This document shows positions 1 through 41,336 of a stretch of DNA of 41,336 nucleotides, piece after piece. Each line of letters opens with the position of its first letter. Position 1 is the first letter of the stretch. Origin of the DNA: an uncultured bacterium (GTDB taxonomy: Bacteria; Cyanobacteriota; Vampirovibrionia; Gastranaerophilales; Gastranaerophilaceae). Position numbers and translations under genes: made by a program. The notes under the pieces were generated by a model, which searched no databases, was not told the origin of the DNA, and saw only the letters and a list, made by a program, of their open reading frames with translations. The stretch covers positions 1 to 41,336 of the forward strand of contig CASFGU010000053.1 of the NCBI GenBank assembly GCA_949294395.1, written 5' to 3'.

Positions 1-216
1 AATTTGTTTTCAAAGAGAGATTTAAAGATAAAAAATGTTTCGGCAAAATTTTATGACAGAGCAGCTTTTTTAGAATTTAGCTGGGATTTTTATGCCGTAC
101 AAAAAGAAAACGTGGAGCAAATCCATACTCAGGGGCGTGAAACACAGCTTCTTGTTTTGCGCAACAATGAGTGGAACATTAGCAATATCCATTATTCGCA
201 AGCATTGAACTCATAA
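1..216 (+). CDS. NTF2/SnoaL-like protein, C-terminal part (5' end outside window)
   Basis: The reading frame is open from the first base of the window to a TAA at 214-216. The only early candidate start is a TTG at position 4 with no ribosome binding site, so I read this as the 3' part of a longer gene. The visible ~70 residues end with alternating strands of the kind GRETQLLVLRNNEWNI followed by NIHYS. This matches the last beta strands of SnoaL/DUF4440-type NTF2-fold domains (typically G-x-x-T-x-V-x-R...W-x-I-x-x-x-H-x-S). The family includes small enzymes and ligand-binding accessory domains, so no reaction can be assigned. The fold call is moderate; the partial status is clear. Confidence 0.55.
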   Translation, partial: NLFSKRDLKIKNVSAKFYDRAAFLEFSWDFYAVQKENVEQIHTQGRETQLLVLRNNEWNISNIHYSQALNS

Positions 217-249
217 ATCGGATTTTTAAATAATACTCAATATAAAAAT

Positions 250-393
250 TTAATTATTTCTTGTAAAATCAATCACCTCTCCATCCTCAGGAATTAATAA
301 ATTATCAATATTGTTTTTATTTTTAAATTCTTTTAAATCATTTCTTGTAATCGAAAGATGGCTGACTGTATCCATGTGGCTTGCAATTACAGC
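250..393 (-). pseudogene. C-terminal remnant of a metallo-beta-lactamase-fold hydrolase
   Basis: On the minus strand a frame ending at TAA (250-252) encodes about 47 residues: AVIASHMDTVSHLSITRNDL, then a Lys/Asn-rich stretch, then LLIPEDGEVIDF. This resembles the tail of MBL-fold metallohydrolases, where a conserved His-Met-(E/D) segment is followed by (L/I)TRxxL and a final (I/V)PxDGE. No start codon or upstream MBL motifs (HxHxDH) remain. The frame is interrupted at about 394, exactly where a pair of REP-like hairpins begins. I infer a gene truncated by deletion or repeat insertion. The assignment rests on this short segment only. Confidence 0.5.
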
Positions 394-395
394 CC

Positions 396-468
396 GTAGG
401 ATGCGGTAAATAGTAGATTTACCGCATCTTGAATAATGTTTCGGTAATCAAAGATTACCAAAACCTAC
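396..468. repeat. Head-to-head pair of REP-like GTAG hairpins (R1, R2)
   Basis: R1 has GTAG at 396-399, then a perfect 12-bp stem (400-411 with 417-428) around a 5-nt loop. R2 is inverted: an 11-bp stem (439-449 with 453-463, one G-T pair) around a 3-nt loop, followed by CCTAC at 464-468, which is GTAGG on the minus strand. The two stems share no sequence beyond the GTAG(G) foot. A 5' GTAG tetranucleotide next to a hairpin is the hallmark of REP sequences mobilised by RAYT transposases. No RAYT gene is in the window. Confidence 0.65.
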
Positions 469-469
469 T

Positions 470-586
470 AATCTATATGATGAAACGCTTCCAAGTATTA
501 AAAAAGAATTGAAAAAACAAAGAATTCAACGTTTAAAAAATATTTTTAAATTTAAATCCAATCCCAAAAACACAGAAAATATTTAA
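470..586 (+). other. Start-less coding-like fragment
   Basis: A frame with no start codon runs from the edge of the R2 hairpin to TAA at 584-586. It encodes about 38 residues beginning NLYDETLPSIKKEL and becoming Lys/Arg-rich. It could be the tail of a gene whose 5' part was lost at the repeat, or chance coding in AT-rich DNA. The rest of 217-724 shows no gene, and upstream of 725 only a weak purine-rich site (AAGG) is seen. Confidence 0.25.
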
Positions 587-724
587 AACATAACTTCAAA
601 AAGAAAAAATATAGCAAATAACCATTAGAAAATTCTACTGTAAAGAATTATAAAAACCAATAACCATAAATAATTTATATGTTATCTTTTATATGTAATT
701 TATTTATTAAATGAAAAGGTTTAT

Positions 725-1732
725 ATGAAAATAAAAAATAATTTACTAAAAGATGCTAATGGAGAACTAATCGTTGCACTTATAATTATTGCTATTATAA
801 CAACCATACTTTATGCAATTTATTATGACTCCAACCGTCTTGAACAAACCTATTCATTTTCTAACTTTTTCCTTTGGATAATATCAGCTATTCAAAATTT
901 ATTAAGTTATTGCGATGATATAAAAAGTAAATTTTTAATATGGTTATTTTGCATTTTTCTGCCTCTAGGTGTTTATTTGTCCGGCATTGCATATATCTTT
1001 AAATATTTTTTTACAATAAAACAAATACTTTCAAGTTTACATATAAAATCATTCAATTTACTTGCTGATAAAATTTATATCGAATATAACAATAGAAAAT
1101 ATAACACTACTTGCAAATTCAATGAGATAAAAAAAATAAATTTACTAGGAACTATTAATAAAATAAGTATTTCCTCAAACAGTACTTTTTATGGTAACGG
1201 ATATATAATTGATGCTCTAATTATAACTATTATCAAAAATGACAATTCCGAATTTTCAATAAAAGCAACCCCTTGTCCTTTCTATTCAATCTCATATATA
1301 TTCAAAATAGTAGATTATTGCAAATGTAATAACATTAATTTGTCACATAAATTTATCACAACAAACAATACTACAAATTCTAGCACTGAAGACTTTGAAA
1401 AACAGATTGAAAATTACAAAATTTATAAAAAAAATAAATTAACAGAAAATGAAAAAGCATCTATCACAATATTCTCTATGCTTGCATATCTATTAAGTAT
1501 TGGTTTAACTATTTATTTTAAAGACAATGTGGCAAATTTTCCTGAGGATTTTGGATTAGTCATATTTTTAATGCCACTAATATTTTCATTAGTTATGGAC
1601 GCTGCTTTTTTAATAGATAAAATAAATTTTCCAAATCCAGAAAATAATAGTTTTCTCAAAAACTATGAAATAGTTTTCATTGTAAAAATAATAATAGCAA
1701 CAAGCGTTATTATGTCTTGTTTTACACTATAA
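725..1732 (+). CDS. Multi-pass membrane protein of unknown function
   Basis: A 335-residue protein with hydrophobic segments at roughly residues 16-34, 68-95, 247-267, 280-300 and 315-335, and a polar central domain (about 100-245) rich in Ile, Asn and Lys. The predicted shape is membrane, soluble domain, membrane. I recognise no family motif. Codon use is extremely AT-biased (many ATA, AAT, TTA), more so than the metabolic genes further right. The gene sits between two REP-like hairpin pairs and has no operon partner. A short AAGG lies 5-8 nt before the ATG. This suggests recent acquisition or a fast-evolving accessory gene, but no function can be given. Confidence 0.6.
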   Translation: MKIKNNLLKDANGELIVALIIIAIITTILYAIYYDSNRLEQTYSFSNFFLWIISAIQNLLSYCDDIKSKFLIWLFCIFLPLGVYLSGIAYIFKYFFTIKQILSSLHIKSFNLLADKIYIEYNNRKYNTTCKFNEIKKINLLGTINKISISSNSTFYGNGYIIDALIITIIKNDNSEFSIKATPCPFYSISYIFKIVDYCKCNNINLSHKFITTNNTTNSSTEDFEKQIENYKIYKKNKLTENEKASITIFSMLAYLLSIGLTIYFKDNVANFPEDFGLVIFLMPLIFSLVMDAAFLIDKINFPNPENNSFLKNYEIVFIVKIIIATSVIMSCFTL

Positions 1733-1787
1733 AAACTTATAATACAATAGAATTTGCAGAAAAATTTTTATGTGATTAAATATTGTT

Positions 1788-1952
1788 ATGTTTATACAAC
1801 CAATATCTTTTGGATATACAAATTCCAGTAAAAGAATTCATACCCCTGAATATTCAAATAATAAATACCAATTAAAAAATACTAACTCACTGGTATTACC
1901 TTTTGCATATCCTAATATCAGACATGTAGGTTGGGGTTTTTACCCCAACTAA
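1788..1952 (+). CDS. Short ORF (54 aa) that runs into a REP hairpin; possible truncated gene
   Basis: The ATG at 1788 opens a 54-codon frame starting MFIQPISFGYTNSSK and ending in VGWGFYPN. The last eight codons are encoded by the R3 hairpin, and its right stem arm supplies the TAA. From general memory, the start (short leader then QPISFGY) resembles N-termini of many uncharacterised Gastranaerophilales proteins, so this may be a gene beheaded by the repeat. There is no clear ribosome binding site. Whether it is expressed cannot be told. Confidence 0.3.
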   Translation: MFIQPISFGYTNSSKRIHTPEYSNNKYQLKNTNSLVLPFAYPNIRHVGWGFYPN

Positions 1953-2028
1953 AATGTACTGAGAACAAAATAAACATAAAAGTTTAAATAATGTCCATAT
2001 ATTTTGTTGGGCTGAAAGCCCAACCTAC
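1926..2028. repeat. Head-to-head pair of REP-like GTAG hairpins (R3, R4)
   Basis: R3: GTAG at 1926-1929, perfect 8-bp stem 1930-1937/1942-1949 with a T4 loop. R4 is inverted: perfect 8-bp stem 2006-2013/2017-2024 with loop GAA, then CTAC at 2025-2028. The arms are GTTGGGGT in R3 and GTTGGGCT in R4, similar but not identical, each with its own matching partner arm. Same architecture as the pair at 396-468. Confidence 0.7.
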
Positions 2029-2629
2029 AGGCTACTACTACTACGTGCATGCCTATTCAATTTGAGGTGTACAGAATTTACATTTACATTTGTTTACAAA
2101 AAATATTCTGATGTTTATTTTTTATTTTTTTAATATAAATGTTAAATTAAAATAGACTATTCAAAATTAAGTTGCCCAAAATAATCAAACCATCTGTAAC
2201 AAGAAATCAAACCATGTGTTCTTTTACAATATTATTATTTTAATGTCCAGTTTACTTGGAAGTCAAATCTTAAAATATCATCCTGAACTTGTTTCAGGAT
2301 CTTATAATAGTACGGCATTGAGCCAATTTATACTGGTCGGAAGCTGCTTTATAATACAAAATCAAACTGATCGGAATCGGACTTTATCAGGACATTAAAT
2401 AGAAAAATTATAATAAAATTTGCTTGAAACTTACTAATATCAAAAAATTTTAGAGTCCGATTAATCATTGGGCAGGTATCTTAGATTTGCTCCACGCTCA
2501 GGAAGTTTCGCTTTTGAACTTACGATTCAATTCCGCTCAATTTCCTCGTTATCCGGCCTCGTTTCACTCCGTTCGTCCGCAAATCCGCTGAACCCGCAGA
2601 CGGATTAAAGCCCTCACAATTTCACAAAT
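1953..2629. other. Non-coding stretch with repeats, no supported gene
   Basis: About 680 bp without a convincing gene. It holds hairpin R4, a CTA trinucleotide run near 2031-2043, a separate palindrome at 2280-2300, and around 2480-2600 a pyrimidine-rich, more GC-rich segment. The only longer frame (2216-2398) reads through the palindrome and has no ribosome binding site, so I do not accept it. Confidence 0.5.
2280..2300. repeat. Palindromic interspersed repeat (ATCCTGAA/TTCAGGAT)
   Basis: Perfect 8-bp arms 2280-2287 and 2293-2300 around loop CTTGT. The beginning of the same word (GTCATCCTGAACT) recurs at 8246-8258 without its second arm. This sequence type is a common intergenic palindrome in unrelated bacteria. 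It has no GTAG foot and is therefore separate from the R1-R7 family. Confidence 0.5.
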
Positions 2630-2664
2630 AAAAAAGACGACGACAAAAGTCTTCGTCTTTTTTA
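2630..2664 (-). terminator. Terminator of tRNA-Leu
   Basis: A 12-bp stem (one mismatch) with loop of four bases lies directly 3' of the tRNA, formed by AAAGACGACGAC and GTCTTCGTCTTT read on the plus strand. It is flanked by A-tracts and T-tracts on both sides, so it could stop transcription from either strand. Position 1 bp beyond the CCA end of the tRNA fits a tRNA terminator. Confidence 0.7.
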
Positions 2665-2748
2665 TGGTGTCGTAGGCGGGACTTGAACCCGCACGGATCT
2701 CTCCACACGCCCCTCAAACGTGCGCGTATACCATTCCGCCACTACGAC
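2665..2748 (-). tRNA. tRNA-Leu (anticodon GAG)
   Basis: 84 nt on the minus strand with encoded CCA. The acceptor stem pairs GTCGTAG with CTACGAC. The D-arm region begins GCGGAATGG. The anticodon arm CACGT-TTGAGGG-GCGTG gives anticodon GAG (decodes CUC/CUU). A class II long variable arm TGGAGAGATCC and the T-arm GCGGG-TTCAAGT-CCCGC follow. The long variable arm and GAG anticodon both indicate leucine. Confidence 0.95.
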
Positions 2749-2911
2749 ATGGTTTAAAAATAATATTCAGTTTTCAAATGGTTATGCTTGTCTACGTGGC
2801 GGATGTTCACTCAAGGTGAACCCTCTCGGAAAACAATAATAAATTGTTTTCCTGCGGCACAGTGCCACTACGACTTGGTTTATAAAATAATATTCAGTTT
2901 TCAAATGGTTT
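2738..2911. repeat. Duplicated tRNA-Leu 5' flank enclosing a three-hairpin segment
   Basis: Near-identical ~47-bp direct repeats at 2738-2784 and 2864-2911 contain the first 11 nt of tRNA-Leu plus its upstream flank (GCCACTACGAC then TGGTTT and AATAATATTCAGTTTTCAAA). Between them, on the minus strand, the sequence folds as GGCAC/GTGCC, a 10-bp stem GGAAAACAAT/ATTGTTTTCC and GTTCAC/GTGAAC. This looks like a tandem tRNA duplication whose second copy diverged or was replaced. The second copy lacks a proper anticodon loop and T-arm. Confidence 0.6.
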
Positions 2912-2961
2912 GTCATGGCTGACTACTATACCTTATCACAAAAATAATTATTTTCAAAGTT

Positions 2962-3954
2962 TTATTTCATAATTTTATATTTTAATTTTGCACACAGCAT
3001 TTTTGTCTTTAATGTGTAGTAATTATCCTTGAGTAAAGGCTTGAAATATTTCCACCAGCCGTCAGGATAATTTTTCTTTAAATGCTCAAGCGTTTTTATG
3101 TATGCGTTATAATAATCTGGTTTAATAACTTTATCAAATCTGCCGAGCCAGGAGGTCGCTTTGGCAAAATATTTATCTATAAAAATTGTTTTGTATTCGT
3201 CTATTTTGCCGAGGTTAACCAGAAGTTCTTCTATTCCTTCAATTACAAAAAGCGGCGAAAAACTTTTTCGTTTCTTTTCTGTCATTGCTGAATTCGGACG
3301 ATTTTTTCTGTAACAGTACAAACATTCATCAAGCACCGATATTCTTTCTGCCGTAATCATTGCATGAAAAAAAGGAAGCTGATCCTGACCGACAGGAATT
3401 GTCTGGAATTGTATATTATTTTTTGTCAAGAATTCATGTTTGTATAATTTTGTCCAGGTTGTGGACGGAAATTTAAAAATGTCCTCTTTTACATCTTTGC
3501 ATGAAAAAACCTTATTTAAATATTTTTTTGGAAGGTATTTTAAACTGTAGCCGCCTTTTGTAATGTGTTCTTTCCCGTTAGATACCCTGCAGGAATAACC
3601 GCCGAAAATCAGCATATCAAGATTTTCACTTTTTGCTTTTTCAAATATTTTTAAAAGCACTCCGGAATTTTGAAGCCAGTCATCAGGATCTACAAAGTAA
3701 ATGTATTCGCCCTGTGCAAGTTTAAGCCCGGCGTTACGGGCAATTCCGACCCCTTCATTTTTTTTGTTTATAATAGTGAATCTGTTGTCAGATGAAGCGT
3801 ATTTGTTTAATAAATCAAGAGAGTTGTCTGTGGAACCGTCATTAATGCAGATAACTTCTATATCGGACAGCGTCTGCGATAAAATGCTTTCCATACATCT
3901 GTCCAGATATTTTTCAACATTATAACAAGGTATAATAATGGATATTTTAGGCAT
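2962..3954 (-). CDS. Family 2 glycosyltransferase
   Basis: A 330-residue GT-A fold enzyme expected to move a sugar from a nucleotide sugar to a cell-surface glycan. The N-terminus has the GT2 signature PKISIIIPCYNVEKYL. NDGSTDN follows at ~38-44, KNEGVGIARNAG at ~65-76, and the metal-binding DxD-type motif VDPDDW at ~88-93. The C-terminal half is variable, as usual for capsule/LPS transferases, and ends basic. Three in-frame starts (GTG, ATG, ATG) lie at 3960-3952; GGAG at 3961-3964 is best spaced for the third, so I use 3954. It lies 38 bp after the methyltransferase gene on the same strand, but shared function is unlikely. Donor and acceptor cannot be predicted. Confidence 0.85.
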   Translation of the reverse strand: MPKISIIIPCYNVEKYLDRCMESILSQTLSDIEVICINDGSTDNSLDLLNKYASSDNRFTIINKKNEGVGIARNAGLKLAQGEYIYFVDPDDWLQNSGVLLKIFEKAKSENLDMLIFGGYSCRVSNGKEHITKGGYSLKYLPKKYLNKVFSCKDVKEDIFKFPSTTWTKLYKHEFLTKNNIQFQTIPVGQDQLPFFHAMITAERISVLDECLYCYRKNRPNSAMTEKKRKSFSPLFVIEGIEELLVNLGKIDEYKTIFIDKYFAKATSWLGRFDKVIKPDYYNAYIKTLEHLKKNYPDGWWKYFKPLLKDNYYTLKTKMLCAKLKYKIMK

Positions 3955-3992
3955 CATCACTCTCCGGAAAAATTATAACATAAAAATTTAAT

Positions 3993-4883
3993 TTAGAATA
4001 AAACCAGCTGTTTATCTTTATCGCAGGTAGTCTTATTATAGTTTTTTACAGTTTTTCTGAAATTGTAAATCAGTGCTTCGGTTATTGCGTTGCGGTTTTT
4101 CTCCTGTGCTCCGACAAAATAAAAATGTTCTATTTCTTCAATATTAAACTCTTTCCAGATTTTTTCAATGTATGTATTTTCTCTGAAGCTGTTTCTAACC
4201 CATGTTGACAAAATAAATTGTGCCTGTGTAGTTTTTAACAATTGATAAAGACAGTTTTCGTTTTCAGCGTTCCAGTCGTTATAATAACTTGAATGTCTGT
4301 CTATATACGGAGGGTCACAATAAATAAAGTCGTTTTTTCCGGCGGCTTCAATTAAATTTTCATAAGATGTATTTATAAAACTATACTGTTTTGTCTGAAT
4401 TATTTGCTGTACATTTTTAACCTGATTAATAATTTTTGTTATGTAAGCTTGAGCAAAACGGTTTGGTTTTTTACAAAATGGAACATTAAATTCTCCCTTG
4501 CTGTTAAACCTCATCATTCCGTTAAAGCAGGCTCTGTTCAAGAATATAAAATCGTAGGAATCAGGTTTCTTATTAAATCTGGTTCTAACTTCTTTATAGT
4601 AATCATCTGCACCTTCAAGAAGTTTCACGGCCTCAGATTGCAGAAATTTATTCAGTTTTTCCGGAGTAATTATATTATTTTTTAAATCATTGTAAAAGTT
4701 GATTAGATGAGGATTTGTATCTCCAAAGATAGCTTTTTCGGGCAGAATATTGAATCCGACAACTCCTGAGCCCATAAAGGGTTCATACCAGATACCGTTA
4801 AAGTCCGGCAGCAGATTTTTAATGTATTCAATTAATTTAGTTTTAATTCCCTGACATTTTATCGGCGGAATATATTTTACCAT
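3993..4883 (-). CDS. EcoRV-type N6-adenine DNA methyltransferase
   Basis: A 296-residue D12/Dam-class (alpha) adenine methyltransferase that should protect the site cut by the endonuclease just upstream. AdoMet motif I is FMGSG at 36-40 and catalytic motif IV is DPPY at 190-193. Segments such as PPIKCQGIKTKL (6-17), GDTNPHLINFYN (54-65), FNSKGEFNVPFCKKPNRFAQ (126-145) and FYFVGAQEKNR near the C-terminus match M.EcoRV closely as I recall it, well beyond general Dam similarity. The start ATG at 4883 follows the endonuclease stop by 3 nt, so translation may be coupled. GATATC with methylation of the first A is inferred from homology. Confidence 0.88.
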   Translation of the reverse strand: MVKYIPPIKCQGIKTKLIEYIKNLLPDFNGIWYEPFMGSGVVGFNILPEKAIFGDTNPHLINFYNDLKNNIITPEKLNKFLQSEAVKLLEGADDYYKEVRTRFNKKPDSYDFIFLNRACFNGMMRFNSKGEFNVPFCKKPNRFAQAYITKIINQVKNVQQIIQTKQYSFINTSYENLIEAAGKNDFIYCDPPYIDRHSSYYNDWNAENENCLYQLLKTTQAQFILSTWVRNSFRENTYIEKIWKEFNIEEIEHFYFVGAQEKNRNAITEALIYNFRKTVKNYNKTTCDKDKQLVLF

Positions 4884-4886
4884 TAT

Positions 4887-5681
4887 CTACTCGAGCCCTT
4901 TATACTTTAGAAAATCTTTTAATTTTGTAATCTTTTTAGTTTTGCCGTCTTTACAAGGAACATGGATTTTGCCGTAATTCATCCAGTAATCATCAAATAT
5001 ATCTTCTCCGTATTTAGCAAAAGTTCCGTTTCCTTTGATTATATCGGAAATTTTATTGATACTCCCGATATTTGCAGTATTCCCGCTGCCGCTTCTATCG
5101 CTTGCAATCTGCCATTTTTCAGTAAAGAAAAATTCAATATCTTTAATTACAGAAGGAATTGTCAATATATTATCTAAAGAATACCTTTTGAACTCATCAC
5201 CTGTTTTTATTCTTGTGTATATTATACCCAGACAATAATGCGCTTTGTAGTCTTTGTATGGGAATTGTATATTTTTAGTTGAAGTCCGCTCACAAAAATA
5301 TTCACCGTGCGAGCCTAACGTGAAACCGTTGCAGTTATTTTTTGATTTTCTGTAAGTTGATTTAAAATCTACGGCAAACTTTATTGCAGCATTCTGTTTA
5401 TTTACAAACGAAATATCCGGATAATAGTTCTGACACGACGGAAGTATTATATTATATCCTATTTCCTGTGCAAATTGATAGATTAGAGGGAAAATATGTA
5501 TTTCTAATATTTTAGAGATAATTTTTGTATCATCAGAGATTGTGTAAATATTTTTATCCTTATCGATAAATCCCTTTATATTCCAATTATTTAATTCATC
5601 ACAGACATGAGAGTTCAAAGTTTTTATAAAACTTTGAAAACAGCTGCTGAATTGCTCTTTTATAATAATTTCTTCCGCCAT
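4887..5681 (-). CDS. EcoRV-like type II restriction endonuclease
   Basis: A 264-residue PD-(D/E)xK nuclease. With the start at 5681 the catalytic residues are Asp89 (in QNYYPD), Asp105 and Lys107 (in AVDFK), with the same 16-residue gap as Asp74/Asp90/Lys92 of R.EcoRV. The DNA-reading R-loop GSGNTANIGS (198-207) matches EcoRV's GSGNTTNIGS, and the Q-loop Gln is conserved in QNYYPD. The site is therefore probably GATATC with a blunt cut. An in-frame ATG at 5723 exists, but a -10-like TATTAT 6 nt upstream of the 5681 ATG and the length of EcoRV (~245 aa) favour 5681. First gene of the two-gene R-M operon; no controller gene is visible. Confidence 0.87.
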   Translation of the reverse strand: MAEEIIIKEQFSSCFQSFIKTLNSHVCDELNNWNIKGFIDKDKNIYTISDDTKIISKILEIHIFPLIYQFAQEIGYNIILPSCQNYYPDISFVNKQNAAIKFAVDFKSTYRKSKNNCNGFTLGSHGEYFCERTSTKNIQFPYKDYKAHYCLGIIYTRIKTGDEFKRYSLDNILTIPSVIKDIEFFFTEKWQIASDRSGSGNTANIGSINKISDIIKGNGTFAKYGEDIFDDYWMNYGKIHVPCKDGKTKKITKLKDFLKYKGLE

Positions 5682-5687
5682 AACTTT

Positions 5688-5715
5688 ATAATAGCATAAA
5701 ATTGGCTGCTCACAA
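5688..5715 (-). promoter_or_regulatory. Candidate promoter of the R-M operon (leaderless)
   Basis: On the minus strand TTGTGA (5710-5715) and TATTAT (5688-5693) are 16 bp apart. Only 6 nt separate the -10 from ATG 5681, so the transcript would start at or next to the start codon. No Shine-Dalgarno sequence precedes the gene, which fits a leaderless mRNA. Confidence 0.4.
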
Positions 5716-5716
5716 C

Positions 5717-5767
5717 TCACCATAACTTGGAACTTATATATAAGTCACCGTAACTTTTTGTGACGGT
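5717..5767. promoter_or_regulatory. Palindrome and 12-bp direct repeats upstream of the R-M genes
   Basis: A perfect 14-bp palindrome ACTTATATATAAGT (5732-5745) is bracketed by two 12-bp direct repeats with one mismatch, TCACCATAACTT (5717-5728) and TCACCGTAACTT (5745-5756). A weak ACCGT/ACGGT stem (5747-5767) lies next to the flgC stop and might slow readthrough from the flagellar genes. Placement just upstream of the restriction promoter suggests an operator, and the palindrome recalls the C-boxes of controller proteins. Confidence 0.35.
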
Positions 5768-5771
5768 TTGA

Positions 5772-6215
5772 TTATCTGCCGATTTCTACAGCTTTTAAAG
5801 CCATTGATTTAGAGATGTTTACGAGTGCAAGGTTCGCTTCATAAGCGCGCTGAGCAAGAATTGCATCTGCCATTTCAACCATCGGGTTTACGTTTGATGC
5901 CCGTATGTAACCGTTTTCATCTGCGTCCGGATGCCCGGGTTTGTAGATTTTTTCGCCGAGTGTCGGGTCTTCTACACAGCCATTAAATACTACACCGCCC
6001 TGAAGATACGGAAGCGTACCAACTCCGAATACATCTTCTTTCATTGCATTCATTAACCCGTGAAACGATATGTCCTCTGTGGCATTTAAAACAGGAATGC
6101 GTCTTACATAATTAGGCGTATCTACGTTCGCCATGTTTTTTGAATGAACGTCAAGCCGCAGGCTGTGTGTTCGAAGTGCGCGTTCGCCTATATTCATTGA
6201 TTCCAGTATACTCAT
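5772..6215 (-). CDS. flgC: Flagellar basal-body rod protein FlgC
   Basis: 147 residues, usual FlgC size (~135-150). FlgC is one of the proximal rod subunits linking the MS ring to the distal rod in the periplasm. The N-terminal rod signature is HSKNMANVDTPNYVRR (about 24-39). NVNPMVEMADAILAQRAYEANLALVNISK near the C-terminus is the FlgC-typical end, both halves forming the terminal helices that coil together (the peptide here spans roughly 108-136). The start ATG at 6215 is preceded by AGGAGCGAAAAT, an ideal ribosome binding site. Last gene of the four-gene flagellar run, 25 bp after flgB. fliE, the usual next gene, is absent; the R-M system follows instead. Confidence 0.93.
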   Translation of the reverse strand: MSILESMNIGERALRTHSLRLDVHSKNMANVDTPNYVRRIPVLNATEDISFHGLMNAMKEDVFGVGTLPYLQGGVVFNGCVEDPTLGEKIYKPGHPDADENGYIRASNVNPMVEMADAILAQRAYEANLALVNISKSMALKAVEIGR

Positions 6216-6240
6216 ATTTTCGCTCCTGTTTTATAAAAAA

Positions 6241-6588
6241 TTACTTACCAACGTTTATAACTGTTTTCATTTCGGTAATTATGTTTGACATCCTTCTTGT
6301 TGCCATTGTGTATAGGATTGCGTTATTTTGAAGTTCCATAAGTTCTTTATCCGCCCTTATTTCTTCATTAAACCTCTGTTCAATAACAGCAGAAGGACCA
6401 AGCCTTTCGGAAAGTTTTGTTTCGAGAGGGCTGTTCATTGTGCCTAAATATTCTGAAAAATCAATATCGCGTCTGACATAGCCTGGAGTGTTCATATTAG
6501 CAAGGTTTGAACCCAAAGCTACCTGCCTTTGCGATACAAGATCCATCATTAATGAAACTTTTCCCATGCTGTCCAGCGGTGTAAACAT
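6241..6588 (-). CDS. flgB: Flagellar basal-body rod protein FlgB
   Basis: 115 residues, slightly short for FlgB (~120-140). The N-terminal motif GSNLANMNTPGYVRRDIDF (27-45) is the rod-protein signature, and the C-terminal region NAILYTMATRRMSNIITEMK forms the second terminal helix. FlgB is a proximal rod subunit placed at the base of the flagellar axis with FlgC. AAGGAAAATT precedes the ATG at 6588. It sits between the FlgG-like gene and flgC on the same strand with small gaps, so one transcript is likely. Adjacent flgB-flgC is the normal arrangement, which strengthens both calls. Confidence 0.92.
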   Translation of the reverse strand: MFTPLDSMGKVSLMMDLVSQRQVALGSNLANMNTPGYVRRDIDFSEYLGTMNSPLETKLSERLGPSAVIEQRFNEEIRADKELMELQNNAILYTMATRRMSNIITEMKTVINVGK

Positions 6589-6643
6589 AATTTTCCTTTC
6601 TTATTTAATCAGCCGATAAGGCTTTTTAGACTGCTACCGGTTG

Positions 6644-7357
6644 TTATTCTCTGATATTAATCGATTTGTTGTACATATCGTCAATAACTTTCATCATTCT
6701 TGTGCTGGCAAGCATAGAAGCATTCAGCCTCAGCATATCGCTTACCGAGTCATAAATATTTGTGTTGGAATTTTCCAGATTATTCTGTGCAAAGCACTGA
6801 TGTTCTTTGACAAGAATTGCATCACCTGATTCTTCGGTCGGAACCATTTTGTTCATGTCGCCCTGTTCTAGCCCTTCCGGATTTGCAAACCTTACAAGCG
6901 GAATTGTTCCGAGTTTACGCGGGGCTGCATCTACGGCATCATAAGCTATAACTTCGCCGTTCGGTTTTATCTGAAACTTGTAGCAATTTGTAGGAATTTT
7001 TATTCCTTCTCCGACAATCCAGTCGTCATTTGTAACCAGATAGCCATCTTTTCCCTGCTTAAAAGCCCCGTCACGGGTGTAGGCAACTTCTCCTGCCGGA
7101 GAAAATACCGGAATAAAACCCGGCCCTGTAATTGCAACATCATAAGGGTTGCTTGTAATCTGGACTGAGCCCTGCTTGTAGTCAGTTCTGAGGGCGCCTG
7201 TGAGGTAGCCGTCCTCTTTCAGCATCTGTTCAAATCTTACGGCTTTATAGCCACGGGTATTAAAGTTTGCAAGGTTATTGGCAACATAACCCAGTTTGTC
7301 CCACTGGTTGGTTACGTTGTTAACACTTTTTCTGATTATTCCCTGAAGATTTTCCAT
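6644..7357 (-). CDS. Flagellar rod/hook-basal body protein, FlgG-like
   Basis: 237 residues of the FlgF/FlgG/FlgE family. The N-terminal helix ends in the signature ANNLANFNTRGYKAVRFEQ (about 27-45). A central variable region contains DVAITGPGFIPV and AYTRDGAFKQGKDGYLVTN, typical of the FlgG/FlgF core. The end has QNNLENSNTNIYDSVSDMLR and a terminal coil (MLASTRMMKVIDDMYNK). FlgG is the distal rod; FlgF is a minor proximal rod protein. At 237 aa it is shorter than a standard FlgG (~260). Which of the two family genes here is FlgG and which FlgF is not certain; this one carries the better-conserved termini. AAGGATTAAATAT precedes the ATG. Confidence 0.8.
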   Translation of the reverse strand: MENLQGIIRKSVNNVTNQWDKLGYVANNLANFNTRGYKAVRFEQMLKEDGYLTGALRTDYKQGSVQITSNPYDVAITGPGFIPVFSPAGEVAYTRDGAFKQGKDGYLVTNDDWIVGEGIKIPTNCYKFQIKPNGEVIAYDAVDAAPRKLGTIPLVRFANPEGLEQGDMNKMVPTEESGDAILVKEHQCFAQNNLENSNTNIYDSVSDMLRLNASMLASTRMMKVIDDMYNKSINIRE

Positions 7358-7373
7358 ATATTTAATCCTTTAC

Positions 7374-8072
7374 TTATGAGGTTGAACTCAGCTGTGATAT
7401 TGCTTTTTGAAGGTTCTGATTTTGAATCATAAAAAGCTGCCTGTTTGCTTCAAAGTTTCTGATTACAGGCATTAGCGAAATAAATTCATTCTGCAGCGAA
7501 ACGTTTGAGTATTCGTTGTAACCCTGTTTGACTTTCGGCGTCATAACGAGTGCTCCGTTATTATCAACAACGCCGATTGTAGCTACCGGCTCAAGCTTGT
7601 TGGTTTTGACATTGTACACACTGAGCAGTCCGGAATCGTCTACTGTAATCTTTTTCAAATCATCGGGTACAACATGAAGTTTTATCGGAACACCTGCGTT
7701 TGAAAGCACAAGGTGATCTTCCAGTGTCAGAAGATTACCTTCCTTATCAATTTTAAATCTGCCGTCGCGGGTGAGTTTAACTCCTTCATCGCTCTGAGTC
7801 TGGAAATAACCTTTTGTTGCAATAGCCAGATCCAACGGGTTTCCTGTCATCATAATACGTCCGACTTTATCGTCAGAGGTTTGCGAAAGCCCGTGTATCC
7901 CGAGGAATTCAGTAAATGACGATACAACGGGTTCCTGTCTTTGATAGCCGACTTTGTCAAATCCGTTAATATTTTCATTAGTCATAGCCATTAGCTGGCT
8001 TTGAACCTGCATTGCTCGGATTGATGTATTAATTCCGTTTTCAAGAAATGTAACTCTGCCGTTGATTATCAT
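7374..8072 (-). CDS. Flagellar rod/hook-basal body protein, FlgF-like
   Basis: 232 residues, first gene of the flagellar run and 16 bp ahead of the FlgG-like gene. Family features: an N-terminal helix ending in a weakened signature (MTNENINGFDKVGYQRQEP), the core LDLAIATKGYFQTQ...KLTRDGRFKIDKEGNLLT, and a C-terminal coil NVSLQNEFISLMPVIRNFEANRQLF. The degenerate N-terminal motif and smaller size suggest FlgF or a Bacillus FlhO-like equivalent rather than FlgG. It should form part of the rod. AGAGGTAGTTTAA precedes the ATG at 8072; the promoter should lie in 8073-8200, but I see no convincing flagellar sigma-28 site there. Confidence 0.78.
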   Translation of the reverse strand: MIINGRVTFLENGINTSIRAMQVQSQLMAMTNENINGFDKVGYQRQEPVVSSFTEFLGIHGLSQTSDDKVGRIMMTGNPLDLAIATKGYFQTQSDEGVKLTRDGRFKIDKEGNLLTLEDHLVLSNAGVPIKLHVVPDDLKKITVDDSGLLSVYNVKTNKLEPVATIGVVDNNGALVMTPKVKQGYNEYSNVSLQNEFISLMPVIRNFEANRQLFMIQNQNLQKAISQLSSTS

Positions 8073-8327
8073 TTAAACTACCTCTAACTTAATCACATAT
8101 ATAGACGGGTTAATTTTCATGATGGATTAATTCAGAAAAGAAAAATCATCTATACGTATGACTTTGTCAGTGATTTAATGATTTTTTTTGAAAAGTCAAG
8201 GGGGAGGGAAAAAGACGTTAGGACGTTAAGTGTATCAAAAAATTTGTCATCCTGAACTGGCTGCAAAATCCGTTGAGCTAGAGGCGAAACGTGATTTTAT
8301 GCCCCTACCTGGTGTTTCAGGAGCTTA

Positions 8328-8412
8328 TAGAGGAACAGTAGTATTAATTTTCTCAACACGCTCCCGCCCTGCTCCCGCTATCGTTTCGAAAACTAATACT
8401 ACTGTTCCTCTA
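8328..8412. repeat. 25-bp inverted repeat with 35-nt spacer
   Basis: Arms 8328-8352 and 8388-8412 are reverse complements with a single mismatch (left arm begins TAGAGGAACAGTAGTATTA). The spacer is GC-rich (CACGCTCCCGCCCTGCTCCC). As RNA this would be a long stable hairpin, downstream of uppP on the minus strand. No T-tract follows, so it is not a classical terminator; a small non-autonomous element is as likely. Confidence 0.6.
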
Positions 8413-8425
8413 GATACAAAGTTCT

Positions 8426-8449
8426 GTCGGATTGGTAAATCCGACCTAC
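8426..8449 (-). repeat. REP-like GTAG hairpin (R5)
   Basis: Perfect 8-bp stem GTCGGATT/AATCCGAC (8426-8433, 8438-8445), loop GGTA, followed by CTAC, i.e. GTAG 5' of the hairpin on the minus strand. It differs from R7 (14096-14119) only in the loop. Confidence 0.7.
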
Positions 8450-8483
8450 GTTTCTTTTTGTCACACTTAGCGTCCTGTGTCTT

Positions 8484-9326
8484 TTAAAAAATTGTAAAGA
8501 ACACAGCAGTTCCAAGCCCCGCTATAATACAGTAGTACCCGAATATTGCAAGTGAAAACTTTGATATAAATTTCATAAAGTATTTAATGCAAAGATACCC
8601 TACAACTGCCGAAACAATAGTTCCTGCAGTAATTGCGCTCCAGTTATAGCCTGCCGCCTCATGAATATCTATTTTTACAAGCGGATAAGCCATTGATGCT
8701 CCGAGAATTATTGGAATACTTAAAAGAAAAGAATATCTTGCCGCAGTCGTTCTATCCAGCCCGTTGAAAAGTCCGGTTGCAATCGTCCATCCGGAGCGTG
8801 AAAATCCCGGAAGCGCCGCAAGCCCCTGGGCTAAACCAATTAAAATAGCTGTTTTTAAATCAACATCCTCTTTTTTTGCAGGAATATTTTTTGACAGATG
8901 TTCGCTGTACAGGAGAACAAATCCGGTAATAAATAGCAGTATTCCGACAATATTCGGGGTGTAAACTAATTTCTCCGCAATTTCGTGTATCGGGAGTGCA
9001 AGTATTATTGTTACAATTGTGCCCGCTATGATATAAAGTCCGAGTTTAGCTTCTGTGTTTGACCAGTTTTTAGATCTCAAGGCTGTCCACATAGCTTTTA
9101 GTATCTGCATTACATCTTTTCTAAAGAAAATCAATACTGCAACAAGGGTTCCGAGATGAACCATAATATCGAAAAATACTTCTTCATTTGACTGCTGAAC
9201 GATTTCAATTCCTTTGAAAACCTTGTAAAAATTTGATGTAAACACAAGATGTGCAGAGCTTGATATTGGCAAAAATTCGCTCAACCCCTGCACTATCCCC
9301 ATTAATACCGCCTGTATAAAATTCAT
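8484..9326 (-). CDS. uppP: Undecaprenyl-diphosphatase
   Basis: 280 residues, all alpha and membrane embedded, matching the BacA/UppP family. It dephosphorylates undecaprenyl pyrophosphate so the lipid carrier can be reused for peptidoglycan and LPS glycans, and often confers bacitracin tolerance. Both family motifs are present: GIVQGLSEFLPISSSAHL (10-27), holding the catalytic Glu and Ser, and PGFSRSG at about 173-179 with its Arg. About seven to eight hydrophobic segments alternate with short loops. It is the last gene of a run kdsD-kdsC-queD-uppP, 51 bp after queD. With the Kdo genes this places envelope-precursor supply in one transcript. Confidence 0.95.
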   Translation of the reverse strand: MNFIQAVLMGIVQGLSEFLPISSSAHLVFTSNFYKVFKGIEIVQQSNEEVFFDIMVHLGTLVAVLIFFRKDVMQILKAMWTALRSKNWSNTEAKLGLYIIAGTIVTIILALPIHEIAEKLVYTPNIVGILLFITGFVLLYSEHLSKNIPAKKEDVDLKTAILIGLAQGLAALPGFSRSGWTIATGLFNGLDRTTAARYSFLLSIPIILGASMAYPLVKIDIHEAAGYNWSAITAGTIVSAVVGYLCIKYFMKFISKFSLAIFGYYCIIAGLGTAVFFTIF

Positions 9327-9377
9327 TTTGTCTCCTCAATTTCTCTAACTATTCTCTAAACCTGCGCGCATCAGGAT

Positions 9378-9743
9378 TTACTCATCTTCTTCATAATAAC
9401 TTGCGCAGGAAGTCTGGGTTTCCCAAACCGAAATTTTGCTCAGTTGAACAACCTTTTCCTTTAGTTTGTTATAAATGAAAGAAGCAATCATTTCGCTTGA
9501 CGGGCTTTCGCCGTGGAATTCAGGAAGTTCATTGATGTCTTTGTGGTCTAACAAATCCAGAACAGCATTAAGTTCGCGTTTCAAAACTTTGTAATCAATT
9601 AAAATGTTACTTTTGTCAAGTGTTTCGCCTTTAACGTAAGCTTCGACCATCCAGTTGTGTCCGTGCTGGTTTTCGCATTCTCCGTCATAGTTCAGCAAGT
9701 GGTGGGCGGCTGAAAAAAATGCCTGTGTTTTTATCTCGTACAT
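9378..9743 (-). CDS. queD: 6-carboxy-5,6,7,8-tetrahydropterin synthase
   Basis: 121 residues of the PTPS/QueD fold. QueD converts 7,8-dihydroneopterin triphosphate to 6-carboxytetrahydropterin, an early step to preQ0/preQ1 and queuosine in tRNA. Zinc-binding histidines are in FSAAHHL (His14/15) and HGH (27-29). The QueD-type catalytic Cys is at 23 (GECENQHGHNW), and the Asp-His pair is in LDHKDIN (64-70), followed by WETQTSCASY near the end. The size is right for bacterial QueD and the C-x3-HGH spacing favours QueD over eukaryotic-type PTPS. It starts 3 nt after the kdsC stop, so translation is probably coupled. No other queuosine gene is nearby. Confidence 0.92.
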   Translation of the reverse strand: MYEIKTQAFFSAAHHLLNYDGECENQHGHNWMVEAYVKGETLDKSNILIDYKVLKRELNAVLDLLDHKDINELPEFHGESPSSEMIASFIYNKLKEKVVQLSKISVWETQTSCASYYEEDE

Positions 9744-9746
9744 AAA

Positions 9747-10226
9747 TTATTCTCCTTGTTTATTGTTTTTTAGAATATAATCGCAAAATTCTCTGACCGC
9801 GCCGCGTCCGCCTTCTTTGCCTGAAATAAAGCCTGCAATATTCTTTACTTCATCAACAGCATCAGCAGGGCAGCCTGCAAGTTTAACTTTTTCAAGTACA
9901 CAAATATCAGGAATATCATCTCCCATATAGGCGGTTTCTTCAAGTGTAATATTATTACGTTTTAGTATATCTTGAAGAATTTCGATTTTATTTTTCACAC
10001 CCTGATGAACTTCGGTAATTCTTACATCTTTAGCCCGTCTTGCAACGGTACCGTTATTTCTGCCGGTAATAATTGCGGTAATAATTCCGGCCTTATTAAG
10101 TTCGGCAAGTCCGTGTCCGTCTTTTGCGTTGAAGGTTTTATACTCAACGCCGTTTTCATCATAAGTTATGCTTCCGTCTGTCATAACTCCGTCAACGTCA
10201 AAGGCTGCAAGTTTAATCTTCCCCAT
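9747..10226 (-). CDS. kdsC: 3-deoxy-D-manno-octulosonate 8-phosphate phosphatase
   Basis: 159 residues, a cap-less HAD phosphatase forming a tetramer in known members. It removes phosphate from Kdo-8-P to give Kdo for LPS inner core. The nucleophile motif is FDVDGVMTDG (Asp10, Asp12). TGRNNGTVARRAKD carries the second motif, and GDDIPD (102-107) the metal-binding acidic pair. The C-terminal KEGGRGAVREFCDYIL is typical of KdsC. It begins 1-2 nt after the kdsD stop, and these two consecutive pathway steps are often adjacent. Their presence implies the organism makes Kdo-containing LPS. Confidence 0.95.
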   Translation of the reverse strand: MGKIKLAAFDVDGVMTDGSITYDENGVEYKTFNAKDGHGLAELNKAGIITAIITGRNNGTVARRAKDVRITEVHQGVKNKIEILQDILKRNNITLEETAYMGDDIPDICVLEKVKLAGCPADAVDEVKNIAGFISGKEGGRGAVREFCDYILKNNKQGE

Positions 10227-10227
10227 C

Positions 10228-11199
10228 CTAAGCTACTCCGGCTTTCAAAAGGTCATGGACATGGATTACGCCGATTGGAATATTGTTTTCATCAACAACC
10301 GCAAGTGCCGTGATGGAATATTTTTCCATTAAATTCAGCGCGCTAGCACCGTATGAGTTTGCCGTTATGCGTTTAGGGTTTGTGGTCATAACATCTTTTA
10401 TAAGAAGGTTTGAGGTGTTCCCGTATTTAAGTAATGTTCTTCTGATGTCGCCGTCTGTAAACACTCCGGATAATTCGCCCTTTGTGTTTAAAATCATTGC
10501 CATACCGAGTTTATGGTTTGTAATTATTTCAATGACTTTGGTGAAGCTGTCGTTTTCGTGAGCAACAGGAAGATCCTCTGTTTTCATTAAATCGGAAACC
10601 CTGTATAGGAAACCTTTTCCTAAAGCGCCTGACGGATGGAATACAAGGAAATCTTCTTCGGTAAATCCGCGTTTTTCGAGCAGACATACAGCAAGAGCAT
10701 CTCCCATTGCAAGTGTTGCGGTAGTTGAGGCTGTAGGTGCTTTATTAAGCGGGCAGGCTTCGCGTTCAACAGAAATATCCAGAACAACATCTGATGCCTG
10801 TGCCAGTGTTGAATTAAGCTTGCCTGTCATTCCAATCATTGGAACGCCGAATCTTTTGATAAGCGGAAGAAGGTTCAAAAGTTCCTGTGTTTCACCGCTG
10901 TTTGAAATTGCAATGATTACGTCATCCCTTGTAATTATGCCGCTGTCGCCGTGGGTGCTTTCCGCAGGGTGCAGGAAGTATGACGGGGTTCCTGTTGAGG
11001 AAAGGGTTGCGGCAATTTTTTTACCGATAAGTCCTGATTTTCCCATTCCGGTAATAATTACTCTCCCTTTGCAGGAGTAAAGAAGTTCTATAGCTTTATC
11101 AAAATTGTCGCCTATGCTATTTTTCAGTCTGAGAATTGAATTTGCTTCAATGTCAAAAACTTCTTTTGCCAGTTCATTTATGCTTGTTGCTGTCATCAT
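10228..11199 (-). CDS. kdsD: D-arabinose 5-phosphate isomerase (SIS + 2 CBS domains)
   Basis: 323 residues of the KpsF/GutQ/KdsD family. It isomerises ribulose 5-phosphate to arabinose 5-phosphate, the precursor of Kdo. The SIS domain (about 30-180) holds GMGKSGLIGKKIAATLSSTG and IAISNSGETQELL, both sugar-phosphate binding motifs, and STHGDSG. Two CBS domains follow (about 205-265 and 272-323; e.g. GVFTDGDIRR and IGVIHVHDLL). First gene of the operon; AGGTAAAGT precedes tandem ATGs (11199/11196). The 125-nt upstream region has an AT-rich -10-like TATAAT on the minus strand around 11275. Because kdsC is next, KdsD is preferred over GutQ. Confidence 0.94.
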   Translation of the reverse strand: MMTATSINELAKEVFDIEANSILRLKNSIGDNFDKAIELLYSCKGRVIITGMGKSGLIGKKIAATLSSTGTPSYFLHPAESTHGDSGIITRDDVIIAISNSGETQELLNLLPLIKRFGVPMIGMTGKLNSTLAQASDVVLDISVEREACPLNKAPTASTTATLAMGDALAVCLLEKRGFTEEDFLVFHPSGALGKGFLYRVSDLMKTEDLPVAHENDSFTKVIEIITNHKLGMAMILNTKGELSGVFTDGDIRRTLLKYGNTSNLLIKDVMTTNPKRITANSYGASALNLMEKYSITALAVVDENNIPIGVIHVHDLLKAGVA

Positions 11200-11355
11200 A
11201 CTTTACCTCGCTTTGTGTTTTATTGCGGTGCCGCGGCTTATGCAGTGACACTGTTGCCGGCACTGTCTCAAGATTATTATATAATAAAATCGTTTAAATG
11301 TACGAATTTGTTGACAAAAGTTAAATTTTATTATTTTTTATACGAGTGAACCTGT

Positions 11356-11628
11356 ATGAGAGAGAAAAAGTCAGAAAAATATTTAAAACTTACAGGCTCG
11401 GGCAGTCTTGCAGCAAAGGTAAAGAATTATATTAAAAAATACGACTGTCCGGTAATTACGCTTGATTTGTCAGCGCTTAATGTTTTTGAAGCGTCAAAGA
11501 TAATGCTTTTATCTTCCGCATACCACTACAGCAAATATCCTAAAGGGAAACTTAGATGCCATGTTGCATCTGATAGTATTATGAATTTAATTGCCGGTCT
11601 ACCTGCAAAAAATCTTGAGATTGTTTAA
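11356..11628 (+). CDS. Small conserved-looking protein of unknown function (90 aa)
   Basis: A soluble, basic protein starting MREKKSEKYLKLTGSGSLAAKVK. The middle has a strand-like segment CPVITLDLSALNVFEASKIMLLSS and the end DSIMNLIAGLPAKNLEIV. The pattern strand-helix-strand-helix recalls STAS-type or similar small alpha/beta folds, but I see no diagnostic motif. It stands alone, divergent from the kdsD operon, and is closed by a strong hairpin terminator, so it is probably a real monocistronic gene. TTGACA occurs at 11312-11317 as a possible -35. No good ribosome binding site is seen. Confidence 0.6.
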   Translation: MREKKSEKYLKLTGSGSLAAKVKNYIKKYDCPVITLDLSALNVFEASKIMLLSSAYHYSKYPKGKLRCHVASDSIMNLIAGLPAKNLEIV

Positions 11629-11657
11629 AAAGGGCTGAGAAAAATTCGCAGCCCTTT
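11629..11657. terminator. Bidirectional terminator
   Basis: Perfect 9-bp stem AAAGGGCTG/CAGCCCTTT (11629-11637, 11649-11657) with an 11-nt loop, directly after the stop at 11628 and 8 bp from the stop of the convergent cupin gene. A-rich before and T-ending arms on both strands. Confidence 0.75.
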
Positions 11658-11665
11658 GTGGATAT

Positions 11666-12100
11666 TTATTTAGTAAAATTATAAATTCCTGATTTTGAAA
11701 CAGCCATTCCTGCATTTGTTCCTGTGAAGTGAACTATATCCGGCCGGTTTGCTGTACCAAAATCTATATAAACAAGTTTTTCTGTTTTTGAGGCGTTGGC
11801 AATGACGTGAGAGCCTTTTTCATTTGCAGGAAAACATATTATATCTCCTGCTTTAAGAAGTTTTTCGCCGGCTTCTGTTTTTACGGACGCTTCACCGCTT
11901 ATTACATAGAAAACTTCCTCATTTTCTTCGTGGTAATGATAGCCGTATGCAAAATTTCCTGGTTCCACTTCTACAAAGTTTACGTAGCATTTGTCAGTAC
12001 ATTCATTCGGAATAACTGTTTTTACGCCGAAGCTGTTACCGTTGTTAGAATTTACATCTGCTGTGATCTCTTTGTAATTTTTGATAATAATTTCATTCAT
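11666..12100 (-). CDS. Single-domain cupin protein
   Basis: 144 residues with a complete cupin barrel. Cupin motif 1 is YHYHEENEEVFYVISGEASV (about 55-74), with metal ligands His, His and Glu; motif 2 is LKAGDIICFPANEKGSH (about 82-98). Proteins of this size bind a metal and often a small ligand; activities range from isomerases to oxygenases, so no reaction is assigned. It is divergently transcribed from an HxlR regulator, a common layout for genes induced by reactive small molecules. The ATG at 12100 has GGAGGTATTT upstream on the minus strand. Its 3' end shares a terminator with the small gene at 11356. Confidence 0.85.
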   Translation of the reverse strand: MNEIIIKNYKEITADVNSNNGNSFGVKTVIPNECTDKCYVNFVEVEPGNFAYGYHYHEENEEVFYVISGEASVKTEAGEKLLKAGDIICFPANEKGSHVIANASKTEKLVYIDFGTANRPDIVHFTGTNAGMAVSKSGIYNFTK

Positions 12101-12221
12101 AAATACCTCCTTTATTTTTTACATTTATCATGTTAAAGTATGTACATATATTTTGTAAAGTAGGCACAATTTTGTAATGTAGTATTAAAAAAGTAACTAT
12201 TGGAACAGAAAGAGGTTTTAA
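12101..12221. promoter_or_regulatory. Divergent promoter/operator region of cupin and HxlR genes
   Basis: A 121-bp AT-rich gap between divergent starts. It contains ATGTACAT (perfect 8-bp palindrome, ~12138-12146) and two similar words, TTTGTAAAGTA and TTTTGTAATGTA, spaced about 20 bp apart (12153-12182). HxlR dimers bind direct or inverted AT-rich repeats with GTA cores, so these are reasonable operator candidates, inferred only. Confidence 0.35.
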
Positions 12222-12548
12222 ATGCTGGATAAAAATAATCTTCCGCCATGTCCTGTAGCATTGATGTTAAAACTCATAGGGAATAAATGGAAAATTTTGA
12301 TTATACGGGATTTACTGACAGGCACTAAAAGATTTGGCGAACTTCAGAGAAGTGTCGGATGCTCCCAGAAAGTTTTGACAGATAACCTGCGCGAACTTGA
12401 AGAAAATTCTCTGGTTAGAAGAAAGGTTTATGCAGAAGTTCCGCCAAAAGTTGAATACTCGCTTTCTAAAACAGGCCTTACGCTTGAGCCGGTTCTTAAT
12501 TCAATGGCAGAATGGGGTGAGGCCTACAGACGCCTTTTGTTAAAATAG
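12222..12548 (+). CDS. HxlR-family transcriptional regulator
   Basis: 108-residue winged-helix protein of the HxlR/YodB family. Signatures: CPVALMLKLIGNKWKILIIRDLL near the N-terminus (Cys10 is the position used for redox or electrophile sensing in several members), then RFGELQRSVGCSQKVLTDNLRELEENSLV (recognition helix) and YSLSKTGLTLEPVLNSMAEWG. It likely controls the divergent cupin gene. A second Cys lies in the recognition region. GAGGTTTTAA precedes the ATG. Its last 9 bp overlap the convergent antiporter gene. Confidence 0.92.
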   Translation: MLDKNNLPPCPVALMLKLIGNKWKILIIRDLLTGTKRFGELQRSVGCSQKVLTDNLRELEENSLVRRKVYAEVPPKVEYSLSKTGLTLEPVLNSMAEWGEAYRRLLLK

Positions 12549-13856
12549 TACAACCGCCAGAAGTGCAAAGATTATGAGCGGAATATTATAATGTAAAAAT
12601 GTAGGTATGCAGGTATCCCAGATGTGATTATGCTGCCCGTCAGCATCCAGGCCGGCTGTCGGGCCGAGTGTTGTATCAGAAGCAGGAGAGCCCGCATCCC
12701 CTAATGCGGCAGCGGCAGCCATTACAACTATACTAGCAGGAACGCTCATCCCCAGATGCTGGCAAACCGGTACAAAAAGTACCGCTAATATCGGAATTGT
12801 TCCAAAAGATGTTCCGATACCCATTGTTATAAACAGTCCGAGAAACAGCATCAGGCATGAGGCAAGAATTTTGCTGTTCTGCATAAAAGGTATAATAGCA
12901 TTTACAAGTTCATCAATCCCTCCGGTTTCTTTCAGTACAAGCGCAAAACCTGCCGCGACAAGCATGACAAACGCAACATACCCCATAAGTCCTATGCCTT
13001 CATTTATAAGCTTGTCCATTTTTTTGTGGCTTACAGCGCCGCCGCCAAACACTATTCCAAGTCCGACAAGCGCACCGAGCGGTAATGATTTTGTCCACAA
13101 CTGTACGGCTAGGGTTGCAAATGCACCGATTAGGGTTATATAATGATTTTTGTTTAATTTTAAAGCTTCTTCGTCCTCTTTTTCAAGTGCATTTTCACGA
13201 ACTTCACAGTCTTTATATTCACGCGGCTTTCTATATGAAATAAATATTGCAGTCAAAAATCCGGCAAGCATGGCAAGTCCTAATATCCATGTTGACTTCC
13301 ATACATCGTTTTTCAAAACCTGCATACCGTTCAATGTCATGTTATCAGCAATTAACCCCTGAAAAATTAATCCGAAGCCTGCAGGTATTGCAATATACGG
13401 AGCCTTAAGCCCGAACGCCAGCGCGCAGGCCGCAGCGCGTCTGTCTAATTTTAGCCTGTTCATAACATGCAGCAGAGGCGGAATTAATATAGGGATAAAC
13501 GCGATATGTACCGGTATCAGGTTCTGAGACAGCACGGCAATTCCGGCAAGAATAAACAGCAGAATTATTTTTTTACCGGCAATAATATTTGCAATCTTTC
13601 TGGCTAAAATTGTAGCAAGCCCCGTGTGTGTCATTGCGGCGGCAAAAGTTCCGAGAAGAATATAACTCAATGCTGTTTCGGAATTCCCGCCCATTCCCGC
13701 AATAAATGTGCTCATAACTTTTTCAATGCCAAGACCGCCGGAAAGCCCTGCCGCGATTGCCGATATTATTATCGCAAGCAAAACATTAATCCTGCATAAG
13801 CATAACAGGCATAATAAGATTACTGAAATTATTACCGGATTAATTAATATTGACAT
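12540..13856 (-). CDS. NhaC/YuiF-type Na+/H+ antiporter family permease
   Basis: 438 residues with about eleven to twelve hydrophobic segments. The C-terminal region ALGDAGSPASDTTLGPTAGLD, then QHNHIWDTCIPTFLHYN, is characteristic of the YuiF subgroup of the NhaC family. Other members of that subgroup have been tied to amino acid (histidine) transport rather than simple sodium exchange, so the substrate is open. A charged cytoplasmic loop (about 208-230, EVRENALEKEDEEALK) splits the protein into two halves. The minus-strand start at 13856 is near TCATGAAAG; no strong SD. It has no operon partner and overlaps the end of the HxlR gene by 9 bp. Confidence 0.85.
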   Translation of the reverse strand: MSILINPVIISVILLCLLCLCRINVLLAIIISAIAAGLSGGLGIEKVMSTFIAGMGGNSETALSYILLGTFAAAMTHTGLATILARKIANIIAGKKIILLFILAGIAVLSQNLIPVHIAFIPILIPPLLHVMNRLKLDRRAAACALAFGLKAPYIAIPAGFGLIFQGLIADNMTLNGMQVLKNDVWKSTWILGLAMLAGFLTAIFISYRKPREYKDCEVRENALEKEDEEALKLNKNHYITLIGAFATLAVQLWTKSLPLGALVGLGIVFGGGAVSHKKMDKLINEGIGLMGYVAFVMLVAAGFALVLKETGGIDELVNAIIPFMQNSKILASCLMLFLGLFITMGIGTSFGTIPILAVLFVPVCQHLGMSVPASIVVMAAAAALGDAGSPASDTTLGPTAGLDADGQHNHIWDTCIPTFLHYNIPLIIFALLAVVLF

Positions 13857-13933
13857 ACGTGAATTTTATCATGAAAGAAACGAGCAGGGAAGAAATAACA
13901 AATACAACCTTTCCTGATTAGATATAAAGTTGT

Positions 13934-13957
13934 GTCGGATTAGTAAATCCTACCTAC
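13934..13957 (-). repeat. REP-like GTAG hairpin (R6)
   Basis: 8-bp stem with one mismatch, GTCGGATT/AATCCTAC (13934-13941, 13946-13953), loop AGTA, then CTAC (13954-13957). Same orientation and nearly the same sequence as R5 and R7. Confidence 0.65.
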
Positions 13958-14095
13958 TGTTTTTGTTGTACTCCCCTTGAGACCCTGCCGCCCGCCCCTC
14001 AAATGGCGGGAACAGGAACGATTGAGTATCGTTTTGCGAGAGGTTACGGCTCTTGGATTTCGAGGAGGGGTAAAAAATAAACCATTAGCTTTCCT

Positions 14096-14119
14096 GTCGG
14101 ATTAGTAAATCCGACCTAC
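14096..14119 (-). repeat. REP-like GTAG hairpin (R7)
   Basis: Perfect 8-bp stem GTCGGATT/AATCCGAC (14096-14103, 14108-14115), loop AGTA, then CTAC (14116-14119). Confidence 0.7.
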
Positions 14120-14145
14120 GCCACAGGAAAACCCTCACCCTTAAT

Positions 14146-14166
14146 CCCTCTCCCAGAGGGAGAGGG
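14146..14166. repeat. GC-rich hairpin CCCTCTCCC/GGGAGAGGG
   Basis: Perfect 9-bp stem with loop AGA, preceded by CCCTCACCC. This word combination is a widespread intergenic palindrome in bacteria. It could act as a barrier at the 3' end of the antiporter or pilin gene, but no T-tract follows. Confidence 0.55.
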
Positions 14167-14179
14167 TAATAGCAAACCC

Positions 14180-14302
14180 TACTCGCAAAACAAAGAGATT
14201 CTGAACAGTGGCAACTCATGTGAGCCTCAACGATTAATGTTTCAGAATGACATATCAAAAGATGAACCTTTCAACCATTCAACTGTTCACCCGTTCAACT
14301 TC
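14180..14302 (+). repeat. 123-bp long repeat, copy 1
   Basis: Matches the reverse complement of 41195-41317 with one mismatch near its edge. Contains AACAGTGGCAACTCATGTGA, AATGTTTCAGAATGACATA and then TTCAACC/TTCACCC-type words. Here it is intergenic, 3' of the pilin-like gene on the opposite strand. The flanks after 14302 differ from copy 2 but keep the words CCCTCACCCTTCAC. Confidence 0.85.
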
Positions 14303-14357
14303 ACCCCTCACCCTTCACTCCTCACGTTTTGTTGCACTTATCGTTTTAACGTCTTTT

Positions 14358-15185
14358 TTACCAGGGATAATCTTCTTTCATCTGCCAGCCGTCATACATA
14401 AGCAATGCCCCGCAGTAAGCTCCCGCATGGTTTGAACCGGAGCCTTTTTTACAGTTGTAATCAGTCTGTTGGCTTGGATGGCCCGAAATTGTGCCATTTA
14501 TAATGTCATCTCTTGACGGAGAATCGGTGCTGCAGTCAAGTCCAAACGGATAGAAACCTAAACGCTTAAAACAGCTTTTTGTATCTGTTTGTGTCACGCT
14601 GTCAGCATTACCCCATGCTATTACAAAAGGGAAAATATCTTTCCCTAGAGTATTCGGTTTTTTGAGAGGGCCGTTGGTGTCTACCCAGAACCAGCCGCCG
14701 TTGCCCGTTGCATGAACCCAGTAAAGAACAGAGTAGCCGGATGCGCTTATAAAAGCACCGCGCCCGTCGTTGTTCAATGTAAATGTCTTATTATCAAGAG
14801 TGTACGTTTTTTCTGCCCAGCAGTCAAAAGATACAGGAAAACATTTTTTGATTGTTTTTATATGTGGAAACAAATATTTTTCGCCGAAAAAAGTGCTTCT
14901 TTCATTAGCGTTTTCAAAATCCAGTAAATCCCAGCTGTCAATGGTTCCGTAATCTTTCTGAGCAATAAGCAGCGCCTGATTTAGTTCGGAATAAATTTTT
15001 TTTAGCTGATTTACGGTCTGTGCTTTTTGATATTTCCCGACGAGTGCCGGCAGTGTCATTGCGGCAACTATCCCGATAATCCCGAGGGTTATAAGAACTT
15101 CCGCAAGAGTAAACGCTGCGCCGGAATCGTTCGCATGGCATGTTGAAATGTTTCCTGTCAGCAGTAAGCGTTTTTTTCTCTCCAT
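14358..15185 (-). CDS. Type II/IV pilin-like secreted protein (N-methylation motif)
   Basis: 275 residues. After an unusually long leader of about 23 residues comes AAFTLAEVLITLGIIGIVAA, the class III signal anchor processed by prepilin peptidase, with Glu at mature position 5. The mature part is a large globular domain with several Cys and Trp, including DSWDLL, a GGWFWVDTNG segment and the C-terminal MYDGWQMKEDYPW. This head and tail recur in the genes at 31464 and 40478. Such major or minor pseudopilins are numerous in gut Vampirovibrionia, where their role is not established. AGGTGGTATTT precedes ATG 15185; the GTG at 15194 overlaps that SD and is rejected. Divergent from an XRE regulator, 118 bp away. 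Confidence 0.8.
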   Translation of the reverse strand: MERKKRLLLTGNISTCHANDSGAAFTLAEVLITLGIIGIVAAMTLPALVGKYQKAQTVNQLKKIYSELNQALLIAQKDYGTIDSWDLLDFENANERSTFFGEKYLFPHIKTIKKCFPVSFDCWAEKTYTLDNKTFTLNNDGRGAFISASGYSVLYWVHATGNGGWFWVDTNGPLKKPNTLGKDIFPFVIAWGNADSVTQTDTKSCFKRLGFYPFGLDCSTDSPSRDDIINGTISGHPSQQTDYNCKKGSGSNHAGAYCGALLMYDGWQMKEDYPW

Positions 15186-15303
15186 AAATACCACCTTTCT
15201 TTCTCAAAATCACTCTATTATGAGAAATAACATTTAGCAATATGTAAAAATATGCCCTGATTATTTCGTTATAAAAATCAAATTAATGGTTTACAATTAC
15301 AAA

Positions 15304-15618
15304 ATGGAAGATATAAAAAAATTACTGGGAAGCAGGATAAGAGAACTTCGTAAAAAACAGAAGATGTCGCAGGAGCAGCTTGCCGAGCTCGTAAACCTTG
15401 ACCGGCGCAGTATAAGTAATATTGAGTGTGGTAATACCTTCCCTGCATCTTCTCTTGTTAATATTGCTTCCGCCCTGCATACTGATTTGAAAAATCTTTT
15501 TGATTTTAACTGCTGTGACAGAGACGAAAAATTTATAATAAACGAAATAAATGCAAAACTTCCGCAATTAAATCTCTCCCAGCTTAGAATTATCTACAGA
15601 CTGATTGAGGTGATGTAA
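15304..15618 (+). CDS. XRE-family HTH transcriptional regulator
   Basis: 104 residues. The Cro/C1-type HTH spans about residues 6-62: LGSRIRELRKKQKMSQEQLAELV, then RRSISNIECGNTFPASSLVNIASAL. A short C-terminal part (DEKFIINEINAKLPQLNLSQLRIIYRLIEVM) may serve dimerisation. I prefer ATG 15304 over the upstream ATG 15286, because a -10-like TACAAT (15292-15297) lies 6 nt before it with no SD, suggesting a leaderless message. It is divergent from the pilin-like gene; the same arrangement appears decayed at 31464-32433, so it may regulate the pilin gene. The next gene (15654) is 35 bp downstream on the same strand. Confidence 0.88.
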   Translation: MEDIKKLLGSRIRELRKKQKMSQEQLAELVNLDRRSISNIECGNTFPASSLVNIASALHTDLKNLFDFNCCDRDEKFIINEINAKLPQLNLSQLRIIYRLIEVM

Positions 15619-15653
15619 ATTTCTGTTATATAATTAATAGGGGAGATTATAAA

Positions 15654-16109
15654 ATGAATGACTATTCCAAAAGAGCAAGACAACTATTTCTACAGGGGTA
15701 TAACTGTGCGCAGTCTGTGTTTTGTACATTTGCGGAAGAACTCGGGCTTGACTTTGAAACCGCACTGAAGCTTTCATCCTCTTTCGGCGGCGGCATGGGC
15801 AGGTTGAGGGAAGTCTGCGGGGCTGTGAGCGGAATGTTTATGGCGGCAGGCATGAAGTTCGGTTATACCTCTCCTGATGATAAAGAGATAAAAACGGAGC
15901 ATTACGAAAGGATTCAGCAGCTTGCGCAGGCATTTAAGGATAAACACGGAACTATTATCTGCCGCGAACTTCTCGGGCCTCTTGCCGATGATAACTATGT
16001 TCCTGCTGACAGAACTGAAGAATATTACGCTACACGCCCATGTGAAAAAATAATAGGTGATGCTGCCGAAATTTTTGCACAATATATGGAGCTGCACAAA
16101 ACTAATTAA
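15654..16109 (+). CDS. C_GCAxxG_C_C family redox protein
   Basis: 151 residues. The family is named after conserved cysteines, here C18 and C24 (YNCAQSVFC), C61 in EVCGAVSGMFMAAG (a variant of C-G-A-x-x-G), C103 (IICRELLG) and C127 (RPCEKIIGDAAE). Members are thought to be redox-active or metal-binding; the reaction is unknown. SSFGGGMGRLREVCG is also typical. GGGGAGATTATAAA precedes the ATG, an excellent ribosome binding site. It follows the XRE regulator by 35 bp and may be cotranscribed. Confidence 0.88.
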   Translation: MNDYSKRARQLFLQGYNCAQSVFCTFAEELGLDFETALKLSSSFGGGMGRLREVCGAVSGMFMAAGMKFGYTSPDDKEIKTEHYERIQQLAQAFKDKHGTIICRELLGPLADDNYVPADRTEEYYATRPCEKIIGDAAEIFAQYMELHKTN

Positions 16110-16142
16110 TAATACTGAAACAGGAAGATTGTTAAAAGTATC

Positions 16143-17114
16143 CTATTTATGCAGGTGGTTGCTTAAGGTATGGCAAAGAATTTCATAGGCTCCTTTTACA
16201 GCTTCACTGCCGGCAAGAGCATTCAGCATCAGGAAGTCATGGTGGGTATTATTTATTCGGATACTCAAGACATTTACGCCTGCCGCATCAAGCTTTCTTG
16301 CGTAAGCTTCACCTTCATCACGCAGAACATCATTTTCCGCAGTGATAACAAGTGCCGGCGGTAATCCCTCAAGTTCTGACAGCTCTGCCTGCAGTGGTGA
16401 AACATAACTGTTTTTTCTTGACTTTTTATCCGGCATATAAGCATCCCAGAACCATTCCATTGCTTTTTTTGAAAGCCACGGGCCGTCTTTGAATTTCTTA
16501 TAAGACTCCGTGTCCATTCCTGCATCCGTTACCGGATACAAAAGCGCCTGAAATATAATTTTCGGCCCGCCCTCTGCTTTTGCTCGGATAGCTGTCACGG
16601 CTGCCATATTCCCTCCGGCACTGTCGCCTGCCAGCGCAATTCTGTTTGGATCAATATTAAAATCCTGAGGATTTTTGTATAAATATTTCAAAACCCCGTA
16701 AATCTGATTTATTGCAACAGGGTATTGCGCCTCCGGTGAGCGTGAATAATTTACAAAGGCTACTACAGAATTGGTATTGCTAGCGAGTTTTCTGATTAGC
16801 ATATCATGTGTTTCCTTATCCCCTAATATCCAGCCTCCGCCGTGTATATATAAGATTACAGGAAGAATTTCATTAGAATTTTCAGGTCTTACAAGCCTGA
16901 CATCGACGCTGCCGGCCGTTTCCGTAAAAATGTTTACGTCTGAAATTTCCGCATTAATATCACATCTTGTTGCTCTTTGAAGGTCAACAAGAAACTGTCT
17001 TGCTTCCTGCGGTGAAAGGTCATAAAGCGGTTTTGCATCCCTTGCTGCAAGATTTTTTACGAATTTTTCAGTAACCCTGTCGAGATGCGGGACTTTTGAT
17101 GATGCCTCAGACAT
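16143..17114 (-). CDS. Alpha/beta hydrolase, HSL-type (family IV) esterase/lipase
   Basis: 323 residues. HGGGW (91-95) forms the oxyanion hole and GDSAGG (163-168) carries nucleophile Ser165. Asp261 in AENDVLRDEG and His in THHDF (~290) complete the triad. The family hydrolyses short acyl esters; the natural substrate cannot be told. No signal peptide, so cytoplasmic. The start ATG at 17114 has GGAGGATTT upstream. Convergent with the redox protein gene and divergent from the phosphate transport genes. Confidence 0.92.
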   Translation of the reverse strand: MSEASSKVPHLDRVTEKFVKNLAARDAKPLYDLSPQEARQFLVDLQRATRCDINAEISDVNIFTETAGSVDVRLVRPENSNEILPVILYIHGGGWILGDKETHDMLIRKLASNTNSVVAFVNYSRSPEAQYPVAINQIYGVLKYLYKNPQDFNIDPNRIALAGDSAGGNMAAVTAIRAKAEGGPKIIFQALLYPVTDAGMDTESYKKFKDGPWLSKKAMEWFWDAYMPDKKSRKNSYVSPLQAELSELEGLPPALVITAENDVLRDEGEAYARKLDAAGVNVLSIRINNTHHDFLMLNALAGSEAVKGAYEILCHTLSNHLHK

Positions 17115-17308
17115 AAATCCTCCTTGTTTTTAAAGTTTGCTTTACAGCATAGAAATTGCTGCACCTGTTTTTTAATTGTCTTTTGAAAAAGAAAATCAGT
17201 CTATTATCCTGCAGGGCAGTCTTTAAATAAAAAGTTTTGTAACAAATATCTTTCTCAAAATTTGTTTTTCTAGTATGCTTGGCGTGTGTGTGAAAAAGGA
17301 GTGTTATC

Positions 17309-17950
17309 ATGCCAAAATTTAATTTGATGTCTTATATTATGCCTCCTGAGGATAAGATGTTTTTTACGCTTTTTCAGGAGAGCGCTGAAATTTGCGGAGA
17401 GTCTGCAAATTTATACAACGAAATTATGCAGAGCAATCTGAATGACGAAAAAAAGGAAACAGCCCTGAAATTCAAAAAGAAAGGTTCAAGGTCTTTTAAA
17501 TTAACACTTAAGCAGCTGAACAAAAGTTTTATAACGCCTATTGAACGCGAGGATATACAATACATTTCGGTTCAGCTTCATAAAATAAATAAAAAAATTA
17601 TTAAAGCCTGTTTAAATCTTGAGGTATACAGATTAACCGAATATACCGCAGAGATGAAAGAACAGGCTTTAATTCTTGTTCAGGCAACCTCCGAGTTGAG
17701 CCGGATATTGAAAAAGTTCAAAAAAGTGAGCGATGTTGAAGAAATTACAAAAGAAAATATTGCGATGAAAGAACTTGAAACAAAGGGGGATGAGATTCAC
17801 AGGCGCGCTATAAAAGAACTTTTCTCCGGCAAATATGAAGCGCTGGAGGTTATCAAACTGAGGGATATTTACAAAGAAATAGAAAATGCGCTTGATGCTT
17901 GTTTCTATGTTTCCGACACAATTTTGAATGTCGTGTTAAAACAGAGTTAG
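17309..17950 (+). CDS. PhoU-like DUF47 protein, Pit accessory
   Basis: 213 residues, helical, of the DUF47/YkaA family. Members resemble PhoU and are nearly always encoded next to a PiT transporter, whose activity they are thought to modulate. Starts MPKFNLMSYIMPPEDKMFFTLF; the two halves each form a PhoU-like three-helix bundle, with the acidic/basic repeat KELETKGDEIHRRAIKELF (about 150-170) and ENALDACFYVSDTI near the end, both usual for this family. AAAAGGAGTGTTATC precedes the ATG. It ends 18 bp before pit, so the two form an operon. Confidence 0.92.
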   Translation: MPKFNLMSYIMPPEDKMFFTLFQESAEICGESANLYNEIMQSNLNDEKKETALKFKKKGSRSFKLTLKQLNKSFITPIEREDIQYISVQLHKINKKIIKACLNLEVYRLTEYTAEMKEQALILVQATSELSRILKKFKKVSDVEEITKENIAMKELETKGDEIHRRAIKELFSGKYEALEVIKLRDIYKEIENALDACFYVSDTILNVVLKQS

Positions 17951-17968
17951 TAATAGGAATTAAGATAT

Positions 17969-18994
17969 ATGACGATTACGATATTATTGTTGATAGCTGT
18001 TGTTGCGGTGGCACTGGCTTTTGAATTTATAAACGGATTTCATGACTGTGCGAACGCTATTGCAACGGTTGTTTCAACTAAAGTTCTTTCGCCCAAGCAG
18101 GCAGTTCTGTTCGGGGCAAGCCTTGAATTTGTCGGCGCGCTCACAGGAACACACGTTGCAAAAACTATCGGCTCGGGTATTGTTAATGCCGAAATGATTA
18201 CGCTGACGGTAATTTTCTGTGCGCTGCTTGCTGCGGTTTTGTGGAACTTATTAACGTGGTATCTCGGGCTTCCGTCAAGTTCTTCCCATGCACTTATAGG
18301 AGGGCTTCTCGGCGCCACAATAGTAAAAGCCGGTGTGGATGCCGTTCACGTTACAACATTAATGGATAAAGTTATCATTCCTATGTTTACCTCTCCTGTT
18401 CTCGGATTTTGTGCAGGGTTTATGTTAATGCTTTTTCTTATAAGAATTTTATTCAGGGCAAATCCGCAGTCAGTGAATAAAAAATTCCGCAAACTTCAGC
18501 TTGTGTCCTCGGGTCTTATGGCGCTGAGCCACGGCTCAAATGATGCCCAGAAAACTATGGGAATTATTACGCTTGCGCTTCTGGCCGGCGGGGTTTTGCA
18601 CAAATCACCTTCCGGAGATTTTGAGATTCCTGTTTACGTAATCATTGTTTGCGCGCTGACTATGGCGGCAGGCACAATGAACGGCGGGTGGAAGATTATA
18701 AAAACTATGGGGCATAAGATTATTAAACTAAAGCCTGTACACGGGTTTGCCGCGGAAACTTCTGCTGCGGGTTTAATTTTAACAGCATCGCATTTCGGTA
18801 TTCCGCTCAGCACAACTCATGTTATTTCAACAGCGATTATGGGCGTCGGCTCAACACTCCACGCGCACGCGGTAAAATGGCGCATTGTCGGAAATATTGT
18901 AACTGCATGGGTTCTGACAATTCCTGCCTGTATGATTTTATCAGCTGTAATCTATTATTCGGTTTATCATTTTGGAGGGGCATTTATTCATTAG
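17969..18994 (+). CDS. pit: PiT-family inorganic phosphate transporter
   Basis: 341 residues, about ten membrane segments, low-affinity metal-phosphate:H+ (or Na+) symporter in the inner membrane. Both PiT signatures are present as an inverted duplicate: FEFINGFHDCANAIATVVST (about 18-37) and ALSHGSNDAQKTMGIITLAL (about 185-204). Each is followed by a GLPSSSSHALIGG or IPLSTTHVISTAIMG segment. KPVHGFAAETSAA in the second half is also typical. Partner of the DUF47 gene. Downstream, 18995-19050 has AGGAGGG/CCCTCCT arms without a clean T-tract, a weak terminator candidate. Confidence 0.95.
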   Translation: MTITILLLIAVVAVALAFEFINGFHDCANAIATVVSTKVLSPKQAVLFGASLEFVGALTGTHVAKTIGSGIVNAEMITLTVIFCALLAAVLWNLLTWYLGLPSSSSHALIGGLLGATIVKAGVDAVHVTTLMDKVIIPMFTSPVLGFCAGFMLMLFLIRILFRANPQSVNKKFRKLQLVSSGLMALSHGSNDAQKTMGIITLALLAGGVLHKSPSGDFEIPVYVIIVCALTMAAGTMNGGWKIIKTMGHKIIKLKPVHGFAAETSAAGLILTASHFGIPLSTTHVISTAIMGVGSTLHAHAVKWRIVGNIVTAWVLTIPACMILSAVIYYSVYHFGGAFIH

Positions 18995-19126
18995 AAAAGC
19001 TCCTGCTTACCGTAGGAGGGAGTCTTTTTCTTTGCCCTCCTATAAATTAGAGATTTCGCTCACATCTCACAAAGTCATTTGCAGGACGGACGTCAGGGAT
19101 ACTGCAGGAGGCAGAGGCTGCCAATT

Positions 19127-20116
19127 CTATTTAGAAAAGCCATCCGGATGGTGTTTATGCCATTTCCAGGCTGTTGCGATAATTTCTTCAATATCAGCGT
19201 ACTGCGGTTTCCAGCCGAGGACAGATTTTGACTTTTCGCTTGATGCGATAAGCTGTGCGGGATCTCCTGCTCTTCTAGGAGAAATTACAGCCGGAACAGG
19301 ATGTCCTGTAACTTTCCGTGCTGTTTCTATGACTTCTTTTACAGTAAACCCAACACCGTTTCCGAGGTTAAATATATCGCTGGAATTTCCTTTCATGAGA
19401 TAATCAACCGCAAGAATATGCGCCTGCGCTAAATCGGTTACGTGAATATAATCTCTGACGCAGGTGCCGTCTTTTGTAGGATAGTCATCCCCGAAAATGC
19501 AAACCTCTTTTCTTTTCCCGTTTGGAACCTGTAGAATAATCGGTATAAGATGAGATTCCGGATTGTGTGCTTCTCCTATTTTTCCAGAAACATGCGCCCC
19601 GCAAGCGTTAAAATATCTCAGAGAAACATACCTGAGATTGTGTGCTCCGCTCACCCACTTAAACATTTTTTCCATAGACAGTTTTGTTTCTCCGTAAGTG
19701 TTTGTAGGCTCGGTTCTGTCAGCTTCAAGTATCGGAATATTTTCAGGCTCGCCGTAAACAGCTGCTGTTGAGGAGAATACTATTTTATCTATCCCGTTTT
19801 CAACCATTGATTTTAGCAGAACCATTGTGCCATAAAGGTTGTTATCGTAGTATTTCAGAGGGTCTGTCATACTTTCGCCGACAAGAGAGTTTGCCGCAAA
19901 ATGTATTACCGCGTCAATTTTTTCTTTCTTAAAAATTTCATCCAGAAAACTTTTATCTCTGATATCACCTTTATAAAATTCGGCTTTCGGGTGAACGGCT
20001 TCAATATGTCCGGTTTGAAGATTGTCTGCAACAATGACATCCTCTCCTCTGTCTATTAATTCGTAAACCGTATGTGAACCTATATATCCTGCTCCGCCTA
20101 AAATAAGAATTGTCAT
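19127..20116 (-). CDS. galE: UDP-glucose 4-epimerase
   Basis: 329 residues, extended short-chain dehydrogenase. It interconverts UDP-glucose and UDP-galactose (some members also the N-acetyl forms) with bound NAD. GGAGYIGSH (7-15) binds NAD; SST at 115-117 and YGETK at 141-145 give the Ser/Thr-Tyr-Lys triad. YFNACGAH...PESHLIP and RDYIHVTDLAQAH are GalE-type substrate and C-domain motifs. GGAGAG precedes ATG 20116. It stands alone and probably supplies galactose for LPS or surface polysaccharide. Confidence 0.95.
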   Translation of the reverse strand: MTILILGGAGYIGSHTVYELIDRGEDVIVADNLQTGHIEAVHPKAEFYKGDIRDKSFLDEIFKKEKIDAVIHFAANSLVGESMTDPLKYYDNNLYGTMVLLKSMVENGIDKIVFSSTAAVYGEPENIPILEADRTEPTNTYGETKLSMEKMFKWVSGAHNLRYVSLRYFNACGAHVSGKIGEAHNPESHLIPIILQVPNGKRKEVCIFGDDYPTKDGTCVRDYIHVTDLAQAHILAVDYLMKGNSSDIFNLGNGVGFTVKEVIETARKVTGHPVPAVISPRRAGDPAQLIASSEKSKSVLGWKPQYADIEEIIATAWKWHKHHPDGFSK

Positions 20117-20222
20117 TTTCCATCTCTCCTGCTAATTCCTGTACGGTTCGTAGTTTTATTGTTATATTACACCGGATAAGTAAGAATTTCAAACAACTAA
20201 ATAAATGATATGTCAAAATTTA

Positions 20223-20231
20223 TGATATAAT
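20223..20231 (+). promoter_or_regulatory. Extended -10 promoter element of the M48-like gene
   Basis: TGATATAAT is a perfect extended -10 (TGN plus TATAAT), 23 bp before ATG 20255 and followed by the ribosome binding site AAGGATT. No good -35 is seen, as expected for extended -10 promoters. Confidence 0.5.
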
Positions 20232-20254
20232 TGTTTAAGGAAAAGGATTGGAAT

Positions 20255-20944
20255 ATGAAAAGATTTATAATACTTGCGGCAATTATGCTTGTATGCGTAC
20301 CGGCGCTGGCAGACACTTCTGAATTAGCCGTGGAAAATTCAATTCAGTCAAGAATTGATAATGTCGGCACAACGCTTTTGAATATGAACAGAATCCCGAG
20401 GAGGATTGTATTTGCTTACACTAAAAAAGAAAAGAAAGCTTTGTTGTCGCTGGATAAAGATTTAACACGCCGTCAGGTGGTTGTATATGACGGTTTGTAT
20501 CAGTCTGTACAAACAGACGACGAGCTTGCAGCAATGCTGGCAAGAGAAATTTCGGTTGTTTTAAAATCATACAGCGGTATCTGGGGCGGAACTCTTGATT
20601 CTGTTCAGGTTGCACTCGGCTCAAAAAAGTTTGAAACAGTTGCAGATAAAAGGGCGGTGGATTATATGGTTAATGCAGGATATAACCCGCTTGCACTGAT
20701 TGTTTTTATAAACAAAACCTGTCCGCAAAAACGCTTTGACAGATTTTCGCGGCATAATCTTACATCAAAAAGGTTAGCAAGAATTTATGAGTATATTACA
20801 TACAAATACCCGCAGTATCTCGAAAATAACGACTATGTAAACAATCAGTATTACCAGAATTTCCTTTTAAATTCTATTCTTAACCGCAGAAAGCTTGAAG
20901 AAAAAATTAAAAATCAATCAACAGAGGAACTTAAGTATGAATAA
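20255..20944 (+). CDS. Exported M48 metallopeptidase-like protein with lost zinc site
   Basis: 229 residues with a signal peptide (MKRFIILAAIMLVCVPALA, cleavage before Asp20). The body follows the M48 peptidase plan: a strand-rich start, DDELAAMLAREISVVLK at 88-104 where active enzymes have LAHEIxHV, and ETVADKRAVDYMVNAGYNPL at 127-146 where they have EAD followed by AVDYM and an AGYNP segment. The two zinc His are replaced by Arg97 and Val101, and the third ligand Glu by Val129, so hydrolysis is unlikely. Start chosen at 20255 (AGGATTGGAAT upstream) rather than 20231. It overlaps the next exported protein by 8 nt, so the two are probably a translationally coupled pair. Confidence 0.75.
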   Translation: MKRFIILAAIMLVCVPALADTSELAVENSIQSRIDNVGTTLLNMNRIPRRIVFAYTKKEKKALLSLDKDLTRRQVVVYDGLYQSVQTDDELAAMLAREISVVLKSYSGIWGGTLDSVQVALGSKKFETVADKRAVDYMVNAGYNPLALIVFINKTCPQKRFDRFSRHNLTSKRLARIYEYITYKYPQYLENNDYVNNQYYQNFLLNSILNRRKLEEKIKNQSTEELKYE

Positions 20945-21491
20945 ATTAAGTATTCTGTTTGTGTTTTTAAGCCTTTTTTGTTTCAACAATTATGTTATTG
21001 CAGCGGACAATGAAATTTCAGCGCCGGAGATTCAGCCTGAAAAAACGTGGCTGCCTTATGACTATACAGACACAACGGCAGTTCCGATAAGGCTGGCTGT
21101 TACAAAAGAAATTTCAAGCGAAAAAGGGCTTTTTGAAGGGCAGAAACTGGAGTTCAGAGCTATCAGTGACGTTTATTATAACGAAAAACTTATTCTTGCC
21201 CGCGGCTCAATTGTGCAGGGCAAAGTTGAAACAATTGTCACAAGCGGAATGAACGGCTTCCCTGCCGAGCTTATGATTGACGGGTTTGAAATCCCGGGGA
21301 TAAAACAGTCGCAGCTAATGGGAGGATATATAAAAAAAGGTCAGAACAGGTGTTTCTGGGTTTATCCTCTTAAATGGGCTTTAACCCTTATCCCTGTTGC
21401 CGGTTCGTTAACTAATTTTATTAAAGGCGGGCATGTAAAACTTCATACGCGGGATATTATAACAATTTATTATTTTCCTGAGTGGCGCTAG
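20937..21491 (+). CDS. Exported protein of unknown function, partner of the M48-like protein
   Basis: 184 residues with a signal peptide (MNKLSILFVFLSLFCFNNYVIAA, cleavage before Asp). The mature part is beta-rich: LEFRAISDVYYNEKLILARG, then GSIVQGKVETIVTSG and ELMIDGFEI. This recalls periplasmic or envelope proteins that resemble bacterial conjugation-type TrbI/TraB barrel segments, but I cannot name a family. GAGGAACTTAAGT precedes ATG 20937, inside the end of the upstream gene. Its 3' end overlaps the convergent TolC-family gene by 4 bp. Confidence 0.7.
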   Translation: MNKLSILFVFLSLFCFNNYVIAADNEISAPEIQPEKTWLPYDYTDTTAVPIRLAVTKEISSEKGLFEGQKLEFRAISDVYYNEKLILARGSIVQGKVETIVTSGMNGFPAELMIDGFEIPGIKQSQLMGGYIKKGQNRCFWVYPLKWALTLIPVAGSLTNFIKGGHVKLHTRDIITIYYFPEWR

Positions 21492-22807
21492 AGTTTTTCG
21501 TCGTCCCCGTCATCTTCCGGAAGGTCAAACTCTTCATCGTTAACTTCTCTTAAAAAGTTTGTCCAACTGTTGTAATAATCCGCAAGTGCGTAAGTATAGC
21601 CGACTATTATTGAACGATAAGACTGTTTCATAACAATTAGAGAAGTGATGTCTGATTTTCCTTCTTCGTAACTGTTTTTTGAAATCTCGATTAGTTCTTC
21701 CGAATCTTTTACAATTTTCTGTTCGTAGTAATTTAAGTTCTCTACAGCTGTCAAAAATTTTTCGTAAGCCGCACTTACATCTTTTATTGCTTTATTCCTT
21801 ACGGAATTATAATTCAACTCGGCCTGCTGAAGCTTTAATGCAGCATTCTGTATTTCGGGGGAATAGTTATAAAAAAGCGGAATGTTCACAAGGCTTGCTC
21901 CGGCGAAAGCTCCGCTGTTAAAGTGTCCGCTGTCCATCTCCGATCCGACCTGGTAGGCGTAACCGCCGGTAAGTGCAATATCCGGAATACGCTGCCTTGC
22001 AACAACTGTCAGATTTTTTTCCGCAACATCTATCTGCTGTTTTGCTATCTGAATATCAAACCTCTTTGAAACAGCCTTCTGGACAATGTCAGAAAACTGC
22101 GGGAATTCAAAATCCGGCGGAGGGGTCAGCATTTCTTCAAAGTTGTTTTCTTCTGAAAAAATTCTGTCTTTACTGTCATAAGTAATGTTATCCGGATCAT
22201 TAATAATTTTATTAAACGCACTCAGTGCAGTTTTTACATTGACTCTTGCTGTATTTACCTGAGTAATCATCTGGTTAAGTGCGATTTCTGCCTGCAAAAC
22301 ATCACTTTCCGGAACTTCTTTTGCCTTAGCCCTGTGCTGTGCAATTCCAAGCAATTCATCCTGCAGGGCTTTTTGCTGTTCCATTGTGTAAAGAATAGAT
22401 TTCGCTGCAACAAGGTTTATGTAAGCCTCTCTCACATCCATTTTTAAATCAAATCTGGTATAGTCAACATTTTTTTCAACGAGCTGGAGGTTAGATTTGG
22501 CAAGATTTTTTCTGGCGCCTCTTTTGGCAATCTCAATTTCCTGAGTTACGCCGAGCTGCTTAGGTTCGCTTCTGCCTGCACCGCCCATAAAATAAAACGC
22601 GTCTAAGGAAGGATTTTGCAGACGGTTTGCGGATTTGATATTATTCTTTGCAATATTAATCTCAAGCTGTGCTGATTTAAGATCAATATTATTTTTTAAT
22701 GCGGCATCAATTGCCTCGTCAAGGTAAACTTTTTTCACCTCACCTGATGCAAATGCACTGTATTGAAATGTTAGTATTAATAAAATCAGCCAGAATATTT
22801 TTTTCAT
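21488..22807 (-). CDS. TolC/OprM-family outer-membrane efflux protein
   Basis: 439 residues with a signal peptide (cleaved after AFA, residue 20). Two repeats of the outer membrane efflux domain: the first begins VYLDEAIDAALKNNIDLKSAQLEINIAKNNIKSA, and the second FSDIVQKAVSKRFDIQIAKQQIDVAEKNL at about 245-275. It has long heptad-like helices (e.g. VPESDVLQAEIALNQMITQVNTARV) that build the periplasmic tunnel. NPSLDAFYF and QLGVTQEIEIAKRGARK resemble CzcC/CusC-type exporters of metals. No RND or membrane-fusion gene is adjacent. The C-terminus is very acidic. TTATAAT lies 8 nt before the ATG with no SD, hinting at a leaderless transcript. Confidence 0.9.
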   Translation of the reverse strand: MKKIFWLILLILTFQYSAFASGEVKKVYLDEAIDAALKNNIDLKSAQLEINIAKNNIKSANRLQNPSLDAFYFMGGAGRSEPKQLGVTQEIEIAKRGARKNLAKSNLQLVEKNVDYTRFDLKMDVREAYINLVAAKSILYTMEQQKALQDELLGIAQHRAKAKEVPESDVLQAEIALNQMITQVNTARVNVKTALSAFNKIINDPDNITYDSKDRIFSEENNFEEMLTPPPDFEFPQFSDIVQKAVSKRFDIQIAKQQIDVAEKNLTVVARQRIPDIALTGGYAYQVGSEMDSGHFNSGAFAGASLVNIPLFYNYSPEIQNAALKLQQAELNYNSVRNKAIKDVSAAYEKFLTAVENLNYYEQKIVKDSEELIEISKNSYEEGKSDITSLIVMKQSYRSIIVGYTYALADYYNSWTNFLREVNDEEFDLPEDDGDDEKL

Positions 22808-22981
22808 ACTATATGATTATAACATAACTAAAATTTTAACGGTATTAATATGTAAAACTTTGATAAGCAACGGAGATTTTGTTATTGTAGTTAACGAAAT
22901 ATTTTTTGACTGATAAATCATATACTGGAACTACCGTAAAAAAGCCATTTATGACTTTCGGGCAAATATAGTTACACAATC

Positions 22982-24304
22982 TTATTCCAGGTTATACCTT
23001 TTTAATAATTCTTGCAAGTTCAATTTTTCTTTTGGGATCTTTTTAGCATTAGCCATATTCGCTTTGCCGTTTTCAAAGAGCACATCAATGAATCCAGTTT
23101 GATCATCAAAATCTTCCATAATTCTTCTAATGATTTCACCATTCTGATCATATTCTGCATAATCCCTTAATAATCCATTTTCATCAACATTCAAACTGGA
23201 AGATAATTTTCCTGTAGTCGGATATATTGTTTTATAAAAATGTATTTCAGAATCTTTTAATATCCTTACAATTTCATTATTAGAATTAAACCGGTAAGTT
23301 AAACAATCTTTATGCTGACGGATTGTCTCACCTGTTTCTTTTATCAATGATTTCCCGCCGTCAGACAGTGTATAAATTCCCGGTGCTCCACTCATACGAA
23401 TATATTTATCAGCATCCGGACTTTCGCTTATACTGCCATATTCAATAGCTTTGCCTTTTTTATAGTCAAAAATACGATATAAAGTGATAGTATCATAGTT
23501 ATTATCATGTCCGGCTATTTGGGGCTGCAAAGTTATTGTTTCTTTTGTTATTTTATTTTTGTTAAAATATGCAACAGCAATATTTCTGCTTTGAAGCGAG
23601 CCGATATAACTAATTGGAGTAATTCTTTTTGTAAGATTACCACTATTATCATAGTAGAATATAAATGGCTCATACTTAGGGAACGAAACTATTTTTTTAA
23701 TTTTCCCGTTTTTATCAAAGTATTCAATATAATCACCTTTATCAAAACTTTCATTCTGGTTTCTTATAATATAGTCAAGCCTTCCATTTTTATCATATAC
23801 CTTAATGCCGTTATCACTTATTTCAAATTTTGCATTAATTGCTTCAAGATATTTTTTGTAGTTCCCGTCAAAATCTTTTCGGAAATCTAAATATCTCTGG
23901 TATAACTCATTGTATTGCTTAATACTCCTTTTTGCTAACTTAGTTTCTTTAGAAAATCTTCGTTTTATTTTACTAATTAACTTTGTTGTATAATCATCAA
24001 CATTTGAATTGTTAGGTTCGGGTAACGTACCATCATTGCGGCTTATTGTTTGAGTCGAAGCAGAAGCATCTAAAGATTTCTCCGTTTTTCCCGCAACTTT
24101 TCTCCACCAGTTATTTTTATGCCCGATAATTCCAACTGCAATTGTGCCGGCAAGTATAGTTGCGCCAATCATATACTGTGCAGTCTTTGACAACTTATTA
24201 TTATCTTTTAAATTATCGCTATTATTCTTATAGTTAGTATCAACATTGACTTTACAATTTAGATTAGAACCAATAGCCGTTTGCAAGTTAATCTTTGATG
24301 ACAT
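22982..24304 (-). CDS. Membrane-anchored protein with YD-like repeats, function unknown
   Basis: 440 residues. Polar N-terminus, one membrane segment at about 43-61 (MIGATILAGTIAVGIIG), then a Lys-rich helical stretch. From ~155 there are repeated strand pairs built on a Y/F-D-x-N/D-G-x-(I/L) pattern, e.g. VYDKNGRLDYIIRNQN, EYFDKNGKIKKIV and YYDNSGNLTKRI. Such repeats occur in RHS/YD and MORN-like proteins and in many Gastranaerophilales surface-type proteins. The calpain-like protein at 25206 uses the same repeat type (YDENGNVTFRQ). There is no enzyme motif. Likely a surface or periplasmic-face protein. The SD is weak (GGGAATTTT). Confidence 0.65.
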   Translation of the reverse strand: MSSKINLQTAIGSNLNCKVNVDTNYKNNSDNLKDNNKLSKTAQYMIGATILAGTIAVGIIGHKNNWWRKVAGKTEKSLDASASTQTISRNDGTLPEPNNSNVDDYTTKLISKIKRRFSKETKLAKRSIKQYNELYQRYLDFRKDFDGNYKKYLEAINAKFEISDNGIKVYDKNGRLDYIIRNQNESFDKGDYIEYFDKNGKIKKIVSFPKYEPFIFYYDNSGNLTKRITPISYIGSLQSRNIAVAYFNKNKITKETITLQPQIAGHDNNYDTITLYRIFDYKKGKAIEYGSISESPDADKYIRMSGAPGIYTLSDGGKSLIKETGETIRQHKDCLTYRFNSNNEIVRILKDSEIHFYKTIYPTTGKLSSSLNVDENGLLRDYAEYDQNGEIIRRIMEDFDDQTGFIDVLFENGKANMANAKKIPKEKLNLQELLKRYNLE

Positions 24305-24433
24305 AAAATTCCCTACTACAAATTGTCTTTTATCTATAATAAAACAAAATTTAGTAAAATTTTGCTACTTAATTAAAAAAATTACTAAAAATCTTGTGTA
24401 AAAATTTATAAAAGTTTGAGGATTTACAGAGAA

Positions 24434-25179
24434 ATGAAAAATATTATAATAATAGCAATTGTATTTCTTTATGTAATAGTTTGTCCGAAAGTGCATGCAG
24501 ACCAGTATATTAAAGCGGAGATGACAGGTTTTCCTGTAATTACAGAAAACAGCGTTTCCGCAAACATTAATCTTACGTATATGCAGCTTGGATTTTCGGG
24601 GCTTTATGTTATGGCGGCGGATGGGTTTATTGTTAATAATGAAGATTTGAACATAAAAATTCCTGTCACGAATTTATATCTGCTTTGCGACGGGCAGGAG
24701 TTTCAGATAAGCAATAACGGCTGGCAGAGGTTTTATATCGACTCTCTTGATATAACCGGATCTGCGCAAAAAACGTTACATTAAGACTTGAACACACAGG
24801 AGAACTTCCGGCAGGAACCCCTACACCATACTGCTTAGATTCCTAAACAAAACCGTGCTTATTTTTGGTTATGAATGTGATTTTCTGTTCACATTTGTTA
24901 TTGAGGAAAAGTATTCATTAACGTCATTTAGCGGCGACCCGACAATTGTGTTATCCGAGGAGGATATTTTTAACCGGCAGGGAGTTATAAGAAATCAAAT
25001 TGCATTTCTGATAATTTTTCTGTCACAGACGATACCTGCTTTTGCACCAGTCAAGGTGATGCCGACACTAATCGAACTGGATGCAAACAAAACACGGGGA
25101 AATATCAGTTAACATACCGTATGAATATAAAAAATTTGTTGAACTGAAAGAGCAAAATCTTAAGTATAAATATTTTTAA
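24434..25179 (+). pseudogene. Secreted protein gene broken by frameshifts
   Basis: ATG 24434 starts a signal peptide (MKNIIIIAIVFLYVIVCPKVHA) and a beta-rich domain up to ITGSAQ. The frame then fails at a run of six A (24768-24773). Continuing one frame over gives AKNVTLRLEHTGELPAGT, which stops at 24845 after another slip at CCCC (24818-24821). The third frame then continues YTILLRFLNKT...FGYECDFLFTFVIEEKYSLTSF and later stretches to a plausible end KYKYF at 25179. The pieces read as one ~245-residue protein with at least three frameshifts, so I call one decayed gene rather than separate ORFs. Sequencing error is possible but neighbours are intact. Its family is not recognised. Confidence 0.65.
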
Positions 25180-25205
25180 TATTATACTTGCTGCCTGTAT
25201 AAAGC

Positions 25206-27659
25206 TTAAAGTGTTGCGATTGCACAGTTGTCAAATGCTTTAGCAAACTCTTCTTTTGGCAGATGAAGTTCAACTTTCGGGTTATGCGGGTTTATAAAAT
25301 ATACAAAGTTTTCATCTATACGGGAAAATGTATAGCCATGCGTTGATGGCAATTCAACTTTTTCACCTTCTGCGTTAAATGCTTCGTTAATTTTGTGTTC
25401 TAAGTTTTTTCTGGCTAACACAATCGCATTATTTGATTTTGAAAACTCACGGTTTATCCAGTCCGGAGTCATCTCTTCTGCATTATAAACCTTTATTCTG
25501 TCGCCTCCAACGAGTATAGCAAGACCGGCACTTACCCGATTTCCATCTTGAAGCGGATCCCCTTTAAACCCTAAATCCGTAAGGTATTTACCGGCTGCTT
25601 TTTCCAGAGCTTTTACATCAACATCACCGTTTGCGGAGTTTAAAAAACCTCCTAATTCAACGTCACGTTTCGTAATAACATAAGATTTTTCAGCATCCGG
25701 AAATTTAATTTCAACATTGCCGTCTGAATTTGGTTTCAAAACGGAATCCAGATATTTCTGCCCGCCTTCTGATAAATTAAGTGCGTTAATTGCTGAAATA
25801 AGCCAGCAGGTGCCAAGATACCCCTGAGAATAATCCATATCAATTTTCCCGTTCAGAACATTTTGATCTTTGTATTTTATATTTCGTGGTTTTGCTGCAA
25901 GCAGCTGTTCCAGCTTTGTTGAATCCATAGGACCAACCTTATTTAACTGTTTGTTTAATTCATCATAAACTTTTTCTTTATACTCTTTCATCCCTGCATA
26001 ATCAGGTTCGCCTTCTTTCCAGCCGATAAGATATTCTATCATATAAGTCAGATATTCTTTACGCTTTTCAAGCGGCAGGGTCAAATTTTTATCCATAATA
26101 GATTGCATCAGGCTTTTTCCTGACTTGTCCCCTTCCAGAAATTTATAAATCCAGCGCTCGCTATTATAAATTAATTTATCAAGAAGTTCTTCCGAAGGAA
26201 TTCCCTCCAGCTGTTGTTCCAGCAGGTAGTTATAATCCGATTTTCCGCCGCTGCTCACCATAAGCGTACGAACCTTATCAAGAAGTTCCTTCATCTCCTT
26301 ATTATTAGTAATCCGAGCACCCCACTCATTTTCAAGATCCTCTATCAATTTTTTTCCGTATTGACTTTCATATCGGGCTGAAATTATAGCAAAATTAGAC
26401 GGTGAAAGTTTATCAACACTTTCTTTAAGAAGCTTCAAATCTGTTGTTGGTATTCCCAACCTGTTTTTTGCGGTGATTGCTTTATATAGATCATCTGCCA
26501 CCGGCGAATGCGCCTCAACTCCTTCCTGTATTAATTCTCCGGTTTCAATATCGTAAATGGGTTCGCGTTCCTCACTTATGATATTATTGTTTTCATCATA
26601 AATTACTGATGATGTCTTATTGGAACGTATTTCTTCTCTGACAATATCAGAGCTTAAATAGGCATCTACACCGCGGCGGTACCCAAGCCTGTCAATTTCT
26701 TCCTGAGATTCAAAAATTTGCCCCTCATGTATTTCTTTTTCATTACCGTTTTCGTCAAGTACAATATATTGCGGGAAGCTATTATATCCGTATTCCTCAC
26801 GTGTGAGTATTTTTCCGTCCGGTGTAGTAGTCATCCTGAATATAGGATTATTATTTTCATCGTACTGAATGTATTCAGGATTAAAGGCTTTTCCGTTCTC
26901 AATTCGCTGCCTGAATGTCACATTTCCATTTTCATCATAGGAGTATTTAGTTACTTCGTCATTAATAATTTCCCCGTTATTTGTTGCAACCATACGGGTT
27001 TTATTGCCTTGTTCATCATAAAAATGTCTGACAATTTTAACATCATCCCCCTCAACAATTACCGAACATACAGGTTTCCCGTCATTTTTATATACCTCTA
27101 TCATAGGCGGGACACCCGGCATTAATTGGGATTCTGAAACCTTAAATTCCGGCTCGGGAAATCTTTCCTTAATCTTTTCCGGCGTGTAATCTTCAGGGTT
27201 AAACCGTTCCGGCATATTGTCCGGCAATGAAACTTCCGGCGATTTAAACGTAAAACTATCAGAATCTATTTTTTTCGGACTTGTAGTCTGCGGTTGAGAT
27301 GTTTCAGACAGAACGCTGTCTTTAACACTTTCAAAAACTTTATCATTTCCGGTATTAAGTATAGAATTTTTCACGTCTACTTTACCGTCCGGAGTTTTGC
27401 CGGAAATATCAAGATCCATAAGCGAATAAAATGCCATCATTTCCTTTTTTGAAACAGTGGTATTATCGCCGTCCAGATTAGAGATTGTTTCAAATCTTTT
27501 CTTGCCTGTTTTGTTTAGCTGCGAATATTCTTCAGAAAACAGTGATAAAAATTCGCGTTTTGACATTTTAGTTCGTTCTTTGAAAAGGGTTTCAGCTTTT
27601 TCTTTCAAAAATTTTCGATATTCATCACCATTTTGAAATTCATTTATATTGTTACTCAT
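25206..27659 (-). CDS. Calpain-type (C2) cysteine protease with N-terminal repeat region
   Basis: 817 residues. The C-terminal 200 residues form a calpain-like papain-fold domain: GYLGTCWLISAINAL with catalytic Cys618, THGYTF with His774 and FINPHNP with Asn790, the expected Cys-His-Asn order. The N-terminus has an acidic EF-hand-like stretch (LDGDNTTVSKKE at 62-73 and DLDISGKTPDGKVD at 82-95) that may bind calcium. Residues ~215-330 carry YD-like repeats (YDENGNVTFRQ, EYIQYDENNNPIFRMT). A long helical region lies between. No signal peptide is visible, so any export would need another route. GAGGTTGCAGA precedes ATG 27659, better than the upstream ATG 27686. Substrate unknown. Confidence 0.82.
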   Translation of the reverse strand: MSNNINEFQNGDEYRKFLKEKAETLFKERTKMSKREFLSLFSEEYSQLNKTGKKRFETISNLDGDNTTVSKKEMMAFYSLMDLDISGKTPDGKVDVKNSILNTGNDKVFESVKDSVLSETSQPQTTSPKKIDSDSFTFKSPEVSLPDNMPERFNPEDYTPEKIKERFPEPEFKVSESQLMPGVPPMIEVYKNDGKPVCSVIVEGDDVKIVRHFYDEQGNKTRMVATNNGEIINDEVTKYSYDENGNVTFRQRIENGKAFNPEYIQYDENNNPIFRMTTTPDGKILTREEYGYNSFPQYIVLDENGNEKEIHEGQIFESQEEIDRLGYRRGVDAYLSSDIVREEIRSNKTSSVIYDENNNIISEEREPIYDIETGELIQEGVEAHSPVADDLYKAITAKNRLGIPTTDLKLLKESVDKLSPSNFAIISARYESQYGKKLIEDLENEWGARITNNKEMKELLDKVRTLMVSSGGKSDYNYLLEQQLEGIPSEELLDKLIYNSERWIYKFLEGDKSGKSLMQSIMDKNLTLPLEKRKEYLTYMIEYLIGWKEGEPDYAGMKEYKEKVYDELNKQLNKVGPMDSTKLEQLLAAKPRNIKYKDQNVLNGKIDMDYSQGYLGTCWLISAINALNLSEGGQKYLDSVLKPNSDGNVEIKFPDAEKSYVITKRDVELGGFLNSANGDVDVKALEKAAGKYLTDLGFKGDPLQDGNRVSAGLAILVGGDRIKVYNAEEMTPDWINREFSKSNNAIVLARKNLEHKINEAFNAEGEKVELPSTHGYTFSRIDENFVYFINPHNPKVELHLPKEEFAKAFDNCAIATL

Positions 27660-27803
27660 TCTGCAACCTCTAATTAAAAACTTCACATATATTATATAAA
27701 AAATATATACACACTAAATTTCAATACTCATTGTTGTAATTTACAAAATTTTACAATAAATTACCTCATTTATGCTACACTTTATAAGAGAGATGAGGGT
27801 TAT

Positions 27804-28424
27804 ATGGAATTATATGAAGCGATATACAATAGGCATATAACAAGAGATTTTAAAGCCGGAACTGTTCCGGACGATATTCTTAAAAAAATCATAGACGCCG
27901 GTCTGCAGGCGCCGACGCATGACCATTTACGCAACTGGGAGTTTGTGGTTTTGCATGATGAAAAAGACAAGAAAAATGCACTTCAATTCATTAAAAAAGG
28001 AGTGGAGCCGCAGCTGGAAATTTTAAAACAGATACTTGTAGACGGCACCCCGCAACAAAAAATGTATGCAGATGCCATGCCGAAACAATATTCAATGTTA
28101 TATAACGCATCGCATATTATTTTGCCGTTTTTCAAATCAAACTCCGGAGTGCTGAAACCTTCATCAGTAAGTTCGCTAAACCCGATTTCTTCTATCTGGT
28201 GTGTTATAGAAAATATTTTTCTTGCCTCAACTGCAGAGGGGCTTGCCTGCTCAATGAGAATTCCAGTCGGAGAAGAGGGGTTGAATGTTGCAAAAGCAGT
28301 CGGGGCACCGGAGGAATATCTTATGCCGTGTTACATAGGTCTTGGATATCCTGCTGATGAAAGAACCGTTGTAGAACAGGTTGAATTTACTGCCGGACAA
28401 AAAATTCACCGCGGGAAATGGTAA
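27804..28424 (+). CDS. Nitroreductase-family flavoprotein
   Basis: 206 residues. The N-terminus MELYEAIYNRHITRDFKAG contains the R-(R/H)-x-x-R-x-F pattern that binds FMN phosphate. DAGLQAPTHDHLRNWEFVVL (about 32-51) and the late GLACSMRIP and PEEYLMPCYIGLGYPAD segments follow the family plan. Members use FMN and NAD(P)H to reduce nitro compounds, quinones or other acceptors; this one is not specific enough to name. GAGGGTTAT precedes the ATG. Convergent with a LysR gene that ends 7 bp away. Confidence 0.9.
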   Translation: MELYEAIYNRHITRDFKAGTVPDDILKKIIDAGLQAPTHDHLRNWEFVVLHDEKDKKNALQFIKKGVEPQLEILKQILVDGTPQQKMYADAMPKQYSMLYNASHIILPFFKSNSGVLKPSSVSSLNPISSIWCVIENIFLASTAEGLACSMRIPVGEEGLNVAKAVGAPEEYLMPCYIGLGYPADERTVVEQVEFTAGQKIHRGKW

Positions 28425-28431
28425 AATTAAA

Positions 28432-29322
28432 TTACAAAAACCTATCCTGCAGTTTTTCTAAGAAGAGTTTTGCGGCAGGCGAAAATACCTGATATTTTTT
28501 CCACACAATATCAAGTCCGGATTCCAGTCTTGGCTTCAGTGGACGGAAGCAGAGTTCGCTTTGTTCCGAAGTATCAGCAAGCTTATCCAGCGTGATTGCA
28601 CAGCCAACGCCGGCTTTAACCATTACTGCCGCATTATAAACCAGATTATAGGTAGCTGCTATATTAAGTTCATCATATTTATCACCGAACCAGTCAAGAA
28701 AACCGCTGTCTTTTGAATATTTTGGCGTCATCTGGCGGGAAGCGAGAAGCGGAATTCCGGCTAAATCCTCAAGAACCAGGCTGTCTTTTTGCGCAAGAGG
28801 GTTATCTTTTCTCAGAATAACGCCCCATACATCTTTTTCCGGAAGTGTTATGCGGTCATATTTTGATAAATCAATCGGCTGAATTAACAGTCCGAAATCC
28901 AGAAGCCCCTTATCAAGTTTTTCCATCACATCTTCCGCATTGCCTGAATAAATATGAAACTTTATATCCGGAAAATCAGACTGAATATCTTTAATAATTT
29001 CAGCGATATATTTCATAGAATCGGTTTCGCCGCCGCCAATAAATATATCTCCGCTAATAGTATCAGAGATAGCCTGAAACTCCGCGCCTGTTTTTTCGAC
29101 CAAATCAACAATTTCCTGCGCTCTTTTCCTCAGCATCATTCCCTCGGGGGTCAGGGTAACCCTGTATTTTCCTCGAATTAGAAGCTGATGTTTTAGTTCT
29201 CTTTCCAGTTCCTGTATCTGTCGGGTGAGCGTCGGCTGCGTAAGGTGCAGTGAATTTGCGGCTCCGGTTATGCTGCCTTCCCGCGCTACTGCAAGAAAAT
29301 ATTTTAATACTCTTATTTCCAC
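28432..29322 (-). CDS. LysR-family transcriptional regulator
   Basis: 296 residues with a winged HTH at 1-60: LKYFLAVAREGSITGAANSL, then LTQPTLTRQIQELERELKHQLL. A periplasmic-binding-protein-like effector domain begins near 90 (GDIFIGGGETDSMKYIAEII). The start is GTG at 29322. The gene faces away from the alpha/beta hydrolase at 29489; regulators of this family usually control the divergent neighbour. The 166-bp gap contains AT-rich DNA but I cannot pick a T-N11-A box with confidence. Confidence 0.94.
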   Translation of the reverse strand: MEIRVLKYFLAVAREGSITGAANSLHLTQPTLTRQIQELERELKHQLLIRGKYRVTLTPEGMMLRKRAQEIVDLVEKTGAEFQAISDTISGDIFIGGGETDSMKYIAEIIKDIQSDFPDIKFHIYSGNAEDVMEKLDKGLLDFGLLIQPIDLSKYDRITLPEKDVWGVILRKDNPLAQKDSLVLEDLAGIPLLASRQMTPKYSKDSGFLDWFGDKYDELNIAATYNLVYNAAVMVKAGVGCAITLDKLADTSEQSELCFRPLKPRLESGLDIVWKKYQVFSPAAKLFLEKLQDRFL

Positions 29323-29488
29323 AAGACCATATTACATTATTGAATTATGCCCGTCAAGCATTTTTAATTATTTATTATAAGCATTTGCTATTTTTAGAAA
29401 ATCGTAAATAATATAAATAAAGACCTGTAAATAGATAAAATTTCAAAAAAATTAAATGACAATGATTTTAGCATAAGGAGATATTGAT

Positions 29489-30364
29489 ATGGAAATAATA
29501 AGAGTAAATACGCCGAGAGGTCTGGAACTAAAAGGGGCAATGTGGGGCGATGTCTCAATGGATACCGTTGTCATTATGATGAGCGGAATTTGTTCAAATG
29601 TTTTTCAAAATGACCTGCTGACAGCAACGGGAGATTTACTTAGCCGGAATAATATAGCATTTATTGCGGGGCACGCTATGGATGCTTTTTCCTGCATAGC
29701 ATATTCAGATTTTTCTATACACAAACAAAGATACACAGGGGTTGTTTTTGATGATTTTTCGCTTGTGTACGAAGATGTTGAAAGTTATGTCAAATATGCA
29801 AAAGAATCAGGGTTTAAGCATATTATTCTGGCAGGGCATTCACTCGGGTCGAATAAGATTATCCATTACCTCGGAAACACTTCCGATAACTATGTGGACT
29901 ATTTTATAGTATCTGCGCCGGTTGACCTCGCATACTGGTTCAAAGTCATGCCGGATACTATGAAATGTATTGAACTTGCGCAAAAGTATGTAGAAGAAGG
30001 CAGAGGACACGACATTCTTCCGTATCTTTTCGGAGGGTTCTCACCAATGTCCGCGGAAACTGTTTTAGGTTTTTACAACGCTTACAATCTCAAAAACTGT
30101 CCTGCCATAAGCGGTGAGGGCGAAACAGCCACGCTTTCAAACATAAAAATAAACGGATCTTTTGTTATCGGCGCGAAAGACAGTTTGACTGATAATAACC
30201 CTGAAGGATTTATGCAAAAAATAAATTCATACTGCAAACATCCTGAAGAAAATCAGGTGATTGTGGTTCCCGGGGCTTCCCATATTTTCTACGGCAAGCA
30301 CGAAGAATACGCAAAAACTATTCTCGATTGCATTGAAAATCACCGGAGTTACGTTACTGTTTAA
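29489..30364 (+). CDS. Alpha/beta hydrolase (DUF1749-like)
   Basis: 291 residues, no signal peptide. The nucleophile elbow is GHSLGSNK with Ser118. Candidate acid Asp lies in GAKDSLTDNNP (~233-238) and His in PGASHIFYGKH near the C-terminus. The overall plan and the phrase LAGHSLGSNKIIHYL resemble DUF1749-type hydrolases, whose substrates in bacteria are mostly unknown. AAGGAGATATTGAT precedes the ATG. It is followed after 14 bp by a second hydrolase, and lies divergent to a LysR gene that may control both. Confidence 0.85.
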   Translation: MEIIRVNTPRGLELKGAMWGDVSMDTVVIMMSGICSNVFQNDLLTATGDLLSRNNIAFIAGHAMDAFSCIAYSDFSIHKQRYTGVVFDDFSLVYEDVESYVKYAKESGFKHIILAGHSLGSNKIIHYLGNTSDNYVDYFIVSAPVDLAYWFKVMPDTMKCIELAQKYVEEGRGHDILPYLFGGFSPMSAETVLGFYNAYNLKNCPAISGEGETATLSNIKINGSFVIGAKDSLTDNNPEGFMQKINSYCKHPEENQVIVVPGASHIFYGKHEEYAKTILDCIENHRSYVTV

Positions 30365-30378
30365 TTGAAAGGAGGGTT

Positions 30379-31413
30379 ATGAATCTAAGAACACTTTTAA
30401 GTTTTTTAATTTTGTTTGTATTACTTATAACAGGAGGAACTCTTATGAGCGAAGCAAAAACAAATAATTGGGATAAAACATTCCCGAAAAGTGATAAGGT
30501 AAATATTGAAAAAGTTCACTTTAAAAACAGGTTCGGCATAGAACTCACAGGGGATTTGTATACCCCGAAAGAAAAACCGTCTGAAAAAATAGCAGCAATT
30601 GCAGTAAGCGGCCCTTTTGGCGCCGTGAAAGAACAGGTCTCCGGACGTTACGCTCAAACCATGGCAGAACGAGGTTTTATTGCACTTGCTTTTGACCCGT
30701 CATTCACGGGCGAAAGCGGAGGAGAACCGCGTGACGTGGCTTCCCCTGATATTAATACGGAAGATTTCAGCGCTGCAGTTGACTTTTTGAGCAACCATAG
30801 AGATGTTGATCCTGATAAAATCGGCATTATCGGTATCTGCGGGTTCGGCGGATTCGGTCTGAATGCGGCAGCAATCGATACAAGAATTAAAGGCACCGTG
30901 ACAGTTACAATGTATGATATGACACGTGTTACCGCAAAAGGCTACAACGACATAATCGACGAAGATGCACGCTATAAAATAAAAGAACAGCTTAACAAAC
31001 AGAGAACTGAAGATTTCAAAAACGGAACTTACGCAAAAGCAGCAGGACTGCCTGATAAATTAACCGGCGATGAACCACAGTTCGTAAAAGATTATGTAGG
31101 CTACTATAAAACAGAAAGAGGCTTCCACGAACGTTCAATTGGTTCAAACGGCGGCTGGAATGTAACTTCATCTCTTTCTTTAATCAATATGCCAATACTT
31201 GCTTACAGTAACGAAATCAGAAATGCAGTTTTAATGATTCACGGTGAAAAAGCCCACAGCAGATACTTCTCGGAAGATGCTTTCAAAAAGCTGAAAGGAG
31301 ACAACAAAGAGTTATACATTGTTGAAGGCGCAAACCATGTTGACTTATACGACAATCTTGAAAAAATTCCTTTTGATAAAATTGAAACTTTCTTTAGAGA
31401 ATATTTGAAATAA
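30379..31413 (+). CDS. Alpha/beta hydrolase with Cys nucleophile elbow (YcjY/dienelactone-hydrolase-like)
   Basis: 344 residues. The elbow GICGFGG has Cys154 where most hydrolases have Ser, as in dienelactone hydrolases and YcjY-like proteins. Possible acid and His are in the C-terminal part (MIHGEKAHSRYFSED and EGANHVDLY). Two in-frame starts are both well served: ATG 30379 with GGAGGGTT, giving a hydrophobic N-terminus (LLSFLILFVLLITGG, signal-anchor-like), and ATG 30445 with AGGAGGAACTCTT, giving a soluble form starting MSEAKTNN. Second gene of the hydrolase pair, ended by a strong terminator. Confidence 0.85.
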   Translation: MNLRTLLSFLILFVLLITGGTLMSEAKTNNWDKTFPKSDKVNIEKVHFKNRFGIELTGDLYTPKEKPSEKIAAIAVSGPFGAVKEQVSGRYAQTMAERGFIALAFDPSFTGESGGEPRDVASPDINTEDFSAAVDFLSNHRDVDPDKIGIIGICGFGGFGLNAAAIDTRIKGTVTVTMYDMTRVTAKGYNDIIDEDARYKIKEQLNKQRTEDFKNGTYAKAAGLPDKLTGDEPQFVKDYVGYYKTERGFHERSIGSNGGWNVTSSLSLINMPILAYSNEIRNAVLMIHGEKAHSRYFSEDAFKKLKGDNKELYIVEGANHVDLYDNLEKIPFDKIETFFREYLK

Positions 31414-31425
31414 CCATGAATTTTT

Positions 31426-31461
31426 AGCAGGGCTTGCCGATTTCGGCAAGCCCTGCTTTTG
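31426..31461 (+). terminator. Strong intrinsic terminator of the hydrolase operon
   Basis: Perfect 14-bp stem AGCAGGGCTTGCCG/CGGCAAGCCCTGCT (31426-31439, 31444-31457) with loop ATTT, followed by TTTTGT. Confidence 0.9.
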
Positions 31462-31463
31462 TA

Positions 31464-32179
31464 CTACTTACATTTCTTTTTACCACTCCAGGATAAATCA
31501 TCACATTTCAGATAATCCATATTTTCGTTATACAAAACCCATGCAGTACAACCCCGGTTTACACTGGTCATATACCATCTTCAAACGAATAGTTACCGGA
31601 ACTAATTCCTTGCACGCCGGCAGGTATTATTCTGTCTTTTGCCACCAGAAAATCAAAAACATCCATACCTAAAGTATTCGGCAATTTTTTACCATTTACA
31701 TCGACTCTTATAGTTCCACAAATATTTTTAGATGCCCCATAAATAATTGAACAACTCGGAGATTGAACAAATGATAATATAGAAGTTCCGTCACTTAAAA
31801 TTGCACCTGAATAATATTTATCGGTCGAATGCTGGAAAATATTTCCGTCAAGTAAACCGGTATCAGCCCAACAGGCGCTATTATTTGAACCGCAATATTT
31901 AACAAGTTTCAGATATGGTTTTAGATAAATTAAAATATTTTTTGTGTCATCTCCTCCTCTATTACTATTGTATACAAGTAAATCTCAGTTATCCGGACTA
32001 CCGGAATTTTGTACAGCCATAAAAAATGCTTGCTGGATGACAGAATAACTTTTCTTTAAATTTGAAATAATAATTTTATAGTTATTTTTAGATATAACTG
32101 CAGGCAGCGTCATGGATGCCACCACACCTATTATACCAAGAGTTATTAAAACTTCCGCAAGTGTAAAACCCTTTTTCAT
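31464..32179 (-). pseudogene. Decayed pilin-like gene (nonsense plus frameshift)
   Basis: ATG 32179 with GGAGGTAAAA upstream starts MKKGFTLAEVLITLGIIGVV. The frame hits TGA at 31985-31987 where the intact paralogue has Trp (SWDLL versus N-stop-DLL). It then continues open in the same frame (DLLVYNSNRGG... VDVNGKKLPNTLGMDVFDF) until about 31568, where a frameshift is needed to reach the natural-looking end TSVNRGCTAWVLYNENMDYL, then a Cys/Trp/Lys-rich tail ending KKKCK, and TAG at 31464-31466. So one nonsense and one frame change in an otherwise complete pseudopilin. ATG 32191 overlaps the SD and is not used. Confidence 0.82.
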
Positions 32180-32220
32180 TTTTACCTCCATAATATTATA
32201 ATATATTATAATATTAATAA

Positions 32221-32433
32221 TATTTTCTAAAAGAATTTGGTCTGCGCCTGAAAATATACAGACTTAAGAAAAATTTTACTCAGGCACAGCTCGGCGAAAT
32301 GGTTGACATTTCGGAACACAGAATAAGCCAGATTGAAAACGGGAAATGCAATTTAACACTAAAAACTGTTAACAAAATCTCAAATGCACTTAACATTCAT
32401 GCTGTAAAACTTTTTAACTTTTATGAGCAATAA
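32221..32433 (+). pseudogene. XRE-type HTH fragment lacking a start codon
   Basis: After an in-frame TAA (32218-32220) the frame reads YFLKEFGLRLKIYRLKKNFT, then QAQLGEMVDISEHRISQIENG and KISNALNIHAVKLFNF, a full Cro/C1 HTH of ~60 residues ending at TAA 32431. No ATG, GTG or TTG precedes the HTH. The 5' end has probably been lost in the AT repeat tract at 32190-32220, unless a rare CTG/ATA start is used. It is divergent from the decayed pilin gene, mirroring the intact pair at 14358-15618. A terminator follows at 32542. Confidence 0.7.
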
Positions 32434-32541
32434 AATCAAGTAAACAAATGTAACAAATATTCCCAAAATTGCAATTATTTATAAAAAATATACTTTATAT
32501 ATACATCAGTTAAAAATACTGACTTAAGTTCATTTTAGAAT

Positions 32542-32573
32542 GGAAAGGGGCGACGAGCCCCTTTCCGTTTTTT
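32542..32573 (+). terminator. Intrinsic terminator
   Basis: Perfect 10-bp stem GGAAAGGGGC/GCCCCTTTCC with loop GACGA, followed by GTTTTTT on the plus strand. It closes the XRE fragment and touches the stop of the convergent gene. Confidence 0.88.
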
Positions 32574-33330
32574 AATTTGTTTTGCCTGAATTCTTTTTCA
32601 ATTCTTTCTTAAGATTACGCGGAAGTTTTGCCTTTGATTTAGGCTGAAGTTTTTTTGTTTGAGTTTTAGCAGACCTTAGAAGTTCAATCAGCAAATCTTT
32701 AAGTACGATGAAAGGTCGCTGGACATGCCGCCTGTTACATACACTGTTTTGATATTTTTTTGCTGATTTCTGCTCCTGACGGTTAATTTGTCCGGCTGTT
32801 TTGTTCCGGCGTCTTACCTTTGGCTGTTCTCTATGGCTTGGAATATAAGGTCTAAATTCAGCAGTATCCTTTGAATACAGCAAATCAACTGCGGCCTCCG
32901 CACTATCCATAGCATCAAAAAAAGCAGAACGCCCGTATTTTATCTGTCCGGAAGGTTTAGTTCCGATAATAAGGGTTCCAGCCGGCATAACTTCTTCCAT
33001 GCTGCCTACAGCAGGCATTGGGTTAACTATCCAGCTCTGCTGCAAAAATCCTTTTTTATCAAATGTTTTTATTGAAATAAGCTGTTTATTTTTTTCAAAA
33101 ACATCAACCACAATATCATTTTTATTATGCTGTTGACGCAGCCTTATCTGTTCCGACAGAACCGACCACAACGGAAGTCTATGTCCTTCCGGAATATTCA
33201 TATCCAGATAAATTGCATCTCTTGAAGCTTTTACTGCGCGGTCAGCCTTTTTTAAAAGTTTTTCAGCACCTCTGGAATTCACATATAAAGCTGTGAATGC
33301 AGGGCTTTTATTATAACTTTTTATTTCCAT
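32572..33330 (-). CDS. Hypothetical protein with very basic C-terminus
   Basis: 252 residues. The N-terminal ~165 residues look globular (SPAFTALYVNSRGAEKLLKKADRAV; DIVVDVFEKNKQLISIKTFD; AGTLIIGTKPSGQIKYG). The last ~85 are Lys/Arg/Gln rich, like a nucleic-acid- or surface-binding tail. The start MEIKSYNKSPAFTALYV, with a short SPAFTA-type opening, resembles many uncharacterised Gastranaerophilales proteins from memory. No enzyme motif. AAGGAGAAATTTATAA precedes the ATG, supporting a real gene. Confidence 0.65.
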   Translation of the reverse strand: MEIKSYNKSPAFTALYVNSRGAEKLLKKADRAVKASRDAIYLDMNIPEGHRLPLWSVLSEQIRLRQQHNKNDIVVDVFEKNKQLISIKTFDKKGFLQQSWIVNPMPAVGSMEEVMPAGTLIIGTKPSGQIKYGRSAFFDAMDSAEAAVDLLYSKDTAEFRPYIPSHREQPKVRRRNKTAGQINRQEQKSAKKYQNSVCNRRHVQRPFIVLKDLLIELLRSAKTQTKKLQPKSKAKLPRNLKKELKKNSGKTN

Positions 33331-33510
33331 TTATAAATTTCTCCTTGTATCGTAAATATAAATTTACAAAAACCCTGAATAACATCTTTTGCTAAATTAT
33401 AGCAAAAGATTCTGGAATTTAATAAAAGTTCATTTTCGGCAATATTATTAATATATTTGTTTTATATTTCAATTTTCTGTATGATAATTACATCAGGAGG
33501 CAGTTAAATC

Positions 33511-33732
33511 ATGAGAGTTAAGAAAGCAAAGACATCAGAACAACTCACCGAACGTGAAATACTAACCCTTAGCTATCTTGCGGATGGATACGAAAACAGA
33601 GAAATTGCTGAAACCATATTCGTAAGCACCCATACTGTTAAAGCCCACGTAAGCTCTATTCTAAAAAAATTAAAAGCTAGAAACCGCACACATGCAGTTT
33701 ACATTGCCCTTAAACGCGGTCTTATTGATTAA
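33511..33732 (+). CDS. Single-domain LuxR/GerE-type HTH protein
   Basis: 73 residues that are almost only a LuxR-type DNA-binding domain: LTEREILTLSYLADGYENREIAETIFVSTHTVKAHVSSILKK spans about residues 12-53 (shown to its conserved Lys), the normal four-helix module. There is no receiver or ligand domain, like GerE of sporeformers. AGGAGG lies 10 nt before the ATG, and TATGAT just upstream may be the -10. Located 51 bp before the cell-wall amidase gene, which could be a target. Confidence 0.9.
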   Translation: MRVKKAKTSEQLTEREILTLSYLADGYENREIAETIFVSTHTVKAHVSSILKKLKARNRTHAVYIALKRGLID

Positions 33733-33783
33733 ATTAATTGTTACAATTTGAAAATTTAACAATTAAATTATATTATAGATAGT

Positions 33784-35676
33784 ATGAGAAGAGTTATTAA
33801 TTTTATTTTATTGTTTATATTAATTACATTTACGCTATGCACAAAGGCTTTTGCCGGAGATGTGTTCAAAATAACTTCGGCTAATTTTGATACCTCAAAT
33901 TCAGTTGTTGTCCTGACAGCCCTTGACGGTACAAACTCACAGATTATGCCCGAGATAAAACTTGTTGAGATGGACAATCCGAAAAGAGCTTATTTTGACA
34001 TTCCTTCGGCAGTACTAACAATTCCGAAACAGGACTGGTCGTTTAATTCTCAGGGAATTAAGCAGATAAAAATTTCACAATTTACAACAAACCCGGATGT
34101 GGTGCGCGTTGTAATGTATTTTGAGGATGACTACCAGCTTTCCAACATAAAATTTTTAAGGATGAAAAATAATATTATCCTCCACTTTAAAAATTCCATC
34201 TGTGAGAATAATAATTACTATCAGAACACATACAGAGATGAACATTCCTCCTCAAGCGATTTCTATGAATATTTAACCGTTACCACTCCGACAATTCAGA
34301 AAACAGAGGAGAAAACGGATATTGCCGGTCAAATTCAGGAAGCGTTCAGCTCTACCTTAGAACAGGCTTCTCAAATCTTAAATCCGAGAGAAAAAAAAGA
34401 GCTTAGACTTAATACAAAGTATTATATAGACAAAATTACCGCGAAGAATAATGCTGTTTTATTTAATGGCTTTGGCTCGGTTTCGCTTGAAAAACCGATG
34501 ATTCTCACCAATCCCTCAAGAATTGTCTTTGATATGCCAAACACCCTTGTGTCCATGGACATCAGAAACAAAGAATACAAAATTAACGATACCGATACGG
34601 TAAAAGTTGGACAATTCATTGTAAATAAGGCAAGAGTTGTAATTCAAACCAATAATGTAGATGATTACATACCGATATATTCAAGCGACAACCAGTCGCT
34701 TCTGATTGCAAACAAAGAAAAAATAGAGAGGGATACCCTTTACACAAACAAGGGCGATATGATTGCTTATGCAAACAAGAATGTTGATGAGCATACTGAT
34801 GAAATGACACTTTCCTTCAACCACCCCGTAGTACACGGTCTTGACAGAACAAATGACAAGCTTGTTCTGTACCTTTATAACATTTCAAAATACAATGAAT
34901 ACACTTTCAAAAATACATTCGCCAAAACAGCTTTTGCAAATACTCAGGTAACCCTTCTGCCTGAAACCGGAATGAAACTGACACTGCCGCTTGAGCAAAA
35001 TACAGTTGTAAGCACCTATCTCGGCGCAGACGGCAAAGTCCTGAAAATAAAGACAGTAGCCCCTAAAAAATCAACACCGCCTGCAGCAGCAGCTGCTGCT
35101 GCAGGCGGAACAGCAGTTGTAATACCGGTAGTTCCTGCAGGCAAGCCGCGTGTCGTAATTGACGCAGGTCACGGCGGCACCGACCACGGCGCCATTAGAG
35201 ATAATACAAGCGAAAAAGATATTACTCTTGATGTTTCTAAAAAAGTTGAGGACTTATTAAAGAAACAGGGTTACGCGGTTTTGATGACACGAACAGGGGA
35301 TTCATTTGTATCACTTGCGGACAGAGTTGCAATGTCTGAAAAATTCAATCCTGATATTTTTGTAAGCATTCACGTAAATTCAAGTGTCCGTCCGGAAATT
35401 ACCGGCATTGAAACTCATTACTACCATCAGGAAAGTATGCAACTTGCACAGACAGTTCACTCCTCTCTTGCAAGCGCTATAGATTCCAAAAACAGAGGAC
35501 TTTTCAAATCAAAATTCTATGTAATAAATCATACAACTTCTCCGGCAATACTGGTTGAAATCGGATTTATTTCAAACGATAATGAAAGAGCACAGCTTGT
35601 AAGTGAAAAACGCAAACAGGCAACCGCAAAAGCAATAGTGGAGGGCGTTAACAATTATTTCAAGCAGCTCAAATAA
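33784..35676 (+). CDS. AMIN-domain N-acetylmuramoyl-L-alanine amidase (AmiC-like)
   Basis: 630 residues exported by a signal peptide (cleaved after AFA, ~24). Two AMIN-like beta domains (about 26-125 and 205-300) should target it to the cell wall or septum. A Thr/Pro/Ala linker with seven Ala (~433-439) follows, then an Amidase_3 domain (~456-628). That domain has VVIDAGHGGTDHGA (zinc His ~462), Glu in SEKDITLDV, DIFVSIHVNSS (second His) and VEIGFISND with catalytic Glu ~593. It cleaves peptide stems from peptidoglycan, as AmiC enzymes of Cyanobacteria do in cell separation. It starts with TATTAT 7 nt before the ATG and no SD. murI follows 1 nt after the stop. Confidence 0.93.
   Translation: MRRVINFILLFILITFTLCTKAFAGDVFKITSANFDTSNSVVVLTALDGTNSQIMPEIKLVEMDNPKRAYFDIPSAVLTIPKQDWSFNSQGIKQIKISQFTTNPDVVRVVMYFEDDYQLSNIKFLRMKNNIILHFKNSICENNNYYQNTYRDEHSSSSDFYEYLTVTTPTIQKTEEKTDIAGQIQEAFSSTLEQASQILNPREKKELRLNTKYYIDKITAKNNAVLFNGFGSVSLEKPMILTNPSRIVFDMPNTLVSMDIRNKEYKINDTDTVKVGQFIVNKARVVIQTNNVDDYIPIYSSDNQSLLIANKEKIERDTLYTNKGDMIAYANKNVDEHTDEMTLSFNHPVVHGLDRTNDKLVLYLYNISKYNEYTFKNTFAKTAFANTQVTLLPETGMKLTLPLEQNTVVSTYLGADGKVLKIKTVAPKKSTPPAAAAAAAGGTAVVIPVVPAGKPRVVIDAGHGGTDHGAIRDNTSEKDITLDVSKKVEDLLKKQGYAVLMTRTGDSFVSLADRVAMSEKFNPDIFVSIHVNSSVRPEITGIETHYYHQESMQLAQTVHSSLASAIDSKNRGLFKSKFYVINHTTSPAILVEIGFISNDNERAQLVSEKRKQATAKAIVEGVNNYFKQLK
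35077..35108. repeat. 32-bp perfect palindrome within the amidase gene
   Basis: The left half CCGCCTGCAGCAGCAG (35077-35092) is followed without spacer by its exact reverse complement (35093-35108). It encodes the Pro-Ala-Gly linker before the catalytic domain. GC content is far above the surrounding gene. Confidence 0.9.
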
Positions 35677-35677
35677 C

Positions 35678-36484
35678 ATGCCAATAGGATTTTTTGACTC
35701 GGGCGTCGGAGGTTTAACTGTATTGAAACAGTTTAGAAATCTTCTGCCCTCAGAGGACTGCCTCTACTTTGGTGACACAAAAAATATGCCTTACGGTGAA
35801 AAATTAGAAAAAGAACTTATTGAATTTGCGGATATAATTTTTAAATTCTTTGAACAAAAACAGGTTAAAGCCGTTGTTATGGCGTGCAACACAACTTCCG
35901 CAGTAACTTACGAAAAACTTAAAGATAAATATAACTTTAAAATTTATCCAATAATTCAGTCAGTGACAAAAATTCTCGCTTCTGAGCCGGTTAAAAGGAT
36001 TGGAATACTTGCAACGCACGCTACAATAAATTCTCACGCCTATAAAAACGGCATAAAAAAATACAATCCTGATATGGAAGTTGTTGAAATTGCCTGTCCC
36101 GGCTGGGTGAAAATTGTTGAAAACGGTCTGGAAAACAATAAACAAAGCCTGAGTGACATAAAAAATAAACTTGATGAAGTGCTTTCATTTAATCCTGAAA
36201 AGATAGTCCTTGCCTGCACTCATTACCCTTATCTTCTGCCGCAGCTCTCAAAGTTTGCGGATAGCAGTCTATTTATTGACCCATCTAAAGCATTTGCTGA
36301 ATTTATAAAAGAAGATTTGCAAAAGTCAGGAATGCTTTCAGCTTCTAAACAAGAAGGGCGGGAAGAATTTTTTGTGAGTGCAGCACCTGAAAACTTTAAA
36401 AGTGCAGCCTCAATTTTCTATAACATCTCAACTAAACCTGTGTTAGTAGATTTAAACACTCCTGATATGTTGCAGCCTCTATAA
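35678..36484 (+). CDS. murI: Glutamate racemase
   Basis: 268 residues. It converts L-glutamate to D-glutamate for peptidoglycan using two cysteines. GFFDSGVGGLTVLK (4-17) holds the Asp-Ser pair, MACNTTSA gives Cys70 and LACTHYPYL gives the second Cys near 180, with the following His-Tyr-Pro typical. It starts 1 nt after the amidase stop, so coupled expression of two wall enzymes is likely. The last ~17 codons overlap the convergent DUF3326 gene by 53 bp. Confidence 0.95.
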   Translation: MPIGFFDSGVGGLTVLKQFRNLLPSEDCLYFGDTKNMPYGEKLEKELIEFADIIFKFFEQKQVKAVVMACNTTSAVTYEKLKDKYNFKIYPIIQSVTKILASEPVKRIGILATHATINSHAYKNGIKKYNPDMEVVEIACPGWVKIVENGLENNKQSLSDIKNKLDEVLSFNPEKIVLACTHYPYLLPQLSKFADSSLFIDPSKAFAEFIKEDLQKSGMLSASKQEGREEFFVSAAPENFKSAASIFYNISTKPVLVDLNTPDMLQPL

Positions 36485-37412
36485 TTTTTCCGGACTTAAA
36501 CAGTTTTTCGTTCGTAACCTCAAGCGCAGTAGAATTTTCCCTGACGGCGTAAACGGGAATATTTCTTCTTAAGGCCTCAAACACAGGCACCGACCCCAGC
36601 GCATCCGCAGGCATTACAAGAAAATCAAGATTATCAACGGAAATTCCGCCCTCAACAGACAGAAGAGGCGCCTGAGAAAGCCCGAGAAGAATACATGGCA
36701 GAAAAGTCGGCGTAATATACTCTGCTGCAGCCTTTGAATTAACTATCTCCCGAGAAATCGAATAATCCTCAAACGCCGGAGAGTGCGCACACGGAACTTT
36801 CAATTCTTTAGAAATATAATGGGAAATAATTGCCTCAACCCCGCCCACAGGATCGGTACCGGAGCCCTGAGCGTAACCCTCATTCATCTCTTCCGGATCC
36901 TCAAAAAGACATACTATTGCAATTGTGTCAGCACCTTTTGCCAGAAGCTTCTTTGACGCTCTTAAAAGAGTTTTCGGGCACTTAAGACTGCCCGAGGAAA
37001 CCCCGTTTTTATCAAGACAAAATTCAACACCTGCAGGCTCATCAGTAATTTCAAAACCAATAACCTCAACTCCGTAGACAGTTTTTACTGCATTAATCGT
37101 GTTTATGTGAATATTCAAAACATCCTGAGGAATAGCACAATCAAAAACAACCCCGATTTTATTATTACAGGAAGGTTTAAAAAACAAATTTCCTTTAAAA
37201 AACTCGTCCAGAGAATAACCCTCTATGTAAAACATATTACCGGTAATCCCGGAAAATCCGCCTGCATTAACAACATTAGGATTTACAATGAGTTTAAAAT
37301 GCTGCGCAAATCTTCTTGCCCATACGCTTGCATCTCCGGCATATCCGCCGATTGACGCACCAATTCCGGTAGGGACAATAAATGCTCCGAGTTTTTCTTT
37401 TTCATTTATCAT
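36432..37412 (-). CDS. DUF3326 family protein
   Basis: 326 residues from ATG 37412 (MINEKEKLGAFIVPTGIGAS). The frame is open up to 37568, but those extra 52 codons would be read through a terminator hairpin (37429-37452). A TATTAT box lies 6 nt before 37412, so I take the shorter form. VPTGIGASIGGYAGDAS, NPNVVNAGGFSG, GSGTDPVGGVEAIISHY and HSPAFEDYSI are recognisable DUF3326 blocks. The family is common in Cyanobacteria and its function is unknown, though the Gly-rich blocks suggest nucleotide or sugar handling. Convergent overlap with murI. Confidence 0.82.
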   Translation of the reverse strand: MINEKEKLGAFIVPTGIGASIGGYAGDASVWARRFAQHFKLIVNPNVVNAGGFSGITGNMFYIEGYSLDEFFKGNLFFKPSCNNKIGVVFDCAIPQDVLNIHINTINAVKTVYGVEVIGFEITDEPAGVEFCLDKNGVSSGSLKCPKTLLRASKKLLAKGADTIAIVCLFEDPEEMNEGYAQGSGTDPVGGVEAIISHYISKELKVPCAHSPAFEDYSISREIVNSKAAAEYITPTFLPCILLGLSQAPLLSVEGGISVDNLDFLVMPADALGSVPVFEALRRNIPVYAVRENSTALEVTNEKLFKSGKIIEAATYQECLNLLTQV

Positions 37413-37428
37413 AAGTCTATAATATAAC

Positions 37429-37452
37429 AAAAGCGGCAAAACTGCCGCTTTT
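37429..37452 (-). terminator. Intrinsic terminator of the coiled-coil gene
   Basis: Perfect 10-bp stem AAAAGCGGCA/TGCCGCTTTT with loop AAAC, read on the minus strand as stem plus TTTTGTT. It lies between the 37480 gene and the DUF3326 start. Confidence 0.85.
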
Positions 37453-37479
37453 TCAAAACCTTGATATTTAATTTTTAAC

Positions 37480-37872
37480 TTACTGTTGTGCACCTCCGTA
37501 TGTAAAGTCTGACTTAACGTTATTTTGAAGTAATTTAGTCCAGGTACTCTCAAATGATGTGATTTCATTCAACCGTGTTTCGTAGTTGTTCTTATCAAGC
37601 TCTAATTGAGATTCCCAGGAATTTAAGTTAGCAAGTTCGAATTCGTGGTCTTTTTCAAGTTCTTCCATTACCATCTGATAAGTTGTTGTATCATCAGCAT
37701 CGTAATATTCATAATAGTAATACTGTTGTTTGTCGTTATACTGAGCCTGAAGTTCAGCACTCTGACGTGACGCATTCATAAGATTAAACATAACATCTGA
37801 CAACTTTGTGTTAAGCATGGATTTTTGTTTTGTATACATTAACAAAGTTTCCTGAATGTTAGAAATAGCCAT
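37480..37872 (-). CDS. Small coiled-coil protein, function unknown
   Basis: 130 residues, almost entirely helical and rich in Gln, Asn, Tyr and Glu. It opens MAISNIQETLLMYTKQKSML, has an acidic/aromatic patch (QQYYYYEYYDADDTTTYQ at ~49-66) and then a Glu/Leu coiled coil to the Gln-rich end. This plan (two helices around a short break) resembles YscO/FliJ-type or spacer proteins, but I see no diagnostic residues. AGAGGCGAGCATT precedes the ATG. Divergent from clpP; ended by a good terminator. Confidence 0.65.
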   Translation of the reverse strand: MAISNIQETLLMYTKQKSMLNTKLSDVMFNLMNASRQSAELQAQYNDKQQYYYYEYYDADDTTTYQMVMEELEKDHEFELANLNSWESQLELDKNNYETRLNEITSFESTWTKLLQNNVKSDFTYGGAQQ

Positions 37873-37984
37873 AATGCTCGCCTCTCTTCTTTTTATCTCT
37901 CTTACTTATATAAAAACATTCCCCGCCCTCTGATTTCAGTATTTACGTATTTCGTTACATTTGTTAACATGCTTTATAATTTTA

Positions 37985-37993
37985 TGCTATAAT
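37985..37993 (+). promoter_or_regulatory. Extended -10 promoter of clpP
   Basis: TGCTATAAT (TGN plus perfect TATAAT). A second TATAAT is at 37975-37980. AGGAGA, a strong ribosome binding site, lies between this and ATG 38019. Confidence 0.6.
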
Positions 37994-38018
37994 ATATTTA
38001 TAATTAGGAGAGAATTAA

Positions 38019-38633
38019 ATGGATCAAGAAACTTATTTAAAAATTATGGGTTATGTACCTACCGTAATTGAGGCATCATCAAGAGGGGAGCGGTCTTTCG
38101 ACATATTTTCAAGACTGTTAAGAGAAAGAATTATTTTTCTCGGCTCTGAAATAGATGATGAGGTTGCAAATTCTATCGTAGCGCAGCTGTTACTTCTGGA
38201 CAGCGAAAACAACGAAAAAGATATTATGCTGTACATAAACAGCCCGGGCGGCGTAATCACTGCAGGAATGGCAATTTATGACACCATGAACCTTATTAAA
38301 TCAGATGTATCAACAATTTGCCTCGGCGATGCAGCCTCAATGGGTGCGTTTCTTCTCTGCTCCGGTGCAAAAGGCAAAAGAATGGCGCTTCCAAACTCAA
38401 GAATAATGATTCACCAGCCGCTCGGCGGAGCAAAAGGTCAGGCTACTGACATTGAAATTGAGGCAAAAGAAATTCTCAGAATGAAGAAAATGTTAATTGA
38501 AATCATTGCCGAAAATTCAGGTCAGCCTTACGACAAAGTAAAAGAGGACTGCGAACGCGACCACTTCTTATCGGCTTACGAGGCAAAAGAATACGGTCTT
38601 ATCGACAAAGTAATTGAAAAAAGTTCATCTTAA
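38019..38633 (+). CDS. clpP: ATP-dependent Clp protease proteolytic subunit
   Basis: 204 residues, S14 serine peptidase that forms the 14-mer degradation chamber used with ClpX/ClpA/ClpC. Catalytic Ser107 ([11 protein letters not shown]), His132 (IMIHQPLGG) and Asp181 ([18 protein letters not shown]) are present, along with [20 protein letters not shown] and the handle region [19 protein letters not shown] instead of the usual GQAAS is a small deviation. No clpX is adjacent in the window, so this may be one of several ClpP paralogues as in Cyanobacteria. A strong terminator follows. Confidence 0.96.
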
Positions 38634-38652
38634 TAAAAGTTAACAATATTAT

Positions 38653-38686
38653 AAAAACATGCAATTCCGCGGAGTTGCATGTTTTT
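38653..38686 (+). terminator. clpP terminator
   Basis: 12-bp stem AAAAACATGCAA/TTGCATGTTTTT around a partly self-pairing TTCCGCGGAG loop, 20 bp after the stop; the T-rich right arm continues into TATAT. Confidence 0.85.
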
Positions 38687-38743
38687 ATATACATGTAGGT
38701 AAAGGTTAAAAAAGGTTAGTTTAAAAATTTAGGTAGGTAAAAG

Positions 38744-39271
38744 ATGTCTCTATTGATTTTCGCATATCGAAAACTTGAGATTATTCGTCAGAAGGAGGAA
38801 CTCAACTATCGACTGATGAACATGAATCGAAAACTCCACGATTTGCAGCAATACGCAAGCAACATCGCGGACGGTTCAGTGTCTATGAGTGATATGATGA
38901 ATACTCCGGCCTCAATGTTCGGCAGACAGCTTATGTTTATGACGTATGCCCACAACGGAGCTCTGATGAGTGCTCAGCAGAATATGCAAGGACTTATGAT
39001 GATGCCTCATGTTCAGATGCAGATGCAGCAAATGCAGGATCCGAACATGAAGATGATGTATCAGAACTGGATTTTCCAGAACTTGTACAATCAGGCTCGG
39101 GAGCGAGCGGGTAAACAGGAAGAAAAACTTTTGCATCAGCAGGAAGAAGAATTGCACAAGGAAAAAGCAAAACTTGAAACACAGCTTAAACTTCTGGAAG
39201 CCGAATATGACGCGGTTAAACAGGGTGAGGACAAATCTGCCCAGAGCTGGAAACCTGAATACGTTGCTTAA
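38744..39271 (+). CDS. Met/Gln-rich helical protein, function unknown
   Basis: 175 residues. An N-terminal helix (YRKLEIIRQKEELNYRLMNM) is followed by a stretch very rich in Met, Gln and Asn (~55-105, e.g. HVQMQMQQMQDPNMKMMYQN) and a charged C-terminal coiled coil (EEKLLHQQEEELHKEKAKL). The opening with ASNIADGSVSMSDMMNTP resembles uncharacterised proteins of Gastranaerophilales, from memory. It and the 130-aa gene at 37480 share a helical, Gln-rich make-up and flank clpP. No enzyme motif. Met-rich segments can bind metals or hydrophobic partners, but this is only a possibility. No clear SD (AGGTAGGTAAAAG lies upstream). Confidence 0.65.
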   Translation: MSLLIFAYRKLEIIRQKEELNYRLMNMNRKLHDLQQYASNIADGSVSMSDMMNTPASMFGRQLMFMTYAHNGALMSAQQNMQGLMMMPHVQMQMQQMQDPNMKMMYQNWIFQNLYNQARERAGKQEEKLLHQQEEELHKEKAKLETQLKLLEAEYDAVKQGEDKSAQSWKPEYVA

Positions 39272-39314
39272 GCTTAAACAAAAGGTTTAAACCAATACAA
39301 GCCTATCCTTAAAA

Positions 39315-39869
39315 CTAACCATTTAAGGGCCCGCATAAATGCGGGCCTTTTGCCGCATCCGTAATAACATAATCAACAGGTATATCAAAAGCCTCAACCG
39401 GAAGCTTTTCAACAACAAATTTTTCACAAACAGGAACAACCGTCACGGCATGCGGCACCTGACTTAAAAACCTGTCGTAATACCCTCCGCCGTACCCAAG
39501 CCGGTAATTATCTTTATCAACTGCAAGCGCAGGTACAATAATCAAATCAAGAATTTCAGCGGCAATCGGCTCTGAACAAGGTTCACTAATATTTAAGGCT
39601 GATTTTTTAAACTTAGTATCTTTCGTATAAGGACAGACTATAAGCTTTTCACCGTCAACTTTCGGGAAATAAAAACTTTTTCCTTTATCCTCCAGCAGCC
39701 CGAGGAGATTAACCTCAAATTTCAACGGGTAAAAAAGCATAACATTTTTGGAATTTTTATAAATTTCAGAGGCTTTTATATTTTTCTCAATAATGCGGCT
39801 TATATTTTGAATATCAAGCTCTTTCCGTGCGGTTTTAAATCTAATTCTTAAGTCTGTTTTACTAACCAT
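39315..39869 (-). CDS. 5-formyltetrahydrofolate cyclo-ligase
   Basis: 184 residues from ATG 39869 (MVSKTDLRIRFKTARKEL). It converts 5-formyl-THF to 5,10-methenyl-THF with ATP. VMLFYPLKFEVNLLGLL and FYFPKVDGEKLIV are usual family blocks. DLIIVPALAVDKDNYRLGYGGGYYDRFL holds the ATP-binding LGYGGGYYDRF motif. The frame is open upstream to 40001, but those codons would overlap the divergent cobalamin gene and do not look like the family. AATATA (TATATT on the minus strand) lies 6 nt upstream, with no SD. The last residues (KGPHLCGPLNG) are encoded by the hairpin of the opposite gene's terminator. Confidence 0.92.
   Translation of the reverse strand: MVSKTDLRIRFKTARKELDIQNISRIIEKNIKASEIYKNSKNVMLFYPLKFEVNLLGLLEDKGKSFYFPKVDGEKLIVCPYTKDTKFKKSALNISEPCSEPIAAEILDLIIVPALAVDKDNYRLGYGGGYYDRFLSQVPHAVTVVPVCEKFVVEKLPVEAFDIPVDYVITDAAKGPHLCGPLNG
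39325..39351 (+). terminator. Intrinsic terminator of the Met-rich gene
   Basis: Stem AAGG(G)CCCGCA/TGCGGGCCTT with a one-base bulge and loop TAAA, followed by TT on the plus strand. It lies inside the 3' end of the convergent cyclo-ligase gene. Confidence 0.78.
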
Positions 39870-39898
39870 GATTTTAATATATAATAAATTCAGATAAA

Positions 39899-40477
39899 AT
39901 GACAGATTATTGCGAAAACAACTTAATAAACCCTGACTGGGCAAAACACGGTTACATCCAGATATACACAGGGAACGGAAAGGGCAAGACAACCGCTTCA
40001 TTAGGTCTTGCCATGCGGGCTCTTGGCAGATGCTGGAAAGTTTTGATAATAATGTTTATGAAAGGCGGGGATGACTACGGGGAACTAAATTCCTTCAGAA
40101 ACCTTTCACCGGAAATTGCGAGAAATCTTACGATTATTCAGGCCGGCCCTGAAAAAATCGTTTACAACACCAACAAAACACCAGAGGATGAATCCATTAT
40201 AAAAGAGGGCTGGGAACTTGCAAAAAAAGCAATAAAAAATGATGAATACAACCTCATAATCCTTGATGAAGCCAATATTGCGCTTGATATGGGTATTATT
40301 GATTTAGATGAAATGCTAGAGGTTCTGAAAAACAAGCCTGACGAGATGGAAATAGTTCTTACAGGCAGAAATGCAAGGCAGGAAATAATTGATATTGCCC
40401 ACCTCGTATCTGAAATTAAGCCTGTAAAACATTACTGGGATACCGGAATTGCTGCAAGAAAGGGTATAGAATACTGA
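39899..40477 (+). CDS. cobO: Cob(I)yrinic acid a,c-diamide adenosyltransferase
   Basis: 192 residues of the CobA/CobO/BtuR family. It transfers the adenosyl group of ATP to Co(I) corrinoid to make adenosylcobalamin. The P-loop is TGNGKGKTTASLGLAMRA (24-41). FMKGGDDYGEL, ILDEANIALDMGII and the C-terminal VKHYWDTGIAARKGIEY are family hallmarks. No other cobalamin gene is near, so it may serve salvage. Only 29 bp separate its ATG from the divergent cyclo-ligase ATG. Its stop abuts the convergent pilin-like gene with no gap. Confidence 0.95.
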   Translation: MTDYCENNLINPDWAKHGYIQIYTGNGKGKTTASLGLAMRALGRCWKVLIIMFMKGGDDYGELNSFRNLSPEIARNLTIIQAGPEKIVYNTNKTPEDESIIKEGWELAKKAIKNDEYNLIILDEANIALDMGIIDLDEMLEVLKNKPDEMEIVLTGRNARQEIIDIAHLVSEIKPVKHYWDTGIAARKGIEY

Positions 40478-41260
40478 TTACCACGGATAATCGTCTTTCA
40501 TTTTCCAGCCGTCTTTTGATAGTTTTGCCGCACAAAAGGAGCCGACACCTGTAATTGAGCAATTTTTGTCAATATCTTTCTCATTTCTATCATATCCCAA
40601 AGGCATTATTCCCTTTTTAGTACGTGTAAAAATAAACATATCTTTCCCGTACTGGTTTGGTCTTTTAGAACCGTTTACATCAACATAAATTGAATTATCT
40701 ATTACGCCGCCGTTAGTAATATCATTAGAGCTAGTAAATGCTGATATTGCGATAAGCACACCGTCCGGAGTAAAAAAGGTTGCCCGTAAATCAGGATACA
40801 CCACCCAAATTCCGGAGGGTTGCCCGTTCATATATGTCCACGGCATTTTTGCGTCATAGCCGCAGCCGCTGTAAGTTTCACATTCTCTGCTAATCTTAAA
40901 ATACGGACGCCAGTATTTGTCAAAATACTCCCCGGGCCCCATTTTATAGGCTTCTTCCCAGTATTCATAGGATTCGTTTTTTGCCTGCGACATACGGAAC
41001 GCCTGATTTAACACAGAATATGTCTTTTGAAGAGCGGTTATTGTTTCCTGCTGTTTATATTTATTTATTAGTGTCGGAAGCGTCATCGCAGCAACCACAC
41101 CGATAATCCCGAGGGTTATAAGGACTTCTGCCAACGTAAAAGCTGCCTTTCTGAAAGTGAAGCGTGAAGGGTGAGGGGGGAAGGGAACCGCGGCGAAGTT
41201 GAACGGGTGAACAGTTGAATGGTTGAAAGGTTCATCTTTTGATATGTCATTCTGAAACAT
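40478..41260 (-). CDS. Type II/IV pilin-like protein with repeat-derived N-terminus
   Basis: 260 residues. The signal anchor AAFTLAEVLITLGIIGVVAA starts at about residue 39. It is preceded by an atypical leader (MFQNDISKDEPFNHSTVHPF) and a Pro/Phe/Arg-rich part, whose first ~22 codons, including the only possible start codon, lie in the 123-bp repeat. There is no ATG, GTG or TTG nearer the anchor. The mature domain has Cys pairs and VDVNGSKRPNQYGKDMFIF, and ends DGWKMKDDYPW like the protein at 14358. Either the long leader is real or the native start was displaced by the repeat; processing could still occur if the anchor is recognised. Confidence 0.72.
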   Translation of the reverse strand: MFQNDISKDEPFNHSTVHPFNFAAVPFPPHPSRFTFRKAAFTLAEVLITLGIIGVVAAMTLPTLINKYKQQETITALQKTYSVLNQAFRMSQAKNESYEYWEEAYKMGPGEYFDKYWRPYFKISRECETYSGCGYDAKMPWTYMNGQPSGIWVVYPDLRATFFTPDGVLIAISAFTSSNDITNGGVIDNSIYVDVNGSKRPNQYGKDMFIFTRTKKGIMPLGYDRNEKDIDKNCSITGVGSFCAAKLSKDGWKMKDDYPW

Positions 41261-41317
41261 TAATCGTTGAGGCTCACATGAGTTGCCACTGTTCAGAATC
41301 TCTTTGTTTTGAGAGTA
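41195..41317 (-). repeat. 123-bp long repeat, copy 2
   Basis: Reverse complement of 14180-14302 with one mismatch near the edge. Copy 2 reads in the same direction as the pilin-like gene and supplies its start codon and first ~22 codons (to 41195). The flank toward the anchor again has CCCTCACCCTTCAC words, with an insertion relative to copy 1. Confidence 0.85.
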
Positions 41318-41336
41318 GCATGCTCTATTTCCCTCT

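Follow-up and report, generated by a model that had tools for sequence, protein, structure and literature searches.

Two adjacent genes on the reverse strand at positions 3993–5681 of the window (the whole stretch of 41,336 nucleotides analysed here) very probably form an orthodox Type IIP restriction-modification (R-M) system of the EcoRV family, one that is specific for GATATC and has long been active in its host, a gut member of the Gastranaerophilales, a non-photosynthetic lineage related to cyanobacteria. Both reading frames are intact where the first-pass annotation had placed them, with the endonuclease (R) gene followed in tandem by the methylase (M) gene after a gap of 3 nt (Table 1); separate endonuclease and methylase genes lying side by side are the mark of an orthodox Type II system. 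The endonuclease would have 278 aa if it began at an upstream ATG that lies in frame at 5723; the start at 5681 agrees with the family alignment.

Table 1 Features of the R-M locus (window positions).
Feature	Position	Strand	Basis
R gene: EcoRV-family Type II restriction endonuclease, 264 aa	4887..5681	-	PF09233 E = 1.1e-111, PDB EcoRV, AlphaFold model
M gene: D12-class (Dam/M.EcoRV-like) N6-adenine DNA methyltransferase, 296 aa	3993..4883	-	PF02086, TIGR00571, identity to pLG13 methylase
PD-D-x-K active site D89, D105, K107 (EcoRV D74, D90, K92)	5361..5417	-	Alignment
Recognition loop G198-S-G-N-T-A-N204 (EcoRV 182-188 GSGNTTN)	5070..5090	-	Alignment, codons read
Q-loop Q84-N85-Y86-Y87 (EcoRV Q69-N70-H71-Y72)	5421..5432	-	Alignment
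Methylase AdoMet-binding motif EPFMGSG	4764..4784	-	Aligns with EPFMGTG of pLG13 methylase
Methylase catalytic motif DPPY	4305..4316	-	Aligns with DPPY of pLG13 methylase
Inserted R-M cassette, between flagellar rod gene and family-2 glycosyltransferase (GT2) gene	3988..5771	-	Congener comparison
Candidate R gene promoter TTGTGA-16-TATTAT	5688..5715	-	Weak consensus match

We found the expected EcoRV similarity by profile search: the endonuclease matched Pfam Endonuc-EcoRV (PF09233) with 372.6 bits against a cut-off of 25, and an E-value of 1.1e-111 across the full profile (positions 2–244 of 244) places this family match far above chance. In the PDB the enzyme matched EcoRV itself (E about 5e-43), to which it is 36% identical. 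The residues kept (EcoRV numbering) are T37, K38, E45, Q69, N70, D74, D90, K92, T94, K119, G182–T186 and N188; in EcoRV-type enzymes, E45 is accessory to the catalytic residues and K38 enters the minor groove. The proposed catalytic residues D89, D105 and K107 do align with the EcoRV triad and are invariant across 24 relatives. The recognition loop (R-loop), described earlier as a near-identical GSGNTANIGS, differs from GSGNTTNIGS of EcoRV by the single change T187A, and most relatives also have alanine there; the Q-loop, likewise thought to be conserved, keeps both Q69 and N70. Apart from T187A, the base-contact residues of the R-loop (182–188) and Q-loop (69–70), loops whose roles in EcoRV have been described (PMC4081073), are thus identical. 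Overlaying the AlphaFold model (pLDDT 86.6) on EcoRV-DNA, a check that had been suggested for this protein, revealed the EcoRV fold (1suz_A; VIA Z 24.0, rmsd 2.5 Å, 236 residues). The top structural matches were all EcoRV (Z 22–24), the next family being R.SwaI at Z 11.6.

The methylase was matched by PF02086 (E = 1.5e-43) and TIGR00571 (203 bits), and its best PADLOC model was a Type II methylase (380 bits). Its nearest relation is M.EcoRV, with the EPFxGxG and DPPY motifs kept and 55% identity over 280 aa (325 bits) to the methylase that accompanies EcoRV on pLG13, which bears out the EcoRV-like character first assigned to it; scores against DpnII (PDB) and Dam were 91 and 65 bits, respectively, from another program than the pLG13 score and only roughly comparable with it.

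The system almost certainly recognises GATATC, as the first-pass annotation predicted, judging from profile, structure, residues, methylase and genome site depletion, the last of which provides strong indirect support. The host genome (G000, 2.1 Mb) contains 34 GATATC sites and that of its sister carrier (G008) 36, against 362–757 in 11 congeners without the R-M genes, a 17–20-fold depletion by density in both carriers; since these are sister species with one common insertion, this within-genus contrast counts as one evolutionary event. The reversed control, CTATAG, was present in normal numbers (232 and 268 in the carriers, 106–505 in the congeners). Ranked by depletion in carriers relative to five non-carriers, GATATC came first among 2,080 hexamer classes, with observed/expected ratios of 0.11 and 0.13 versus 0.73–1.68 (all-hexamer statistics come from samples of 200–440 kb per genome, GATATC counts from whole genomes). 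When non-carrier GATATC sites were aligned to carrier DNA, 4 of 88 (4.5%) were intact in the carriers, most control palindromes being retained at 17–35%, TGTACA at 12% and CTATAG at 7% (6.9%); the commonest replacements of lost sites were AATATC and GATATT, both outer-base transitions. The window itself holds two GATATC sites, at 19961 and 28345, and not the single one (19961) counted earlier, versus about 13 expected.

Depletion of this size is what site avoidance by a long-resident Type II system looks like: host genomes avoid the sites of roughly half the orthodox Type II systems, and do so more strongly the longer a system has been resident (PMC4687349). Among 40 unrelated carriers, about 16 had GATATC below 0.35 of a simple expectation and many others did not, several, including UBA947 (L040), showing no depletion; this partial avoidance agrees with the published proportion of roughly one half (PMC4687349). 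One tandem EcoRV-like carrier, a member of the Dehalococcoidia (G126, L088), shows extreme avoidance, with one GATATC site in 3.4 Mb.

No other palindrome considered as the true target tracked the carriers better than GATATC; CATATG and ATGCAT were also low. Strong depletion in both carriers was also seen, in the genome samples, for ATGCAT, CATATG and words that contain GGWCC, which suggests further past or present R-M systems, and the congener G010 had zero counts of GTATAC, TGCGCA, AGCGCT and GGCGCC in a 200 kb sample, pointing to other R-M specificities there. GATATC was also rare (39–160 sites) in four related genomes without a PF09233 enzyme (G095, with 39 sites, G023, G085 and G031). Methylase remnants were considered as the cause in GATATC-poor genomes and set aside; G023, G036, G085 and G093 carry distant Dam-like genes only (26–33% identity), and no Dam-like remnant was found in G095. 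The four genomes poor in GATATC but without PF09233 perhaps bear traces of lost systems, or an enzyme of some other family acts at GATATC there.

The remaining host sites are unevenly distributed, 10 of the 34 lying within the first 40 kb of one 110-kb contig (G000:C44:1-40000; L030, L031). In this segment a phage gene for virion morphogenesis stands together with Mu-like transposition genes and two Type III R-M systems that resemble each other. With 244 GATATC sites per Mb it comes close to non-carriers, whereas the rest of the genome has 12 per Mb (Poisson P about 1e-10). No GATATC was listed in the other 70 kb of the contig, which assigns the contig to this host and suggests that the island was acquired recently; the island's transposition segment is nearly absent from G008. 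If cutting is active, the island sites must be methylated.

The pair lies between flagellar rod/hook genes upstream (5772–8072, the rod gene at 5772–6215) and the GT2 gene downstream (2962–3960). In four congeners (G001, G006, G007 and G010) the flagellar gene borders directly on the glycosyltransferase gene and the R-M genes are absent, whereas G008 carries the cassette at the identical place, with 93% nucleotide identity over the whole 5.1-kb stretch; PF09233 is encoded in 2 of 99 related genomes, those of the window and of G008. The R-M genes fill the insertion: a search of the cassette for a controller protein or other cargo found none, and no target-site duplications or long flanking repeats were convincing. 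The proximity to flagellar genes noted by the first-pass annotation stands as a description of the neighbours, while no functional link to them was found and the insertion site is common to two species only.

Taken together with what is known of EcoRV, the pair would work as follows. It very probably entered a common ancestor of the two Gastranaerophilales species between the flagellar and glycosyltransferase genes. Two endonuclease copies would bind unmethylated GATATC, the R-loop reading the outer bases and the centre being bent, and by homology would cut both strands to leave blunt GAT/ATC ends; the methylase would convert a GATATC adenine to N6-methyladenine and so protect the host. Phages would be the presumed target of this defence. 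The host genome has lost about 95% of its GATATC sites, very probably through long activity of the system.

An EcoRV-fold enzyme with some other recognition sequence, the GATATC depletion stemming from another R-M system or from composition, could be argued from the replacement of T187 by alanine in the loop, from the rarity of ATGCAT, CATATG and GGWCC words in both carriers, and from those carriers elsewhere whose GATATC is not depleted. We consider this extremely unlikely: every other residue compared in the recognition loop matches EcoRV, the partner methylase is nearest to M.EcoRV and not to general Dam enzymes, depletion of the same site recurs in unrelated carriers, and GATATC had been predicted before counting and then ranked first among the 2,080 words. 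It is also very unlikely, in our estimation, that the system was once active and is now silent, with the methylase alone, or neither enzyme, working today. The ten sites persisting in the mobile island fit either methylation or lost cutting, but beyond the island GATATC remains extremely depleted, and two species about 7% apart in DNA at this locus have unbroken R and M genes with every catalytic residue in place, which indicates that both frames have been maintained. The system is ordinary and intact, and probably active.

A further reading concerns what the system is kept for. It may persist mainly as a selfish, addictive element and not for phage defence, a possibility that we take seriously but hold doubtful; a compact two-gene cassette inserted without other cargo would suit it, as would tree neighbours in other phyla that mark transfer between lineages, and post-segregational killing by Type II systems has been reviewed (PMC3874152). 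The biochemistry would be identical to that of a defence system, so that sequence alone cannot separate the two, and selfish persistence is compatible with the GATATC-specific EcoRV-family system favoured here.

Regarding regulation, R also precedes M in EcoRI and Eco29I, where control comes from promoters and antisense RNAs located within R (PMC3874152). We found 17 promoter-like matches versus 10.9 expected by chance, those inside R barely above chance; given these numbers, control by internal promoters is put forward here as a suggestion. A palindromic 14-bp sequence ahead of R (ACTTATATATAAGT, about 5732–5745) was rejected as an operator, the stretch being absent from the otherwise matching G008 locus. 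That this tandem, controller-less branch is regulated unlike E. coli EcoRV, with flagellar read-through driving R and promoters inside R driving M in this host, seems unlikely; if true, restriction strength would track flagellar gene expression.

These results add a well-supported EcoRV-like system for gut Gastranaerophilales, and the two carriers, eleven non-carriers and empty insertion sites amount to a neat natural experiment on how restriction sites are lost. As a practical hint, DNA for introduction into the host should be GATATC-free or methylated at GATATC.

The belief that few EcoRV-like systems exist outside Proteobacteria did not survive a scan of GTDB species genomes, which confirmed close relatives in at least 172. 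The best 80 of these span many phyla, including Poribacteria, Chloroflexota, Bacteroidota, Ignavibacteriota, Nitrospirota, Acidobacteriota, Actinomycetota, Spirochaetota, Campylobacterota and others; in nearly all 80 loci a same-strand methylase comes right after R, mostly overlapping it, and none showed a divergent methylase; nearly always the controller gene of E. coli EcoRV is missing too. Tandem pairs of this family thus occur widely among bacterial phyla. In a tree, the window endonuclease groups with those of G008, an Alphaproteobacterium MAG, another cyanobacterial MAG and gastric Helicobacter; with neighbours in other phyla, this tree indicates transfer between lineages. The haloarchaeal Halogranum tailed virus 1 (L010) also encodes a short endonuclease of the EcoRV family (about 27% identity), with no methylase like that of the window found within 3 kb.

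Among known enzymes, R.SwaI, HincII and NlaIV share the general fold class at about 10% sequence identity, their structural scores (VIA Z 8–12) lying well below those of the EcoRV matches (Z 22–24). The EcoRV system of E. coli plasmid pLG13 (NC_005019) has the endonuclease family, fold, catalytic triad, Q-loop and R-loop in common with the present one, although its loop has T187 where alanine stands here, and the endonucleases are 36% and the methylases 55% identical. On pLG13 a controller-type HTH gene overlaps R and M is divergent, and on E. coli, Geobacillus, Acinetobacter and Lactobacillaceae plasmids the endonuclease is accompanied by an HTH gene and by a methylase gene that points the other way; unlike such C-protein-controlled operons, a flagellar gene directly precedes R in the window and M follows downstream in tandem without a controller. 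Close counterparts are the tandem EcoRV-like pairs of diverse phyla, for example those of UBA947 (L040), Rhodothermus pRMAR01 (L005), Antarctobacter pSMS3-1 (L004) and Helicobacter mehlei (L062), in which R precedes M on one strand, the two genes overlap or almost touch, the loop reads GSGNTANIGS and the endonucleases are 55–65% identical to that of the window. Such pairs stand in other genomic surroundings, and some of their hosts do not avoid GATATC; the system described here is an ordinary member of this already known family.
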